Source: Eubacteriaceae bacterium (lineage in GTDB: Bacteria; Bacillota; Clostridia; Eubacteriales; Eubacteriaceae). Taken from it: DNA of 64,000 nucleotides. This document shows, one piece after another, positions 1 through 64,000 of the stretch. Every line of letters begins with the position of its first letter. The first letter of the stretch is position 1. The position numbers and the translations under genes are program-made. The notes below the pieces were generated by a model, which searched no databases, was not told the origin of the DNA, and saw only the letters and a list, made by a program, of their open reading frames with translations. The DNA lies in NCBI GenBank assembly GCA_017405085.1, contig JAFRBB010000059.1:1-64000 (forward strand). Reading direction: 5' to 3'.

Positions 1-14
1 TACCGTAAGTTGAG

Positions 15-434
15 TCAATCGTTGCCCCTTATGAGGTTTGCTACCGTCAGGAAATACTCGGTTTTGATGAGCGCGATTCCCTGATTTTCATCTCCCAGTA
101 CAACCATCTGGTCACCGGCAGAAATCTGGAACAGTTTTCTTGCTTTTGCCGGAATTACGATCTGCCCCTTTTCTCCGACTGTAACAACACCGAAGATGTG
201 CTTTCCCTTTGGTGGTACACCAAAATCGTCCATCTCATTCGGTTCATAGTTTGCCAGCTCATCCAGCGATACTTCCAGAGCTTCTGCAAGAAGGCGGCTC
301 TTTTCCAGATCCGGTATTGTCTCTCCGGATTCCCATTTGGCAACAGCCTGACGGGATACGCCGACCTTATCAGCAATATCCTCTTGAGTCATGTTCTTCA
401 GCTTTCGAAGCTGCAGCAGATTATCCTTGAACAT
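15..434 (-). CDS. XRE family HTH regulator fused to an AbrB/SpoVT-type DNA-binding domain
   Basis: Predicted DNA-binding regulator of about 139 residues. The N-terminal half is a Cro/C1-type helix-turn-helix (MTQEDIADKVGVSRQAVAKW). The C-terminal half has the AbrB swapped-hairpin signature (VGEKGQIVIPAKARKLF) followed by GDQMVVLGDE. The start at 434 is chosen because AGGAAAGG lies just upstream of that ATG; a longer frame exists but has no ribosome site. Its first codons overlap the end of the upstream acyltransferase gene by 14 bp, so the two are translationally coupled and probably one operon. Two DNA-binding folds in one chain suggest an autoregulator. Its target is unknown. Confidence 0.85.
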   Translation of the reverse strand: MFKDNLLQLRKLKNMTQEDIADKVGVSRQAVAKWESGETIPDLEKSRLLAEALEVSLDELANYEPNEMDDFGVPPKGKHIFGVVTVGEKGQIVIPAKARKLFQISAGDQMVVLGDENQGIALIKTEYFLTVANLIRGND

Positions 435-1509
435 TCTCTTTTCCTTTCCTGATTCCAAGTACTGCCCATCGGAAGAATGGCAGCCTTGAAATGATAGCAT
501 TCAGAAGATACCCTGCTGCAAACCCGGCTATCAAGCTGAGCAGATAGGTGATCGGTGCAGGGAGCATCCCCGTTTTGCCGAAATAAAGCGCGACGGCGGA
601 GATTCCGAGATAGTGGAATACATACAAGCCAAAGCTGTGCCAGCCCATCCATCTTGTAAAAGCAGTTTCAAAATCTCCGTACTTAGCCATCCCACCGAAT
701 ATGGCAAGGCAAGTGATCCAGCTGAAAGCAACGTACAGCAGTGAACGGTTTACCGGAGCGTCCGCAAAGTTCTCTCCAAAGTATCTGACGCAGAAGGCAA
801 CACACAAGGCACAGGCAGCGATCAGCAGAGGCACAAAGTATTTTTTCAACACGTCTACCACCCTGTCATGGGAAAACACAAAGTATCCCAGCAGAAACAA
901 CAGTCCATAGAATCCAAATCGATATACGACGATGACAGGTGTGTTCAATATTTGTGCGGCTCCCCAAAGCAGGAAGGTCATCAGCAGCAGCGCAGGGAGA
1001 CCGGCTTTTTCGCATACCGCATCCAATCGTCCCTTTTCGATTTTCCGGACAAGCACCAGAAACATCGAAAATACCCATAAGATCTGGATGTACCAGAGGA
1101 CGCCAATCCCGCTGACGGCCATGATTAGATATTTGATCAGCGCCGGAACAGCAGTCATTGTATCGAACGCATCGCTGATGGCCATGCTGATGTATCCCTG
1201 AATAAACTGGAACACAAACAGCCCGATGGTAGACGGCACCAGCAGCTTTCTTGTTCTGCTCCGGACAAATTCCTTATCTGTGTGCCTCTTCAAATACAGC
1301 CTTGAGCAAATGCCAGAGACGATAAAGAGTATTGGCATGAACCAAGGATAGACCACATACTGGTAGAGATCATAGTACTGCACCTGCAGATTGGTGATCT
1401 GCCCAACGCCTCCCAGAATGCCTTCCGCATTGTACATGTAAATCACATGATACACAACGACCAGAATCACGGTCATCCAGCGGATGTTATCCAAGTAGTA
1501 TTTTCTCAT
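421..1509 (-). CDS. Acyltransferase 3 family integral membrane protein
   Basis: A 362-residue polytopic protein with about ten hydrophobic segments. It opens with RKYYLDNIRWMTVILVVVYH, the typical N-terminus of the acyltransferase 3 family, whose members O-acetylate surface sugars, peptidoglycan or small molecules. The motif is usually R-x10-H; here R9/R10 and the H in VVVYHVIY are consistent with it. The start at 1509 has AGGTGGGG upstream. It overlaps the downstream XRE-AbrB gene by 14 bp. An 8-bp inverted repeat (1523-1530 and 1548-1555) sits just upstream of the ribosome site. The substrate cannot be told from sequence. Confidence 0.85.
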   Translation of the reverse strand: MRKYYLDNIRWMTVILVVVYHVIYMYNAEGILGGVGQITNLQVQYYDLYQYVVYPWFMPILFIVSGICSRLYLKRHTDKEFVRSRTRKLLVPSTIGLFVFQFIQGYISMAISDAFDTMTAVPALIKYLIMAVSGIGVLWYIQILWVFSMFLVLVRKIEKGRLDAVCEKAGLPALLLMTFLLWGAAQILNTPVIVVYRFGFYGLLFLLGYFVFSHDRVVDVLKKYFVPLLIAACALCVAFCVRYFGENFADAPVNRSLLYVAFSWITCLAIFGGMAKYGDFETAFTRWMGWHSFGLYVFHYLGISAVALYFGKTGMLPAPITYLLSLIAGFAAGYLLNAIISRLPFFRWAVLGIRKGKENVQG

Positions 1510-1522
1510 ATCATCCCCACCT

Positions 1523-1555
1523 TTGCAACTGAATTTGACATTATTTTAGTTGCAA
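1523..1555. promoter_or_regulatory. Inverted repeat upstream of the acyltransferase gene
   Basis: TTGCAACT at 1523-1530 and its perfect reverse complement AGTTGCAA at 1548-1555 flank a 17-bp spacer immediately upstream of the ribosome site of the minus-strand acyltransferase-regulator pair. It could be an operator for the XRE-AbrB protein or a leader hairpin. This is inferred from position only. Confidence 0.35.
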
Positions 1556-1656
1556 GGCAAGACAAAGTCCACCAACCAGAGTTTACATCTGTGCCGCCTT
1601 TATGTTATGTTTCGTTGCTTCTGGCAAAAAAACAGCCGGGATCATCCCGACATCCA

Positions 1657-1684
1657 GAGGGCTCGTTTTCCGAGCCTTTTTTAT
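1657..1684 (+). terminator. Orphan intrinsic terminator
   Basis: GGCTCG-TTTT-CGAGCC followed by six T residues reads as a rho-independent terminator on the plus strand. No plus-strand gene lies upstream of it in the window. It may be left over from DNA lost when the neighbouring restriction enzyme gene was broken. Confidence 0.45.
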
Positions 1685-1714
1685 GTAAGACCGAGCCCTT
1701 TTTGCACCTTTCAA

Positions 1715-2887
1715 TTATGCTGCCTGATTTTGTATCAATTTCGGTAGGGGAATTTCAAAAAACGTCAAACCGCAAAGCTTGGCGTGAAAGCGATTCAGCG
1801 CGTTTTTCCGCTTGCGCGGCGTGGTGCCTTCGGCGTTTTTGATGGCGGCGAACTCGGCCTTGAGGTCATCCAAAAACAGCGGGTCAATGACTTTGTGAAT
1901 ATTCTCGGGCGAGGTGTAGTGCATGCCGCCTTTTCGGCGCGTTTCGGGGTTTAAGGTGGACTCGAAGATGCCGCCGAAAATCGTCGGCGAAATCTGCGAC
2001 CAGTCCACGGGAGCGGCGACCTCTTCCAACAGAAAGCGCTTGGTCTCCTCGGTGAAATTGGGGATCTCGATGGCCTCATGAAAAAGTCCGCCGTTGACAT
2101 AGGGAAAGTTTTTGATGTCGATGTCGTAGGGGTCGCGGGCATCGGTGTCGGTGTCCAGGGCGTGAAACAGGCGGATTAAGGCCGCGCGAAATTGCGCTGC
2201 CGGCACGTCTTGCAAATAGTGGCAAAACGAGTCTTTTTCAAACAAATCGGCGTCCTCGCAATACAGGCAAAACACCAGCCGGACGCAAAGCACGTTGAGG
2301 GCGTGCTGTGAGGCTTCGGACTCGGGGTCAAGATAGCCTTCGCGCATTTTGTCATAAAGCTGACCGATGAGTTCCCCGGCTTGAATGGAGACTTGTTTTT
2401 CTTTTTCAAGACGGCTGTTCCCCGGGTCGATGATGAAATTCATGTACTCGGGATGTTCGCCAAATTCCTCAGGGGTAAATTCAAAGGCGTTGTCGGCCAG
2501 TTGGCTTTTGCTATGCCGGTCCCGGTCGTAGACGCGAAAGGTGCCAAAATTGCAAGTCACCACATAGCGGGACTGTTCGGGGCGCGGCAATTCATCCACA
2601 TAATCCAGCGCCTGAACGAGGGGCGTCTTCATCACGCCTTGACGCGGTTCCGGTTTATCCAGGTCAATGTCAATGGATTTTTGTTCGATGAGCACGCCGG
2701 CGTCTCGAATCCATACATCGATGAATCCGCCGGAGGGCAGATGATGTTCAAAGATCACATCCTCCGTATGCGGATAGGTGAGGGCTTGAAGCAGTTGCGT
2801 CCAGTATTGGTGGGTCTCGCCTTTTTCGTAGCCCCGGCCACGCCATCGCTCGACAAAGGCGGCCAAAGCCTGTTTATCTATCGCCAT
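1715..2887 (-). pseudogene. Truncated MmeI-like type IIG restriction-modification enzyme (N-terminal part only)
   Basis: About 390 residues matching the N-terminal part of MmeI-like combined restriction/methylation enzymes, which are normally around 900 residues or more. The nuclease-like N-terminus is clear (LPSGGFIDVWIRDAGVLIEQ), followed by the helical connector and the stretch GGMHYTSPENIHKVIDPLF that leads into the methyltransferase domain. The reading frame is intact up to LTFF, exactly where family members continue into methylase motif I (DPACGSGNF), then ends in about 15 unrelated residues. The methylase and target-recognition parts are absent. Start 2887 has AAGGAGG upstream; a promoter at 2933-2961 remains. 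It cannot methylate DNA, so it is likely a remnant. Confidence 0.8.
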
Positions 2888-2932
2888 TGTTTTTCCTCCT
2901 TGGGTTGCCATCGTCATGGTTAAGGTGCTTTT

Positions 2933-2961
2933 ATTATATATGAAGCTTGTTGGATTGTCAC
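2933..2961 (-). promoter_or_regulatory. Sigma-70-type promoter of the truncated restriction enzyme
   Basis: On the minus strand GTGACA (2961-2956), a 17-bp spacer and TATAAT (2938-2933) precede the broken gene by about 45 bp. Confidence 0.55.
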
Positions 2962-3057
2962 GGATTTATAACAGATATTGACGCTTCGCCCGGCAAGTGG
3001 TATAAATGAATCAATCGATCAATCTCGTTTGGCTGATATTTTAAAAAAGGAGAAATG

Positions 3058-3432
3058 ATGAAAGCCTTAAGTCTGAGAGCGGACTACGCGTGGGATGTCA
3101 TGACTCTCGAGAAAACCGAGGAATACCGTACCTGGAATACCAAACATCGCGGAGATTTATTAATCTGTTCCACGCAGCAGAAAATGAGGGGTTTTGTGTC
3201 CGGCCACGCGCTGTGTGTGGTGTCCGTCACGGACGTGACGTATGAACCTGACGATGGCATTTACACGTGGTTTTTGGATTATCGATACCCGGTTGTCCCC
3301 TTTTCCGTTAAGGGACGTCAGCGTCTCTACAACGTCGACGATGCTCTCATCAAGCCTGCGATTACCGGTGAGAGCACACCGGAAGAAAAAGAAGCTTACA
3401 GAAAGACCATCTTCTCGCTAATTACTTTTTAA
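3058..3432 (+). CDS. ASCH/PUA-like domain protein
   Basis: Small soluble protein of about 124 residues with the look of an ASCH domain: an N-terminal KALSLRADYAWDVM segment, then RGDLLICST and a beta-rich core. ASCH domains have the PUA fold and are proposed to bind RNA or modified nucleosides. AAGGAG at 3047-3052 favours the second of two adjacent ATGs (3058). It stands alone between divergent and downstream genes. The specific role is unknown. Confidence 0.65.
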   Translation: MKALSLRADYAWDVMTLEKTEEYRTWNTKHRGDLLICSTQQKMRGFVSGHALCVVSVTDVTYEPDDGIYTWFLDYRYPVVPFSVKGRQRLYNVDDALIKPAITGESTPEEKEAYRKTIFSLITF

Positions 3433-3491
3433 ATCAAATCGCCGGGCGTGATTGTGCCCTGTCATTTCCGTACGATCAAAAAGGAGTTGCC

Positions 3492-4181
3492 ATGAATCCT
3501 AAAGACGAACGCACCGTCCGCTTAATCGGCGAGGCGGGCCTAAAAAAATTGAATGACGCGAGTATCCTACTCTTCGGTGTCGGCGGTGTGGGATCCTATG
3601 CCGGAGAAGCGCTAGTTCGCTCGGGCGTCGGGCATCTCACCATCGTCGACGGCGATGGGGTCGCTCCGTCCAATCTCAATCGTCAGCTCATCGCGCTGGA
3701 TTCCACCCTCGGGCAGAATAAGGTCGCCGCGGCGGCAGCGCGCTACCGGGACATCCGCCCGGAATGCGAGGTCACGGCGGTCAAAGCCTTTGTCACCGAC
3801 GATATCAAAGCGCGGTTTAACATGGCCGATTATGACTTTGTGCTGGACGCCGTGGACACGGTTACCGCCAAGATCAACATCATCGCCGCCTGCGTCGAGG
3901 CCGGGGTGTCCGTCATCTCCTGCATGGGCACCGGCGGCAAACTGGCGCCGGAGCGGCTTCGCGTCTCCCCCATCGAGAAAACCTCGGTTTGTCCCTTGGC
4001 CAGGGTCATGCGCAGGGAGCTGAAAAACCGCGGTATCAAAGGCGTTCCCGTGGTGTGGTCTGACGAGCCGCCATTGGTAAACACCCGCCCGCCGGGGAGT
4101 TTAAGCTTTGTCCCCGGAGCTGCGGGGTTGTTGATGGCCAGTTACGCGGTGAGAGAAATAATGAATAATGAATCATTCTGA
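3492..4181 (+). CDS. tcdA: tRNA threonylcarbamoyladenosine dehydratase (ThiF/MoeB fold)
   Basis: A 229-residue E1-like enzyme that uses ATP to cyclise t6A37 of tRNA to ct6A. The nucleotide-binding glycine loop (LLFGVGGVGSYAGEAL) is at about residues 26-41, followed by the conserved DGD and N-x-N-RQ segment. The CMGTGGK motif near residue 140 is typical of TcdA/CsdL rather than ThiF or MoeB. It has no C-terminal rhodanese domain, and no thiS or moaD lies nearby, which supports TcdA. The start has AAAAAGGAG upstream. Its proximity to a cysteine desulfurase operon recalls the CsdA-CsdL link in E. coli, but this gene is separated from suf by a terminator and has its own unit. Confidence 0.85.
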   Translation: MNPKDERTVRLIGEAGLKKLNDASILLFGVGGVGSYAGEALVRSGVGHLTIVDGDGVAPSNLNRQLIALDSTLGQNKVAAAAARYRDIRPECEVTAVKAFVTDDIKARFNMADYDFVLDAVDTVTAKINIIAACVEAGVSVISCMGTGGKLAPERLRVSPIEKTSVCPLARVMRRELKNRGIKGVPVVWSDEPPLVNTRPPGSLSFVPGAAGLLMASYAVREIMNNESF

Positions 4182-4184
4182 AAG

Positions 4185-4215
4185 AAACTCGGCTGAGCCG
4201 GGTTTCAATTTTGTT
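4185..4215 (+). terminator. Intrinsic terminator after tcdA
   Basis: AACTCGGC-TGA-GCCGGGTT hairpin with a T-rich tail directly after the tcdA stop codon. Confidence 0.6.
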
Positions 4216-4253
4216 TTGCCCGTGAAAACCATCATGAACTGTATGGATAATTG

Positions 4254-4315
4254 TTGACTTTTCAAGCTGGAATCCCTATAATAAAACAGCAATTCCAAGC
4301 AAACTAATAGGAATT
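4254..4315 (+). promoter_or_regulatory. suf operon promoter with a 25-bp dyad
   Basis: TTGACT (4254-4259), a 17-bp spacer and TATAAT (4277-4282) form a near-consensus promoter. Right at the expected start point lies the dyad AATTCC-N13-GGAATT (4291-4315). The CC-N13-GG spacing is that of IscR type-2 sites, although the inner A and T positions are not matched. It is a candidate operator for an Fe-S sensing regulator; no such regulator is in the window. Confidence 0.6.
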
Positions 4316-4374
4316 AAAATACAACGGCTGAAAACCGTCAGAATAAACCACCTCACGAAAGGAAAACAATCGTC

Positions 4375-5118
4375 ATGACTCAACCCCTATTACAAGTGAC
4401 AGACCTTTGTGCCGGCATTGACGGCGGCAATATCTTAAATCACGTCAATCTCACTGTCGGACCCGGGGAGACCCATGTCCTCATGGGACCCAACGGCGCC
4501 GGCAAATCCACCCTGGCGGGCACCCTGATGGGCAACCCCGTCTATCAGGTCACCGGCGGTGCCATCACCTTTGACGGAGCCGACATCACCGGGGCGGCAA
4601 CGGCCGAGCGCGCCCGGGCAGGCATGTTCTGCTCATTTCAAAACCCGCCGGAAGTGCCGGGACTGACCTTAAACGAATTTATCAAAAACGCCATCCGCGC
4701 CAAAACCGGCAAACCCATCAAAATCTTCAAATACGCCGGAGAGCTCAAAGCCACCATGGACATCCTGGCCATGGACGAAAGCTACGCCGAACGGGAGCTC
4801 AACGTCGGCTTTTCCGGAGGCGAAAAAAAGAAAGCCGAAATCTTGCAAATGCTCATGCTTGCCCCCAAGCTCGCCATTTTGGACGAGACCGATTCCGGGC
4901 TGGATGTCGATGCCGTGCGCACCGTTTCCGAAGGGGTGAGAGCCTATCAAAACCAAAGCGGCGGCTCTCTGCTCATCATCACCCACAGCACCCGCATCTT
5001 AGAATCCCTCCACGTCGATTACACCCACATCTTAGCCGACGGCAAAATCGTCAAAACCGGCGGTCCGGAGCTCGTGGACGTCATCAACGAGCGGGGCTTT
5101 GTGGATTTTGAAGGGTAA
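4375..5118 (+). CDS. sufC: Fe-S cluster assembly ATPase SufC
   Basis: ABC-type ATPase of the cytoplasmic SufBCD scaffold complex. Walker A is MGPNGAGKST near residue 37-46, the signature is FSGGEKKK and Walker B is LAILDETDSGLD. The length of 247 residues is usual. It is first in the operon, as in other Firmicutes, with ribosome site AAAGGAAA. sufB follows 8 bp after its stop. Confidence 0.95.
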   Translation: MTQPLLQVTDLCAGIDGGNILNHVNLTVGPGETHVLMGPNGAGKSTLAGTLMGNPVYQVTGGAITFDGADITGAATAERARAGMFCSFQNPPEVPGLTLNEFIKNAIRAKTGKPIKIFKYAGELKATMDILAMDESYAERELNVGFSGGEKKKAEILQMLMLAPKLAILDETDSGLDVDAVRTVSEGVRAYQNQSGGSLLIITHSTRILESLHVDYTHILADGKIVKTGGPELVDVINERGFVDFEG

Positions 5119-5126
5119 GGCCGGCC

Positions 5127-6587
5127 ATGAACGAACAGCAAACCCGCGGCGCCAGACATTTTGACCCGGCCATCGACAACGACGATGAACAGTTAAAAGA
5201 TGTCCTCGGCACCGAGACCAACATGTACGATTTCAAGGATGACGATGACGCCGCCTTTCGGGTGGCCGAGGGTCTGACCCCGGACATCGTTGCCGAAATC
5301 TCCGACGAAAAACACGATCCCGATTGGATGCGCGAATTTCGTCAGAAATGCCTGAAACTCTATTATCAAATGAACGTGCCCGAGTGGGGACCGCCCATCG
5401 ACGGGCTCAACATGGACGAGATCGTCACCTATGTCCGCCCCGACACCCAAATGCAAGCCGATTGGGAGGACGTGCCCGCCGACATCAAAAACGCCTTTGA
5501 GCGCCTCGGCATTCCCCAGGCGGAGCGCGAATCTTTGGCCGGGGTCGGCGCCCAATACGACTCCGAGCTGGTCTATCACAACCTGCAGGACGAAGTGGCG
5601 GCCCAGGGCGTCGTCTACACCGATTTTGAAAGCGCCTTAACCGGCGAGTTCGCCGACATGGTGCGCGAATACTTCATGAAACTCGTCCCGCCGACAGATC
5701 ACAAATTCGCGGCCCTTCACGGGGCTGTCTGGTCCGGGGGCTCCTTTGTGTATGTGCCCAAGGGCGTCAAGGTCGAGATTCCCCTCCAGTCCTATTTTCG
5801 CTTAAACGCCAAAGGCGCCGGCCAGTTTGAGCACACCCTGATCATCGTCGACGAAGGGGCCGATCTGCACTTCATCGAAGGGTGCTCGGCGCCCAAGTGG
5901 AACACCGCCAACCTCCATGCCGGCTGCGTGGAGCTCTACGTCAAAAAGAACGCCAGACTGCGCTATTCCACCATCGAAAACTGGTCCAAAAACATGTACA
6001 ACCTCAACACCAAACGGGCCATCGTCGAGGAAGGGGGACGCATGGAATGGGTGTCCGGCTCCTTCGGTTCCCACGTGTCCTATCTCTACCCCACCACCAT
6101 CCTCAAAGGGGACGGCGCCGATGTGGAATACACCGGCATCACCTTCTCTGGCAAGGGGCAAAACCTCGACACCGGGGCCCGGATGGTGCATCTGGGCAAA
6201 AACACCTCCTCCATCTTAAACACCAAATCCATCGCCAAGGACGGCGGCGTGGGCACTTTTCGCTCCGCCATCGAAATCCGGCCGACGGCGAAGGGCGCCA
6301 AAAGCGCCGTGGACTGCCAGTCCCTGATGCTCGACAGCCATTCCCGCAGCGACACCATTCCGGCGGTGGACGTGCGCACCGGCGACGCCGACGTGGGACA
6401 CGAGGCCAAAATCGGACGCATCAGCGATGAGACCGTCTTCTACCTCATGAGCCGGGGCATCCCCGAAGAGGAAGCCCGGGCGATGATCGTCTCCGGCTTT
6501 GCCAGCCCCGTCAGCAAAGAGCTGCCTTTGGAATACGCCGCCGAAATGAACAACCTCATCCAACTGGAAATGGAAGGTAATATGTAA
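5127..6587 (+). CDS. sufB: Fe-S cluster scaffold protein SufB
   Basis: A 486-residue SufB, the core scaffold on which Fe-S clusters are built with SufC and SufD. Typical blocks are present: VYVPKGVKVEIPLQSYFR, HFIEGCSAP, and the C-terminal GRISDETVFYLMSRG. A long N-terminal region with DWMREFRQKCLK is characteristic of SufB rather than SufD. It lies 8 bp after sufC with only a weak ribosome site, suggesting coupling. In Firmicutes the usual order is sufC-D-S-U-B; here sufB is second. A 776-bp repeat block separates it from sufD. Confidence 0.95.
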   Translation: MNEQQTRGARHFDPAIDNDDEQLKDVLGTETNMYDFKDDDDAAFRVAEGLTPDIVAEISDEKHDPDWMREFRQKCLKLYYQMNVPEWGPPIDGLNMDEIVTYVRPDTQMQADWEDVPADIKNAFERLGIPQAERESLAGVGAQYDSELVYHNLQDEVAAQGVVYTDFESALTGEFADMVREYFMKLVPPTDHKFAALHGAVWSGGSFVYVPKGVKVEIPLQSYFRLNAKGAGQFEHTLIIVDEGADLHFIEGCSAPKWNTANLHAGCVELYVKKNARLRYSTIENWSKNMYNLNTKRAIVEEGGRMEWVSGSFGSHVSYLYPTTILKGDGADVEYTGITFSGKGQNLDTGARMVHLGKNTSSILNTKSIAKDGGVGTFRSAIEIRPTAKGAKSAVDCQSLMLDSHSRSDTIPAVDVRTGDADVGHEAKIGRISDETVFYLMSRGIPEEEARAMIVSGFASPVSKELPLEYAAEMNNLIQLEMEGNM

Positions 6588-7363
6588 GCCGCGAGCAGGT
6601 GCGAGCGGCGCTCGAGTGAGGGCGAAAGCCCGAACGGATGTTTTCTCGCGCAGCGAGAAAACTGCCCAAAAAAGACAAGCGAAACCCTACCGAGAAGCCA
6701 AAGGAGACGAGCGGCGCATGAGCGAGGAACAGCCGTTCCGAGCGTAAGTGAGCATCCAAATCTATGATTTGGCCCATGCGAACTTATCGAGCGAAGCGGG
6801 TGGAGATGATTTCTCGCGCAGCGAGAAATCTGCCCAAAAAAGGATCTGTCAAAACCTTTTGAATAGTCAAGTAAGACGAGCGGCGCTCGAGCGAGGGCGA
6901 AAGCCCGAGCGGATGTTTTCTCGCACAGCGAGAAATCTGCCCAAAAAAGGATCTGTCAACCCCTAGCGAGTAGCCAACGAGCGGCGCCCCCGCGAGGAAC
7001 AGCCGTTCTGAGCGTAAGTGAGCATCCAAATCTATGATTTGGCCCATGCGAACTTATCGAGCGAAGCGGGTGGAGATGATTTCTCGCGCAGCGAGAAATC
7101 TGCCCAAAAAAGGATAGCGAAAAGCTTACGCTCTATATTGTGCTCCGTCAGCCATTTGCGGAAGAACCCTTCACACTCCGCTACGCTACGGATAGCTTCC
7201 GTCAGCCAATCACACTCGCTTTCGCTCATGTTCTTGGGACGTCAGTTACGTCATCTCGCCAAAGGCGAGATGCCACCTCCCCTAATCTAGGGGAGGCCAT
7301 GGGCCGCGGCGCCCCGGCACAAAAGCCACCCAACGATTCACCACGTCAAAACAAGGAAAATCA
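6588..7363. repeat. Palindromic repeat mosaic inserted between sufB and sufD
   Basis: No convincing gene. The block contains two imperfect tandem units of about 270-275 bp: 6603-6676 repeats at 6878-6952, and 6722-6845 repeats at 6992-7115 with a single mismatch. Within them the hairpin TTTCTCGC-NNN-GCGAGAAA followed by CTGCCCAAAAAAG occurs four times (starting near 6642, 6810, 6917 and 7080). Other perfect stems are GGGC-GAAA-GCCC (twice), CCAAATC-TAT-GATTTGG (twice), CATCTCGCC-AAA-GGCGAGATG (7252-7272) and CCTCCCCTA-ATC-TAGGGGAGG (7276-7296). This resembles REP/BIME-type intergenic elements and would form a heavily folded stretch of the suf messenger. Confidence 0.85.
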
Positions 7364-8611
7364 ATGAACAATCTTAACTTCAACCATCAACCCACACATC
7401 ACAAGGCCGCGCGGCGCGCGGGCCATGGGGACGGACATGACCTGACGTTGCGGGTCGCCCATTTACCCGCCCTCACTTGGAACCGTCTTGGTGTCAACGA
7501 CGCCGGCGTCTCCGTCGATCTCGGGGAAACCCTTCCCCTGGTCAGCGCCGTGTCGGGTCACGACCGGCCCGGAATTGACCTTAAAACCGCGGACAGCGCC
7601 GGCATCAAAGCCGCCCTGGACGCCTTCGGCACCGGCGAGAGAGAACGGGTCATCGCCGGCAAGACCGCCATCTATGCCGAACAGGCTGTGGCCACGGGCC
7701 TCGGCGCCGAGTTTGAGGCCTTCATGGACGGCCACGCCCGGGGATACATCCTCACCTTTTCCGACACCGCGGAGCAGCCCGTCATCTTCGACACCGCTCC
7801 CGAAGGCACCGCCGCCCTAAACGGGGAGACAGGAGACATCCTGCTCACCGACAGCGTCAACGCCGTCTCCCAAATCATCCGCGTGCCCGAGGGACGCGAG
7901 GCCACCGTCATCGACGTCATTCGCGGAGACGACGGCAAAAAAGGATTTGCCGCCAGACTCGTCCGAGCCCATGTCGGGCGCGGCGCCAAATGTCACCTCA
8001 TCCGGGTGTGTTTGGCCGGCGATGATTTCACCGTCATGGACGACACCGGCGCCGTTCTGGAAGAGGACGCGGTTTTTGATTATACCCGTGTGGTGGTCGG
8101 CACCGGCCGTTGTTATGCCGGTTGTGCCATCGATCAGCGGGGAGACCGGTCGTCCTTTCATTTCGACTGTGCCTATGACCTCGCGGAAAATGATTTGCTC
8201 GAAATGAATGACGTCACCGTTCAGCGGGGACGGGACACCGAAAGCACCATGCGCCTTCACGGCGTGCTTTCAAAGGACTCAGAGAAAACCTTTCGGGGCA
8301 CCATCGACTTTCGCAGCGGCTCCGCCGGCTCCACAGGGGATCAGGAAGAGGACGTTCTGCTTTTGGATGATGCCCTCATCAACAAATCCATGCCCATCAT
8401 CCTCTGCGAGGAGGAAGATGTCGAGGGGCGTCACGCCGCCTCTATCGGCAGACTTTCCGAGGACATATTGTTCTATCTCAAAACCCGGGGCATCGATGAA
8501 GAGACCGCCCGCCGCCTGATGGTGGCCGGCAAGGTGGGCACGGTGGTTCGCCACATTCCGTCCGAAACCGTCCGATCCGCTGTCACCGCCTCGGTGGACG
8601 CGCTGAGCTAA
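7364..8611 (+). CDS. sufD: Fe-S cluster assembly protein SufD
   Basis: A 415-residue member of the SufB/SufD family, the second beta-helix subunit of the SufBCD complex. It is shorter than SufB, lacks the SufB N-terminal block, and ends with the family C-terminus GRLSEDILFYLKTRGIDEE. The central region carries FHFDCAYDLAENDLLEMND and the STMRLHGVL strand. AAGGAAAA precedes the ATG. It lies downstream of the repeat block and 29 bp before sufS. Confidence 0.9.
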   Translation: MNNLNFNHQPTHHKAARRAGHGDGHDLTLRVAHLPALTWNRLGVNDAGVSVDLGETLPLVSAVSGHDRPGIDLKTADSAGIKAALDAFGTGERERVIAGKTAIYAEQAVATGLGAEFEAFMDGHARGYILTFSDTAEQPVIFDTAPEGTAALNGETGDILLTDSVNAVSQIIRVPEGREATVIDVIRGDDGKKGFAARLVRAHVGRGAKCHLIRVCLAGDDFTVMDDTGAVLEEDAVFDYTRVVVGTGRCYAGCAIDQRGDRSSFHFDCAYDLAENDLLEMNDVTVQRGRDTESTMRLHGVLSKDSEKTFRGTIDFRSGSAGSTGDQEEDVLLLDDALINKSMPIILCEEEDVEGRHAASIGRLSEDILFYLKTRGIDEETARRLMVAGKVGTVVRHIPSETVRSAVTASVDALS

Positions 8612-8640
8612 AAAGCGCTTCAACCACACAAGGAGAATTT

Positions 8641-9864
8641 ATGAATCAAGCTTTACAGGATATCCGCGGGGATTTTCCGATCCTCGCCGGATCCGATCTC
8701 ATCTATTTTGACAACGCGGCGACGACCCAGAAACCCCGGCAGGTCCTTGACGCCGTCGTGAACTACTACAACACCCAAAACGCCAACCCCCTCCGGGGTC
8801 TCTACGGCCTAAGCGTGGCCGCCACCGAAGCCTACGAAGGGGCCAGGGAAACCGTCAGGGCCTTTATCGGCGCCCAAAGCGCATCCGAGATCATCTTCAC
8901 CCGCAACGCCACCGAGGCCTTAAACCTCGTGGCCTACAGCTACGGCAGAACCCGGGTGAAGGCCGGAGACAATATCGTCATCGCCGTCAGCGAGCATCAC
9001 AGCAACATCCTGCCTTGGCAAATGGTCGCCAGGGAAACCGGCGCTGAACTTCGCTATCTCGAATGCGGCCCCGAAGGCCAATACCCCGAAGAACAGATCG
9101 ATTCCCTCATCGATGAGCGCACCGCCATCGTCGCCGTCGCCCAGGTCTCCAACGTCCTTGGCGTCTCGCTGCCCGTCGAGTCCATCATCGCCAAAGCCCA
9201 CAGTGCGGGGGCGGTGGTCGTCATCGACGGCGCCCAAAGCACCCCCCACGCCCCGGTGGATGTCACGGCGTTGGACGCCGACTTTTTCGCCTTTTCCGGG
9301 CACAAGCTCTTGGCCCCCATGGGCATCGGTGTCCTCTATGGCAAAGAGACCCTGCTGGAGGCCATGCCGCCCTTTCTCTCCGGCGGCGAAATGATCGAGT
9401 ATGTCACCCGGGAGGACGCCACCTACGCCGAGCTTCCCCACAAATTTGAAGCCGGCACTGTCAACGCCGGCGGCGCCGTCGGTCTGGCCGCCGCTATCGA
9501 CTACCTTACCGATATCGGCCTTGAGGCCGTGGCTGCCCACGAGACGGCGCTGACCGCCCGGATGATGACCGCGTTGAAGGCCATCCCCCATGTGAGCATC
9601 CTCGGCTCCGATGACCCTGCCGATCATCACGGCATCGTCTCCTTTAACATCGAGGGCTGTCATCCCCATGACGTCGCCTCCATTTTGGATACCGACGGCA
9701 TCTGCGTCCGGGCCGGGCATCACTGCGCCCAGCCGCTGCTTGCCCATCTGGGCATCGGCGCCGCCTGCAGAGCCTCGGTCTATCTCTACAATACCGAAGA
9801 CGAGGTAGACCGTTTTGCTGCTGCTCTGGAAAACGTCAGAAAGGAACTAGGCTATGGATCTTAA
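8641..9864 (+). CDS. sufS: Cysteine desulfurase SufS
   Basis: A 407-residue group II PLP-dependent cysteine desulfurase that supplies sulfur to SufU. The PLP lysine is in FSGHKLLAPMGIGVLYG, the PLP-binding histidine in SEHHSN, and the persulfide cysteine in RAGHHCAQP near the C-terminus. AAGGAG precedes the ATG. It overlaps sufU by 11 bp, matching the obligate SufS-SufU pairing of Gram-positive bacteria. Confidence 0.95.
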   Translation: MNQALQDIRGDFPILAGSDLIYFDNAATTQKPRQVLDAVVNYYNTQNANPLRGLYGLSVAATEAYEGARETVRAFIGAQSASEIIFTRNATEALNLVAYSYGRTRVKAGDNIVIAVSEHHSNILPWQMVARETGAELRYLECGPEGQYPEEQIDSLIDERTAIVAVAQVSNVLGVSLPVESIIAKAHSAGAVVVIDGAQSTPHAPVDVTALDADFFAFSGHKLLAPMGIGVLYGKETLLEAMPPFLSGGEMIEYVTREDATYAELPHKFEAGTVNAGGAVGLAAAIDYLTDIGLEAVAAHETALTARMMTALKAIPHVSILGSDDPADHHGIVSFNIEGCHPHDVASILDTDGICVRAGHHCAQPLLAHLGIGAACRASVYLYNTEDEVDRFAAALENVRKELGYGS

Positions 9865-10312
9865 ATCACTTTACCGAGAAATCATCAACGAACACAATCT
9901 CCATCCGGCCCACAAACACGATCTCGAAGGCGCCACCGCCGATCACAGAGGCGTCAATCCCAGCTGCGGCGACGACATTCGCCTTCAGCTCAAAATCAAA
10001 GACGGCGTCATCGAGGACGCGGCCTTTGTCGGCAGCGGATGCGCCATTTCCCAGGCGTCCGCCGACATGATGATCGATCTGATTGTCGGCAAATCCACCG
10101 AAGAGGCCATGACCCTGGCCGACGGCTTCATGCGCATGATTCAGGGGAAAGCCGACGACGCGGAAATTGAAGCCTTGGAGGAAGCCGCGGCCCTTCAAAG
10201 CGTCTCCAAAATGCCCGCCCGGGTCAAATGCGCCGAACTTGGCTGGCGCACCCTCGGCAAAACCCTGGCCGAAGGCGCCGCCGAAGGGGAAGGGCACCAG
10301 CCCCATTGCTAA
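9854..10312 (+). CDS. sufU: Zinc-dependent sulfurtransferase SufU
   Basis: A 152-residue protein that accepts persulfide sulfur from SufS. The three conserved cysteines are C38 (NPSCGDD), C63 (GSGCAIS) and C126 (RVKCAELGW), with Asp40 as the fourth zinc ligand, and the SufU insertion between the second and third cysteines is present. The length is usual for SufU. It overlaps the end of sufS by 11 bp. Confidence 0.93.
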   Translation: MDLKSLYREIINEHNLHPAHKHDLEGATADHRGVNPSCGDDIRLQLKIKDGVIEDAAFVGSGCAISQASADMMIDLIVGKSTEEAMTLADGFMRMIQGKADDAEIEALEEAAALQSVSKMPARVKCAELGWRTLGKTLAEGAAEGEGHQPHC

Positions 10313-10341
10313 ACAAAAAAATGTCATAGAGAAGAAACCCC

Positions 10342-10920
10342 ATGAGCATCACATTTCAAAACGCGAAAGACCACTTGCGCACCATCAACCGGCACAAACG
10401 CCTGGTAACCAAATACTGTTTTACCATCGGGCTCTATCGACAGGGCCTTGGCCATGATCTGTCCAAATACGCGCCGTCGGAATTCTTAACCGGCGCCAGG
10501 TTTTACGCCGGCACCCGCAGCCCCAACGCCGTCGCCAGAGAAAAACTCGGCGTCTCCACCGCGTGGCTGCACCACAAAGGGCGCAACAAACACCACTACG
10601 AATACTGGATCGATCAGGACCTTGAGGGCCGCCGCGAAATGGTCGGCTTTCCCATGCCCTATGAATACGTGGCGGAAATGTTTTGCGACCGCTTGGCGGC
10701 CAGCAAAGTCTATCTTGGCGAGGCCTACACCGACGACTATCCCCTGCGCTATTTTGAGCCCCTCAAAACCTCGCCCTACATGCACCCCGAGACCAAAAAA
10801 GAACTGGAAGCCCTGCTCACCATGCTCAAAAACCGCGGCGAGACCGAAACCCTGGCCTATCTCAAAAACGAGCTTAAACGCAGACGATTGGCCTCACCCA
10901 AACACCAGAGTCAATCATAA
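10342..10920 (+). CDS. DUF5662 family protein
   Basis: A 192-residue soluble protein. GHDLSKYAPSEF and a histidine-rich stretch (HHKGRNKHHYEYW) near residues 74-86 are the recognisable blocks of this uncharacterised Firmicutes family. The H-D and H-H pairs suggest metal binding and perhaps hydrolase activity, but no function is established. It follows sufU by 29 bp and ends just before an intrinsic terminator, so it is probably the last gene of the suf transcript. Confidence 0.7.
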   Translation: MSITFQNAKDHLRTINRHKRLVTKYCFTIGLYRQGLGHDLSKYAPSEFLTGARFYAGTRSPNAVAREKLGVSTAWLHHKGRNKHHYEYWIDQDLEGRREMVGFPMPYEYVAEMFCDRLAASKVYLGEAYTDDYPLRYFEPLKTSPYMHPETKKELEALLTMLKNRGETETLAYLKNELKRRRLASPKHQSQS

Positions 10921-11225
10921 CCGTCAAAAAATCGGCATTCCTTCTTGGGAAGTGCCGTTTTTTGTTTTGAAGCGTACAGATAGAAAAATAAAGGTGTTTA
11001 AGGGGTAAGTCTTTGAAGATTTAAATGCCGAAATCATCAAATTGAAAATTGTTTACGGATAAAAAGAAATGGGATTCGCGTTTCATAAAAAGAAAAAATG
11101 GAAAAATTCTGCAAAAGGCAAAAAGAGCCATGAATGAATTTGATTTTAAAATCGGAAGATGCTAAGATGAATAAAAATCCGAAGGAAAGCAGAACTAAAC
11201 CCAAAATCAAGTTGGAGGCAATGTT
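10921..11225 (+). promoter_or_regulatory. Intergenic region: suf terminator and promoter of the TIM-like gene
   Basis: An intrinsic terminator (10926-10966; stem around CGGCATTCC/GGAAGTGCCG with flanking A and T runs) ends the suf transcript. TTGATT (11140-11145), a 17-bp spacer and TAAGAT (11163-11168) make a plausible promoter for the downstream isomerase-like gene. The rest is AT-rich with no reading frame that I can support. Confidence 0.55.
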
Positions 11226-11924
11226 ATGAAATCATCGGTCACCCCCTTTCTCATGGTCAATCCCAAATCCTATCTTTACGGCGAGGCATCCCTCAAACTC
11301 GCTAAAGCGGCGGATCAAACGGCATCGGACACGGGCCTGACCATCTATTTCACCTGTCCGTATCCGGACATTCGCCTGATCGCCGAGCAAACCGAGCACA
11401 TCATCGTCACAGCCCAAAGTATGATGCCTTTATCTCCCGGCCGGGGCATGGGCCATCTGCTGCCCGAGGCCATTAAAGCCGCCGGCGCCGGCGCCGTGGT
11501 CTTAAACCACGCTGAGAATCCCCTGACCTTTCACGATCTTTATCAAAATATCATCCGGGCAAAAGAACTGGGCCTGTTCAGCATTGCCTGCGCCGACAGC
11601 GTGGCCGAAGCCGAAGCTCTGGCCATGATGCACCCCGATGCCATTCTCGCCGAACCCACGGAACTCATCGGGACCGGGGTGGCGGCGGACGATAGCTATA
11701 TCGACGCCTGTGTGGCCCGTATCAAAGCCGTTGACACCGAAATCGCCGTCATGATCGGCTCCGGCATCACCACCGCCGAGGATTGCCGCAACGTCATTAT
11801 CCACGGGGGAGATGCGGCCGGCTCCACCAGCGGCATCTTAAAGGCCCCGGATTCCGAAGTCCGCGTTCGGGAAATGGCCGAAGCCATCTGCCGGGGTCTC
11901 GCGGAAACCGGCAGAACCCTTTGA
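11226..11924 (+). CDS. Triosephosphate isomerase-like protein
   Basis: A 232-residue TIM-barrel isomerase, closer in length to the short archaeal-type enzymes than to the usual 250 residues. All catalytic positions are present: N12 and K14 (VNPKSY), H95 (LNHAEN) and E143 (AEPTELIGTG), plus the phosphate-binding loops GSGIT and GSTSGIL. The divergent active-site surroundings (NHAEN instead of GHSER) and the SorC-regulated neighbourhood suggest a dedicated sugar-phosphate isomerase, perhaps acting on a tetrose or branched sugar, rather than the glycolytic enzyme. The start follows GTTGGAGG. A bidirectional terminator separates it from the convergent sorC-type gene. Confidence 0.75.
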   Translation: MKSSVTPFLMVNPKSYLYGEASLKLAKAADQTASDTGLTIYFTCPYPDIRLIAEQTEHIIVTAQSMMPLSPGRGMGHLLPEAIKAAGAGAVVLNHAENPLTFHDLYQNIIRAKELGLFSIACADSVAEAEALAMMHPDAILAEPTELIGTGVAADDSYIDACVARIKAVDTEIAVMIGSGITTAEDCRNVIIHGGDAAGSTSGILKAPDSEVRVREMAEAICRGLAETGRTL

Positions 11925-11943
11925 AAGCAAGACGTGTCCCATT

Positions 11944-11976
11944 CAAAAAACCCGGCTTTTCGCCGGGTTAAATTTT
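11944..11976. terminator. Bidirectional terminator between the TIM-like gene and the SorC-family gene
   Basis: AACCCGGC-TTTTC-GCCGGGTT with an A run on the left and a T-rich run on the right serves both convergent genes. Confidence 0.7.
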
Positions 11977-11988
11977 GTCATTATTTCC

Positions 11989-12966
11989 TTATGGTTCATC
12001 CGCGACGTCTGCTTCCCGGGAGGCCATCAGCAGCCTTGCGGTTTGCAAATCCGTGATCAGCACGTTGATATAGCCGCCGGCCATCGCTCCCAAAATGGCG
12101 GGCACCTTGTGCTCCCCGAAGCACATCGCGACGGCATAAGGGATTTTTTTCAGGCTTTGAATCGGCGTTCCGATCACCGTCTCGTTGTAGGCGAAACGGT
12201 CGGTATGGCCGTCCCGATCATAAAAATTCATGCAGATTTCGCCGCAGATGTCCGCCTCGGCCATTTTTTGCAGCATTTCATTATTGATATAGCCGGTTTT
12301 GACAATGGTCGAGTCCGGTGTCGGCGCGTCGATGCCGAATAACGCGATGTCCGCGCGGCGCGCTTTTTTTAAAACGCGCTTGATGCTCGGCTCCTTCATC
12401 AGTTCGGTTTTGGCCTTGATGCGGGAGACCATGGCCGGGGCGTGAACCTGCAGAAAACCGCCTCCGAAATTTTCGGCAAGCCCCTCGGCGATGGCGTTGC
12501 TGTGCAGGCGGCTCGGAAGCGTGCCGATGCCGCCGGTCAGCGGCACAAAAGTCACCCCCGAAAAAAACGCCTCTTGCGGATAATTCACCATTTTGGCTAA
12601 GGTTGACCCCATCGACACCCCCACAATATCGCCGTCCCGCAAAATCTGGGTGAGATACACGGCACCGGCTTGTCCGATGGCATCCTTGGTGGCGTCGGGA
12701 TTGTCCGCGGTGTCCACGATCAGCACCTCTTTCAGGCCGAAGGCGTCCTCCATGGCCTGTTCCAAATGGAAGTATTTTCTTCCGGTAAAGTCGTTAACCG
12801 TCACGCGCACAATGCCCGAGATCCTGGCGGCTTTGAGCAGCTTGGAGATAGTCGGCCGGGAAATATTGAGTGTGTCGGAAATGTCCTGCTGGCTCAGTTC
12901 CCGGTTATAATACAAGTCGGCCACTTTCAGCATCATGCGCTGATCATTGATAATATTCTTTTTCAT
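11989..12966 (-). CDS. SorC/DeoR-family sugar-binding transcriptional regulator
   Basis: About 325 residues: an N-terminal helix-turn-helix (LSQQDISDTLNISRPTISKL) followed by a sugar-phosphate-binding domain related to the DeoR/SorC effector domain (GVSMGSTLAKM, FVPLTGGIGT). The start at 12966 is chosen over an upstream ATG because AGGAG lies seven bases ahead. It is divergent from the COG4091 oxidoreductase gene and convergent with the TIM-like gene, so it most likely controls one or both in response to a phosphorylated sugar. The effector is unknown. Confidence 0.85.
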   Translation of the reverse strand: MKKNIINDQRMMLKVADLYYNRELSQQDISDTLNISRPTISKLLKAARISGIVRVTVNDFTGRKYFHLEQAMEDAFGLKEVLIVDTADNPDATKDAIGQAGAVYLTQILRDGDIVGVSMGSTLAKMVNYPQEAFFSGVTFVPLTGGIGTLPSRLHSNAIAEGLAENFGGGFLQVHAPAMVSRIKAKTELMKEPSIKRVLKKARRADIALFGIDAPTPDSTIVKTGYINNEMLQKMAEADICGEICMNFYDRDGHTDRFAYNETVIGTPIQSLKKIPYAVAMCFGEHKVPAILGAMAGGYINVLITDLQTARLLMASREADVADEP

Positions 12967-13120
12967 TTGTACGCTCCTAATCAATTTCAATTTCATTTTA
13001 AAGGATATTTCAGAAAAAAACAATGATTTTATTTATCATTTGTAAAAAATGATGGGAATTATATTCGGGTTTCGATCGGCGATGATAAGGCGTAATAAGC
13101 AAAACACAAAAAATCTATAA

Positions 13121-13255
13121 TTGATATTTAATGAATCAAGTCTATAATAGTACCAGAGAGATAAGAAAAATGCCTTGACTCAAGAGATTGCGACGACATG
13201 AATTAATTTTTCATTTGTCCACAGTGATCACAATGTCACAGAGTTTGATTCAAGA
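13121..13255 (+). promoter_or_regulatory. Promoter and TTGA-N-TCAA motifs upstream of the oxidoreductase
   Basis: TTGATA (13121-13126), a 16-bp spacer and TATAAT (13143-13148) form a promoter. Three TTGA-N-TCAAG-like half or full palindromes recur around it (near 13132, 13174 and 13245), which makes them candidate SorC-family operator sites. Confidence 0.45.
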
Positions 13256-13270
13256 AAGAGGTACAAATTA

Positions 13271-14572
13271 ATGATTAATATGATGTCCAAACTACAAAAG
13301 CTGGAAGACGAAGGCAGACCGATTAAAGCGAGTATTGTCGGCGCCGGTCAGATGGGCTGCGGCATGGCGGCGCAAATGACCAAAATGAAAGGCATGGACC
13401 CCGTGGTTGTCGTCGATGTCGTGCTGGACAACGCCAAACGCGCCTATCTCCATTCCGGCTATACGGAAGGCGTTGACTTTGTGGAAGCCGAAACCGTCGA
13501 AGAAGCCAACAAGTTGCTCGCGGAAGGAAAATTCATCGTCACCCAAAACAACGAAATCGCCACCAAATGCGACATCATTGACTGCGCCGTCGATGCCACC
13601 GGCGTGCCGGAAGTCGGCGCGAAAGTCGCGATGGACGCCATCAACGCCGGCAAGCACATCTGCATGCTCAATGTGGAAACCGATGTTTGCATCGGTCATA
13701 TTTTGTATAAACTCGCCCAAAACGCCGGCGTGGTCTACACGGGCTCCGCGGGGGATGAACCCGGCGCCGTCATCGAAATGTACGATTATGCCACGGCCAT
13801 GGGCTTTGACGTCAAAGTCGTGGGCAAAGGCAAAAACAACGCCATTGATTTGGAATGCACGCCGGAGACCGTTGCCGAAGAAGCCCATCGGCGCGGGGCC
13901 TCCCCCAAAATGATCTGCTCCTTTAAAGACGGCACCAAAACCATGGTGGAAATGACCGCGATGGCCAACGCTACCGGCTTTAAACCTGATGTGATCGGCG
14001 CCCACGGCGCGGCCTCCGACCTCGCGGGCCTCAATGATGTCTTAAGCCTCAAAAGCGAAGGCCGCGGCGGGGTCTTAAATCACTACGGCGTCATTGAGTA
14101 TATCAACGGCGTGGCCCCCGGCGTCTTTGTCATCATCGGCACTGACCAGCCCGATGTGGCCGCCGAACTGGAATACGTCAGCATGGGAAAAGGCCCCAAC
14201 TACACGCTGTATCGCCCTTATCACCTCTGCTCGCTGGAAACGCCGATGTCCGTCGCCAAAGCCTGCATCGATCACGAACCCACCCTCATTCCCCGTTTCG
14301 GGCGGGTCGCCGAAACCATCACCGTCGCCAAAAAAGACATGAAAGCCGGCGAATGCCTTGACGGAATCGGCGGCTACACCATCCGCGGCACCTTTATGAG
14401 CGCCGAGGACGCCGATGCCCAAAACGCTCTGCCCATGGGTCTGGTGGACAGCAAAACCGTCCTCACCAAAGATGTCAAAAAAGGCGAAATTATCACGTAT
14501 GATCACGTCAAATTGAACAATGATAACCTCATCGTTCAACTCCGTAAGCTTCAGGACGCGTTGTTTGTCTAA
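13271..14572 (+). CDS. COG4091-type NAD(P)-dependent oxidoreductase with C-terminal SAF domain
   Basis: A 433-residue protein. A Rossmann fold begins at about residue 20 (SIVGAGQMGCGMAAQM), followed by a homoserine-dehydrogenase-like core (DCAVDATGVPEVG, GSAGDEPGA), and a SAF domain occupies the last 90 residues (ETITVAKKDMKAGECLDGIGG). This architecture is the predicted homoserine dehydrogenase plus SAF family, whose members sit in sugar and polyol loci rather than in amino-acid operons. The neighbours here (SorC regulator, TIM-like isomerase, HPr) point to a carbohydrate or sugar-acid substrate. I cannot name it. An HPr gene follows 30 bp downstream. Confidence 0.75.
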   Translation: MINMMSKLQKLEDEGRPIKASIVGAGQMGCGMAAQMTKMKGMDPVVVVDVVLDNAKRAYLHSGYTEGVDFVEAETVEEANKLLAEGKFIVTQNNEIATKCDIIDCAVDATGVPEVGAKVAMDAINAGKHICMLNVETDVCIGHILYKLAQNAGVVYTGSAGDEPGAVIEMYDYATAMGFDVKVVGKGKNNAIDLECTPETVAEEAHRRGASPKMICSFKDGTKTMVEMTAMANATGFKPDVIGAHGAASDLAGLNDVLSLKSEGRGGVLNHYGVIEYINGVAPGVFVIIGTDQPDVAAELEYVSMGKGPNYTLYRPYHLCSLETPMSVAKACIDHEPTLIPRFGRVAETITVAKKDMKAGECLDGIGGYTIRGTFMSAEDADAQNALPMGLVDSKTVLTKDVKKGEIITYDHVKLNNDNLIVQLRKLQDALFV

Positions 14573-14602
14573 GGACAACTTCACAGAAAAAGGAGTGATT
14601 GA

Positions 14603-14878
14603 ATGTACAGTCAAAAAATTGAGATCAAAAATCCCACCGGGTTACACGCCAGGCCCGCGGCTGAATTTTGTAAAAAGGCGTCGACTTTCAAAGCCGACAT
14701 ACACATCAAACGGCTGACACCGCCGGAGAGCATCATGAACGGAAAATCCGTCATCGGCGTCATGGCCATGGGACTTGCTCAAGGCACCGAAATTGAAATC
14801 ATCGGCGAAGGCAGAGACGAAGAAGAAGCCGTCAAAGCCCTGGCGGCAATGGTTGAAGGCGGATTCGGAGAAATCTAG
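14603..14878 (+). CDS. HPr-family phosphocarrier protein
   Basis: A 91-residue HPr. The phospho-accepting histidine is H15 in PTGLHARPAA, and the regulatory serine equivalent to Ser46 is S49 in NGKSVIGVM, so both PTS transfer and HPr-kinase control are possible. AAAAGGAG precedes the ATG. Being in an operon with an oxidoreductase rather than with ptsI suggests a pathway-specific HPr. A terminator follows. Confidence 0.9.
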   Translation: MYSQKIEIKNPTGLHARPAAEFCKKASTFKADIHIKRLTPPESIMNGKSVIGVMAMGLAQGTEIEIIGEGRDEEEAVKALAAMVEGGFGEI

Positions 14879-14890
14879 CGCGATACAAAT

Positions 14891-14932
14891 AAAAAACAGC
14901 TGTGCTTTAAGGGCATCGCTGTTTTCTTTTTG
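14891..14932 (+). terminator. Intrinsic terminator after the HPr gene
   Basis: AAAACAGC...GCTGTTTT stem with additional inner pairs, followed by TTTTCTTTTT. Confidence 0.65.
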
Positions 14933-15086
14933 GATATTCAAAAATCTCGTATTAGTTACTGTCCCGATCGTGTTTTGTCAGAGATGACGAGTTCACCGGT
15001 AATCGCTCGGATTTAATTTACCGTGGAGATTTAGCATATCTTGGGATTCATCAATGATGCAGAAATTGTCTAACTGCCGTGAGTCC

Positions 15087-18041
15087 TTAATTGATCCCAG
15101 GGGGATTGTCATCGGCCGCCAGGATTTTGATTTCAATGGCCTCGATGCGTCTGCATTCACCAGTGGTGCCGGCGGTTTCGCCGTTTTTCACCCAGGGCAT
15201 CCAACCGATGTCTTTGGCATGCACTCGGTACCACAGATTGTATTGACCGGCATGCTCGCCGGTTAGCTTTGCTTCAAAGGCTTCTAAGCGTCTGCATTCA
15301 CCGGTGGTTCCCGCTGTCTCTCCGTCTTTCACAAAATCGCTCCAGCCGATATCGGCCATATGCACCCGGTAGGCGGCGCTTAGGTTTTGTGTTGCCTCGT
15401 TATCGCTTAAAATTTTGAGGTTGATCGCTTCCACCCGCAGACACTCACCGGTGGTGCCGGCGGTTTCTCCCGAGATTTTCTCGCCCTGGCTCCAGCCGTA
15501 GTTTTTTCCGTGAACGCGGTAAGCGATTTGGGGAATCGGAAGACTTGCGCTGCGGACGGTGACGGTGACGGGCATGCCGGCAAAGTGACCGACTGACGCT
15601 TTTGTTCGGAATTGATAATCGCCGGCCGGCATGTTTTTGAGTGTGCCTGCGGCCTTGTCAAAATGAGGAGAAGCGGCGCAGTCGATCCAGTCTTCGCCTT
15701 CCGATTCAGTTGTGATATCGGGCAGCGGGCGGTATTCCATATTTTCGTTCACACCGGTGATTGCTCCCCCTTGGCCATAGACCGCCTCATCAACGGCGTT
15801 TAACACGCCGTCCTCAATAGCGGCCCGGGGCGGAATCGTCAACGTGTTTTTTCTGCCGTCTTGATCTCGGAAGGTGACGGTCACCTCGACACTGCCGTCC
15901 CAACCGAAGGTCTCCAGGGGCATGGTGCCCTCACAGGGGAACCATTTCCCATCTGCGGCGCGGTAACGCATGCCTTTTGTCACCGTGATGCTTTCATCGG
16001 TATAATTGATTTGCTTTTTCAGATCGGGCAGCGGCTTGACGGCGGGCTTGACCGGCTTGGCCCCCGCTTTGATTTCAAGGATTTCGCCGGGCGGCGAGGC
16101 AAAGCTATTCTCGCTTGCTTTGATTCTGAATTGATAGCTGCCCGGCGTGAGATGGTTAAACTTGCCTTTTGACGAATCAAAGTCAACGCTTGTATCAACA
16201 TCTGTCCATTCTCCAACAGTTTGTCCATCATCGGAGATGGTGCGGTAGGCCATGTCGTTCGTGACGCCTTCGACGCTGCCGTCGTCTGCACCGTAGGTCG
16301 ATTCATCATGCGGCGTGAGGCCTGTCGGCGCGTTTGGCCTGGCGGGAATGGTGAGGGAAACTTCCGCGCTCGGCTTGAGGTCGTTTGTCGCGGCGTAACG
16401 CACGAAGATGTCAACGGCTTTTGTGCCGTCCCAGCCGAACTCGCCGAGGGGCATATCAATTCGGCAGGGTTGCCATTGGGTACCGGAATTGCTGGTTTTC
16501 CACTCCATGGCGGTATCGACACCCGCGGTTTCTTCGGCATAATTGATTGAGGGATTGAGTGTAGTTCCGTTTTCCTGTTTTTCAACGGCTTTTAAATGAT
16601 TATTGGATTCGTTATTAACAATTTCCAATCTGTATTGATCATCATTTAAATGAAAGGCATTGATTTCCGCTTCGCTGTTAAATTGGCCTTGAACAATTTG
16701 TAAAGGGTTTGTTATGCTTTCTTTTTCTTTGTGAAAATCAACACGGCAATCTTTCGTAAAGCCGCCGCTGTAATTGATATATTGTCCGTTACCAAGTCGA
16801 AGATCAGAGATTACAGTATTCTGAGGAGCGTCATCTTTTTTGACGATGACATTGGTAGCGTTGGTACCTAATTGAATCGGGCCTTGATAGGTTCCGCCGC
16901 AAAGGGTAAGGTTGTTTGAGTCGGTCAAAATTGATTGATTGTTGGCGGTCGTGCAGTCCGTCAAATTGACGATAGATTTTTCTTTGGTGCTATTATTTTG
17001 AGTCACTTTAGTGGTTGCCGCGTAGATAGCTGAACCATTTTGAGCGGTGTTGTTTTCAAAAGTAAGATCGGTTCCGTTAAACGTCCCGTGATTGTTGACC
17101 GCTCCGCCGAAATTAACAGACTTATTGTTTGTGAATCGACAATTGGATATATCAATGCTTATCGCTTTATTGGCTGAAGTTGAATAGTTGTAAATCGCGC
17201 CGCCGCCATACGAAGCGTTATTGCTTGCAAGGACCTTGTTGTTATCAAAACTTGTATAGCTGATGGTCGCCATGCCTTTATTAAAAATCGCGCCGCCGCT
17301 GTTATTGGCTTGATTCTTTTGAAAATCCGCGTGATCGACGGAAAGGGCGCCGATGTTATAGATGACGCCGTCGGCGGTTGAATGGCATTCAGAAAAAACA
17401 ATGGAACGAGCGGTATCGCCGGAGATTGTCATCGTGCCGTTCGAATTAACATAAAAGATGCCGTTTTGACCTCCGCATTTTTGAATGGTACACCCGTTTC
17501 GCATGTGAAGGGTTCCGCCGTCGATCCGCGCGAAAGAGCCATCCTTTAATTGTATATAAGAGTTGTCTTGCTCGATGTGGCAAATATTGCGGATATTGAC
17601 ATTGTCAAAAGTGAGGGTTCCGCTTGTCATGGAAAAAACTGAATTTGAGCGTTCGACGCTTTGGCTGCCGTCAAAGGTGATGTCTTTAAAAACAATGTCG
17701 GCATTGTTGCCGCCTCCAATTGAAAAATAACCGGATGCCGATGGCTCGATGGTGACGGCGCGAGGTGTGCCGTCTTCTTTAAGCGGAGCGTTAAAAGTTT
17801 GAGAATCGTTTAATGTATAGCAATTGTTTAAAATAATGATGAGATCGTCATTTCCTTCGGAGGATGACAGAGCTTTCGATATTGACTGAAACGGCGCGGA
17901 AGCGGAGCCGTCATTTGTGTCACTGTCGACGCCGACGGTTTGATCGATATACACGGTTTTTTCCGCGGCTATGATGGTTGGCGAAAAAAGCAGAATCGCT
18001 AAAAGTGTAAGGAAAAAAGAAATGGAAAATAATTTTTTCAT
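15087..18041 (-). CDS. Secreted surface protein: parallel beta-helix plus three C-terminal ChW repeats
   Basis: A 984-residue exported protein. A signal peptide (MKKLFSISFFLTLLAILLF, predicted cleavage after IIAA) is followed by a right-handed beta-helix domain (about residues 30-430) with Pmp-like GGAIFN, GGGAIYN and GGAVNN turns. Two similar modules follow, each with a GWDG strand and a (Y/F)G...(E/Q)FR(I/T)KAS segment. Three tandem ChW (clostridial hydrophobic, conserved W) repeats of about 48 residues close the protein, each with YRVH...GW...GETAGTTGEC. ChW repeats are thought to mediate cell-surface attachment or substrate binding. CGGAGGAA precedes the ATG. It is monocistronic. Role: probably adhesion or polysaccharide binding. 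Confidence 0.85.
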   Translation of the reverse strand: MKKLFSISFFLTLLAILLFSPTIIAAEKTVYIDQTVGVDSDTNDGSASAPFQSISKALSSSEGNDDLIIILNNCYTLNDSQTFNAPLKEDGTPRAVTIEPSASGYFSIGGGNNADIVFKDITFDGSQSVERSNSVFSMTSGTLTFDNVNIRNICHIEQDNSYIQLKDGSFARIDGGTLHMRNGCTIQKCGGQNGIFYVNSNGTMTISGDTARSIVFSECHSTADGVIYNIGALSVDHADFQKNQANNSGGAIFNKGMATISYTSFDNNKVLASNNASYGGGAIYNYSTSANKAISIDISNCRFTNNKSVNFGGAVNNHGTFNGTDLTFENNTAQNGSAIYAATTKVTQNNSTKEKSIVNLTDCTTANNQSILTDSNNLTLCGGTYQGPIQLGTNATNVIVKKDDAPQNTVISDLRLGNGQYINYSGGFTKDCRVDFHKEKESITNPLQIVQGQFNSEAEINAFHLNDDQYRLEIVNNESNNHLKAVEKQENGTTLNPSINYAEETAGVDTAMEWKTSNSGTQWQPCRIDMPLGEFGWDGTKAVDIFVRYAATNDLKPSAEVSLTIPARPNAPTGLTPHDESTYGADDGSVEGVTNDMAYRTISDDGQTVGEWTDVDTSVDFDSSKGKFNHLTPGSYQFRIKASENSFASPPGEILEIKAGAKPVKPAVKPLPDLKKQINYTDESITVTKGMRYRAADGKWFPCEGTMPLETFGWDGSVEVTVTFRDQDGRKNTLTIPPRAAIEDGVLNAVDEAVYGQGGAITGVNENMEYRPLPDITTESEGEDWIDCAASPHFDKAAGTLKNMPAGDYQFRTKASVGHFAGMPVTVTVRSASLPIPQIAYRVHGKNYGWSQGEKISGETAGTTGECLRVEAINLKILSDNEATQNLSAAYRVHMADIGWSDFVKDGETAGTTGECRRLEAFEAKLTGEHAGQYNLWYRVHAKDIGWMPWVKNGETAGTTGECRRIEAIEIKILAADDNPPGIN

Positions 18042-18344
18042 AGATTCCTCCGTTTAAAAATATTAAAGATATTTTAAAATACAATTTTAAAAATGTAAAG
18101 ATATACATTTGATTAAAATAATAATAGCCGAAAAATTTGTCAATACTTATGCAGTGAATGGTATTTAAACGAATGGATTATGTCAAAAAAGTCCTTGACA
18201 TCTAATTTGTGAAAAAACGAGAAAGAAAAACAAAGAGAAATAAAAAAGCAAATAACCGAAAGAACTTACGCGGCGGAGGAAAATCAAAAGGAATCATTTT
18301 TTATAGTTCTTAATATATAATTCCGAGAGAATGCCTCGCCATAC

Positions 18345-18372
18345 AAAAAACCTCCGCCGGTGCCGGCAGAGG
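18345..18372 (-). terminator. Intrinsic terminator of the Crh-like gene
   Basis: On the minus strand CCTCTGCCGGC...GGCGGAGG ends in TTTTTT. The remainder of 18042-18344 is very AT-rich, carries the upstream region of the beta-helix gene, and shows no supportable gene. Confidence 0.7.
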
Positions 18373-18409
18373 CTTATCGTTTAATATTCAGCATTAAAAC
18401 ACAAAAGCT

Positions 18410-18685
18410 TTATTCTTCTTCGCCAAAACGATCTTCCACCAAAGCGATGAGATTTTCGACAGCTTCCAGTTCATCGTCGCCGTCGGCTTCAATCTCGATG
18501 CGTGTCCCTTTGGGAAGCGACAGACCGATAACGGAAATGATTGACTTGGCGTCTCCCGTTTGGCCGTTATCACAATTTATAATTTTAATATCGGAACTAA
18601 ATTGCGTGGCATGGCGCGTAAATTCCGATGCTGCCTTTGCCTGAAGGCCAATCCGGTTGACAAGAACTGTCTCTTTAGAATACAT
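18410..18685 (-). CDS. Crh-like HPr paralogue lacking the catalytic histidine
   Basis: A 91-residue HPr fold in which the catalytic position 15 is glutamine (GLQAKAAS) instead of histidine, the same substitution as in Bacillus Crh. The serine equivalent to Ser46 is kept (DAKSIISV). Such a protein cannot carry PTS phosphate from histidine but can be phosphorylated by HPr kinase and act as a CcpA co-effector. The usual R17 and P18 are also changed to K and A. The second of two ATGs (18685) is chosen for better spacing to GGGAGG. It has its own promoter and terminator. CcpA itself is not in the window. Confidence 0.8.
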   Translation of the reverse strand: MYSKETVLVNRIGLQAKAASEFTRHATQFSSDIKIINCDNGQTGDAKSIISVIGLSLPKGTRIEIEADGDDELEAVENLIALVEDRFGEEE

Positions 18686-18716
18686 CATTTCCTCCCATTG
18701 TTATGATTGAGACAAT

Positions 18717-18745
18717 ATTATAGCACAGATATGACGTAATGTCAC
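18717..18745 (-). promoter_or_regulatory. Promoter of the Crh-like gene
   Basis: On the minus strand GTGACA (18745-18740), a 17-bp spacer and TATAAT (18722-18717), ending about 30 bp before the start codon. Confidence 0.6.
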
Positions 18746-19295
18746 CATCTTTGTGGGATTGCATATAATATTGTACAAATAAAAAATGCCTTGGGGGCTA
18801 AAAACACGCGCCCGCGTTATGCTTTGCGTCAAGATCAATCGTATAAAGAAAAGCTTTGGCAGAATAATTTGATAGATATCATCATAGACGATGGCAAGCA
18901 AAGCAATCGAATGATAGTGAAAATGGCATAATAAAAATATTCATTATTATATATAGGATATATAGGCATCTGTCAAAAATAAAGGCGTTGAGAAACATTG
19001 GTGTCTTATGAACATGATCGTGATTGACTGTCAAAAGCAAAGTTGAAAACAGAAAACCAATTGATGGTTGTTTGCTGTTGCGCAGTTAAAAAATGGGATA
19101 ACAATTGCACGGGAACTACCAATTGTGAAGCAGGGCTATTGACAAAATAGCAGGACAAAAAATTATCTGTTGCGAATCAAAAAAAGAAAACGAAAATCAA
19201 AAAAGCTGAAACGAAACTTTCCCGATTTGAAAACAATCTCAAAAAGCTTAAAAAAGCCTAAAGCGCGGTATTAGCAATGAAAACACGTCAATTTT
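18746..19295. other. AT-rich intergenic region with a possible decayed reading frame
   Basis: No intact gene. Reading plus-strand codons from about 19062, a frame starts MVVCCCAVKKWDNNC, runs to a TAG near 19150, continues in the same frame with lysine-rich residues (...KLSRFENNLKKLKKA) and ends near 19261. This could be the tail of a decayed gene or chance in purine-rich DNA. I do not recognise it. Confidence 0.3.
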
Positions 19296-19339
19296 TGAAA
19301 ACGGTATGAAAACAATCAAAAAACAGGTTTTTTTATAAT
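19296..19339 (+). promoter_or_regulatory. Candidate cre (CcpA) site and -10 element upstream of the BMC operon
   Basis: TGAAAACGGTATGA at 19296-19309 matches the cre consensus TGWAANCGNTNWCA at 13 of 14 positions. TATAAT at 19334-19339 is a possible -10 box without a good -35, as expected for an activator-dependent promoter. No cobalamin riboswitch pattern was seen. Confidence 0.45.
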
Positions 19340-19411
19340 ATGTGTGCAAGTAATTACCCCAAAGAATGTTATAAAATATAAAAGTAAAAAACATCAAGGA
19401 GGATGAAGCTT

Positions 19412-19687
19412 ATGGCAAGTGAAGCTTTGGGCATGATTGAAACCAAAGGTCTTGTCGGTGTCATCGAAGCCACCGATGCTATGGTCAAATCTGCCAATGT
19501 CGAGTTCACAGGCTACGAAAAGATCGGTTCCGGTCTTGTGACCACTATGGTACGTGGCGATGTGGGCGCTGTCAAAGCGGCAGTTGATGCCGGCGCTGCG
19601 GCGGCTGACAAAGTAGGTCAGGTCGTTTCAGTGCATGTTATTCCGAGACCACATCAAGATGTGGAAAAAATGTTACCCAAACTTTAA
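19412..19687 (+). CDS. pduA: BMC hexameric shell protein, PduA/PduJ type
   Basis: A 91-residue single BMC domain that forms hexamers tiling the shell facets. [24 protein letters not shown] is the classical start, and KIGSG near residue 37 is the PduA pore loop. AAGGAGG at 19397-19402 favours the ATG at 19412 over the one at 19403. It is the first gene of the pdu operon. Confidence 0.95.
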
Positions 19688-19709
19688 TAATTAATGGAGG
19701 TGTGAATTA

Positions 19710-20489
19710 ATGAAAGACGATTTGATGAACAAATTGATGGAAGAAGTCATGAAGAAAATGGACGAAGTCGAAGAACCCGCAAGCCAAGCTGCTACAGGTA
19801 CCTGCGGTTTAACCGAATTTGTCGGCACAGCTATCGGCGATACCATTGGTCTCGTTATTGCTAACGTTAACGCTGAATTGCACGAAGCAATGAAAATCGA
19901 CCCGAAATATCGTTCAATCGGTATTATTTCCAGCCGTACCGGAGCTGGTCCGCAGATCATGGCCGCTGACGAAGCTGTCAAAGCGACCAACACTGAAATG
20001 GTTATCTGCCAACTCGCTCGCGATACCAAAGGCGGCGCTGGCCATGGTTGCCTCGTAGTCTTCGGTGCTGAAGATGTTTCCGATGCGAAACGTGCTGTCG
20101 AAGTCGCTCTCGTCGAAACCGACAAACATTTTGGCGATGTCTATGGCAACGATGCCGGTCACTTGGAATTCCAATACACCGCTCGTGCTTCCTTCGCTTG
20201 CAACCAAGCATTTGGCGCTCCCATCGGTAAAGCCTATGCGCTTATCTTAGCTGCTCCCGCTGGTATCGGTGTTCTCATCAGCGATATCGCCCTCAAAGCT
20301 GCTAACGTCGAATTGATTTCTTATTGCAATCCTGATGAAGGCACCAAAAACTCCAACGAAGGTTTCATCAACGTATACGGTGATGCCGGTGCTGTTCGTC
20401 AAGCTGTTTATGCCGCTCGTGACGCCGGTCGTCAAGCTCTTGAAGCTCTTGGTGGACCCTGCCCGCCGACCACAACTCCTTATATCTAA
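19710..20489 (+). CDS. pduB: BMC trimeric shell protein PduB
   Basis: A 259-residue tandem-domain (BMC-T) shell protein. The N-terminal amphipathic helix (LMNKLMEEVMKKMDEV) is followed by CGLTEFVGTAIGDTIGLVI and two circularly permuted BMC domains. Trimers of this class carry a gated pore. The length fits PduB. GGAGGTG precedes the ATG, 22 bp after pduA. In Salmonella the PduB N-terminus links shell to core; the helix here would suit that. Confidence 0.95.
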   Translation: MKDDLMNKLMEEVMKKMDEVEEPASQAATGTCGLTEFVGTAIGDTIGLVIANVNAELHEAMKIDPKYRSIGIISSRTGAGPQIMAADEAVKATNTEMVICQLARDTKGGAGHGCLVVFGAEDVSDAKRAVEVALVETDKHFGDVYGNDAGHLEFQYTARASFACNQAFGAPIGKAYALILAAPAGIGVLISDIALKAANVELISYCNPDEGTKNSNEGFINVYGDAGAVRQAVYAARDAGRQALEALGGPCPPTTTPYI

Positions 20490-20540
20490 GTCTAATCTGA
20501 ATTTCAAATTATCAAAGAGACTAATAGGAGGAATGATTAT

Positions 20541-22202
20541 ATGAGATCAAAAAGATTTGAAGCTCTTGATGCTCGTCCGGTAAAAAAAGACGGTTTCGTT
20601 AAAGAATGGCCGGAAGTCGGTCTCATCGCTATGAACAGCGACGGCGATCCGAAGCCGAGTCTGAAGATCGAAAACGGCGTTATCGTCGAAATGGACGGTA
20701 AAAAACGTGAAGATTTCGATATGCTCGATACCTTCATCGCAAACTATGGTATTCGTCTGGAAAAAGCAGAAGAATACATGAAGATCGATTCGCTTGAAAT
20801 TGCGAACAAACTCGTCGACATCCATGTTCCCAGAGCTGAAATTGTCGACATAACCACATCCATTACACCGGCGAAAATCGTCGATGTTTTGAACAAAATG
20901 ACGGTTCTCGAAATGATGATGGCGCAAAACAAAATGCGTGCTCGTCTGATGCCGTCCAACCAATGCCACGTTACGAACGTTAAGGATAACATGATTCAGA
21001 TCGCTTGCGATGCTGCTGAAGCTGCCATCCGTGGATTTGATGAAATGGAAACCACCGTTGGTGTTGCCCGTTACGCTCCCTTCAACGCTCTCGCGATCAT
21101 GATCGGCGCCAACGTCGGCCGCCCCGGTATCCTGACACAATGCGCTGTCGAAGAAGCTACCGAACTTGACCTTGGTATGAGAGGCTACACCGCTTATGCT
21201 GAAACCATTTCTGTCTATGGTACAGAACCGGTTTTCATGGATGGCGATGACACTCCCTATTCCAAAGCTTTCTTGGCTTCCTGCTACGCTTCCCGTGGTC
21301 TGAAAATGCGTTTTACATCCGGTTCCGGTTCCGAAGTCCAGATGGGTTATGCCGAAGGTAAATCCATGCTCTATTTGGAAGCTCGCTGCCTCTATGTCAC
21401 AAAAGGCGCCGGCGTCCAAGGTACTCAGAACGGTTCCGTTTCCTGCGTTGGTGTGCCCGCCGGTGTTCCCTCCGGTATTCGTGAAATCTTGGCAGAAAAC
21501 CTCTTGGCCGCCTGCCTCGACCTCGAATGTGCGTCCTCCAACGACCAGACCTTTACACATTCTGACCTCCGTCGCTGCGCTCGTTCCCTCATGCAAATGA
21601 TTCCGGGTACCGACTACATCTGCTCCGGTTATTCCGCAACCCCGAACTACGATAACATGTTCGCCGGTTCCAACTGGGATGCCGAAGACTATGATGACTG
21701 GAATGTTATCCAACGCGACCTTAAAATCGATGCCGGTCTCCAGCCTGCCGATGAAGACACTGTCGTTGCCGCCCGTGCGAAAGCCGCTCGCGCAATGCAG
21801 GCTCTCTTCAAAGAATTAGGCCTGACCGAAATCACCGATGAAGAAGTTGAAGCCGGAACCTACGCTAATGGTTCTAAAGACATGCCCGATCGTGATGTCG
21901 TTGCCGACCTCAAAGCTGTTGATGATCTCCTCGGCCGCGGTGCTACCGCTGTTGACTTCATCAAAGCCCTCGATCGCGGTGGCTTCCCCGATGTTGCCGA
22001 ATCTATCTTCAACATCCAGCTCCAGAAATGTGCCGGTGACTACCTGCATACCGCTTCCAAACTCTCTGAAGATTGGGAAGTTATTTCTGCCGTCAACTAC
22101 AAGAATGACTATCACGGCGTCCAGACCGGTTATGTCATCTCTGAAGAACGCTGGAACCAGATGAAGGATATTCCGTGGGCTGATGACCCGGCGACAATCT
22201 AA
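20541..22202 (+). CDS. pduC: B12-dependent diol/glycerol dehydratase large subunit
   Basis: The 553-residue alpha subunit holds the TIM-barrel active site that binds diol and adenosylcobalamin and converts 1,2-propanediol (or glycerol) to the aldehyde inside the compartment. It opens with RSKRFEALDARPV and includes MPSNQCHVTN, the substrate-region block GSEVQMGYAEGKSMLYLEARC and the C-terminal NDYHGVQTGY, all typical. The length matches the 554-residue enterobacterial PduC. AGGAGG precedes the ATG. Substrate preference (propanediol versus glycerol) cannot be assigned by eye. Confidence 0.95.
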   Translation: MRSKRFEALDARPVKKDGFVKEWPEVGLIAMNSDGDPKPSLKIENGVIVEMDGKKREDFDMLDTFIANYGIRLEKAEEYMKIDSLEIANKLVDIHVPRAEIVDITTSITPAKIVDVLNKMTVLEMMMAQNKMRARLMPSNQCHVTNVKDNMIQIACDAAEAAIRGFDEMETTVGVARYAPFNALAIMIGANVGRPGILTQCAVEEATELDLGMRGYTAYAETISVYGTEPVFMDGDDTPYSKAFLASCYASRGLKMRFTSGSGSEVQMGYAEGKSMLYLEARCLYVTKGAGVQGTQNGSVSCVGVPAGVPSGIREILAENLLAACLDLECASSNDQTFTHSDLRRCARSLMQMIPGTDYICSGYSATPNYDNMFAGSNWDAEDYDDWNVIQRDLKIDAGLQPADEDTVVAARAKAARAMQALFKELGLTEITDEEVEAGTYANGSKDMPDRDVVADLKAVDDLLGRGATAVDFIKALDRGGFPDVAESIFNIQLQKCAGDYLHTASKLSEDWEVISAVNYKNDYHGVQTGYVISEERWNQMKDIPWADDPATI

Positions 22203-22220
22203 CGGAGAGGGGTGTATATA

Positions 22221-22883
22221 ATGGCTATCAACGAACAAATGTTAAAAAGTATCATCGAAGATGTTTTGAAAGAAATGACTACCGCTGATGCTGCTCCCGC
22301 TGCTCCCGCAGAAAGCGCTGCAGCCGCTGCCGAAGGCGTTGAACTGACTCCCATCGGCGAAGCTAAAAAAGGCACTGACGCAAACGAAGTGGTCATCGGT
22401 ATTTCCGCGGCCTTCGCAGAAGAACAAACCACCAATATCATTGGTGTGCCGCACTCAGCTATTTTGAAAGAAATGATCGCCGGTATCGAAGAAGAAGGCT
22501 GCAAAGCCCGCGTTATCAAAGTATACCGCTCCGGCGACGTTGCTGTTATCGGTCATGACTGCGCCGCTGAATTCTCTGGTTCCGGTATCGCTATCGGTAT
22601 TCAGAGCCGCGGTACTGCCCTGATCCATCAGGCAGACCTGCCTCAGTTGGCTAACCTGGAATTGTTCTCACAATGTCCTTTGATCGATTTGGATACCTAT
22701 CGTGCAATCGGTAAAAACGCCGCGAAATATGCCAAAGGCGAAAGCCCGAACCCCGTCCCGGTCAAAAACGACCAGATGGCTCGTCCCGCCTATCAGGCTC
22801 GCGCCGCTCTCCTGTACTTGAAAGAAGTCCAGAGCGTTGTCCTCGGTAAAAAACCGGTTGAAATGAAGGTTACATTCAAATAA
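22221..22883 (+). CDS. pduD: Diol dehydratase medium subunit
   Basis: A 220-residue beta subunit that binds the cobalamin with PduC. An N-terminal amphipathic helix ([17 protein letters not shown]) followed by an alanine-rich linker is the encapsulation-peptide pattern that sends the enzyme into the BMC. The body has [18 protein letters not shown] and ends PVEMKVTFK. Start 22221 is chosen (GGAGAGGGG eight bases upstream) over a GTG nine bases earlier. Confidence 0.93.
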
Positions 22884-22894
22884 GAGGTGATAAT

Positions 22895-23407
22895 ATGACT
22901 CAAGAACAAATGTTAGAACAAATCGTTAAACAGGTCATGGCCTCTATGTCCGGTGACGCTCCCGCTGCTGCCGCTCCGGCCGCCGGTGGTGCCACAGTTA
23001 CTGAAGCCGATTATCCGATCGGTGATAAAAGACCTGAACTCATCGTTTCGGCTACGGGTATTCCCTACAAAGAATTAACTTTGGAAAAACTCCTGGCCGG
23101 CGAACTCAAGCCCGAAGACTTAAGAATCAACCCCCACACCCTGGAACTCCAGGCTCAGGTTGCTGATTCTGTCCATCGTGATGCTTTCGGCCGCAACCTT
23201 CGCAGAGCTGCCGAACTCATCGCTGTTCCCGATGCTCGTTTGCTTGAAATCTACAACGCACTCCGTCCGTATCGTTCCACCAAAGAAGAACTCGACGCGA
23301 TTGCCGATGAACTCAAGACCAAATACAACGCGCCTGTTTCCGCTTCCTTAGTTGCTGAAGCTGCCGAAGTCGGATACAACAGAAAGAGAACAAGAGAATT
23401 TAAATAA
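22895..23407 (+). CDS. pduE: Diol dehydratase small subunit
   Basis: A 170-residue gamma subunit completing the C2D2E2 dehydratase. It also begins with a short amphipathic helix (EQMLEQIVKQVMASM) and an Ala-rich linker, then DYPIGDKRPELI and the conserved C-terminus GYNRKRTREFK. It starts 11 bp after pduD with AGAGGTG upstream. Confidence 0.93.
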   Translation: MTQEQMLEQIVKQVMASMSGDAPAAAAPAAGGATVTEADYPIGDKRPELIVSATGIPYKELTLEKLLAGELKPEDLRINPHTLELQAQVADSVHRDAFGRNLRRAAELIAVPDARLLEIYNALRPYRSTKEELDAIADELKTKYNAPVSASLVAEAAEVGYNRKRTREFK

Positions 23408-23426
23408 GCTAATAGCTTTCATCCTC

Positions 23427-23459
23427 GGCCGTCCCAATGGCGGGACGGCCGTAACTTTA
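23427..23459 (+). other. Strong intra-operon stem-loop between pduE and pduG
   Basis: CGGCCGTCCC-AATGGC-GGGACGGCCG, a perfect 10-bp GC-rich stem in the 79-bp gap. It is followed by TAACTTTAT rather than a T run, so it looks more like an mRNA-stabilising or processing structure, or a leaky terminator, than a full stop. Confidence 0.7.
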
Positions 23460-23486
23460 TAATGAACAGGATTGTTTGGAGGAAAT

Positions 23487-25301
23487 ATGATTATTGCAGG
23501 AATTGATATCGGTAACGCCAGTACCGAAACCGCTTTGGCCAGAGTGACCGACAGCACGCCGGAATTTTTGGCCAGCGGCATCGTGCCGACAACCGGTATT
23601 AAAGGCACAAGACAAAACATTCACGGTGTCTTCGCCTCCTTAAAACAAGCCCTTGAAAAAGCTGGTTTATCCGTTGAAGATGTTGATTTGATTCGATTGA
23701 ACGAAGCGGCGCCGGTTATCGGCGACGTGGCGATGGAAACCATCACGGAAACCATCATTACCGAATCAACAATGATCGGTCACAACCCGTCAACTCCTGG
23801 CGGTCTTGGAACCGGCGTAGGTACAACCATCAATATTCGAGAACTCAATAAAGCATCCAAAGGCGATGCTGTTATTGTGATTATTCCCCGCGAGATCGAT
23901 TTTGACACCTCATCTGCCATGATCAACAAAGCGGTTGCCGCCGGCGTTCACGTCAACGGCGCCATTGTTCAACGCGATGACGGTGTGCTCATCAACAATC
24001 GGCTCGAACACAAAATTCCCATCGTCGACGAAGTCGGCCTCATCGACAAAGTGCCCCTCGGAATGCGGGCGGCCGTCGAAGTTGCCGAACCCGGCCGCGT
24101 CGTCGAACAATTGTCGAATCCCTACGGAATCGCGACAGTGTTTGACTTGAACTCGGACGAAACCAAACAAGTTGTTCCGATCTCCCGTGCCTTAATCGGC
24201 AATCGCTCCGCGGTTGTCATCAAAACCCCTGCCGGTGACGTCAAGGAACGTAAAATCCCCGCAGGGAAAATCTTCATTCAGGGTGAGCACAAAAAGACGG
24301 AAATCAACGTTGACGACGGTGCGGAAAAAATCATGGAAGCCATTCGCAGTGTGGCTCCCATCGATGATGTCACAGGTGAACCCGGCACCAACGCGGGCGG
24401 CATGCTTGAAAAAGTGCGCCAGGTTATGTCAAACCTCACCAATCAACCGCCGGCAAACATCAAAATCCAGGATTTACTTGCTGTCGACACCTTTGTTCCT
24501 CAAAAGGTTCAAGGTGGGGTCGCGGAAGAATTCTCCATGGAAAACGCCGTCGGTATTGCTGCGATGGTCAAAGCGGATAAACTCCAAATGACCATGATTG
24601 CCGAAGAACTTCAAAAAGAACTCGGTGTGAAAGTCGAAGTCGGTGGCGTGGAAGCCGATATGGCCATCCGCGGCGCGCTCACCACACCGGGCTCCAATAA
24701 GCCGATGGCCATCTTGGATATGGGCGCCGGATCAACCGACGCTGCCATCATCAACCGCGCCGGAGATATCCACTCCATTCACTTGGCCGGAGCCGGCAAC
24801 ATGGTCACCATGCTCATTCAATCGGAGCTTGGCTTTGAAGATGCTGCAATTCCCGAAGATATCAAACGTTATCCGTTGGCTCATGTGGAGAGCATGTATC
24901 ACATTCGTCATGAAGACGGATCGGTACAGTTCTTCTCCGAACCCGTCGATCCCCGTACCTTTGCCCGCGTGGTTATCTTAAAACCCGAAGGCATGGTTCC
25001 GATTCCCGGCAACCACAAAATGGAACGCATCGTCCAGGTTCGTCAAGACGCCAAACAAAAGGTATTTGTCGTCAACGCGATTCGCTCACTGGAAAGAGTT
25101 TCTCCCACCGGTAATGCGCGTGACATAGAGTTTGTCACCATGGTCGGCGGTTCATCCCTCGACTTTGAAATCCCGCAGATGATCACCGACGCGCTGTCAC
25201 GCTACTCCATCGTAGCCGGCCGCGCCAATATCCGCGGATGTGAAGGACCCAGAAACGCCGTCGCGACGGGGCTGGTGCTCGCATATTGCGAAGGTGAATA
25301 A
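23487..25301 (+). CDS. pduG: Diol dehydratase reactivase large subunit
   Basis: The 604-residue chaperone-like ATPase that swaps damaged cobalamin out of inactivated dehydratase, together with PduH. It has an Hsp70/actin-like phosphate loop at the N-terminus (IIAGIDIGNASTETAL) and a second nucleotide-binding loop (LDMGAGSTDAAI) near residue 415. Start 23487 has GGAGGAAA upstream. pduH follows after 2 bp. Confidence 0.93.
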   Translation: MIIAGIDIGNASTETALARVTDSTPEFLASGIVPTTGIKGTRQNIHGVFASLKQALEKAGLSVEDVDLIRLNEAAPVIGDVAMETITETIITESTMIGHNPSTPGGLGTGVGTTINIRELNKASKGDAVIVIIPREIDFDTSSAMINKAVAAGVHVNGAIVQRDDGVLINNRLEHKIPIVDEVGLIDKVPLGMRAAVEVAEPGRVVEQLSNPYGIATVFDLNSDETKQVVPISRALIGNRSAVVIKTPAGDVKERKIPAGKIFIQGEHKKTEINVDDGAEKIMEAIRSVAPIDDVTGEPGTNAGGMLEKVRQVMSNLTNQPPANIKIQDLLAVDTFVPQKVQGGVAEEFSMENAVGIAAMVKADKLQMTMIAEELQKELGVKVEVGGVEADMAIRGALTTPGSNKPMAILDMGAGSTDAAIINRAGDIHSIHLAGAGNMVTMLIQSELGFEDAAIPEDIKRYPLAHVESMYHIRHEDGSVQFFSEPVDPRTFARVVILKPEGMVPIPGNHKMERIVQVRQDAKQKVFVVNAIRSLERVSPTGNARDIEFVTMVGGSSLDFEIPQMITDALSRYSIVAGRANIRGCEGPRNAVATGLVLAYCEGE

Positions 25302-25303
25302 TC

Positions 25304-25660
25304 ATGAATGCCAGCTTTGACGCGCCAAAACCGGAGATTAACGTCTTCTACGCCAAAAACAGCGTACCAAAGGATATTGTGACGGAAGTCACATTGGGGA
25401 TTGAAGAAGAAGGTATTCCCTTCGTCGTATTAGAAAAAGAAAACAAAAACGCCCGGGAATTGGCATATAAAGCAGCCGAAGCCTCCCACATCGGTGTGGG
25501 CATCGGCATCAGTGATGAAGTGGTCCTCCACTACATCAAGCTCAAGGGCGACACACCGTTGTTTGCCATCAGTTCGCAAAGCAACGAGGAAAACCTGAGA
25601 GCAATCGGCTCAAACGCCGGTAGACTTATGAAAAGGATGCCCTTCAGGGACGTAGAATAG
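25304..25660 (+). CDS. pduH: Diol dehydratase reactivase small subunit
   Basis: A 118-residue partner of PduG, structurally related to the dehydratase medium subunit it displaces during reactivation. IGIEEEGIPF and GVGIGISDEVVLHY are the family blocks. It begins 2 bp after pduG, so is translationally coupled. Confidence 0.9.
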   Translation: MNASFDAPKPEINVFYAKNSVPKDIVTEVTLGIEEEGIPFVVLEKENKNARELAYKAAEASHIGVGIGISDEVVLHYIKLKGDTPLFAISSQSNEENLRAIGSNAGRLMKRMPFRDVE

Positions 25661-25680
25661 GCTAAGAAAGGAGAACGCTC

Positions 25681-26079
25681 ATGCGTCAGGCATTAGGCTT
25701 GGTCGAAGCCATCGGACTGGCAACGGCAATTGAAGCAGCCGATGCGGCTGTCAAAAGCGCCAATGTAACGCTCGTCGGCTTAGAGCCCGCCAAAGGCAAT
25801 GGTATGCACACCATCAAACTGCTGGGAGACGTCGGTGCCGTCAAGGCAGGCGTTGAAGCAGCCAGTGTGGCATGTGATAAAGGCCGAGGCGTATTCAGCG
25901 TGAAGGTGATTCCGAGACCGGACAGCGGTATCGATGCGCTAATCGCCAACGACCAAACTCTCGGAATCGATCCCAATATCCTCAAAAACGAGCTCGGTAT
26001 CGACAGCTGGTGGAAGTTTGGAAAATACTCACAGCTCAAACCGACCGAAGGCAAAAAGACCCCTATCGAAGCCGAATAA
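25681..26079 (+). CDS. BMC-H shell protein with C-terminal extension (PduK-like)
   Basis: A 132-residue protein: an N-terminal BMC domain of about 90 residues (QALGLVEAIGLATAIEAADA) followed by a 40-residue tail. The gene position matches pduK, but the tail has no cysteines, whereas characterised PduK tails bind metal or Fe-S. Instead it is acidic to basic with an aromatic patch (DSWWKFGKYSQLKP), perhaps a docking site on the shell's inner or outer face. AAAGGAG precedes the ATG. Confidence 0.8.
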   Translation: MRQALGLVEAIGLATAIEAADAAVKSANVTLVGLEPAKGNGMHTIKLLGDVGAVKAGVEAASVACDKGRGVFSVKVIPRPDSGIDALIANDQTLGIDPNILKNELGIDSWWKFGKYSQLKPTEGKKTPIEAE

Positions 26080-26119
26080 AGAATCCTTAACGGGGAACCG
26101 TTAAAAAAGGATAAGACTT

Positions 26120-26779
26120 ATGAATAAACAGGAAAAACAAATTATTGAGCAGATTGTCATCAATACAGTCAAAAAACTGATTGAAGAAAAAGATGCTCCC
26201 AACAGGGTGCCGGTTGGCATTTCCAACAAGCACCTGCATTTATCTCAGGAACATGTCGATATTCTCTTTGGTGAAGGCCATCAACTCACCAACATCAAAG
26301 ACACCAAACAACCCGGACAGTTCGCTTGCGATGAATGTGTGCGCATCATCGGACCCAAAGGGGAATTCCCCAAGGTTCGCGTGCTCGGCCCTGTTCGTAA
26401 CGAAACACAAGTTGAGCTTTCGGCCACCGATTGCAGAACAATCGGGATTAAAGCGCCGATTCGTGAATCCGGAAAACTCGAAGGGACACCGGGCTGCACC
26501 TTAATCGGTCCGGAAGGAACCGTCGTTTTAGATCATGGCGTGATTATCGCGCTGCGTCACATTCACATGACGCCGGAAATTGCCGAACAATTGAACTTAA
26601 AAGACGGCGATTGTGTCGGTGTTGAGACCTCCGGCGACAGACCGCTGTTGTTCCGCGATGTGCTCATCCGCGTATCCGACAAGTTTGCCTATGAAATGCA
26701 CGTGGATACCGACGAAGCCAACGCGGCGGGTCTCAAGAATAACGACTTGATCAAAGTATTAGCAAAACAGGAGAAATAA
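26120..26779 (+). CDS. pduL: Phosphate propanoyltransferase PduL
   Basis: A 219-residue BMC phosphotransacylase that turns propionyl-CoA into propionyl-phosphate and recycles CoA inside the shell. The zinc-binding histidines lie in GISNKHLHLS and LRHIHM, and the two beta-barrel halves are complete. An N-terminal helix (EKQIIEQIVINTVKKLIEEK) is the expected encapsulation peptide. The stop codon overlaps the next start by one base. Confidence 0.95.
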   Translation: MNKQEKQIIEQIVINTVKKLIEEKDAPNRVPVGISNKHLHLSQEHVDILFGEGHQLTNIKDTKQPGQFACDECVRIIGPKGEFPKVRVLGPVRNETQVELSATDCRTIGIKAPIRESGKLEGTPGCTLIGPEGTVVLDHGVIIALRHIHMTPEIAEQLNLKDGDCVGVETSGDRPLLFRDVLIRVSDKFAYEMHVDTDEANAAGLKNNDLIKVLAKQEK

Positions 26780-27603
26780 TGGATTGGAAAAGCGGTAATG
26801 ATACGATACTGGCGTTTAACGAGCTGATTCAAGAAAAAAAATACGCGCCCTATCAGGGAAAACTGAAGGTCGGCGTTGACCTCGGTACTGCTAACATCGT
26901 CGTTGCCGTGGTGGATGAAAACAATCGGCCGGTGGCCGGTGCGATGAAGGGAGCACATGTCGTTCGCGACGGGATCGTCGTGGATTACATCGGCGCTGTG
27001 GAAATTGTCAAAGGCCTCATTCGTCAAATAGAAGACATGATGGGCATTGAACTCTACGACGCGCCGGGCGCAACCGCAATTCCGCCGGGCATCATCGAGG
27101 GAAATACAAAAATTATTGCCAATGTTGTCGAGTCCTGTGATATCAGAGTGACCAACGTCGTCGACGAACCAACGGCAGCCGCAACGGTTTTGGGTATCCA
27201 AAACGGCGCGGTGGTCGATGTGGGGGGCGGTACAACGGGTATCTCGATTATCGATCACGGGAATGTGGTTTTCACGGCTGATGAACCCACCGGCGGGACC
27301 CATATGAGTCTCGTATTGGCGGGGGCCTATCATATCAGCTTTGATGAAGCAGAACACATGAAAATATACGACGACGAAAGCAAAGTGTTTCCTGTTGTTA
27401 AGCCGACTGTTGAAAAAATGGCGTCCATCGTCCATCGTTTCATCCAGGGCTACGATGTCGACACCATCTATGTGGTCGGCGGGGCTTGTGAATTTTCAAA
27501 ATTCGAAAGCGTCTTCGAACGTGAGATCGGCATCAAGACAGTGAAGCCCGTCGAACCTTTATTGGTCACCCCCCTCGGCATCGCATTTAATGCCAAGGTG
27601 TGA
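26779..27603 (+). CDS. eutJ: EutJ-like Hsp70-family chaperone of the BMC locus
   Basis: A 274-residue actin/Hsp70-fold ATPase. Phosphate-1 loop KVGVDLGTANIVVAVVD, phosphate-2 VVDVGGGTTGISIID and adenosine motif VVGGACEFSKFE are all present, with no peptide-binding domain. This is the EutJ architecture, proposed to help assemble or reactivate compartment enzymes. It overlaps pduL by one base. Confidence 0.88.
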   Translation: MDWKSGNDTILAFNELIQEKKYAPYQGKLKVGVDLGTANIVVAVVDENNRPVAGAMKGAHVVRDGIVVDYIGAVEIVKGLIRQIEDMMGIELYDAPGATAIPPGIIEGNTKIIANVVESCDIRVTNVVDEPTAAATVLGIQNGAVVDVGGGTTGISIIDHGNVVFTADEPTGGTHMSLVLAGAYHISFDEAEHMKIYDDESKVFPVVKPTVEKMASIVHRFIQGYDVDTIYVVGGACEFSKFESVFEREIGIKTVKPVEPLLVTPLGIAFNAKV

Positions 27604-27636
27604 TCAAAGTATCGTAAAGGAATGTGGTGAAAACCA

Positions 27637-28479
27637 ATGGACATGAATGACTTATTGGCAGGTTTGATGAATAACAGCGATTTTATGAACGCTTTTATTC
27701 AAAAGATCGCCGAAGAAGTAATTAAAAGACTCAAAAACCGCCCGAAAAAAGCACTTGTTGTGTTTACCGGTGCGGCAATCGGCTATAAAGAAGCGGTGGC
27801 CGAGCTTGCCAAGCTCAAAGAAGCCGGCTGGCAGTTCACCGTGTACTTTTCCGATGCGGCCGCAAATGTTTTAGATGGCGCACATCTTAAAGAAACATTG
27901 GGAATCGACAAAATCTACACCCAGGCGGATCACGCCGGCAAAGCGGAGCTTGTCGAAGGAATCGATGAAGTCATCATCGCCACCACAACCGTTAATACCG
28001 CCGCAAAAATCGCAAACGGTATTTGCGACAATCAGATCCTGACATTGATTAGTCAACAAATCATGTCCGGGGGAAAGGTTGTCTGCGCGGTGAACGGTGC
28101 CTGTCCCGATAATAAAGTCCGTGCCGATCTCGGCATGGGTAAATCGCCGAAGGCCTATCGTGAACTCCTCAAGAACAACTTGAGAGCCATGCGGGATTAC
28201 GGCATTAAGATGATTGCGGCAGACGAAATGTATGATGTTTGCACGGGCACACCGGCAGGAGCCGCTCCCAAAGAAGAACCGCAAAGCCAAAACAGCGCGG
28301 TCGAGACGGCAGCGAAACCGGCCGGACAACCGGAATTCATCGATAAGCACATCATCAGCAGACCCGAAATCTTAAAAGGACGCGATACCGGAATTGTCCG
28401 CATCAAAGAAGATGCGATCGTAACGATGTATGCGCAGGAAACTGCAAAAGAATTCGGAATTCAAATCGAAAGAGTGTAG
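27637..28479 (+). CDS. BMC-associated flavoprotein-like protein of unknown function
   Basis: A 280-residue protein. An N-terminal helix (NAFIQKIAEEVIKRLKN) resembles an encapsulation peptide. It is followed by a Rossmann-like flavoprotein domain (ALVVFTGAAIGYKEAV, VIIATTTVNTAAKI, NGACPDNK), a Pro/Gln-rich linker near residues 210-230, and a C-terminal block beginning DKHIISRPEIL. The position between EutJ-like and EutN-like genes says it is part of the compartment. It does not look like Salmonella PduM. An FMN/FAD role in cobalamin or Fe-S reduction is possible but unproven. Confidence 0.65.
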   Translation: MDMNDLLAGLMNNSDFMNAFIQKIAEEVIKRLKNRPKKALVVFTGAAIGYKEAVAELAKLKEAGWQFTVYFSDAAANVLDGAHLKETLGIDKIYTQADHAGKAELVEGIDEVIIATTTVNTAAKIANGICDNQILTLISQQIMSGGKVVCAVNGACPDNKVRADLGMGKSPKAYRELLKNNLRAMRDYGIKMIAADEMYDVCTGTPAGAAPKEEPQSQNSAVETAAKPAGQPEFIDKHIISRPEILKGRDTGIVRIKEDAIVTMYAQETAKEFGIQIERV

Positions 28480-28489
28480 GTGATGTGAT

Positions 28490-28792
28490 ATGCATTTGGC
28501 AAGGGTCGTAGGAACCATCGTTTCAACTCAGAAGGATCCCCATCTGGTGGGTTGCAAACTGATGATCATTAAAAAAATCAATGAAGCCAGCGAATTTGAA
28601 AAATATTCCAGCCAGTCCACAGCCATCGCCGTGGACACCGTCGGCGCCGGAATCGGCGAAACAGTTATCGTTACAACAGGGAGTACAGCCCGTTTTGTGT
28701 ACGGTGACAAAACGACGCCGCTGGATATGACCATCGTTGGTATTGTCGACGAGATCCAAACCTCCGAATCGGAAGTTCAAAAAACGCTTTAG
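28490..28792 (+). CDS. pduN: BMC pentameric vertex protein (EutN/CcmL family)
   Basis: A 100-residue vertex-capping pentamer subunit. MHLARVVGTIVSTQK and the strand LVGCKLMII open the OB-fold typical of EutN/CcmL/PduN, and the C-terminal DMTIVGIVDEI is also typical. It is the only vertex gene in the locus, sufficient to close the icosahedral shell. Confidence 0.93.
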   Translation: MHLARVVGTIVSTQKDPHLVGCKLMIIKKINEASEFEKYSSQSTAIAVDTVGAGIGETVIVTTGSTARFVYGDKTTPLDMTIVGIVDEIQTSESEVQKTL

Positions 28793-28807
28793 AAAGGAGA
28801 TTAGCTT

Positions 28808-29821
28808 ATGCCCAATGTCTATACGAGAAGCGGGGATAAGGGCACAACCGGATTGTTCGGCGGCGGAAGAGCCCCGAAGGATGATATCCGCGTTGATGCC
28901 TACGGCACGATGGATGAAGCACAATCAGCCATCGGCGTAGCCTATGCCCTCGTTAAAGATGAAGATATTCGCGAAATCCTCAAGAAAGCTCAGGAACGGA
29001 TCTTTATATTGGGCGCCGAATTGTCCAGCGACGACAGAGGCCGCGAAATGCTTCCAGACAAGGTTTCGCAAGCCGATATCGACGCCATGGAAAAAACCAT
29101 GGATCACTATCTGGAAATCATCGGCCGCCAAAAAGAATTCATTATTCCCGGAAGAAACGCGGCATCAGCCGCGCTGCATCTGGCGCGTTCTGTCGTCAGA
29201 CGCGGCGAAAGACGCATTGTCACATACAAAAGCCAGGATGACACCGTTCGTCCCGAGGCAGTAAAATTTGTCAATCGTCTGTCGGATCTGCTCTTTGTTC
29301 TCGCACGGGTCGAAGAGTTTGAAGAAAACATCCGGGATAGTGCAAAAGACATTTTAGCGCAAACTAAAATCGACGAAGGAGCTTCGGAAGCCTTGAAACC
29401 ACAAGAAGATAAAGGTGAAGTATTACTCACGTTAGCCAAAAGAATTGCGGCTGCTTCCAGAGTGAAGGCTCAAGAACTGGGTGTCCCCATCGTCTTCTCT
29501 GCCGTTGATATCGGCGGCAATTTAGCCTATTATGAACGCATGAAGGATTCGTTATTGGCCAGTATCGATATTTCTCAAAATAAAGCATACACGGCCAATG
29601 CGCTTAAATGTCCCACAAGTGCGGTCTATGACTTGGCTAAAGAAGAGAGTCCGCTCTTTGGTATCCAATTTACCAATAACAATCGCATTGTGACGTTCGG
29701 AGGCGGTTATCCCCTCATTGTAGACGGCGTCCAGATCGGTGCTATTGGTGTCAGTGGCGGAACGGTGGACGAAGATATGGCCATTGCGGAAGCAGGCCTG
29801 GAGATTTTAAAGACAGAATAA
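28808..29821 (+). CDS. pduO: ATP:cob(I)alamin adenosyltransferase PduO with C-terminal HbpS/GlcG-like domain
   Basis: A 337-residue two-domain protein. Residues 1-185 are the PduO-type adenosyltransferase (YTRSGDKGTTGLFGG ATP loop, RRGERR and FVNRLSDLLFVLAR), which makes adenosylcobalamin. Residues 195-337 are the PduO-C/GlcG domain (PIVFSAVDIGGNLAYYERM, FGGGYPLIVDGVQIGAIGVSGG), reported to bind heme or corrinoid in relatives. AAAGGAG precedes the ATG. Confidence 0.93.
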   Translation: MPNVYTRSGDKGTTGLFGGGRAPKDDIRVDAYGTMDEAQSAIGVAYALVKDEDIREILKKAQERIFILGAELSSDDRGREMLPDKVSQADIDAMEKTMDHYLEIIGRQKEFIIPGRNAASAALHLARSVVRRGERRIVTYKSQDDTVRPEAVKFVNRLSDLLFVLARVEEFEENIRDSAKDILAQTKIDEGASEALKPQEDKGEVLLTLAKRIAAASRVKAQELGVPIVFSAVDIGGNLAYYERMKDSLLASIDISQNKAYTANALKCPTSAVYDLAKEESPLFGIQFTNNNRIVTFGGGYPLIVDGVQIGAIGVSGGTVDEDMAIAEAGLEILKTE

Positions 29822-29840
29822 TATTTCAGGAGGAGTAAGT

Positions 29841-31250
29841 ATGACTATTGATACATCTGCAATTGAAGCCATCGTCAAAAAAGTCATGGAATCAATTGAT
29901 GATGCGGAAGAAAAAGATATCCCTGTCGTTGACGGTCAGGATGGTTTATTTGTCGATATGAACAATGCCGTTGAAGCATGCTACGCTGCATGGCAGGCAT
30001 ATTACAGACAACCCCTGGCGCTTCGCTACAAAGTTATCGATTCTATCCGCAAAAACTTTTCTAAAAAAGAAGTGGTCGAAACTGTTGCGGCTATGGCTGT
30101 TGAAGAAACAGGCATGGGCAACTACGAACACAAAGTCATGAAGGCTTATCTGACCGCTGAAAGAACACCGGGTATGGAAGACTTGATGGCAGATTGCTGG
30201 ACAGGTGATGAAGGGTTAACATTGCTTGAACTCTCTCCCTTCGGCGTCATTGGTGCCATTTGCCCGTCAACCAACCCCAACGAAACAATCGTTAACAATT
30301 CCATCGGTATGCTCGCAGCCGGTAATGGTGTCGTTTTTGCTCCTCATCCGGGCGCTCTCAAAACCAGCCAATACTGTGTCAAATTAGCCAACAAAGCCGT
30401 TGTTGAAGCCGGCGGTCCCGAAAACCTCATCGTTTCCACCACCGAAGCTTCCATGGAAAACACCAACATCCTGATGCATCATCCCCTTGTCAAAATGATG
30501 TGCGCAACAGGTGGTCCCGGCGTGGTTAAAGCGGTTCTTTCCAGTGGTAAAAAAGCCATCGGCGCTGGCCCCGGCAACCCGCCGGCATTAGTCGACGAAA
30601 CAGCCGATGTCGAAAAAGCCGCGAAAGACATCATCGACGGATGTACATTTGACAACAACCTGCCCTGCATCGCAGAAAAAGAAGTTGTCGTTGTCGATCA
30701 AGTAGCCGATTACCTCATCTTCAACATGAAGAAAAACGGCGCTTACGAAATCAAAGACAAGAAGACCATCGACGCCTTGGCTGAAATGGTTGCACCGAAC
30801 GGCCGCGTTTCCCGTGACTATGTCGGTAAGAGCGCAAAATACATTGCCAAAGCTGCCGGTCTTGATGTACCCGAAGACACACGTGTTCTCATCGCAGAAT
30901 GCGACGCAAGCCATCCCCTCGTACAGATCGAATTGATGATGCCTATTCTCGGTATCGTCCGCGTCGAAGATGTCGATAAAGGAATTGAACTCGCTTGCGA
31001 TTTGGAACATGGCAATCGCCACACAGCAACCATGCACTCCAAAAATGTCGATGCATTATCCAAAATGAGCAAGATGATTCAAGCTACCATCTTTGTTAAA
31101 AACGGACCTTCTTATGCGGGTCTTGGCATCGGCGGAGAAGGTTATCCGACCTTTACAATTGCCGGTCCTACAGGTGAAGGCTTAACCTCTGCAAAATCAT
31201 TTGCCAGAAGAAGAAGATGCGTCCTGTGCGGAGGGTTTGATATTAAATAA
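29841..31250 (+). CDS. pduP: CoA-acylating aldehyde dehydrogenase PduP
   Basis: A 469-residue enzyme that oxidises propionaldehyde to propionyl-CoA with NAD+. The catalytic cysteine is in [14 protein letters not shown] near residue 276, and the cofactor-binding region [19 protein letters not shown] is recognisable. The N-terminal helix [15 protein letters not shown] is the canonical encapsulation peptide. AGGAGG precedes the ATG. Confidence 0.95.
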
Positions 31251-31268
31251 TAAGCTGAGGTGTTGCTC

Positions 31269-32594
31269 ATGAGCACAAACTTAATTGACATCGTCAAAAG
31301 CGCAGGTATCGTCGGTGCCGGTGGGGCAACCTTCCCGACACACGTTAAAATTAACGCTACAGTAGATACCGTTATTGTCAATGGTGCTGAATGTGAACCG
31401 CTTCTGCGTGTGGACCAACAATTAATGGATGTCAGAGCCGCTGATATGCTGGCGGCTCTGCAAGCCGTTATGGATCATACCAAAGCGAGTAAAGGGATTG
31501 TGGGCTTAAAGAAAAAATATGTGCCCGCCATCAATTCACTCAGAAAAGAACTGGTGAATTATCCCCAAATCGAACTCGGTATCATGGACAACTTCTATCC
31601 GGCAGGGGACGAACAAACGCTGGTTTATGAAATGACCGGCCGCATTGTTCCCGAAGGCGGAATTCCGCTGAATGTCGGTACATTGGTCATTAATGTCGAA
31701 ACACTTTTGAATATCTATGACATGATGACGAATGAAAAACCCGTGATTGACAAATACATTACCTTAACGGGTAAAGTGGCTCGCAGACTGACCACCAAGG
31801 TGCCGCTGGGCATCACGGTGAAAGAAGCGCTTGATCTGGCGGGCGGCCCCACCATTGATGATTTTGTCGTCATTAACGGCGGCCCGATGATGGGTAAAAT
31901 TGTTCCCCTCGATTCGTATATCACCAAGGGCACAAAAGGACTCATCGTTCTCCCCAAAGATCACTATCTCATTCAGTCCAAAACGAGAAGTCATCGCGAT
32001 TCTTTAAAATTAGCTGCTTCAGCTTGTATGCAATGCAGCTTGTGTACCGAAGTCTGCCCGAGAAACTCTCTCGGACATCATCTCGAACCGCATAAACTCA
32101 TGCGTCTGGCAGCATATGGCAGCACTTGTGATCCCAAGATTACAGCGACAACGGCATTCCTCTGTTGTCAATGTGCGCTTTGCCAATATGCTTGTGTCAT
32201 GGATCTTCAACCTTGGAAAGTCAACGACTACTTAAAAGGTCAATTGGCAGCTCAAGGCATTAAGAATCCGCATCACGAACAACCGGAAAAGGCGAATCCG
32301 TTTAAAATGCAGAAACATTTTAACGTGCATCGCCTGATCTCCCGTCTCGGTCTTGATGAATTTGACAAAGAAGCGCCGCTGGAAGACTGTCCGGTGACCT
32401 TCAAAAAAGTTACCATTCAGATGTCACAGCACATCGGCGCGCCGGCGCAACCGGTTGTCGCGGTTGGTGACGAAGTCAAACGTGGACAAATGATCGGTGA
32501 AATTCCGGAAAAAGCACTCGGGGCTCGTCAGTTTGCCAGCATCGACGGTAAAGTCACGGCAATCGAAGACGGCAAGATTGTTATTGAAGCGTAA
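31269..32594 (+). CDS. pduS: Cobalamin reductase PduS (RnfC-like, two Fe-S clusters)
   Basis: A 441-residue flavin and Fe-S electron-transfer protein that reduces cobalamin for PduO. The N-terminus has the RnfC/NuoF-like GIVGAGGATFPTHVK and GAECEPLL. Two ferredoxin-type cysteine sets follow, CMQCSLCTEVCP and CCQCALCQYAC, near residues 257-315. A C-terminal barrel-sandwich segment ends with GKIVIEA. The start at 31269 is the only ATG of three stacked start codons and is eight bases from TGAGGTG. Confidence 0.92.
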   Translation: MSTNLIDIVKSAGIVGAGGATFPTHVKINATVDTVIVNGAECEPLLRVDQQLMDVRAADMLAALQAVMDHTKASKGIVGLKKKYVPAINSLRKELVNYPQIELGIMDNFYPAGDEQTLVYEMTGRIVPEGGIPLNVGTLVINVETLLNIYDMMTNEKPVIDKYITLTGKVARRLTTKVPLGITVKEALDLAGGPTIDDFVVINGGPMMGKIVPLDSYITKGTKGLIVLPKDHYLIQSKTRSHRDSLKLAASACMQCSLCTEVCPRNSLGHHLEPHKLMRLAAYGSTCDPKITATTAFLCCQCALCQYACVMDLQPWKVNDYLKGQLAAQGIKNPHHEQPEKANPFKMQKHFNVHRLISRLGLDEFDKEAPLEDCPVTFKKVTIQMSQHIGAPAQPVVAVGDEVKRGQMIGEIPEKALGARQFASIDGKVTAIEDGKIVIEA

Positions 32595-32653
32595 TAATCT
32601 TAGGCGCATTGAATAAACAATTTCACATTGCATAGAAAGAAAGAAGTGGTATT

Positions 32654-33202
32654 TTGAAAAAGGCAATAGGATTTATCGAATTTAAAAGCATCCCTATTGG
32701 CATTGAATCCACTGACCAGATGCTCAAATCAGGTAATGTTGAATTAATTTCAGCTACGCCGTTATGTCCCGGTAAATATGTCACACTCATTACCGGTGAT
32801 GTAGGTGCTGTCAGATCCTCTATTAAAAACGGGGAACAAGTCGGTGGAATCTATGTCTTGGAATCTCATGTCATCCCGAATATCCATCAAGCCGTATTAC
32901 CGGCCCTTGTCGGTTCCGGCGAAGATGTAGAAGTTAAATCTCTGGGGATTATCGAAACCATCAACGCAATCTCTTCGATCGTCGTTGCTGATACGGCTGT
33001 GAAAGCATCCAATATTCAGCTCATCGAAGTGCGTATGGCTCGCGGTCTCGGCGGAAAAGCGTTTGTCGTTTTGACGGGAGAAGTTTCTTCCGTTAAGTCA
33101 GCGGTCAAATCTGCCGAAGCGGCAATGAGAGATTACGGTGTTATTACCAGCAGCACCGTGATTCCTTCACCCCACAAGGATATCCGGAAGATCGTATTAT
33201 AA
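32654..33202 (+). CDS. pduT: BMC trimeric Fe-S shell protein PduT
   Basis: A 182-residue tandem BMC-domain protein whose trimer carries a 4Fe-4S cluster at the pore, proposed to pass electrons across the shell to PduS. Cysteine 38 (TPLCPGKY) is at exactly the position of the cluster ligand in characterised PduT. It starts with TTG and a weak ribosome site (AAGAAGTGG), unlike the strong AGGAGG sites in the rest of the operon, implying lower synthesis. It is the last gene before the operon terminator. Confidence 0.93.
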   Translation: MKKAIGFIEFKSIPIGIESTDQMLKSGNVELISATPLCPGKYVTLITGDVGAVRSSIKNGEQVGGIYVLESHVIPNIHQAVLPALVGSGEDVEVKSLGIIETINAISSIVVADTAVKASNIQLIEVRMARGLGGKAFVVLTGEVSSVKSAVKSAEAAMRDYGVITSSTVIPSPHKDIRKIVL

Positions 33203-33211
33203 GTTTATGTC

Positions 33212-33253
33212 GATATCCGGTGGATGCCCGCGCATTTGCCGGATATCTTTTTA
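33212..33253 (+). terminator. Terminator of the BMC operon
   Basis: GATATCCGG...CCGGATATC (perfect 9-bp stem) followed by TTTTTAT, ten bases after the pduT stop. Confidence 0.75.
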
Positions 33254-33379
33254 TACAAGCGCAATGATTAAAAGTCGGCGTCAGACACCAAGAATAAGAT
33301 GAATGATGCGTGATCTGTACATTCAAATCAGGCATGATCCATTTTAAAATTAATCCGGAAAGAACGCAAAAGAACGCAT

Positions 33380-34150
33380 ATGAAAGTTATCAGTTTTTTT
33401 AATTTAAAAGGTGGTTGCGGTAAAACGACATCGGTTGTCAATTTGGGCTATTTATTGGGAGAAGACTTGAAAGCCAAAAACGTAAAAGTGCTTTTGGTCG
33501 ATCTCGATATGCAGGCTAATCTCACCAACTCATTGATGGATTATGATTTAGACCGGCCGTCGGTGTATCATTATTTAACGGACGATATACCGATTGACGA
33601 TGTCATTTATGAGGTGAGAGAGAATATCGATCTTATACCTTCGAGCCTTTTGATGGCTACCATCGAACCGCGGCTCATTCTGAAAGATAACCGGGAATAT
33701 TTGATAAAAAAAGGACTTGAAAAAGTGGCGGATCGTTATGATTACTGTCTGCTCGATTGCTCGCCATCCTTTTCGACCGTCACGATGAATGCCATTGTGG
33801 CCTCTGACGATATTTTTATTCCCGTTCAAACCGAATACTATGCCGTAGACGGTGTTCATCTTTTGGAAGACACCTTAGACTATGTCAACGAAACACTGGA
33901 AATTGATAAAAGCATTACACTGATGTTCGCGACCCTTCATGATACGCGAAATAATATCAATCACCTTCAATATGATAACCTGAAAGCGGCTTACGGCGAA
34001 AAATTTATGGAAACTGTGATTCATAAAAACATCAGTTTGGTTGAGTCACCGATTTTCAAACAATCAATTTTTGAATATAAACCTCGTGCCCGCGGCGCGC
34101 AGGATTATAAAAAACTCTATGCAGAGATAGTTTCCAAAGGGGGATTTTAA
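33380..34150 (+). CDS. ParA/MinD-family ATPase adjacent to the microcompartment locus
   Basis: A 256-residue ParA-type ATPase without an N-terminal helix-turn-helix. The deviant Walker A is NLKGGCGKTTS with signature lysine K10 and catalytic K15; VLLVDLDMQANLT is Walker A-prime and YDYCLLDCSPS is Walker B. Such ATPases bind the nucleoid as ATP dimers and position plasmids, chromosomes or protein cargos. No parB or parS is present; the downstream gene starts on the base after its stop codon. The setting right after the BMC shell gene pduT suggests cargo is the compartment, as for McdA and carboxysomes. It has a weak ribosome site and no obvious promoter of its own. Confidence 0.85.
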   Translation: MKVISFFNLKGGCGKTTSVVNLGYLLGEDLKAKNVKVLLVDLDMQANLTNSLMDYDLDRPSVYHYLTDDIPIDDVIYEVRENIDLIPSSLLMATIEPRLILKDNREYLIKKGLEKVADRYDYCLLDCSPSFSTVTMNAIVASDDIFIPVQTEYYAVDGVHLLEDTLDYVNETLEIDKSITLMFATLHDTRNNINHLQYDNLKAAYGEKFMETVIHKNISLVESPIFKQSIFEYKPRARGAQDYKKLYAEIVSKGGF

Positions 34151-35095
34151 ATGGCACGTAAAAGTAAATTAAAATCACAATTGAAAAACCATAACACGGA
34201 AATGAAAGAAAAACCGTCAATGGCTGATAAAGTTAAAGCAAAACTAACAGGTAAAAATCCGGACGCGGAAGCTAAGAAAAAATTAGAAGAAGAACTGAAA
34301 AAACGCGCGCAAAAAGAAGCTGAAGCCAAGGCGAAGAAAGAAGCCGAAGCGAAGGCAAAAGCGGAAGCTGAAGCCAAAGCGAAGAAAGAAGCTGAAGCGA
34401 AGGCAAAAACGGAAGCTGAAGCCAAAGCCAAGGCGAAGAAAGAAGCAGAAGCGAAGGCAAAAGCGGAAGCTGAAGCCAAAGCCAAAGCGAAGAAAGAAGC
34501 GGAAGCGAAGGCAAAAGCAGAAGCGGAAGCCAAGGCGAAGAAAGAAGCCGAAGCGAAGGCAAAAGCGGCGGCTGAAGCCAAGGCAAAGAAAGAAGCCGAA
34601 GCGAAGGCAAAAGCAGCGGCGGAAGCCAAGGCAAAGAAAGAAGCGGAAGCGAAGGCAAAAGCAGCAGCGGAAGCCAAGGCAAAGAAAGAAGCGGAAGCGA
34701 AAGCAAAAGCGGAAGCAGAAGCCAAGGCGAAGAAAGAAGCAGAAGCGAAGGCAAAAGCAGCGGCGGAAGCCAAAGCGAAGAAAGAAGCGGAAGCGAAAGC
34801 AAAAGCGGAAGCTGAAGCCAAAGCGAAGAAAGAAGCTGAAGCGAAGGCAAAAGCGGAAGCTGAAGCCAAGGCGAAGAAGGAAGCTGAAGCGAAGGCAAAA
34901 GCAGCGGCGGAAGCCAAGGCGAAGAAGGAAGCTGAAGCGAAGGCAAAAGCAGCGGCGGAAGCCAAGGCGAAGAAGGAAGCCGAAGCGAAGGCCAAAGCGG
35001 AAGCGGAAGCCAAGGCAAAGAAAGAAGCTGAAGCGAAAGCAAAAGCCGAAGAAAAATACAAAGAGCTGCATGAATTACCGATTTGGTTGATGTAG
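34151..35095 (+). CDS. Lys/Glu/Ala octad-repeat protein, candidate partner of the ParA-type ATPase
   Basis: A 314-residue protein of extreme composition. Residues 1-54 are a basic N-terminus (RKSKLKSQLK, MADKVKAKLTG). Residues 55-298 are about thirty octads of the form [K/A/T][E/A]AEAKAK, alternating KEAEAKAK with AEAEAKAK or AAAEAKAK, with two extra AK insertions. Residues 299-314 are a distinct tail ending ELHELPIWLM. Alternating charged residues with no hydrophobic stripe predict a long rigid single alpha-helix, TolA-like, some 35 nm if fully helical. The ATG abuts the ParA stop codon and AAAGGGGG lies within the ParA gene, so the pair is coupled. Synonymous codons vary between repeats, so they are not recent copies. 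Function unknown. Confidence 0.8.
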   Translation: MARKSKLKSQLKNHNTEMKEKPSMADKVKAKLTGKNPDAEAKKKLEEELKKRAQKEAEAKAKKEAEAKAKAEAEAKAKKEAEAKAKTEAEAKAKAKKEAEAKAKAEAEAKAKAKKEAEAKAKAEAEAKAKKEAEAKAKAAAEAKAKKEAEAKAKAAAEAKAKKEAEAKAKAAAEAKAKKEAEAKAKAEAEAKAKKEAEAKAKAAAEAKAKKEAEAKAKAEAEAKAKKEAEAKAKAEAEAKAKKEAEAKAKAAAEAKAKKEAEAKAKAAAEAKAKKEAEAKAKAEAEAKAKKEAEAKAKAEEKYKELHELPIWLM

Positions 35096-35174
35096 TTTGT
35101 TGATGATCTAAAATTAAATCCGTTGGATTTTTATTAGAAAATAAAAAGATTTTGATAAGACAATAGCATGAATT

Positions 35175-35202
35175 AGAGATCGACAGCGTCGGTCTCTTTT
35201 TG
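35175..35202 (+). terminator. Intrinsic terminator after the octad-repeat gene
   Basis: GAGATCGAC-AGC-GTCGGTCTC stem (one G-T pair) followed by TTTTT. Confidence 0.7.
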
Positions 35203-35307
35203 TATCAATGAGATGAAGGCGGATCTTTATCATGAAAAAAGAGTATGTTATAATGCAGAAGATGATTTAATATAGTCAATAATGTGATCAAAATCGAAAG
35301 GGAAAAT

Positions 35308-35742
35308 ATGTCATTACTTGAGAAAATTAAAGCAATCTATCAGCAAGACCGCTTTGCGACGAAAGTGACGGGCGTCGAGCTCGTTGCCGTCGGTAAAAAT
35401 TACGCGAAAACCAAATTGGTCATTACACCGGAGCATAGAAATGTCGTCGGTCAGGTTATGGGCGGTGCGATATTTACTGTGGCTGATTTTGCTTTTGCCG
35501 TGGCTTCAAATATCGGCGCGCCGGAGACCATTTCCGTTGACAGCCACATTGTGTTTTTAAACGGGGCCAAAGGTGATACCTTATATGCCGAAGCGGAATG
35601 CGTGAAAGCCGGCCGGAGAAGCTGCACCTTCTTGATTCATGTGACGGATAATCTGAATACAAAGGTGGCGCAAATGACAATGATCGGAATGCGTGTTAGT
35701 GATCATTACATTATTGATCCCGCTGAGTGCGACTTTGATTAA
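35308..35742 (+). CDS. PaaI-type hotdog acyl-CoA thioesterase
   Basis: A 144-residue single hotdog domain. VVGQVMGGAIFTVADFAFAVAS is the PaaI-like helix region, with the GG-A-D pattern used for catalysis, and VDSHIVFLNGAKGDTLYAEAE follows. It hydrolyses acyl-CoA esters of unknown chain. Start 35308 is preceded by AAAGGGA; an earlier GTG has no site. It could help recycle CoA after BMC metabolism, but that is a guess from proximity. Confidence 0.75.
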   Translation: MSLLEKIKAIYQQDRFATKVTGVELVAVGKNYAKTKLVITPEHRNVVGQVMGGAIFTVADFAFAVASNIGAPETISVDSHIVFLNGAKGDTLYAEAECVKAGRRSCTFLIHVTDNLNTKVAQMTMIGMRVSDHYIIDPAECDFD

Positions 35743-36174
35743 AAAGATACAAGCCAATCCACAGACACTGATTTTTTTGAATCCTTGAGCATGACTCTGC
35801 ATATACCGAAGGTATCAAGGATTGGTGTGGACTTGAAAGATATAAGGCATGTGACCAAATTGAATTACGGTGCCGATTTACTCACGCAGAATATTAAAAG
35901 TGCCGATTTGATTTGCGTTTGATATTGTCAAAGGTTTTCGATTGTCCGATGAAAAAATGACTATCGCGTTGGATTGATGACATAATCAATGATAGATATG
36001 TTGATCAACCGGTGAGCGACCGACTTGACAATCCGTGATGATTTATAGGATCATATGATGCCGGCCGGTTGGAAGGCGCGTTATGACAAACAGACGGTAA
36101 CGAAAAGCGCTGACAGTCATTCATTTCCAATTGTGACATGTCTGATTAACACATATTTGTTAGGGGGAATAGGT
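35743..36174. other. Intergenic region without a supportable gene
   Basis: About 430 bp between the thioesterase and a membrane protein. Imperfect dyads such as CCAATCC (35755) and GGATTGG (35819) are present, but no open frame with a ribosome site until 36175. Possibly decayed coding sequence. Confidence 0.4.
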
Positions 36175-36666
36175 ATGCATTTTACATTTGCTATGGGCTT
36201 TGCGGTGTTGCTTCTATGGCTTGTGCCCATGGCGGTCAATTTGACACCGATGGGAAAACCACCGATTTTTATGTTTTCCGGCGGACCGTTAAAAGTCTTG
36301 AGAATCATTGTTTCTGTTGTGACAAGCGTAGCTTTGTTTGTCAATGTCTTTGACAATCACTTACCTGTCATTGTTCAAAATATCGCGTCCTGTTTGATTG
36401 TGGTGTCGTTGGCAGGATGGGCAGCGGTATGGGCGCTATGCCTTGGAGAAGGCTCTTATTTGCCCCTGGAAAACAAAATGGTTGCGTTGGTTTATGTGTT
36501 CGCGCTTCCCGCGGGCATTTTCGCCGTGGCGTTTCATGACAGCAATTGGCTGTTGCTTGCCCTGTCGATATGCCTGACGGCGGTGAGATGGTTATGCGCA
36601 AGGCCTTTTCTTGCAACACCGAAAATCGAAAAAACTTCCGATACGCCTTCTATGGAAGCCGATTGA
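36175..36666 (+). CDS. Small polytopic membrane protein of unknown function
   Basis: About 163 residues with five predicted membrane spans, starting HFTFAMGFAVLLLWLVPMAV. AGGGGGAATAGGT directly precedes the ATG at 36175; the longer frame starting at 36055 lacks a ribosome site and its extra N-terminus is not hydrophobic. No family recognised. Confidence 0.6.
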   Translation: MHFTFAMGFAVLLLWLVPMAVNLTPMGKPPIFMFSGGPLKVLRIIVSVVTSVALFVNVFDNHLPVIVQNIASCLIVVSLAGWAAVWALCLGEGSYLPLENKMVALVYVFALPAGIFAVAFHDSNWLLLALSICLTAVRWLCARPFLATPKIEKTSDTPSMEAD

Positions 36667-36764
36667 TAACTTGCGGCATAACATGCGTTGATCATTACGA
36701 TTGACCGGCATGAACACGCGCAGGACAAATGCGATAAACTTTAAGCGCTGATACGATGTAGTGC

Positions 36765-36793
36765 TTGCGAATACCGCCCAACTAAGCTATAAT
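36765..36793 (+). promoter_or_regulatory. Rubredoxin promoter
   Basis: TTGCGA (36765-36770), a 17-bp spacer and TATAAT (36788-36793), 37 bp before the rubredoxin start. Confidence 0.65.
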
Positions 36794-36829
36794 AGATGCA
36801 ACATTTTATCTAAAAAGGAGGATATACAG

Positions 36830-36991
36830 ATGAAATACGAATGCACCATTTGCGGTTATGTTTATGATCCCGAAGTCGGCGATCCCGACGGCGGTATTGC
36901 TCCCGGTACAGCTTTCGAAGATATTCCCGATGATTGGGTATGTCCTGAATGCGGCGTCGGTAAAGAAGATTTTCAACCTGTTGAAGAATAA
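36830..36991 (+). CDS. Rubredoxin
   Basis: A 53-residue mononuclear iron electron carrier, full family length. The iron ligands are C5 and C8 (ECTICGY) and C38 and C41 (VCPECGVGK). The ATG at 36830 is set by AAGGAGGATATACAG; an upstream in-frame start is disfavoured. Common in anaerobes for oxygen and peroxide reduction pathways. Confidence 0.95.
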
Positions 36992-37046
36992 AAGGCATTC
37001 AATCGACTAAATCGAGTCGATTGAAATTGTAATTTCAGGAGAGTCC

Positions 37047-37565
37047 ATGGCTGTTAAAGTTCGGGAAAAGGTTACAAATGACATGTCCCTTTCGACGATG
37101 GCGTTGATCGCCCTTGTCGTCATTGTCTATGTCACTTTATACGAGTTGATGGTCAACCATCAATCCGATGTATTTTTGCGTTCGGTGTACGGGCTTCTTT
37201 CCATTGTCATTATGGCGGTGACAATGATCCTGCTGATTCGCTATATGTTTATCACCTTCAATATGGTTTTGACCCATGATCGATTGGAAATCGAACGAGT
37301 GCTCACAAAGCATTTTACCAAAGTGGTCTTGGTTGTTCCGACATCGGATATCATTGGTATCTGGCCCAAGAAAGAATTCGATCAAAAAGACAAAATCACT
37401 GGAGAGAAAAAAAGCTTTAATATATCGTTTCGGGATCATGAGGATTCAAAGCTGTATATGATGCTCTATCACAAGGACGGAAAAGTGGCTTGCGCGCAGC
37501 TTCAATGCTCGAACAAAATGCATCGCGCTTTAAAAAAGATTGCGAAAGCCAACGCAAGTGCTTAA
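37047..37565 (+). CDS. Membrane-anchored bacterial PH-like domain protein
   Basis: A 172-residue protein. Two N-terminal membrane spans (ALIALVVIVYVTLYELM and LLSIVIMAVTMILLI) are followed by a soluble domain with the strand pattern FNMVLTHDRLEIERVL of YcxB/bPH-type proteins. AGGAGAG precedes the start. Ends at a strong terminator. Role unknown. Confidence 0.6.
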   Translation: MAVKVREKVTNDMSLSTMALIALVVIVYVTLYELMVNHQSDVFLRSVYGLLSIVIMAVTMILLIRYMFITFNMVLTHDRLEIERVLTKHFTKVVLVVPTSDIIGIWPKKEFDQKDKITGEKKSFNISFRDHEDSKLYMMLYHKDGKVACAQLQCSNKMHRALKKIAKANASA

Positions 37566-37567
37566 CA

Positions 37568-37602
37568 CCCGGATTGCGGATCTCCGCATCCGGGCTTTTT
37601 AA
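37568..37602 (+). terminator. Intrinsic terminator after the PH-like gene
   Basis: CCCGGAT-GCGGA-TC-TCCGC-ATCCGGG followed by CTTTTTAATT. Confidence 0.75.
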
Positions 37603-37653
37603 TTGACTGACGGCAAAGCGCGTCGGAAACCATTGAGTTGAAATGAGGAGTCT

Positions 37654-38829
37654 ATGAAAATACTGCATACCGGAGATTGGCACATCGGACGCACGCTAAA
37701 CGCCCACAGTCTATTGGCGGATCAGCGTTTTGTGCTTGAACAATTAATGGCGATTATCCGCGAGGAAAAACCCGATGTCCTCCTTATCGCGGGTGATTTA
37801 TACGATCGCGCGGTGCCGCCCAAAGAGGCTGTCGCTCTGGCGGACGAGACGCTGACCAAGCTTGTGCTCGACATGGGTCTTCCCACATTGATCATCGGCG
37901 GCAATCATGACGGCAGGGAAAGACTGGATTTTGTCAGCGGCGTATTAAAGAATAGCGGGCTATACGTCGCCGGCGCTTTTCATCCCGATGATTGTGAACC
38001 AATTATTTTGGGAAAAGGAGATTCCAAAACCGCTTTTTGGCTTGTCCCTTTTATTAAACCCAATGAATATCGATCCTTGACGGAAATGGATAAGACACCG
38101 GATTACAACGAGATGTACCGCCTCATCGTTGAAGACATCACAGCGAAGATGGACGCGTCCATTCTCAATGTGCTCATGACTCACGGCCTTGTGCTGTCGG
38201 GAATGCCGGAAAACGGTGATATTGATGATTCGGTGCGTCCCATTGAAATCGGCGGCATCAGCTATGCTGACAGCGCGATGTTTGATCCCTTTGATTACGT
38301 GGCTCTCGGACATTTACACAGACCCCAAAAGGCGGGACGCGAAAGCGTGCGCTATGCGGGCTCCTTGCTCAAATATTCTTTTTCGGAAGTTAATCAGAAA
38401 AAAAGCGTGACCCTCATTGACATGGAAAAGGGAAAAGACGTGAAGATTAAACAAATCAGTCTGCCGGCGCTACACGATATGCGCGTTATTGAAGGAGAAT
38501 TGGATGAGCTAACCGCATTTTCCGAATACATCGATCCCAATCGCGAGGATTATATCAAGGTGGTTCTCACCAACGCGAGGCGCGTGGTTAATCCAATGGC
38601 GGCTTTACGGGAAGTCTATCCCAATATTTTAGAAATGACATATCAAACCACGGCAAAAAACACGGGGGCTCCGGATCGCTCTCGGGTCAAAGCCAATCGC
38701 GCCGATCCAATGGCGCTGTTTAATGATTTTTATGACATGATCCACGGTGTAAAGCCCGATGAGGATATGCAAGAGATGATCAAAACACTGATGGAGCAAA
38801 CGGAGGTGAGTGACCATGCGGCCGATTAA
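37654..38829 (+). CDS. sbcD: Exonuclease SbcD (Mre11-like)
   Basis: A 391-residue nuclease subunit of SbcCD, which opens DNA hairpins and processes breaks. Metallophosphoesterase motifs are intact: HTGDWHIGR, LIAGDLYDRA, IGGNHDGRERL, VLMTHGL and LGHLHRPQ. ATGAGGAG precedes the start. It overlaps sbcC by 14 bp, consistent with stoichiometric synthesis. Confidence 0.95.
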   Translation: MKILHTGDWHIGRTLNAHSLLADQRFVLEQLMAIIREEKPDVLLIAGDLYDRAVPPKEAVALADETLTKLVLDMGLPTLIIGGNHDGRERLDFVSGVLKNSGLYVAGAFHPDDCEPIILGKGDSKTAFWLVPFIKPNEYRSLTEMDKTPDYNEMYRLIVEDITAKMDASILNVLMTHGLVLSGMPENGDIDDSVRPIEIGGISYADSAMFDPFDYVALGHLHRPQKAGRESVRYAGSLLKYSFSEVNQKKSVTLIDMEKGKDVKIKQISLPALHDMRVIEGELDELTAFSEYIDPNREDYIKVVLTNARRVVNPMAALREVYPNILEMTYQTTAKNTGAPDRSRVKANRADPMALFNDFYDMIHGVKPDEDMQEMIKTLMEQTEVSDHAAD

Positions 38830-41800
38830 ACTGACGATGCAAGCTTTCGGCCCTTTTTTGTCCGAAACGGTGGATTTCGACGCCTTTGGTGACCATTTGT
38901 TTTTGATATCCGGCGCAACGGGCAGCGGAAAAACAACCATTTTTGACGGGATTTGCTATGCCCTTTACGGAGAGGCCAGCGGTGATGATCGCCTTCCGGA
39001 CGGTATGAAAAGCGATTTCGCGCCGGTGGGAACAGCCTGTGTGGTCACTTTGGTGTTTGACGTCCGCGGGACGGTCTACCGAATCCGACGCATGCCGCAT
39101 CAGCAAATGTACAATTCCCACAATACGGGACTGAAAGAGCAAAAACACGAGGCAGAGCTTTGGCAAATTGAAGAGGACGGCAGCGAAAAACTCCTTTGTA
39201 GCAACATCACGGATATTAAAAATAAAGTGCATGAGATTTTGGGACTTACGGCATCTCAGTTCCGCCAGATTGTCATGCTTCCCCAGGGGCGATTCAGCCG
39301 TCTGTTAAAAGCCAACGAAAAGGAACGGGTGGATTTGCTCAAGACCCTTTTTCCGATGACATTTTATAAAAATTTTGAGAAACGGCTTGAACGGGAAGCC
39401 AAAGACGCCGAAAGCGAATTTAACGCGCTGGCGGATCAACTTAAGCGAAAACGGGAGGATTTTATTCCAAAGGAGTCCTCAACCTTGGCAGAGATCCTTT
39501 TGGCAGACGAAACCCCGGTTCCCCTTGTTCTCTCGGCGGCAGAATCGCAAAATAAGAAGGATAAACAAGGGGTTGACGGACTCACCGACGCGATCAAGGC
39601 AGAAAATGAAAAACTGGAAATGCTCAATATGGCCATCGGCGCCGGAGAAGCGCAAATTGCAAGATTTGACAAAATGGATGAATTAACCGGCAAACTCAAG
39701 GATCTCACATCCCGGGAACAGGAGATGAAATCTCTCGCTGAGTGGGTAGATGTCGCGCAAAGGGTCGAAAAAGTTGGTCCCTTTGAAAAGATCTTGATAA
39801 AAGAGCGAACAAGAGAAAAGCATGCCGTCGAACGACTCAACGAGGCCAAAAAAAATTGTCAAAAGGCTCAAAGCCGGTGGGAAGCATTGCAACCGGAAAT
39901 CAACGCGGTCAGTGACGATGGGTTTAACAAAGCGCTCAATGACAATCGAAAACTTGAGGAAAAAATAAAAGATCAGCAAAAGGCCCTTGATGAACTGGCG
40001 GTTCATTCCGAAAAGCGAAGCCATTTAAAAGATGAGGTGAAAGCCATCAAAACGAAGGTTGATCAGCTCACCGCGGCGGAAAAAGAACAGAAAAAAATGA
40101 CCGGCGAACGGATTGCGCTCACAGAGCGCATCACCGAAATGGAGCGAGAAAAAATCCAGGTTGAACGCGCACAAACGGTTTTGACGCAAACCGAAAAAGC
40201 AGCGGCGACCATTGCCGAAAGTTTATCCAATCATGCTGAGTGCAAGCAAACCATTGGAAAAATCCAAGATCAAATCACGAATTTACGGCAGCAAATCCAA
40301 GAGACGGAAATTGCCCTGGAACAAGCCAAAGCCATCGACAAAGACAACCGCGCGGCGGCATTGGCAGCGGAACTTAAATCGGGCGAACCCTGCCCGGTGT
40401 GCGGCAGTGTTCACCACCCCAATCCTGCTGCGAACAACAATCAAAACGGGAAAGCGGGGGACATCAACGTCCTCACCGATCGGCTGACGGCGCTGACTGC
40501 CGAACTGAAAGGCGCCGAAACCAAAGAAGAGATGACCGGCAAAGAAATGAAAACGCATCTAAAAAGCGCGGAGCGGGAGCTGGTCGAAGCACGAAAAGCC
40601 GATGGTAGCTTTTCCAAGACCGTATCCTCCGACCCATTAAAATATGACGCGGATGCCGCTATGGCATCCCTTGAAGACAGAAAAACCCTGTTATGCCGGC
40701 AGTTAAAAGGGCTAACGACTGACCTTGAACAATATGCCGAGCAAAAAAAGACAATGGATTCGCGTTTGATGGAACTCGAGCAAATGATTGTGTCCCATAG
40801 CGGTTATAGAGAAAAGCTTGAGGCTAAAAGCGAAGCATACCAAAAAGAATTCGGCGTATGCCACAGTCTTGCCGAAGGGTTAAAGGCCATTGACATCGTC
40901 ATTTCAAAGCCAAGTGATATTCAAGCCGCAAAAGAGAGTCTGGCGGAAAAACGGTCGGCGGCGACACGGGAGGTAGCGAATGCCGAGAAGAGACAGAAAC
41001 AACTTGCCGAAGCCGTGACCCAAATCAAAAGCGAATTATCCGCGACTGAAGCCAAACAATCAGCCGCGGAGCAAAATCTTCGGGAGAGCAAAAAGGCGGC
41101 AGCGCAGGCCAAAGAGGTCTTTGAACACGAGTTAAAACAGGCATCGCTTTCCCGTGAACAATACGACGCCAATCAAAGCATCGACGGTGAAAAAATCCGG
41201 ACGAATCAAAAAATGCTTGAAGACTATCAACGGGAGCTTGTCAGCGCAACGGACAATTTGACGGCGCTGAAAGAAGAACTTGCCGGTAAAACCAAGCCCG
41301 ATCTTGAGGACTTGAAGGTTAAGAAAGAAAATGAGCTTGCCGAAATCGACCGGCGCAGACAGGAGTTAAAAGAGACGGAGAATCGGTTAAACATCAATCG
41401 TCAAGCGGCTTCCGATTTAAAAAGTTTATACAAGGCATATCAAGACGCCGAAAGCAGATTCGGCTTGTTAAACGGCCTTAATAAAACGGTGAAGGGGACT
41501 GTCCCCGGGAAACAGAAAATGTCCTTTGAGCGCTATATTCTCTCGGCTTATCTCAGTGATGTTTTGGAGCGGGCCAATCTGTTTTTGGAAATGATTTCCG
41601 ACGGGCGTTATCGACTGGAATTATCGGGAGAAACCGGGAGCAAACAAAACAGAGGGCTTGCCATCGCCGTTTTTGATGAATACACCGGAAAAGCGCGAAA
41701 CGCGTCATCCCTTTCCGGCGGCGAAACCTTTATGGCCGCTTTGTCCATGGCGTTGGGATTGTCGGATATGGTCTCCGAACAGAAAGGCGCTTTGACCATC

Positions 41801-42001
41801 GACACCTTGTTTATTGATGAGGGTTTCGCGACGCTGGACGCCGAAGCCAGGGAAAAGGCAATGACCTGCCTGGCAAGACTTAGGCGGCAAGGGCGAAGCG
41901 TGGGGATTATCTCTCATGTGAGCGAACTTATTGATCTCATTGATGACAAAATCATTGTGACCAAAACCGATGAAGGCTCCCATATCCGGTTGGTTCAATA
42001 G
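38816..42001 (+). CDS. sbcC: DNA repair ATPase SbcC (Rad50-like)
   Basis: A 1061-residue SMC-like ATPase. Walker A is SGATGSGKTTIFDG near residue 34, long coiled coils flank a zinc hook with CPVC near residue 526, and the C-terminal lobe has LSGGETFMAALSMALG and LFIDEGFATLDAEA. Start 38816 is ATG nine bases from GGAGG; a GTG six bases earlier is less likely. Confidence 0.95.
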   Translation: MRPIKLTMQAFGPFLSETVDFDAFGDHLFLISGATGSGKTTIFDGICYALYGEASGDDRLPDGMKSDFAPVGTACVVTLVFDVRGTVYRIRRMPHQQMYNSHNTGLKEQKHEAELWQIEEDGSEKLLCSNITDIKNKVHEILGLTASQFRQIVMLPQGRFSRLLKANEKERVDLLKTLFPMTFYKNFEKRLEREAKDAESEFNALADQLKRKREDFIPKESSTLAEILLADETPVPLVLSAAESQNKKDKQGVDGLTDAIKAENEKLEMLNMAIGAGEAQIARFDKMDELTGKLKDLTSREQEMKSLAEWVDVAQRVEKVGPFEKILIKERTREKHAVERLNEAKKNCQKAQSRWEALQPEINAVSDDGFNKALNDNRKLEEKIKDQQKALDELAVHSEKRSHLKDEVKAIKTKVDQLTAAEKEQKKMTGERIALTERITEMEREKIQVERAQTVLTQTEKAAATIAESLSNHAECKQTIGKIQDQITNLRQQIQETEIALEQAKAIDKDNRAAALAAELKSGEPCPVCGSVHHPNPAANNNQNGKAGDINVLTDRLTALTAELKGAETKEEMTGKEMKTHLKSAERELVEARKADGSFSKTVSSDPLKYDADAAMASLEDRKTLLCRQLKGLTTDLEQYAEQKKTMDSRLMELEQMIVSHSGYREKLEAKSEAYQKEFGVCHSLAEGLKAIDIVISKPSDIQAAKESLAEKRSAATREVANAEKRQKQLAEAVTQIKSELSATEAKQSAAEQNLRESKKAAAQAKEVFEHELKQASLSREQYDANQSIDGEKIRTNQKMLEDYQRELVSATDNLTALKEELAGKTKPDLEDLKVKKENELAEIDRRRQELKETENRLNINRQAASDLKSLYKAYQDAESRFGLLNGLNKTVKGTVPGKQKMSFERYILSAYLSDVLERANLFLEMISDGRYRLELSGETGSKQNRGLAIAVFDEYTGKARNASSLSGGETFMAALSMALGLSDMVSEQKGALTIDTLFIDEGFATLDAEAREKAMTCLARLRRQGRSVGIISHVSELIDLIDDKIIVTKTDEGSHIRLVQ

Positions 42002-42031
42002 GTTTTGATGCTTTGGGCGGTGTTTCATCAC

Positions 42032-42060
42032 TTCACAGAATCGGGCATTTTGTGTATAAT
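42032..42060 (+). promoter_or_regulatory. Promoter upstream of the 502-residue membrane protein
   Basis: TTCACA (42032-42037), a 17-bp spacer and TATAAT (42055-42060). Confidence 0.55.
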
Positions 42061-42180
42061 TTGGGTAAGAAGATAACTCATGGTTTTATTTGCGGACAAA
42101 ATGATATTTTGATTTTGTTTGAATAAAGATTCCGCAGTTAATTTATCCCTATCCGGTAAACCACAAACGTAAGGAGAACA

Positions 42181-43689
42181 ATGATGCATCAGTGTCTCGG
42201 TGATCTATCCAGACGATCTTTACACTTTTTCAATGTCAAAGACAAAGATAGCCTTGTGATGCAATGCCTGTGTATGGGTGTTTTGGTGCTGATGTGGCTT
42301 CAAATCATCATCGCCGCCCTTTGGGCGGTGAGTAATATGCACGTCATCGTGCCTTACGGCGATGTGTGCGAGTATATCCGGTTGGCCCACACGATGATTT
42401 TGGACACGTGGCGGCCGATTGCCTATCCTTTATTTGTCCGATTTTGCATTGTCGCGGGGCATGCGTTAAACATGCCCTTTTACACGGTGATCTATATCCT
42501 TCAAAACGGAATATCGCTGGCGGCGGTTTATTATTTGATTCAGACTTTGTGGGTTTGCTTTGCCGGCGGAACACATCCGCTCCCAAAACTGACGTTTCAA
42601 AGTTTTTTGGGAACACCGGAACGGCGAAAGCTATTGTTTTTGTCCTTGTTTGCGGCTTCCAATCCGCTTTTGATGCATTTTAATTTTTCGTGTTTGACCG
42701 ACTCCCTTTGCAACAGCTTTTCAATGCTGTTTGTGGCGGAAGTGCTCATGTTGATGCGCAGTTCCAAGCTGGAATGGCAGCATATTTTCCTCGGGATCAT
42801 CAGCTTCGTGTTGATGTGTCTGCTTCGGGCTGAAAGGCTGATGCTCATGGGGACCATCGTGCTGGCGCTTTCGTTGGTTCTCGTTTTTGTCATGAAAGGT
42901 CCGGGGAAAAAACGGGTTATCGCGTCGATGATGTTGATGATTCTCATCGCGGTGCCGGTGACCAGTCTCATCAAAAACAATACCCAGACGGCCAATGTCG
43001 GCCGTTTGACGCCGTCGGTGCACACGGCTTTGTATCAGCGGGTGGGATATCGTCATTTTTTTGATAATTATGATTATATGCCCGAGAACGTTACCCGAAA
43101 TATAACCCGGTATGACGCTTTTTATAATGATGTGAGCCAGCTCAACACCAATACCATTTGCGCAGCGGTGCTTCAAAATGATCCCGAGCATTACAATCAG
43201 ATTTTGGATTCGGTTTGGATCACGGTGCTGATTCACGATTTTTATCGCGTCGCCAGAGATATTTCCATCGATTTTATCTGCAATGTGTTTGCCCCCGCGG
43301 TCTATAACATTGTCACCCTTCATCCCATCACAACCACGGATTTAACCTTGGGACGGATGACTTACGGCACACCGGATCTCGCCTGGTTTTATATGCGGGT
43401 TTCTGAAATCACCTTTTGGCTTTTTGCCGCGACATTTGCGTTAAGACTCATCCGAAACAAGCGCTTTTTCAAAGATTACGGCCTCCTTTGGATCGGCCTC
43501 GGAGCCTTTGTCATCATGCAAAGCGTTTTTTACGCCGGGACATCCAACTATGGGTTTCATATTCGGTATCAGCTTTTTAATTATAGTTTGCAGATCATCG
43601 CCTTTATTTTTGCCTTTGGCGTGGGAACGAGAAACGATCGTTTTTTAAAAGATGAATCGTCGATATCGCCGATCCGTAAGCCGATATGA
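42181..43689 (+). CDS. Polytopic membrane protein, GT-C glycosyltransferase-like
   Basis: A 502-residue protein with about eleven membrane spans. After the first span the extracytoplasmic loop has VPYGDVCEYIRLAH, recalling the acidic motif in the first loop of GT-C transferases, and a large soluble loop lies between the later spans (residues about 275-370). No specific family is certain. AAGGAGAA precedes two adjacent ATGs. It has its own promoter. The tail ends in a charged cytoplasmic segment. Confidence 0.6.
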   Translation: MMHQCLGDLSRRSLHFFNVKDKDSLVMQCLCMGVLVLMWLQIIIAALWAVSNMHVIVPYGDVCEYIRLAHTMILDTWRPIAYPLFVRFCIVAGHALNMPFYTVIYILQNGISLAAVYYLIQTLWVCFAGGTHPLPKLTFQSFLGTPERRKLLFLSLFAASNPLLMHFNFSCLTDSLCNSFSMLFVAEVLMLMRSSKLEWQHIFLGIISFVLMCLLRAERLMLMGTIVLALSLVLVFVMKGPGKKRVIASMMLMILIAVPVTSLIKNNTQTANVGRLTPSVHTALYQRVGYRHFFDNYDYMPENVTRNITRYDAFYNDVSQLNTNTICAAVLQNDPEHYNQILDSVWITVLIHDFYRVARDISIDFICNVFAPAVYNIVTLHPITTTDLTLGRMTYGTPDLAWFYMRVSEITFWLFAATFALRLIRNKRFFKDYGLLWIGLGAFVIMQSVFYAGTSNYGFHIRYQLFNYSLQIIAFIFAFGVGTRNDRFLKDESSISPIRKPI

Positions 43690-43734
43690 TATCAATTCGA
43701 TCATATTAGCAATAAAGAAAGGAGGAACGCAAGG

Positions 43735-43815
43735 ATGAAATATCACAAGTTTTTTGCCTGGGCAACGGTCATTTGTTTTGTCATGACGATGATTACAGGA
43801 TACAACAAACAATAA
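43735..43815 (+). CDS. 26-residue membrane peptide
   Basis: A small gene: ATG at 43735 preceded by AAAGAAAGGAGG, encoding MKYHKFFAWATVICFV and then MTMITGYNKQ. It is a single hydrophobic span with a basic N-terminus and a short polar tail, resembling the HKxFAxxS...C...YSGHK pattern of the tiny DUF6219-type proteins, though the match is by memory. Two hairpins follow. The very strong ribosome site is the best argument that it is real. Confidence 0.6.
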   Translation: MKYHKFFAWATVICFVMTMITGYNKQ

Positions 43816-43820
43816 AAAAA

Positions 43821-43906
43821 TAAACCAGCCGTTTGTCATATAGCTGGTTTCCATCAAAAAAGCCGGCGTTTTCAAATTCAGGAGTTGAAAGCGTCGGCTA
43901 TTTATT
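43821..43906 (+). terminator. Tandem hairpins after the membrane peptide gene
   Basis: AAACCAGC...GCTGGTTT (43823-43850) and AGCCGGCGTTTTCAA...TTGAAAGCGTCGGCT (43861-43899), the latter followed by ATTTATTTT. Either may end the transcript. Confidence 0.55.
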
Positions 43907-44017
43907 TTGAATCAAACAGTGAATGATAATTATAAAATAATCAGGTGTTGGTTGGGCGTTTTTGAAGTCTGTCGCTTTAAACACAGCGTATGATGATGTT
44001 GTTCCAATCAGACGTGA

Positions 44018-44725
44018 TTATGAAATGACGCGACCGATAATATGAAAATGCTCGGTTGATTCAATTTCCAGCGGTTCGACGTTTTCGTTGGGAGATAACA
44101 GGGTGATTTTACCGTCTGTTTCGTCATAGATTCGGCAAAGAGCGGCGCCGTTGTAAGCAAAAAGACCGGCTTCACCTTGACTCAGCTTTGGACATTGGTG
44201 AATATAAAGCATTTTATCCCGAGGATACAATTCCGACATGGAATCATCTCCGAGTTTGATAATAAAATTGGTGCCGGCGGGAATATCATAAAAATTCACA
44301 TTGATCATTTCATAATGATCCTCACCAAAGCCTGTTTCGGATAAAAAAGGAACCGTGTAGCAGGCCATCTGAACCGCACGGGCGCTGCTGTCTTTGTATT
44401 GGAGCATATTTTGGAGGGAAATGAAATCCTTCACGCTTTTTTTGAGGATGACTTTGGCCTCGGGTACCATTTTTCGATAATCCGTTATGAGATCGCGCTC
44501 CTCGGCGCTGCAATAGACATCGTCGCTTTCATCAGGTTCGAAAAATTCCCAGATTTTACAATCCAACGCATTGGCCAACGCCATCAGGGTGTTGATGGTC
44601 GGATTTGTGGTCATGCCGCATAAGATTTTTGATAATGTGTTTAAGGGAACACCTGAAATTTCTGCTAGGTCTTTGTTGGTCAATCCTTTTTGTTTCTTAA
44701 TTGCTTTAATGTTATCTGATAACAT
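44018..44725 (-). CDS. XRE regulator with a LexA/S24-like C-terminal domain
   Basis: A 235-residue C1-type repressor. The N-terminal HTH reads LTNKDLAEISGVPLNTLSKI, and the C-terminal half has the S24 peptidase fold with the serine region LGDDSMSELYPRD. At the position where the general-base lysine normally sits (TVKR) this protein has ALCRIY, so it is probably not self-cleaving. It is monocistronic, with a ribosome site GGAGGG upstream. It may sense damage or metabolites and control its own or divergent genes. Confidence 0.8.
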   Translation of the reverse strand: MLSDNIKAIKKQKGLTNKDLAEISGVPLNTLSKILCGMTTNPTINTLMALANALDCKIWEFFEPDESDDVYCSAEERDLITDYRKMVPEAKVILKKSVKDFISLQNMLQYKDSSARAVQMACYTVPFLSETGFGEDHYEMINVNFYDIPAGTNFIIKLGDDSMSELYPRDKMLYIHQCPKLSQGEAGLFAYNGAALCRIYDETDGKITLLSPNENVEPLEIESTEHFHIIGRVIS

Positions 44726-45142
44726 TTTGTCCCTCCGGTCTTAGGATTTATGATAAAAATATTATAGCACAGAATTAATGTAAATGCTATCCTATGCGAT
44801 CATTTAAACGGGATGATTGATCATAAACCCTTCGCATTTTTGACAAAGCCATTGTTTTGTCTGATTTTTAACAATGTCGATATAGACAAAAAGCGTCAAA
44901 GGCTGAAAAGATAGGGGCATCTTTTCTGTCCCGGGGCGATTGGGTATAATCAATTATTTATTTTGGCGTATTCGAGGGAATAGATGATGAGAAGAAAAAT
45001 CAATGTTCTTTTGAAATGCGTGCGTCAAAACGGGAATTGTCCGGCGAAGACTTGGTGTTATCCGTTGCTTTTCACGATAAGAGATGGTAAAATTTAACAA
45101 AGTTTAATAACCGATGATGCACGAGAAGCGGGGCAAAAAAAT
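44726..45142. other. Intergenic region with a possible 37-residue reading frame
   Basis: About 415 bp between divergent genes. TATAAT at 44945-44950 is a plausible -10 box. A short frame (44984-45097) is listed separately. Nothing else recognisable. Confidence 0.4.
44984..45097 (+). CDS. Possible 37-residue cysteine-containing small protein
   Basis: ATG-ATG at 44984 preceded by GAGGGA, encoding MMRRKINVLLKCVRQNGNC and then PAKTWCYPLLF to a TAA at 45095. It has three cysteines and a basic start. A -10 box lies about 35 bp upstream. No family known, and it could be chance. Confidence 0.25.
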   Translation: MMRRKINVLLKCVRQNGNCPAKTWCYPLLFTIRDGKI

Positions 45143-45481
45143 ATGAAAAAACCACAAAAAATCGAAAAAACCCCATCGGGAATAGCCCGGTTTTCCGACT
45201 GGATTGACCGCTTGTGGCTTAACATGGGGACACTTTTTATTTTTGAATGCATCTGTTTTTTCGTCGGCTATTTCGGTGTTTATCGTCTGAGTAAGACGCT
45301 TTTTTTTAATGTGATTTCACATCAACGTTTTAATCTTGCGCAATCCGGAGATTTGTCGGTTATATTGGGCAATCGATACTGTCTGGCTGTAGTGGTATTC
45401 ATGTTGATGGTTTTTTTCGTTTTATATCATGATGGAATGCGCAGCGGTTATTTTGGCCTGTCATGCTTCAAGGCTCGGTAG
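45143..45481 (+). pseudogene. N-terminal fragment of a membrane GDPD protein (frameshifted)
   Basis: 112 residues, the first 95 of which contain two membrane spans (LFIFECICFFVGYFGVY, LAVVVFMLMVFFVLY) and belong to the start of the downstream membrane glycerophosphodiesterase. After Tyr95 one extra base (C at 45428) throws the frame, and the last 17 residues are out of frame. Removing that base joins it to the next frame to give a 636-residue protein. Confidence 0.65.
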
Positions 45482-47054
45482 GAAAATGTCGGTACCTTCG
45501 CTTTTTAAATCATCTTTTTCGAAAGCGGCAAGGCTGATTTTACCGGTCAATTGGCCTTTTTTTCTCCACGGATGTTTGCTTATTCCCGTTTTTAATGTCG
45601 GATTTGTTGCCAAAGCGGTCTCTGAATGGCAAGTGATTTCGTTGTTGACACCGATATTTGCCTTTCCCTACGGACCGTTTATCGCGGCAGTGCTGCTGCT
45701 ATGCGTTTTGATGATCGGTGTCTCCTTTGCCTTCGCTTTTCATTTTTTTGTGTTAAACGGGGATTCTTATGTCGCCTCCGTCAAAAAAAGCGTATGGTTA
45801 ATCCGGGGAAAGCGCGTTAAAACACTGCTTTATCTTACGGCATCGATTGCGGCGCCCTATGTTTTTGCGGCTTTGGTGCTGCTGCCGGCGGGGCTTTTGG
45901 TTTATCGGTTTTTCGGGGCTGAGATTGTTGGCACGCTATTTGAGCGCGCGGCAGGGGCCGATTTAAACGCCTTTTTTACCGATGCCGAGCATCGTTTTTC
46001 GGTGTTGTCGATGGTTTTTGCGGCGCTGTCCGGCGCAATGCTCACTGCGGCGCTATCACTTTTGAATTTACCGATTTTTATGATGGCCGTCGATGTGGCG
46101 TTTTGTCGCGCCAGCGGTCAGCGATACATCCGTCCGGTAAGAATATCGTCTGAATTTCCGAAAAAAATCAGACAGAGTCACGGAGGATACGGTGTGGTCA
46201 TCGGGCTGCTGCTTGCAGTTTTTGTGTCCTACCAGGCCTACGGGCTTCTCAATCTGATGTTTTGGGGCAGTACCAACACCGTCGGCCGGCTGATGGTCGC
46301 GGCGCATCGGGGAGACACCGCCAAGGCGCCGGAAAACACGAAAGCAGCCATTTTGAAGGCCATTGAAACCAGAGCCGATTGCGTGGAGGTGGATGTGGTC
46401 GAAACCAAAGACGGCGTGTTAATTCTCTGTCATGATTTGAATTTAAAACGAATTTGCGGCATCAAAAAAGATATCGGAACGATGACGTATCGTGAGCTTA
46501 AAACATTGGATATTGGCAGTCATGATGACCGCGCTTTTTCGGGAGAACGGTTTTTGACTTTGGACGAAGCGATGACCCTATGCGACGGTAAAATCAAAAT
46601 GAATATCGAATTGAAACCATCAAAGCACGATCATGAACTGGCGGAAAAAGCCGTGGATATTTTTCACAATCATTTCTTTTATCAAAAAGGATTTATTTCC
46701 TCGCTGGACGAGAAGATTTTGACCCGTGTCGAAACGTTGGATCCGATGATCACCACCTGTTTGGACATGTTTGTTCCGGCCAAAAAAGCCAGGCTTTGTC
46801 CAGTGGATATTTACAGCGTGAAGGCGGAATATTTGACGGATGACCTTTTCAACATCCTTGAAAAAAACGGCAAGCAATGTTGGGCGTGGACGGTCAACGA
46901 TGAACAAAACATGACCAAATTGATCGACAAAGGAATTGCCGGCATTGTGACCGACCATTCGGAACAGGCCCTGGTTTTGGCCAAAACCAGGCAGGTTCGC
47001 GACGCGAATTTTATGAAAAGGGCGTTTATTCAATCGCTTTTTCATATTTATTAA
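45429..47054 (+). CDS. Glycerophosphodiester phosphodiesterase with N-terminal membrane domain
   Basis: 541 residues: about 280 residues of membrane domain (GDPD membrane-associated type), then a GDPD TIM barrel with AHRGDTAKAPENT, the metal ligands in EVDVVETKDG and the LCHD histidine near residues 293-340, and NIELKP. It would cleave glycerophosphodiesters, such as deacylated lipids or teichoic acid parts, outside or at the membrane. Its apparent start at 45429 has no ribosome site, and the natural N-terminus is in the preceding fragment, one base out of frame. Confidence 0.85.
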   Translation: MMECAAVILACHASRLGRKMSVPSLFKSSFSKAARLILPVNWPFFLHGCLLIPVFNVGFVAKAVSEWQVISLLTPIFAFPYGPFIAAVLLLCVLMIGVSFAFAFHFFVLNGDSYVASVKKSVWLIRGKRVKTLLYLTASIAAPYVFAALVLLPAGLLVYRFFGAEIVGTLFERAAGADLNAFFTDAEHRFSVLSMVFAALSGAMLTAALSLLNLPIFMMAVDVAFCRASGQRYIRPVRISSEFPKKIRQSHGGYGVVIGLLLAVFVSYQAYGLLNLMFWGSTNTVGRLMVAAHRGDTAKAPENTKAAILKAIETRADCVEVDVVETKDGVLILCHDLNLKRICGIKKDIGTMTYRELKTLDIGSHDDRAFSGERFLTLDEAMTLCDGKIKMNIELKPSKHDHELAEKAVDIFHNHFFYQKGFISSLDEKILTRVETLDPMITTCLDMFVPAKKARLCPVDIYSVKAEYLTDDLFNILEKNGKQCWAWTVNDEQNMTKLIDKGIAGIVTDHSEQALVLAKTRQVRDANFMKRAFIQSLFHIY

Positions 47055-47244
47055 CGTGCGTAAACTTAATTTTTAGTATTTTGTTTGCCTTTGTGTTAAA
47101 ATTGATAACAATAATCTTTGTTCTTCCGTTTCGGACGATTCTTTTCATTGAAACCGGACGGAGAAATCAGAGGATCTGACGGCGGGCCGTATTGGTTAAG
47201 GCATCATGTTTGTCCCCGCGCGGCGCCCGCGATAAGGAGTTTTT

Positions 47245-48897
47245 ATGATTCAAAAGGAAAAAATTTTTACAAAAGACCGCTTGATATTCGCCGCGGTATG
47301 TTTGGTGCTTGATCTCATCATCATTTTTGTGGCCAATCGTTTTTTGGCGTTTCCCAATCTCTCCCCCGTCATGCAAAGCTTTATTCGCCGCTCCTGGATG
47401 TTGATGATGGGGTTCGCGTTGGTCTGTTCGATTGCCGGCGTCGTTGTCAGCAAGAGTTATGACATGGCCCGGGCCTATTTCTTGGAGGGTGTCATTTTGG
47501 TTGTGTGCGGCTTCTGGTTTGGTGTCAGCCGCGACGCGATTTGCACCACAGCGCCGACGGCATCCCAGCTGTGGCTCTTTTCGACAGCACACATTTGCTT
47601 GACCATCGCGATGATTATTTTTCAAATCGACATGATTTTGAATCATCCGCTAAAAGCGCTGTATTCAGGCAAAATGGTCCCGGCCGGAGGAGATGTGTCC
47701 GTCCTTCCCAGAAGTCAAAAGATCGCTTTGGCCGAAACGCTGACGAGGGATATTCAAAACAGCCGCGGAAGCGATGATTTTTTAAAGGAAGCGGCTGCCG
47801 ATCACACGTCGAAGCCCATCAAAAAAACGACGGCGGATGAAGAGACCGAGCCGTTTGTTGGTGCTTCCGCTATCAGCGTCACCGACATGAAAAACGACAA
47901 AGCTGTCATGCATCGTCAAAACAAACGCTATGACGTGAGCATTGATTCCGAAGACGAATCCGCGGCGCTTAAAACCCGAAGGGCATCCGCCGCGGGAAAA
48001 AGCGATAAAACGCCGATTCGTCCGAAAGGCGATCAAAAGAAAGCAGTCTTGGCAGCTAAACCGGCCGGCACAACAGAGAAAAAAGTCGTGATGGACAAAC
48101 CGAAAGCCGAACCTTTAAAACCCGTTGCGGCACAGGTGGATAAAAGCGCGTATAAAAAATCACAGCGGCCCGCGGAGAAATCCGAATGGGATCCGATGAA
48201 GGTGGCTCGAGAAAGCGAAAAAACGCAGAAGCGTCAATCAACGGAGCGCGCGGCGGCTACCCCTTCGGACGTGATCTCCTCGGACAAAACAAAAGCCGCC
48301 GGCAAACCGCAAATAAACAAAGCAGTCCAATCTGCTCCCCAAAACCCCAAAACCTCAGAGGCTGTCAAATCCTCGGCCAAACGCGATGGCGGCCAAACGA
48401 GACCTTCAAAGGCGGAAAGCGCGAAGGCTAGCAAGCCATTCTCCGAAGAGCTGCGGGAAGCGGCCAAACCGAGCGCAGGCGATCTTCAAAATAGCCCTGT
48501 AACAACTCAGACGAAGAAAAGTGAGACTGTCACCACCGCCGGCGTATCCGATCAAAGCATTGTGCCGAAAGCGACCGCCCAATCGGGTAAAGTCCAGAAG
48601 ACCAAAAAAGACGTGTCCAAAGCCGACAGTCCGAAGATGAAACACCCGACAAAATCCCAACCGGCTCGTGACGCGCAGAAAACTGAGGTGTCGCAATCTA
48701 TAACTGACAGAAAAACAGCGAAACCGGCCGATGGCAAAACAGCAGCGCCGCAATCGACCGAAAAAGAAATCCCCAAACAGCAGAAGCGCAACGCATCGGC
48801 TTACGATCACATTGACATTGCCTGGGCCGATCCGAAACCCGTTAAACGCGGCCGAAAAAAACGCGCGGTCAAAGCCGAAGAAGACAACAGACAATAG
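47245..48897 (+). CDS. Four-span membrane protein with a long disordered Lys/Ala/Ser/Thr-rich tail
   Basis: 550 residues. Residues 1-140 hold four membrane spans (RLIFAAVCLVLDLIIIFVA to ICLTIAMIIFQIDMI). The remaining 400 are low-complexity, rich in K, A, P, S, T and Q, and end in a short ordered-looking segment ASAYDHIDIAWADPKPVKRG and a basic cluster. Such tails are usually cytoplasmic tethers or scaffolds. AAGGAG precedes the start. No family recognised. A strong terminator follows. Confidence 0.65.
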   Translation: MIQKEKIFTKDRLIFAAVCLVLDLIIIFVANRFLAFPNLSPVMQSFIRRSWMLMMGFALVCSIAGVVVSKSYDMARAYFLEGVILVVCGFWFGVSRDAICTTAPTASQLWLFSTAHICLTIAMIIFQIDMILNHPLKALYSGKMVPAGGDVSVLPRSQKIALAETLTRDIQNSRGSDDFLKEAAADHTSKPIKKTTADEETEPFVGASAISVTDMKNDKAVMHRQNKRYDVSIDSEDESAALKTRRASAAGKSDKTPIRPKGDQKKAVLAAKPAGTTEKKVVMDKPKAEPLKPVAAQVDKSAYKKSQRPAEKSEWDPMKVARESEKTQKRQSTERAAATPSDVISSDKTKAAGKPQINKAVQSAPQNPKTSEAVKSSAKRDGGQTRPSKAESAKASKPFSEELREAAKPSAGDLQNSPVTTQTKKSETVTTAGVSDQSIVPKATAQSGKVQKTKKDVSKADSPKMKHPTKSQPARDAQKTEVSQSITDRKTAKPADGKTAAPQSTEKEIPKQQKRNASAYDHIDIAWADPKPVKRGRKKRAVKAEEDNRQ

Positions 48898-48943
48898 CAT
48901 GCTCCCGCAAGTCGTTTGATTTGCCCGTAAGATGACCAAACGT

Positions 48944-48997
48944 AAAAATCCCCTTGGGAAAGGCGACATCGCCGACCCCAAGGGGATTGTTTTTTTG
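48944..48997. terminator. Bidirectional terminator between the tail protein and pta
   Basis: AATCCCCTTGGG...CCCAAGGGGATT (12-bp perfect stem) with seven Ts on the plus side and five on the minus side. Confidence 0.8.
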
Positions 48998-49014
48998 ATT
49001 TGTATTGTTGGTGA

Positions 49015-50025
49015 TTAGCTCATAGAAGCGGTGACGAGGGACATCTTGTAGACTTCGTCGGCAGTGCAGCCGCGGCTCAAGTCGTTGATGGGGGCGTTTA
49101 AGCCTTGCATCACCGGACCGATGGCTTCGAATCCGCCGAGACGGGCGGCAATTTTGTAGCCGATGTTACCGGATTCGATCTGCGGGAAAATGAAGGTGTT
49201 GGCCTGACCGGCAACAGGGGAATCCTTGCATTTGGTCTTGGCGACAACGGGAGAAACGGCGGCGTCAAATTGAAGTTCACCGTCAATGGCGAGATCGGGC
49301 GCCATTTCTTTGGCGATTTCTGTGGCTTCGCGGGAAAGGGCAACGGTGCCGCCTTTGCCGGAGCCTTTGGTGGAGAAGCTGAGCACGGCCACTTTGGGGT
49401 CAATGCCGAAAACCTTGGCGGTGTTGGCGGTTTCGATGGCGACTTCCGCAAGCTGTTGCGCGGCGGAGAGCACCACGTTGCCGTCTTTGTCAAGGCGGTC
49501 TTTATAGTCGATGTTGATGGCGCAGTCTCCGAAGGCAAGACGTTCTTTTTCTTCGTTGCGGAGCATGATAAAGCAGGAGCTGACCAGATGCGCGCCGGGT
49601 TTGGTTTTGATGAGCTGCAGAGCCGGGCGAACCGTATCCGCGGTGGAATAGGTGGCGCCGCCGAGCAGGCAGTCGGCTTTGCCCATTTGAACGAGCATGG
49701 TTCCGAAGTAGTTGCTTTGTTTTAAAGCTTCGCGGACTTTTTTCATTTCCATTTTGCCGCGGCGCAATTCAAACATTTTTTCGGCCATGGCGTCAAAGTC
49801 GCGATAGTGTTCAGGATCGATGATTTCGCAACCATCGATGTTAAAACCGCCGTCAGCAGCGGCTTTGGCCACGTCGGGGCCGTTGCCGACAAGAATAACG
49901 TTTAAGGATTTTTCCGTTGTGAGTTTTTCAGCGGAGCTTAAAATGCGTTCGTCGGTGCCTTCGGTAAAGACAATGGTTTTCGGATTGGCTTGCAATTTTT
50001 CTCTCAAGTCAGAAAAAATGGACAT
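49015..50025 (-). CDS. pta: Phosphate acetyltransferase
   Basis: A 336-residue enzyme exchanging acetyl-CoA and acetyl-phosphate, part of anaerobic ATP formation. PTA family blocks are present: FTEGTDERIL, LLGGATYSTADTVRPALQ, SFSTKGSGKG and NTFIFPQIESGNIGYKIA. Start 50025 has AGGAGGG upstream; an earlier ATG adds 13 residues unlikely to be translated. No ackA lies beside it, which is unusual. It might also take propionyl groups produced by the BMC. Confidence 0.93.
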   Translation of the reverse strand: MSIFSDLREKLQANPKTIVFTEGTDERILSSAEKLTTEKSLNVILVGNGPDVAKAAADGGFNIDGCEIIDPEHYRDFDAMAEKMFELRRGKMEMKKVREALKQSNYFGTMLVQMGKADCLLGGATYSTADTVRPALQLIKTKPGAHLVSSCFIMLRNEEKERLAFGDCAINIDYKDRLDKDGNVVLSAAQQLAEVAIETANTAKVFGIDPKVAVLSFSTKGSGKGGTVALSREATEIAKEMAPDLAIDGELQFDAAVSPVVAKTKCKDSPVAGQANTFIFPQIESGNIGYKIAARLGGFEAIGPVMQGLNAPINDLSRGCTADEVYKMSLVTASMS

Positions 50026-50132
50026 AATGTTTCCCTCCTGTAAATTTGCTTGGATGTAAATCATTCTCTTTTATTATACCGTAGATTTCAAAAAATATCT
50101 TGTTCTTCAATGAGAAATTGTTATCATGCGGG

Positions 50133-50158
50133 AAAAAACCCGCCGGTGGCGGGCTTTT
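50133..50158 (-). terminator. Intrinsic terminator after the methyltransferase gene
   Basis: On the minus strand GCCCGCC-ACC-GGCGGGTTTTTTCC. Confidence 0.75.
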
Positions 50159-50219
50159 AAGGCTGGGATTCAAAATGATATTTTGCTGTATTGGCAAATG
50201 GTCATCATGTTTTGGCTTT

Positions 50220-50846
50220 TTATTTGACAGCGGTGACACAAAGGCGGTCATGGTCGAAGTCTTCATCCACGGAAATGTCGGAGAATCCCGCTGCGGTTAA
50301 CGCGGCGGCAATTTTATCCCCGGTGTAGACGCGCATGCCGTCGACGATTTTTGTCCATCGCAGAGAGCTTTCGTGTTTGCCGTCGGATTCGTTGGCGATG
50401 AGCAATACGCCGTCGGGTTTTAATACACGGTGCACTTCGCGGAAGGCGTCTGTGATATCCGGCCAAAAATAAATGGTTTCAAAGGCAGTCGCCGCTCGAA
50501 AGACGTTGTCGTCAAAAGGCAAACGCATGACATTGCCGCAGATGATTTCACAGCGTCCGTCCAAGATGGCTTGTTTGTTGGTCTTTTGCGCCGTTGCCAC
50601 GGACACCGTGGAATAATCCAGACCGAACACTTTGCCATCGGGAAAACGGCTCAGCAATCGGGCCACATTGGCGCCGCCGCCGCAGCCGAGGTCAATGGCG
50701 TTTCCCGCTCCGGAAACATTTAAATGGTCAAAACCCCATTCGGCCAGTTTGGCGTGGGAGCCTGCGTTCATGCCTTTTGCCATCATTTTTCCGATGATGC
50801 CTTCGGGCTTTCGCGTGTTATTAAAAACGGTTTTAAGCGGATTCAT
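50220..50846 (-). CDS. Class I SAM-dependent methyltransferase
   Basis: A 208-residue methyltransferase. Motif I is IDLGCGGGANVARLL near residue 49, followed by GLDYSTVS and the acidic loop. FWPDITDAFREVHRVLKPDGVLLI is the UbiE/COQ5-like pattern. Start 50846 is set by AAGGAGAAATCT. The substrate is unknown. It ends in its own terminator, so it is separate from pta. Confidence 0.8.
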   Translation of the reverse strand: MNPLKTVFNNTRKPEGIIGKMMAKGMNAGSHAKLAEWGFDHLNVSGAGNAIDLGCGGGANVARLLSRFPDGKVFGLDYSTVSVATAQKTNKQAILDGRCEIICGNVMRLPFDDNVFRAATAFETIYFWPDITDAFREVHRVLKPDGVLLIANESDGKHESSLRWTKIVDGMRVYTGDKIAAALTAAGFSDISVDEDFDHDRLCVTAVK

Positions 50847-51011
50847 AGATTTCTCCTTTTGGATGACGATCAACTTATCATTGACAGAAAACAGGAAATA
50901 TAGACATTTAAAATGTTTGGTAAGACTAATTATATCTCGATTTCGGTCAAAAGTAAATTGGATTAAACCTTTTTTTTATTTTTCCGGTATTTTCTCACGT
51001 CATTTTCCAAC

Positions 51012-51037
51012 AAAAAAACCCGCCGAAGCGGGTTTGG
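51012..51037 (-). terminator. Intrinsic terminator after the thioredoxin gene
   Basis: On the minus strand AACCCGCTTCGGCGGGTTTTTTT. Confidence 0.75.
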
Positions 51038-51071
51038 TTCAGCAGGTTTAAGACTGACACCGGCGCGGGAT

Positions 51072-51380
51072 TTATTTCATCAAATCCAAAACAGCGTCTT
51101 TGGGAATGACGCCGGTGCTGCGGTTGATCAGTTCACCGTTTTTGAACACCAACAAGGTGGGGATGCTCATAATGCCGAAACGGCTTGCGAGTTCGTTTTC
51201 TTCGTCAACATTGACTTTGCCGATGATGAATTCATCGTGTTCTTCGGCAATTTCATCAACAACAGGTGAGAGCATCTTGCAGGGGCCGCACCAGGAAGCC
51301 CAAAAATCCAGTAATACCGGCTTATCGGCACCGAGAACCTCGGTATCAAAATTGGCCGTTGTTACGGTTTTGACAGACAT
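51072..51380 (-). CDS. trxA: Thioredoxin
   Basis: A 102-residue redox protein with the active site WASWCGPCK (C31 and C34), the following Pro in SIPTLLVF, and normal family length. AGGAGG precedes the start. It has its own promoter (TTGAAA at 51440-51435, 16-bp spacer, TATAAT at 51418-51413 on the minus strand). Confidence 0.95.
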   Translation of the reverse strand: MSVKTVTTANFDTEVLGADKPVLLDFWASWCGPCKMLSPVVDEIAEEHDEFIIGKVNVDEENELASRFGIMSIPTLLVFKNGELINRSTGVIPKDAVLDLMK

Positions 51381-51412
51381 TGTTTTCCTCCTTCTCTTTG
51401 CGTTGCCATGTT

Positions 51413-51440
51413 ATTATAACATTTTGTTTTTTGCTTTCAA
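51413..51440 (-). promoter_or_regulatory. Thioredoxin promoter
   Basis: TTGAAA, 16-bp spacer and TATAAT on the minus strand, about 35 bp before the start codon. Confidence 0.6.
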
Positions 51441-51672
51441 CGGCAAATTTTTAATCCGTTAAGAAACTGGCTTTGCGGCTTAGTGTTTGATCGAACCGTT
51501 GGATTTGGGGGATCATGCTGATTTTCATCTGGCATTTCGGAGCGATTTTGAGAAAGAAATGATATTTTATGACGCGAATCCATCAACCTTTTGCTAAAAA
51601 TGTGTTAAAATTAATACAACCGGTGTTAATGATGACGTCGATTGTATTTTTGCTGAGAAAGGAACGACATTT

Positions 51673-53034
51673 ATGCAAAGAGAGAAGTTTTCGTCCCGCC
51701 TCGGATTTATTTTAATTTCCGCAGGCTGCGCCATCGGTCTTGGCAATGTGTGGCGCTTTCCCTATATCACCGGAAAATACGGCGGTGGGGCCTTTGTGCT
51801 CCTCTATCTGTTTTTTCTGCTTCTTTTGGGCATCCCTGTCATGACGGTGGAGCTATCCGTTGGGCGAGCCAGTAAGCGTTCGGCAGCCATGTCCTTTGAT
51901 GTGTTGGAGCCCAAGGGCACAAAATGGCATTGGTTCAAATGGGTTGCCATTGCCGGCAACTACCTGCTCATGATGTTTTATACCACCATCGCGGGCTGGA
52001 TGATTTATTATTTCTTTTTGATGCTCTCAAACAGCTTCGCCGGTCTTTCGACCGAGGGTGTCACCCAGGTTTTTGCGGGGGTTACGGCCAGTCCTGCCAT
52101 CACCGTCGGATGTATGATCGGTGTTGTGGTTTTCTCTTTTGGCATTTGCGCGTTGGGGCTTGAAAACGGTGTTGAACGCATCGTCAAGGTGATGATGGTG
52201 CTTTTGTTTTTGCTGATGATCGTGTTGGCCGTCAATTCTGTTTTATTGCCCGGGGCGATGGAAGGCATTGGTTTTTATCTTAAGCCCAATTTTGACAATA
52301 TGGTTCAAAGCGGCGTGCAAAATACGGTTTTCGCCGCGATGGGACAGGCTTTTTTCACCTTGTCCATCGGCATGGGCAGCATTGCTATTTTCGGTTCATA
52401 TATCGATAAGGACAGGCGTCTTCTTGGGGAAGCGGTGACCATTTCCGGGCTCGATACCATCATCGCGATTCTCTCCGGTATCGTGATTTTTCCGGCGTGT
52501 TTTGCTTTTGGTATCGAGCCGGATGCCGGCCCGTCGCTTATTTTTATCACCCTGCCCAATGTGTTCAATCACATGACTTTCGGCAACATCTGGGGCGCGC
52601 TATTTTTCCTCTTTATGAGCTTCGCGGCCCTCTCTACGGTCATCGGCGTGTTTCAAAATATCATTTCCTTCGCGACGGATTTGATGGACATTTCTGTTAA
52701 AAAGGTTTGCGCCATCAATGCCGTTTTGATGTCGGTTTTGTCCCTGCCCTGTGCCCTCGGTTTTAATCTGCTGTCGGGCATTGCGCCGATGGGCGAAGGC
52801 ACCACGATTCTCGATCTGGAGGATTTTCTCGTCAGCAACAACATTTTGCCTTTGGGGGCGCTGGTGTATGTGCTCTTTGCCGTAAGCAAATACGGTTGGG
52901 GCTTTGATAACTTTTTAACCGAAGCCAACACGGGAGAGGGGTTAAAATTCCCGGAAAAGAGCGAATTTTATCTGAAATGGGTGCTGCCGTTCATCGTGCT
53001 GGCGGTGTTTTTCGGGGGATATCTCATTAAATAA
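51673..53034 (+). CDS. Neurotransmitter:sodium symporter family transporter
   Basis: A 453-residue LeuT-fold Na+-coupled amino-acid or amine transporter with 11-12 spans. TM1 has the unwound-helix motif SAGCAIGLGNVWRFPYI typical of NSS proteins, and TM6 has the FTLSIGMGSIAIFGSYI region. AGAAAGGAACG precedes the start. It is monocistronic and ends at a terminator. Substrate likely a hydrophobic or aromatic amino acid, but this cannot be told here. Confidence 0.92.
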   Translation: MQREKFSSRLGFILISAGCAIGLGNVWRFPYITGKYGGGAFVLLYLFFLLLLGIPVMTVELSVGRASKRSAAMSFDVLEPKGTKWHWFKWVAIAGNYLLMMFYTTIAGWMIYYFFLMLSNSFAGLSTEGVTQVFAGVTASPAITVGCMIGVVVFSFGICALGLENGVERIVKVMMVLLFLLMIVLAVNSVLLPGAMEGIGFYLKPNFDNMVQSGVQNTVFAAMGQAFFTLSIGMGSIAIFGSYIDKDRRLLGEAVTISGLDTIIAILSGIVIFPACFAFGIEPDAGPSLIFITLPNVFNHMTFGNIWGALFFLFMSFAALSTVIGVFQNIISFATDLMDISVKKVCAINAVLMSVLSLPCALGFNLLSGIAPMGEGTTILDLEDFLVSNNILPLGALVYVLFAVSKYGWGFDNFLTEANTGEGLKFPEKSEFYLKWVLPFIVLAVFFGGYLIK

Positions 53035-53051
53035 CAATTGATAACGTCTTA

Positions 53052-53080
53052 TATGCCTCGCGACTCGCGGGGCATTTTTG
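53052..53080 (+). terminator. Intrinsic terminator after the NSS transporter
   Basis: ATGCCTCGCGA...CGCGGGGCAT followed by TTTTT. Confidence 0.75.
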
Positions 53081-53091
53081 ATGGCGGTAGC

Positions 53092-53119
53092 TTTACATTC
53101 TGAATGAGCGTGATATAAT
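53092..53119 (+). promoter_or_regulatory. Promoter of the EamA-family transporter
   Basis: TTTACA (53092-53097), 16-bp spacer and TATAAT (53114-53119). Confidence 0.55.
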
Positions 53120-53296
53120 AAATGATCATCGGTCGATTTAATCTATCGTATCCGATCATTTGAAAAATCCAAATAGGGATCTGGGGCGATTGCTGGTGTT
53201 GGGCGTAAACTTTGCACGCAAACGACAAGGCAGACACCGACAGTCAAGCTTGAAATTTTTTAGAATCGCCAACCAATAAGAAGGTGAGGTTATCCT

Positions 53297-54169
53297 TTGA
53301 AAAAGGCCACGATATACGCGTTGACTTCGGTGCTATTATGGAGTACGTTGGCTCCGGCGGTCAGCTATAGCATGCGGGAAATGAGCATGTTGATGATGCT
53401 ATTTGTATCTTTGATGATTACATCTTTTGTTTACATTGCGGTTGCTTTCGTGACGGGAGAACACCAAGCCATTCGAGATTACACCCCCAAACGAATCGCC
53501 GGGCTCTCGATGCTGGGGCTTCTCGGCATATTCGGCTATATGAGCCTTTACAACACCGGTATCGAGATTTTGGGCGCCCAGGATGCCTGCGTGATCAATT
53601 ATCTCTGGCCTGTGCTCACCACCGTTTTCGCGGTCTTCATTTTAAAAGAAAAATTGCGCCTTAGTCATGTCATTGTGCTTGTGATGGCCTTCGCGGGAAC
53701 GGCAATCATCACCTTAAAAGCCGGCGGCTTTCAAAGCGGCAATTTTGACGGTGTGCTCATCACGGCGGCGGGCGCTGTGTGCTACGCCCTTTTCAGTGTG
53801 CTCAACAAACGATACGCCAAAAACGAATTGATTGACATGACGATTTTTTATATCGTATCGACCATTGCCGCGGGGATTGCATGCGCGGTGACAGGCGGTT
53901 TTACGCCGGTCGAAGATCCCGGAACATGGTTGGCGGTGATATGGATCGGTGTTTCCTCTGTGTCGTATTTGTTTTGGGCCAAGGCGCTGTCCTCGGGCAA
54001 AGCGGCAGACGTGTCGGCGCTTGCCTATTTAACGCCGGCATTGTCCATGATCTGGTCCATTCTGCTTTTGGGTGAGGCGTTTGACGCACGCTCGCTTTTG
54101 GGGCTTTTGCTGATCGTCTCCGGCTGTGCCTATCAGACCCTATCCGACAGCAGAGCGAAAAAACGTTAG
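53297..54169 (+). CDS. EamA/DMT-family permease
   Basis: A 290-residue drug/metabolite transporter with ten spans made of two EamA repeats (spans 1-5 with CVINYLWPVLTTVFAVFILKE, spans 6-10 with LAYLTPALSMIWSILLLGEAF). Start codon TTG at 53297, set by AAGGTGAGG. The transported solute is unknown. Its expression has a long leader of about 170 bp. Confidence 0.88.
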   Translation: MKKATIYALTSVLLWSTLAPAVSYSMREMSMLMMLFVSLMITSFVYIAVAFVTGEHQAIRDYTPKRIAGLSMLGLLGIFGYMSLYNTGIEILGAQDACVINYLWPVLTTVFAVFILKEKLRLSHVIVLVMAFAGTAIITLKAGGFQSGNFDGVLITAAGAVCYALFSVLNKRYAKNELIDMTIFYIVSTIAAGIACAVTGGFTPVEDPGTWLAVIWIGVSSVSYLFWAKALSSGKAADVSALAYLTPALSMIWSILLLGEAFDARSLLGLLLIVSGCAYQTLSDSRAKKR

Positions 54170-54314
54170 ACGCGTAACGGCGATGCGTGTCAATGTGACG
54201 ACAAGTCTCTTCAAAGATTTGGAGATTCTCTATTTATTTTTAGTCAAAATCCTTGTATAATAAGATAAAGATGTCTTGTGCCTTAGGGGGTCTCGGGAGG
54301 AAGGGATCGGGAAT

Positions 54315-55532
54315 ATGCCAATATCTGATATCATCAACAATCTTTCCGCGTTTGCCATGACGAATATCGCGGTGAATATCATCGCCATGTCATTGGTGAT
54401 TGTGTTGTTTGTCGTCCGAAGACGCGCTTTCGGATCGCATCCCATTGAAAACTCGTTGTTTTCCGCGCTCTTGATTTTTCTGTTCATTTCCAGCACCGGA
54501 GAAGTGTTCGATCATCTGCTCACCGGTCAACCCGGTGAGAACGTCCATGTTGCTCTGTGTGCCGACTCATTTTTGATCTATACCAGCAATGTGTTGTTCG
54601 CCTTTGTTTGGGCGGTCTATGTCGATTTCAAGCTCTACCAAAAATGGGAATGGAATAGCCCGAGAAAAAAACTGATGCTCATTCCGATTGCCGTCGCTTT
54701 GATCATCTATATTTCCAATCTTTTTGTGCCGATCGTCTATGTGATCACTCCGGATAATTTTCGGATTCATCTCCCATTCATTTTTATCACCTATATCGCG
54801 TTGTACGGATATCCGGTTTACGCTTTTGTCGAATACCTCATCTATCGCGTCAAAGAAAAACGGTATTTCTTCTTTCCGATGGAAGCCTTTCTGATTCCGG
54901 CATTGATCGGCATTGTGTTTGAAGCGGTGACCGGTGTGTTTTACACCACCTGGATCGGGATTGTCATTGCCATCAACGCGCTGTTTTTGAGTCTTCAAAG
55001 CGAAAAAACATTCATTGACGGTTTAACGGGCCTCTATAACCGGGAATATTTTAACAGTGAGCTTAAAAAACTCGGAAACGGATGGGATGATTACAGCGCC
55101 GGCATTATGCTCGACTTAAATGATTTCAAACAGATCAACGATAGTCAGGGCCATCTTGTCGGAGACAAAGCGCTGGGAGATGTGGGGACCGTTTTGATCG
55201 AAACATTGCCGAAAAAAACCCTCGCGGCCCGATACGGCGGTGATGAATTCATGATTCTCGTTCACCATGAAGACGCCGGAGATCTGGAGAAAATCGTTTC
55301 GCAAATCAATGAGGCCTTCACAACATTTAACGAGGCGGCGGACAGGCCCTATACCATTCGCTATTCCATCGGGACGACGCACTATAAGTCGGAGTCCTCG
55401 GATAACGCGGAATCCTTTATCAGGCGGCTGGATGAAAAAATGTACAGCGCCAAAGAAGCTTATCATCGCAAACACGGAAGACGGCGCACGGATGCTGACA
55501 CCACGACGGGTTTGGCAAATGACCGCGTGTAG
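54315..55532 (+). CDS. Membrane-bound diguanylate cyclase
   Basis: 405 residues. Residues 1-225 hold seven membrane spans of the histidine-kinase-type sensor, followed by a GGDEF domain (DGLTGLYNREYF, LDLNDFKQINDSQGH, RYGGDEFMIL near residue 308). The catalytic motif is intact, so it should make cyclic di-GMP. The product-inhibition I-site (RxxD) is missing: PKKT occupies that position. Start 54315 has GGAGGAAGG upstream. An HD-GYP protein lies further downstream in the window. Confidence 0.88.
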   Translation: MPISDIINNLSAFAMTNIAVNIIAMSLVIVLFVVRRRAFGSHPIENSLFSALLIFLFISSTGEVFDHLLTGQPGENVHVALCADSFLIYTSNVLFAFVWAVYVDFKLYQKWEWNSPRKKLMLIPIAVALIIYISNLFVPIVYVITPDNFRIHLPFIFITYIALYGYPVYAFVEYLIYRVKEKRYFFFPMEAFLIPALIGIVFEAVTGVFYTTWIGIVIAINALFLSLQSEKTFIDGLTGLYNREYFNSELKKLGNGWDDYSAGIMLDLNDFKQINDSQGHLVGDKALGDVGTVLIETLPKKTLAARYGGDEFMILVHHEDAGDLEKIVSQINEAFTTFNEAADRPYTIRYSIGTTHYKSESSDNAESFIRRLDEKMYSAKEAYHRKHGRRRTDADTTTGLANDRV

Positions 55533-55556
55533 CTAGCTTAAAGACCTTTGCATGTT

Positions 55557-55582
55557 AAAACCGGCTTAGCGCCGGTTTTTTT
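55557..55582 (+). terminator. Intrinsic terminator after the cyclase gene
   Basis: AACCGGC-TTAGC-GCCGGTT followed by a run of Ts. Confidence 0.75.
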
Positions 55583-55685
55583 GATGGGTCAAACAGAAGA
55601 AAAGTCTCGAAGGTTTTGCGGTTAAAGAAAAAATGCAATGGTATTTATATAAATAGAATAACAAAAACTTAAATAAATCTGAAAA

Positions 55686-55728
55686 TTAGCACTCGACACT
55701 TGACAGTGCTAACAAATGGGTCTATAAT
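55686..55728 (+). promoter_or_regulatory. hsp20 promoter with overlapping CIRCE operator
   Basis: TTAGCACTC-N9-CAGTGCTAA (55686-55712) matches the CIRCE consensus with one mismatch. Its right half contains the TTGACA -35 box (55700-55705), with TATAAT at 55723-55728 after 17 bp. Binding of HrcA would block this promoter, giving heat-shock induction. hrcA is not in the window. Confidence 0.85.
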
Positions 55729-55820
55729 AACCATGTCATCAGAAATGAGACACCCAATCGATGGCCCCATCCGATCGATGACAAATATAGATTAACCTTT
55801 AACCTAAGGAGGCAAATAAA

Positions 55821-56258
55821 ATGTTACCCAGTGTATTTGGAGAAAATGTATTTGATCAATTGATGAATCCTTCCTTTGACCGCGACCTTTTCAGTCATGA
55901 TTTCGCAAGTCATAAAGTCAGCGCGATGAAAACCGACGTGAAAGAAACCGACGAAGCCTACGAAATGACTGTTGATCTTCCCGGCTATCACAAAGAAGAC
56001 ATCGATGTCCAGTTTGACAAAGGCATGCTCAGCATTTCCGCGAAACGACATGACGGAAGCGAAGAAAAAGACGACAAAGGCAAATTTATTCGCAGAGAAC
56101 GCTATTACGGCAGCTGCACCCGCCAGTTTTATGTGGGTGACACGGTCAGAAAAGACGATATCAAAGCCAATATGAAAGACGGCGTTTTGATCTTGACCAT
56201 TCCCAAAAAAGGAACTGCCGAAATCGAACAGTCCAGACGTATCATGATCGGCGAATAA
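55821..56258 (+). CDS. Small heat-shock protein Hsp20
   Basis: A 145-residue alpha-crystallin chaperone. The core runs from MKTDVKETDEAYEMTVDLPG to the C-terminal IPKKG (I-x-I-like anchor region is LTIPKK). AAGGAGG precedes the ATG. It follows a CIRCE-controlled promoter and ends at a terminator, so it is a stand-alone stress gene that holds unfolded proteins for Hsp70/GroEL. Confidence 0.93.
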   Translation: MLPSVFGENVFDQLMNPSFDRDLFSHDFASHKVSAMKTDVKETDEAYEMTVDLPGYHKEDIDVQFDKGMLSISAKRHDGSEEKDDKGKFIRRERYYGSCTRQFYVGDTVRKDDIKANMKDGVLILTIPKKGTAEIEQSRRIMIGE

Positions 56259-56363
56259 AGCGACTGCCCATTCTCTCTATCCTTTTTAATCCGCGGGTTT
56301 CTTTCGTCCGCGGCTCCCATAAATGACAGTTCATCGTTAGCTAAATTTATATACTCCTCCATG

Positions 56364-56388
56364 ACCCCGTTTCAAACGGGGTTTTTTT
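56364..56388 (+). terminator. Intrinsic terminator after hsp20
   Basis: ACCCCGTTT-CA-AACGGGGT with seven Ts. Confidence 0.75.
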
Positions 56389-56492
56389 GATGGTCATTTT
56401 ACGCGCTGTGTTATAATAATTGAGCATCCCGCGAGGCATTTGTGTCTGGTGGATCGCAAAAATGAATTTGTTAGAATCATAAAGAGGCGAGC

Positions 56493-57287
56493 GTGAATCA
56501 TTTTAAAAAAGCACAGAAAACAGAAAAAGAGGTAAAGGCTTATCTTGACCCACTGATCGATGAAGCAAAGTTTTGCTTTTACGAAAGGGTTGATTCAACC
56601 AATCAAATCGCGAGAGAATGGGCGCTTTCCGGCGCTCCCGGCGCGAGTTTTGTCATTGCCGATGAGCAGACGGGCGGCCGAGGCAGAGGCAAAAACCGTT
56701 TTTTTTCTCCCGCGGGAGGCATTTATCTTTCGGTGATTTATCGGGGAAGCGACAATGAGAAGTTGGCCGATTATCTCACTGTGGCGGGGGCGGCCGTGAC
56801 GGCAGAAGCCATTTCCACAGTGGCCGGCGTCGATTGTGGTATCAAATGGGTCAACGATCTTTTTGTCCGCGGGAAAAAAGTGTGCGGCCTTTTGGCGGAA
56901 AGCGTTTTTCGGGGAGACGAGCGGCTTATGGTCCTCGGTATCGGCATCAATTTGTTTATGCCTCAAGGCGGTTTTCCGGAGGATTTGCCCGGGGCGGGAG
57001 CCGTTCTCGAAACACCGCCGGACGCGGATTTGCGGGCAAAACTCATCGCGGCGATGGCAGACGGCTTGACCCGGTTGAAAGAAGTGCGGGATTACAGTGA
57101 ATACATCAGCGTTTATCGAAAGCGCTCCGTCATCGTGGGTAAAACCGTAATGGTCACTGACGGTGACACGCGGCTTTTCGGCGTTGTGCGCGGCTTTGAC
57201 GACCTCGGACATCTCGTGCTTGATCAAGACGGACAAAACCGGATTATCCGCGCGGGGACCTTAAGACTCGCGGGGGAAACTAAATAG
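56493..57287 (+). CDS. birA: Biotin-protein ligase (monofunctional, no DNA-binding domain)
   Basis: 264 residues. The ligase domain has the adenylate-binding GGRGRGKNRFFS, GIKWVNDLFV and KVCGLLAES, and a C-terminal SH3-like domain. There is no N-terminal winged helix, so it does not repress biotin genes. It starts with GTG after AGAGG. It charges acetyl-CoA carboxylase or other biotin carriers. Confidence 0.92.
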   Translation: MNHFKKAQKTEKEVKAYLDPLIDEAKFCFYERVDSTNQIAREWALSGAPGASFVIADEQTGGRGRGKNRFFSPAGGIYLSVIYRGSDNEKLADYLTVAGAAVTAEAISTVAGVDCGIKWVNDLFVRGKKVCGLLAESVFRGDERLMVLGIGINLFMPQGGFPEDLPGAGAVLETPPDADLRAKLIAAMADGLTRLKEVRDYSEYISVYRKRSVIVGKTVMVTDGDTRLFGVVRGFDDLGHLVLDQDGQNRIIRAGTLRLAGETK

Positions 57288-57338
57288 CTTTTCAGACACA
57301 AAACCCGGATCAATCTTTTATCATGATCCTTAGAAGTC

Positions 57339-57391
57339 AAGCTCCCGATTTTGAAGATGACGTCATCTCATCTTTTTTATCGGGAGCTTTT
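57339..57391 (+). terminator. Long hairpin after birA
   Basis: AAGCTCCCGAT...ATCGGGAGCTTTTG, with an inner palindrome GATGACGTCATC; probable terminator. Confidence 0.5.
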
Positions 57392-57455
57392 GATATGGCG
57401 ACCGAAAGTTTTCTCGCGGCGGATTGGGTTTTGCCATTTGGCATCCTTGTGCAAT

Positions 57456-57484
57456 AAAAAAACCGGAAGGCGAAACCCTCCGGC
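57456..57484 (-). terminator. Terminator of the amino-acid ABC transporter operon
   Basis: On the minus strand CCGGAGGG...CCTTCCGGTTTTTTT. Confidence 0.75.
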
Positions 57485-57498
57485 TAATCATATTAAGA

Positions 57499-58257
57499 TC
57501 AATCTTTATTACTTAAGCTGCTTACAAAATCCCGGGTACGATCATGTTTGGGATGTTCGAAAATATCTTCCGGCGTCCCTTCTTCCAAAATGACACCTTG
57601 GTTCATAAAGAGGATTTTGCTTGCGACGCCCCGGGCAAAGCCCATTTCGTGGGTGACCACCAACATGGTCATGTGTTCTTCGGCCAGCTCCTGCATGACG
57701 GCGAGAACTTCGCCGGTGAGCTCGGGATCCAAGGCGGAAGTCGGTTCGTCAAAGAGCAGCACATCGGGCTCCATCATCAGCGCTCGGGCGATGGCCACTC
57801 GCTGTTTTTCGCCGCCGGACAAGGTTTTGGGCATGGCGTCGATTTTGTCAAAAAGCCCAACCTGTTTGAGGTGCCGTTCACAAGCGGCGTCCATCTCGGC
57901 CTGCTTCATTTTTTTGACGAGCTTTGGCGCGAGCTCAAGATTTTCGCGCACCGTCAGATGGGGAAACAAGTTGAAATGCTGAAACACCATGCCCATCGGG
58001 GCGATGACTTTTTTGATTTGCGACGGGGAAACGGAAACGCCGTTTTCAATCAGCGCTTTGCCATCAACGAGGATGGTGCCGCCGTCTGCCTGCTCTAAAT
58101 CGATGAGGCAGCGAAGCAAAGTGGATTTGCCGGAACCGGAGGAACCGATAATGGCGACGACATCGCCGCGATTGACTGTAAATGAAATGTCTTTGAGGAC
58201 TTGATTGCCGTCGAAACTTTTGGTCAGGTTGTTGACCTGAATGACGTGTTGATCCAT
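57499..58257 (-). CDS. Polar amino-acid ABC transporter ATPase
   Basis: A 252-residue GlnQ/HisP-type ATPase. Walker A is [14 protein letters not shown] near residue 36, signature [19 protein letters not shown], Walker [15 protein letters not shown]. It is the last gene of a three-gene importer unit; the permease ends 9 bp upstream. It powers import of a polar amino acid. Confidence 0.93.
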
Positions 58258-58266
58258 AATGCGCTC

Positions 58267-58917
58267 CTAAAAATCGTATTTCTCTTCGAGCTTTTTAAAG
58301 ACGAGAGTGATGACAAAGTTAATGACCAGATAGAGCAGACCGGCAACCAGATAGGCAAAGGGCGTAGCGTCGCGGTTGACGGCGGCCTTGGCGTAGTGCA
58401 GCACCTCGGCGACGCCGATGATGGTCACCAGGGCCGTGTCCTTGAGCAGGGTGATGGTTTCGTTGGTTACCGACGGCAAAGACACGCGAATCATCTGCGG
58501 AATGACAACGCGCACCATGGTTTGGAAACGGGAAAGGCCGAGAACCTTGGACGCTTCGTATTGTCCGATATCGACGGCCAGAAGTCCGCCCCGAAAGATC
58601 TCGGCAAAATATGCCGCGTAGTTTAAAGAAAAAGCAATGCACGCCGCGGGGAAGCGGTTGAAAGTTAAAATCGGGCCGATGACGGGCAAAAGGGGCATGC
58701 CGAAATAGACAAAGAGAAGCTGCAGCATCAGCGGGGTGCCGCGCATGACATAAATAAAGACTTCCGCAATGGCGTTGATGATTTTAAATCGGCTGCGGGT
58801 CATCAGGGTAAAGCCGAATCCCAGAGGGATGGAGACAAAGAAGGTGATGAGGAAGATTCCCATCGTGACGCCGAGGCCTCCGATCATCGGCAAGAGTACG
58901 GTCATAAAATAGTCCAT
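58267..58917 (-). CDS. Amino-acid ABC transporter permease
   Basis: A 216-residue HisMQ-type permease. About five spans; FIYVMRGTPLMLQLLFVYFG and the EAA loop EASKVLGLSRFQTMVRVVIPQ are typical of this family and couple it to the ATPase. It lies between the binding protein and the ATPase genes. Confidence 0.93.
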   Translation of the reverse strand: MDYFMTVLLPMIGGLGVTMGIFLITFFVSIPLGFGFTLMTRSRFKIINAIAEVFIYVMRGTPLMLQLLFVYFGMPLLPVIGPILTFNRFPAACIAFSLNYAAYFAEIFRGGLLAVDIGQYEASKVLGLSRFQTMVRVVIPQMIRVSLPSVTNETITLLKDTALVTIIGVAEVLHYAKAAVNRDATPFAYLVAGLLYLVINFVITLVFKKLEEKYDF

Positions 58918-59027
58918 TCTGTTCTCGCTTTCGTTTGATTTTGTATAAGCGCTTCAGTGGATTTGCGTCGCTTATTGATGTGAATGAGTCTGCCGGAAAA
59001 ACCGGTCTTTCTTTTGTTCATGATAAA

Positions 59028-59061
59028 GCGGCACATCCTGACCCGTTGGGGGATGTGCCGC
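59028..59061 (-). other. Stem-loop between the binding-protein and permease genes
   Basis: GCGGCACATCC-N12-GGATGTGCCGC, a perfect 11-bp stem in the 164-bp gap, followed on the minus strand by TTTATC. It is weak as a terminator and more likely stabilises the upstream binding-protein mRNA, giving more binding protein than permease. Confidence 0.6.
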
Positions 59062-59081
59062 CTTGATGGCTTGTGATGGTT

Positions 59082-59903
59082 TTATTTGGCTTTGTAAATG
59101 ATGTCGGAGCCAAACCATTTTTCGGAGATCTTGGCGGCGGTGCCGTCTTTGATCATTTCATCGAGGGCGTTTTGGATTTTGTCTCTGAGTTCAGTGTTGC
59201 CTTTTTTGACGGCGACACCGTATTGTTCAGGCGACAGGCTGTCGGACAAGATGTTGAAGTTCATCTTGTTTTCGGTGATGTAGTAGCGGGCAACGACGGA
59301 ATCGACGACCATGGCATCGATACGACCGGAATCGAGATCCTGGAAGCAGGATACATTTTCATCAAATTCAACGGGTTTGCCGTCTTTGATTTGTTTGCTG
59401 ACGGCATCGGCCATCAGGGCGTCATAAGCGGAGGAGCCTTTTTGGCAACCGACGGTTTTGCCCTGGAGGTCACCGATTTTTTTGATGCTGGAATCTTTTT
59501 TGACGACGACAACCTGATCGTTTTCCAGATAAGGCTTGGTGAAATCCATTTGCTTTTTGCGTTCGTCGGTGATGGTGAGACCGTTCCAGATGCAGTCGAC
59601 TTTGTTGTTGTCCAGTTCCATTTCCTTGGTGTCCCAATTGACCACCTGGAATTTGGGTTCCATGTTCAGGCGTTTGGCGACTTCTTTGGCGAGATCCACA
59701 TCGAAACCGACGATTTCGTTGTTCTTATCGCGGAAGCCCATGGGCGGGAAAGAATCGTCGAGGCCGACGACAAAGGTTTTGTCATCGTTCTTGACATTGT
59801 TATCGGCGCTTTGGTTACTTGAGCTTGAAGAACCGCAACCGGCAAAAACGGCGACAACCACCACTAAAGCGATGAGGGCGGGAATCAAAAATCTCTTTGA
59901 CAT
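59082..59903 (-). CDS. Amino-acid ABC transporter substrate-binding lipoprotein
   Basis: 273 residues. A lipoprotein signal peptide ends in the lipobox FAGC (Cys22), followed by a Ser-rich linker and a type-II periplasmic-binding fold (VGLDDSFPPMGFRDKNNEIVG, NNKVDCIWNGLTITDERKKQ). It captures a polar amino acid for the downstream permease and ATPase. Confidence 0.93.
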   Translation of the reverse strand: MSKRFLIPALIALVVVVAVFAGCGSSSSSNQSADNNVKNDDKTFVVGLDDSFPPMGFRDKNNEIVGFDVDLAKEVAKRLNMEPKFQVVNWDTKEMELDNNKVDCIWNGLTITDERKKQMDFTKPYLENDQVVVVKKDSSIKKIGDLQGKTVGCQKGSSAYDALMADAVSKQIKDGKPVEFDENVSCFQDLDSGRIDAMVVDSVVARYYITENKMNFNILSDSLSPEQYGVAVKKGNTELRDKIQNALDEMIKDGTAAKISEKWFGSDIIYKAK

Positions 59904-59938
59904 AAATTCATTCTCCTTTGAAATAATGATTTGTGCTT

Positions 59939-59968
59939 ATTATACACTTTAACACATTAATGCGTCAA
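59939..59968 (-). promoter_or_regulatory. Promoter of the amino-acid ABC operon
   Basis: On the minus strand TTGACG (59968-59963), 18-bp spacer and TATAAT (59944-59939). The -35 box lies inside the last codons of maf. Confidence 0.65.
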
Positions 59969-60556
59969 CTGTTTTAGTTCCTGATAAACCCTGCCCACCG
60001 GCAGCCCCACCACATTGGTATAGGAGCCGTTCACTTTTTTGACGAAGGCGGCAAAGGGTCCCTGAATGCCATAGGCGCCGGCCTTGCCGAAAGCTTCGCC
60101 GCTGGCGACGTAGCCTTCAATTTCCGCCGGGCTCATCGGGTATAGATGAACCTCGGTCGTTTCGGCGAAGGTGACCATCGAGCCGCTGCCTTCGATGAGG
60201 GTGACGCCGGTAAGGACATGGTGATGACCGCCTTGCATGGCGGTGATCATGCGGATGGCGTCGGCTTCGTCTTCGGGTTTTCCCAGAATGGCATCCTCCA
60301 ACGCGACGACGGTGTCGGCCCCGAGGACAACGGTGCGCTCTCTCATTTTTCCTTGCTTGGCACATGTTGAAAAAACAGCTTGGGCCTTTCGGTACGAAAG
60401 GGCTTTGACAAAGGCTTCAGGATCGGTTTCGCTGATGGTTTCATCGACGTCCGCCGGCATGACGGTGATCGCCGCGCCGATTTGCGTGAGCAAATCCTTT
60501 CGTCGCGGAGAGGCCGAAGCCAGAATGATGTGGGGAAGGGTGATTGTGTGTTCCAT
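59957..60556 (-). CDS. maf: Maf-family nucleoside triphosphate pyrophosphatase
   Basis: A 199-residue house-cleaning enzyme that hydrolyses modified or non-canonical nucleoside triphosphates. It starts HTITLPHIILASASPRRKDLL, with the SASPRR signature, and has GADTVVALEDAILGKP and SYTNVVGLP. Start 60556 is chosen because GGAGAAATCA directly precedes it; earlier in-frame ATGs have no site. Confidence 0.92.
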   Translation of the reverse strand: MEHTITLPHIILASASPRRKDLLTQIGAAITVMPADVDETISETDPEAFVKALSYRKAQAVFSTCAKQGKMRERTVVLGADTVVALEDAILGKPEDEADAIRMITAMQGGHHHVLTGVTLIEGSGSMVTFAETTEVHLYPMSPAEIEGYVASGEAFGKAGAYGIQGPFAAFVKKVNGSYTNVVGLPVGRVYQELKQLTH

Positions 60557-60578
60557 TGATTTCTCCATGGTTTTTCGG

Positions 60579-61403
60579 TTAATCAGGATCTTTTGGGGTT
60601 GAGTTTTCGCTTTCGGTCTGGTTCTTCTCATTTTGCCAAAGGGTTTTAAAGCGTTCTTGCAGGAGCTCGTTTTTGGCGTCACGGTCATCCTCTGTTTGAC
60701 TGGGAACATTTTCTGTCACCGTATCGGTGACATCGGCCTCGCTGTCTTCGTGATGATCGCAGTCTTCGTTGGGGCCATGCTCATGTCCGTGGTCATGACC
60801 GTGATCGTGGCCGTGTTCGTGTTTGTGGTCATTGGCGAATTTCATAAAACGCATGTCGGGAATGATCCAGGGGATGACCATCATGATCATGAAGAAATAG
60901 GCCAGGGGCGTGGCGCCGGGCACAAGGGAAAAAATCAGCGCGAAGGCCAGAAGCAACAGGGTCAGGGCTTCTTTGCGGCTGTCGTCGACCATTTCTTTTA
61001 AGTTGCTGCATTCGTGGGTGGCGACGATGATTTTTTGTAAAATGAGGTAGCACACGGATGTGAAAATGCAAAGCAGGACATAAACCATGGTCGGAAAGGG
61101 GGCGAATCCCGTTTGATTAATCCAGGCCGTGGCAACGGGATAAAAGGAGAGACCAAAGAGAAAAAGCATATTGGTCCAGAGAATTTTGCCGTTGACATGC
61201 TCGGTGATCTGGAGCAAATGATGATGATTGTTCCAATACAGGGCGACGAAGAAAAAGCTCATGATATAGCTTCCGAGACTGGGCGCGATGGCGAGTAATG
61301 CCTCGGGGGTCGGTCCTGCCGGCGGGGTGATTTCGAGCACCATAATGGTGATGATGATGGCGATGACACCATCGCTGAAAGCTTCCAAACGTCCTTTATC
61401 CAT
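60579..61403 (-). CDS. TMEM175-like potassium channel subunit with a histidine-rich tail
   Basis: A 274-residue protein. It opens with GRLEAFSDGVIAIIITIMVLE, the TM1 gate motif of TMEM175 (DUF1211) channels, then five more spans, so one channel repeat (four subunits expected). Beyond residue 192 the tail is a cytoplasmic histidine/acid cluster (KHEHGHDHGHDHGHEHG) followed by acidic residues, not usual in this family, and suggestive of metal binding. AAGGAGGACC precedes the start. Confidence 0.85.
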   Translation of the reverse strand: MDKGRLEAFSDGVIAIIITIMVLEITPPAGPTPEALLAIAPSLGSYIMSFFFVALYWNNHHHLLQITEHVNGKILWTNMLFLFGLSFYPVATAWINQTGFAPFPTMVYVLLCIFTSVCYLILQKIIVATHECSNLKEMVDDSRKEALTLLLLAFALIFSLVPGATPLAYFFMIMMVIPWIIPDMRFMKFANDHKHEHGHDHGHDHGHEHGPNEDCDHHEDSEADVTDTVTENVPSQTEDDRDAKNELLQERFKTLWQNEKNQTESENSTPKDPD

Positions 61404-61457
61404 AGGGTCCTCCTTGTGTGATGTGATGGTTTTGTTATAAAAGGATTTTCAGACAAT

Positions 61458-61946
61458 TTAAGCAACGAGATCGGTAAATCCGGCGCCGATGAGCTCGGCC
61501 AGGGTCTTGGGATTCACGCCGACCTGGGCGCCGACTTTTCCAGCCGATACATAAAAAACGGGCAGGTTTTCGGCGTCTTGGTGGATGGTTGTGGGATAGG
61601 GCTTTTTCATGCCGACGGGGGAGCAACCGCCGTGAATATAGCCGGTGTTGGGCAATAACTCTTTTTGGGGAATCATCTCAACGGATTTTTCACCGACGGC
61701 CGACGCCGCTTTTTTGAGGTTCAAGGAGTCGGCGACGGGAATCACAAAGACGTAAAACGCGCCGCTATGGGCACGGCAAACCAGGGTTTTATAGACCGAC
61801 GCGACGTCTTCGCCCAGTTTTTTCGCGACGGCAGTTCCGGAAAGATCACCGTCTGAGGTGTCGTAATAATGCGCTTCATAGGGGATTTTGGCTTGGGATA
61901 AAATGCGCATCACATTGGTTTTTTGCTGTTTTTTGTTTTTGCTCAT
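61458..61946 (-). CDS. Cys-tRNA(Pro)/aminoacyl-tRNA deacylase, YbaK/EbsC type
   Basis: A 162-residue protein of the YbaK/ProX family that edits mischarged tRNA(Pro). Family features: GTAVAKKLGEDVASVYKTLV, VIPVADSLNLKKAA and PVGMKKPYPT. The start at 61946 (MSKNKKQQK) has AAAGGAAAC upstream; a longer frame is likely spurious. Confidence 0.9.
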   Translation of the reverse strand: MSKNKKQQKTNVMRILSQAKIPYEAHYYDTSDGDLSGTAVAKKLGEDVASVYKTLVCRAHSGAFYVFVIPVADSLNLKKAASAVGEKSVEMIPQKELLPNTGYIHGGCSPVGMKKPYPTTIHQDAENLPVFYVSAGKVGAQVGVNPKTLAELIGAGFTDLVA

Positions 61947-62315
61947 GGTGTTTTTGTTTCCTTTGTGGTTTTTGCAATAGAGGTTGAATTTCGGCTTTGC
62001 CAATTCAATTCGCCTTCTATCCGTTGGCCTTGACAAATAGGCGTCTGTCCTTTTGCGCAGGCACAAAGTTCGTCCGCCCATTCGACAAGGGCTTATCGCT
62101 AAATTTTGTCGTCAATGTATCAGTTGTTATCAGAATATTTTGAATGATTATGATAGAATGATAGCACAGACGAAACAGGAAAAGATTGCGGTTTCGTTTT
62201 GTAATAAGCACAACCGTTATGGCGGGGAAGCGATGAAAATTGCCCCTTGTCGATTGGCGCGATTTACATTTTTCACCATTTAAAACGGTAAATGTCAAAG
62301 AAAGGAGGCAGTCCG
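61947..62315. other. Intergenic region before the HD-GYP gene
   Basis: About 370 bp. TATGAT at 62149-62154 is a weak -10 candidate for the HD-GYP gene. No gene with a ribosome site was found. Confidence 0.4.
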
Positions 62316-63071
62316 ATGAGCGAGGAAGTGAAAATGCTGACCGGCTTGATGGAACTTTTGCCCAAGCGGATCATTTTTCATAATCTGGAAACGGCGCAAT
62401 ACATGCGCATTATTCTTCGCATGATGGGGAAATCCGATTTGGAGCGCTCTCTCATCTGGAAAGGCTGTTCTCCCTTTGATTATCATGACATCGGCAAGGC
62501 CTATATTCCCGAGGATCTCTTTACCTACACCGAGCGGTTTAACATTACGCAGGAGCATGTCATGATGGCCCATGTGCATCACGGACAGCAGATTTTTCGC
62601 GAGATCAGAAAGATGAACCCGTTGGCCGGCGGATTTGCAGAAGCCGGGGAAATGATTGCCCTTTATCATCATGAATGTTATGACGGCAGCGGGTATCCCG
62701 AGGGTCTGTCGGGGGAAGCCATTCCTTTTTTGGCCAGAGTGTGCGCCGTGGCCAATGCCTTTACCGGCATGCAGCGCGATTCGGTGCTTTTGCCCTCCCG
62801 GTCTTTTGAGGAGAGTCTGTCCGTCCTGGAGGCTCACGCCGGCACCTGGTTCGATCCGGAAATCGTCGATGTTTTTGTCGGAGAAACCCTCAAAGAGTTG
62901 AAAACCGAACGGGAGCTTCGCAGACTTCGCGAGATTAAATCTCAAAAGCCGGCGGAGGTGTTTATACCCGATTCCATTGACGAGTCGGAACTCGATGCCT
63001 TGTTCAAACAAAATATTCAATCAAACTCAAAGCGTCAATCCATCAAAAAGACGAGTCGAAAACCCGGATAA
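62316..63071 (+). CDS. HD-GYP-like metal-dependent phosphohydrolase
   Basis: 251 residues. The metal-binding HD pair is H57-D58 in YHDIGKAYIP, then HVHHGQ, and the GYP region HHECYDGSGYPEGLSGEAIP at about residues 118-137, matching the HD-GYP class of cyclic di-GMP phosphodiesterases. The last metal aspartate of the usual AVADVFDAL motif is asparagine here (AVANAFTGM). The C-terminal 60 residues are charged and probably helical. Start 62316 set by AAGGAGG. Confidence 0.8.
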   Translation: MSEEVKMLTGLMELLPKRIIFHNLETAQYMRIILRMMGKSDLERSLIWKGCSPFDYHDIGKAYIPEDLFTYTERFNITQEHVMMAHVHHGQQIFREIRKMNPLAGGFAEAGEMIALYHHECYDGSGYPEGLSGEAIPFLARVCAVANAFTGMQRDSVLLPSRSFEESLSVLEAHAGTWFDPEIVDVFVGETLKELKTERELRRLREIKSQKPAEVFIPDSIDESELDALFKQNIQSNSKRQSIKKTSRKPG

Positions 63072-63087
63072 ACCCCCGGGTTTTTTC
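63062..63087 (+). terminator. Intrinsic terminator after the HD-GYP gene
   Basis: AACCCGG...CCGGGTT followed by TTTTTC, overlapping the stop codon. Confidence 0.7.
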
Positions 63088-63215
63088 TATGACATGACCC
63101 ACCCGCGGATTGAAGCTTATCACATTAATGATTGTCAAAATCATTTTATCATAAAAGTTTGAACAAAACACAGGGGAGCGCGCAAAAGTTTTTTTTCGCT
63201 TAGCGCGCGTTGTGC

Positions 63216-63247
63216 TATAATAATATAATTAAAGCCTTCGAAGGCTT
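63216..63247 (+). promoter_or_regulatory. Promoter -10 box and palindrome before the thymidylate kinase gene
   Basis: TATAAT at 63216-63221 with no good -35, followed by the perfect 16-bp palindrome AAGCCTTCGAAGGCTT at 63232-63247, at or just after the expected transcript start. Confidence 0.45.
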
Positions 63248-63359
63248 GCGTCGTTTGACCCATGACGGTGTTTTCACCCTTCAGTCAAAATCGGCACGGC
63301 CGGACGGACTTTGTGTCTTTGCCGGATTTAAAAACGCGATCCGCGGAAAGGAGCACGCC

Positions 63360-64000
63360 ATGAAAAATCATAAAGGACGGCTGATTGTCATTGAGGGCGT
63401 TGACGGTGCCGGCAAGCAAACCCAATCGGAAAAGCTCTATCAAGCGTTGAAAAACCGCGGAGCGCTTGTCAAACGCGTGGCCTATCCCCGTTATGACAAA
63501 GATTCCTCCGCCATGGTCAGGCATTATTTAAACGGTGATTTCGGAGACGACCCCGAAGCGGTGAGTCCCTACATCGCCTCCACCTTTTACGCCGCGGATC
63601 GCTACGCGTCCTACAAAGAAGAGCTTGAACCCTTTTTGAATGCCGGCGGCATTGTGATCGCCGATCGCTACACCACGTCCAACATGGTGCATCAGGCGGG
63701 AAAAATCGAAGGCGCCGACGCGCGAAGCGCGTTTCTTCATTGGCTGACCGATTATGAGTTTTCGCTGTTGGGCCTTCCGGAACCCGACGCCGTGTTTTTC
63801 CTCGATATGCCGCCGGCCTTCGGCGCCATGCTCACCGAACATCGCAAAAACAAAATGACCGGCGGGGAAACAAAAGACATTCACGAAAGTCATCCGGAGC
63901 ATTTGCTCGCGGCGTATCACAGCGCTGTTGAGATCGCCCGCCTCTATCACTGGATTCGCATTGCCTGTGTCGAAGACAGACAGGTCAAAAGCGTCGAGAC
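63360..64000 (+). CDS. tmk: Thymidylate kinase (3' end outside the window)
   Basis: First 213 residues of a dTMP kinase. P-loop VIEGVDGAGKQTQSEKL starts near residue 9; the DRY motif IADRYTTSNMVHQ and the lid region with TGGETKDIHE follow. GGAAAGGAG precedes the ATG. It is cut by the window end but intact to that point. Confidence 0.93.
   Translation, partial: MKNHKGRLIVIEGVDGAGKQTQSEKLYQALKNRGALVKRVAYPRYDKDSSAMVRHYLNGDFGDDPEAVSPYIASTFYAADRYASYKEELEPFLNAGGIVIADRYTTSNMVHQAGKIEGADARSAFLHWLTDYEFSLLGLPEPDAVFFLDMPPAFGAMLTEHRKNKMTGGETKDIHESHPEHLLAAYHSAVEIARLYHWIRIACVEDRQVKSVE

Follow-up and report, generated by a model that had tools for sequence, protein, structure and literature searches.

A nested array of small hairpin-forming repeats, probably mobile, separates sufB from sufD in a Eubacteriaceae genome

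The small dispersed repeats (SDRs) of cyanobacteria, attributed to Elhai in 2008, are reportedly very small, hairpin-forming elements with compensatory changes in their stems, nested in other repeats and limited to one clade. Their unit size is said to be about 21–27 bp, and no enzyme is known to act on them. REPs are better delimited: one study defines them as palindromes tagged at one end with the tetranucleotide GTAG or CGTC (PMC3733652), and another gives their usual copy number as more than 100 per genome (PMC2817692). Stem-loops between genes have also been connected with RNA processing. In a Clostridium, according to PMC4423207, they occur at intergenic processing sites and are enriched for subunits of complexes.

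The locus described here lies in the window, a 64,000-nucleotide (64-kb) stretch of a Eubacteriaceae genome (G000, 96% complete). On its + strand, sufC, sufB, a sufD-like gene, sufS and sufU follow one another (NCBIfam assignments). The sufB gene spans 5127..6587 (TIGR01980, 671.5 bits) and the sufD-like gene 7364..8611. The product of the latter matched TIGR01981 at 157.7 bits, under the 222-bit cut-off, so it is labelled SufD because of this match together with its position after sufB, as in relatives. Between the sufB stop codon (6585–6587) and the sufD start (7364) there are 776 bp. A reading of the sequence alone (the sequence-only reading) had held that the two genes normally lie close together, and the comparison agreed with it. 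With the gap defined as the distance between the sufB stop and the earliest start codon in frame with sufD, a value was obtained in 59 of 67 loci (L053, L063, L082, L090, L091 and L095–L097 have no value and were left out), and the 58 values besides the present one lie between -26 and 226 bp, which makes 776 bp the outlier. In the family relatives with a gap value (L093 and L094), sufB and sufD overlap by 4 bp. No sufB or sufD match was found in the congener G001 (75% complete).

Despite the block, SufB appears to end natively and is intact: its C-terminus reads LEMEGNM*, six of 13 relatives end in LEMEGM* or LEMEGE*, and the rest end within a few residues. Stop codons occur in all three frames across the 776 bp, so translational coupling of sufB and sufD would be lost. 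The uncoupling of sufD that had been suggested earlier is supported in its translational part only, judged from the 4-bp overlap in relatives against the long, stop-filled gap here. In one further locus, L073 from an unrelated Clostridiales genome, the sufB–sufD gap (547–772) holds a different palindrome, long and strong, that matched 16 times in the genome concerned. More than one lineage may therefore tolerate landings at this junction, but two loci are too few to decide. The palindromic gap of L045 was considered as another dispersed repeat and rejected, as it matched only itself.

The block had first been delimited as 6588–7363. It is real, and its limits were refined: the first repeat base, 6585, already belongs to the sufB stop codon, and the repeats run to about 7303 (about 0.7 kb), followed on the + strand by a 60-bp non-repeat sufD leader (7304..7363) with a ribosome-binding site, AAGGA, at 7353–7357, six bases before the ATG. 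The two 270-bp tandem units seen earlier are dimers, 96% identical over 139 nt and 86% overall (230/267 aligned bases). They resolve into four palindromic units of about 105 bp, here M1 (103–109 bp without inserts), the second and fourth of which are split by an identical 60-bp element, M2. All are on the + strand, with boundaries taken from nhmmer matches and unit alignment. Units 1 (6585..6689, nhmmer match 6585–6684, starting TAAGCCGCGAGC) and 3 (6859..6964) are without M2. Unit 2 (6690..6858) holds M2 (TAAGTG...GGTGGA) at 6745..6804, between GAGCG and GATG, and unit 4 (6965..7127) holds the identical copy at the same position in the unit, 7015..7074; both inserts were located by exact pattern match. 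The empty-site counterpart of the unit 2 insertion in other copies reads GAGCGGATG. The hairpin TTTCTCGC(G/A)CAGCGAGAAA, already noticed in four copies, was found at 6642, 6810, 6917 and 7080, and its pattern had eight matches over both strands of the 64 kb against 0.04 expected by chance. Further along the + strand are M3in (7173..7251; nhmmer; 12 matches in the own-genome DNA covered), a module of about 80 bp inside an element named E3, and the 3' part of E3 (7247..7303; nhmmer and fold). The two additional perfect stems of the earlier description were found in the latter, ATCTCGCC-AAA-GGCGAGAT at 7253–7271 and CCTCCCCTA-ATC-TAGGGGAGG at 7276–7296.

Within the window, models of M1, M2, M3in and E3 match this block only. 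Over the whole genome, where a count of repeat copies had been proposed, the block had at least 74 matches in G000 (40 of 90 candidates scored). There were 32 copies of M2 with up to three mismatches, and none of the reversed pattern. A covariance model of M2 gave 57 matches in G000, 21 in G001 and, across the order's 65 remaining genomes, three weak ones (30–32 bits) confined to two of them. When the block was searched over 31 genomes, matches came from G000 and the single congener G001 only. On these searches, the repeats are a dispersed family limited to the genus, as represented by G000 and one congener. Repeat matches were also seen within 250 bp of contig ends in G000 (e.g., C49, C17, C6 and C65). 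The repeats probably broke the assembly there, and true copy numbers may therefore exceed the counts.

The three weak matches, L175 and L178 (G046) and L176 (G047), come from a different genus of the same family, where they were seen in two genomes. They are hairpins of the form TAAGT-CCAAATCTTTGATTTGG-ACTTA, close to the M2 stem, and follow broken copies of a tRNA-like gene's 5' half; they are possibly a distant relative of M2, possibly a coincidence. A search for a source of the block in phage, plasmid and viral-contig collections gave no match, and a phage or plasmid origin was rejected for that reason. We also sorted 60 repeat clusters by the gap that they occupy: 25 were co-directional, four convergent, two divergent, one inside a predicted gene and 28 unclassified. 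A preference for operon-internal gaps was rejected, since 25 of 31 classifiable intergenic clusters being co-directional, compared with 66 of 105 gaps >100 bp in the sample, is no clear excess.

The 32 M2 copies start with TAAGTG (TAAATG in one) and end with GGA. For 23 of 29 copies, a paralogous site without the interruption was found in non-redundant DNA of the same genome, and the junction showed neither gain nor loss of a base; one of the 23 sites is weak (E 0.05) and another has a one-base gap off the junction. The remaining copies comprise three that are part of tandem arrays and three for which no empty site was found. The empty sites fall in M1 at GAGCG^GATG or one-base variants of it (12 of 23), in M1 in the other orientation (two, CTCGCT^CAAGCG), in another repeat (five, GCGCT^ACCGCGC) and in E3 (four, two of them within the E3 stem-loop TAATTTA^GGGGAG). 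With 12 of the 23 at one target, many of these cases may go back to a single copied composite, or to few events, rather than to independent insertions. No target-site duplication was present at the junctions of these 23 copies, and no inverted repeat at the two ends of M2. By the evidence of its paralogous sites, M2 is a precisely inserted unit.

Other modules were seen in similar arrangements. One of them, M4, whose ends are inverted (GTAAGCCGTGC / GCACGGCTTAC or similar), splits M2 copies at L029:1535–1859 and L174:18318–18512. The split point is the same in both, which may thus be one composite, and M4 in M2 is not claimed as an independent third level of nesting. M3in is itself split by a module of about 46 bp (GAAGGTGAAT-hairpin-AGAGAGGC-hairpin) at L018:1501–1768 and L019:1501–1775, a further nesting level. 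One exact M2 pattern lies in a predicted gene (L128:1501–1560, G000:C17:22212–22271) and had no empty-site paralogue.

The hairpins of both modules carry compensatory changes. In M2 (28 copies, 27 of them distinct), 99.1% of stem cells were paired, and four pairs, in 14 cells, had changed on both sides; the covariation score was reached by none of 500 shuffles, and every slid control was far lower. A contrary measure, the number of further pair types, was nine against a shuffled mean of 10.8. In the 11 copies of M1, 89.8% of stem cells were paired, with both-sided changes in seven pairs and 14 cells and a score above all 500 shuffles; two pairs of the third stem are mismatched in nine of the 11. 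Taken over the aligned copies, the hairpins of M1 and M2 are evidently kept by compensation.

M1 was compared with neighbouring genes at 21 of its 5' ends, most of which read TAAGCC. Four of the 21 double as the stop codon that closes a long sense-direction reading frame, namely those of sufB (TAA), argS (L174), argJ (L012, reading TGA) and, in L022, a diguanylate-cyclase gene. In L010 another long frame, the fifth, reads on into the M1 element instead. The NCBIfam alignments of ArgS and ArgJ extend to the last profile position, so these proteins have native ends and are not truncated. The M1 hairpin after the stop is GCCGC/GCGGC, or GCCCC/GGGGC in two copies. One could picture M1 as a mobile hairpin that docks at gene 3' ends in the sense direction with its own in-frame TAA, a movable intercistronic insulator, which we regard as a long shot. 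If it were true, M1 would keep the upstream protein whole, and the hairpin behind the stop would reset subunit ratios in operons.

The likely explanation, in our view, is that small mobile elements, non-coding, hairpin-forming and peculiar to the genus, have built up the block as a nested array that is tolerated in the transcript. The earlier suggestions included a mobile array of repeats that the transcript tolerates, and this one is well supported by the dispersed copies, the precise insertions with empty sites, the intact SufB end and the sufD leader with its ribosome-binding site. The order of events that we infer would begin with an M1 of about 105 bp settling exactly at the sufB stop, in the orientation of the gene and supplying or sharing the TAA; the ends and empty sites of M1 are established less strictly than those of M2. 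M1 would then have grown into a tandem array, which the 60-bp M2 entered without duplicating its target, and duplication of the pair of M1 and M2-split M1 would have produced the 270-bp repeat. The composite E3, split by M3in, sits downstream of the M1 array. The elements might move in trans as folded single-stranded DNA or RNA. The operon would still be transcribed through the block, and the hairpins would at most shift the sufB:sufD ratio, with translational coupling gone and the upstream mRNA perhaps protected.

A change in mRNA stability or subunit ratio through the block is possible by analogy with the structures of PMC4423207 and PMC7518266. A stronger form, in which the block is a functional intercistronic array of stem-loops that process or stabilise the RNA and set the SufCB:SufDSU ratio, is unlikely in our judgement. 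It would account for the covarying stems and for a very stable fold: the + strand RNA of the block reaches -303 kcal/mol (z = -7.9), and none of 20 shuffles was equally stable. It also suits the suf genes, which serve one complex, as in the Clostridium enrichment mentioned above, and the other dispersed palindrome in the L073 gap. Yet selection for mobility could also yield covariation, the 58 other measured loci manage with at most 226 bp, and identical modules lie in many unrelated gaps (the 60 clusters), so nothing links them to suf. Like the selective RNA processing and stabilisation stem-loops of PMC4423207 and the ribosome termination structures of PMC7518266, the hairpins here are stable, follow a stop codon and belong to an operon of complex subunits. 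They differ in being dispersed repeats and in that the folds just after the stop are not clearly better than shuffles: local stability was ordinary for the composition (z -1.2 to 0.5), which does not support the local post-stop hairpin as an unusually stable structure. There was no Rfam match at gathering score in the window. A secondary promoter before sufD had been proposed as a check, and none of the sigma-70 type was found there or in the block. No terminator was found on the + strand of the block, so read-through from the sufC side is expected; its - strand has one terminator-like site (1.8 expected). Is the block itself sound? Short reads handle near-identical tandem units poorly, and the many repeats at contig ends fit with a collapse or false join of repeat-rich reads in the interval from sufB to sufD. 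Such an artefact, named earlier as a refutation, is most improbable, at least in kind, the number of units in the array being less secure: the block is internal to a contig of 73.9 kb and is flanked by suf genes, the end of sufB is native, and arrays of like make-up occur both on contig C58 and on contig C130 of G001, an assembly made separately.

That the modules belong to the REP/BIME family and owe their mobility to a RAYT transposase is very unlikely, although they share much with the REPs, BIMEs and REPINs of PMC3733652, PMC3116915 and PMC2817692: they are extragenic, palindromic and clustered, often lie close behind genes and show stem covariation. Their own-genome counts, given above, can be set beside the usual REP copy number. 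The differences are the longer units (60–105 bp), the precise nested insertions and the ends, which begin with TAAG in both M1 and M2 (mostly TAAGCC; TAAGTG...GGTGGA) and have no GTAG or CGTC tag. No RAYT was found in G000, flanked by repeats or otherwise, which at 96% completeness is not final. The sole Y1 transposase (PF01797) belongs to an IS200/IS605 element as its TnpA; this element, which also encodes TnpB, is a single copy with divergent tnpA/tnpB and end hairpins CCCACCCACTTTAGTGGGTGGG (L123:1330–3230, G000:C7). Its flanks hold none of the repeat modules, and its end hairpin, CCCACCCAC-TTTA-GTGGGTGGG, has no meaningful match to them. We rejected this resident element as the mover because its ends are unlike the modules, which for the same reason do not look like IS200/IS605 derivatives. 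A search for a reverse transcriptase as mover found none.

The reading that we prefer, a tolerated array of mobile hairpins, places the modules nearest to other small elements. Like MITEs they are short, non-autonomous and dispersed with precise ends, but M2 has neither terminal inverted repeats nor target-site duplications; M4 does have inverted ends. With SDRs they share self-folding units (M1 and M2) with compensatory changes and nested, precise insertions within one clade, and they differ in size (60 bp for M2 and about 105 bp for M1) and in the host, which its SufD relatives place with the Clostridia and not the cyanobacteria. No prior description of M1, M2, M3in or E3 was found in the accessible portion of the open-licence literature, where searches turned up REP, REPIN and papers citing SDRs. 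As far as sequence can tell, the modules would be new small mobile palindromic repeats of a REP- or SDR-like kind, placed outside REP/BIME for want of the tag and of a RAYT.

In a clostridial genus where searches found neither a RAYT nor a reverse transcriptase, clean 60-bp insertions without target duplication would then have happened on many occasions, and the mechanism that mobilises elements this small would become approachable in a new group. The locus would also offer a natural test, an operon of one protein complex in which two scaffold genes stand 776 bp apart, separated by structured RNA.
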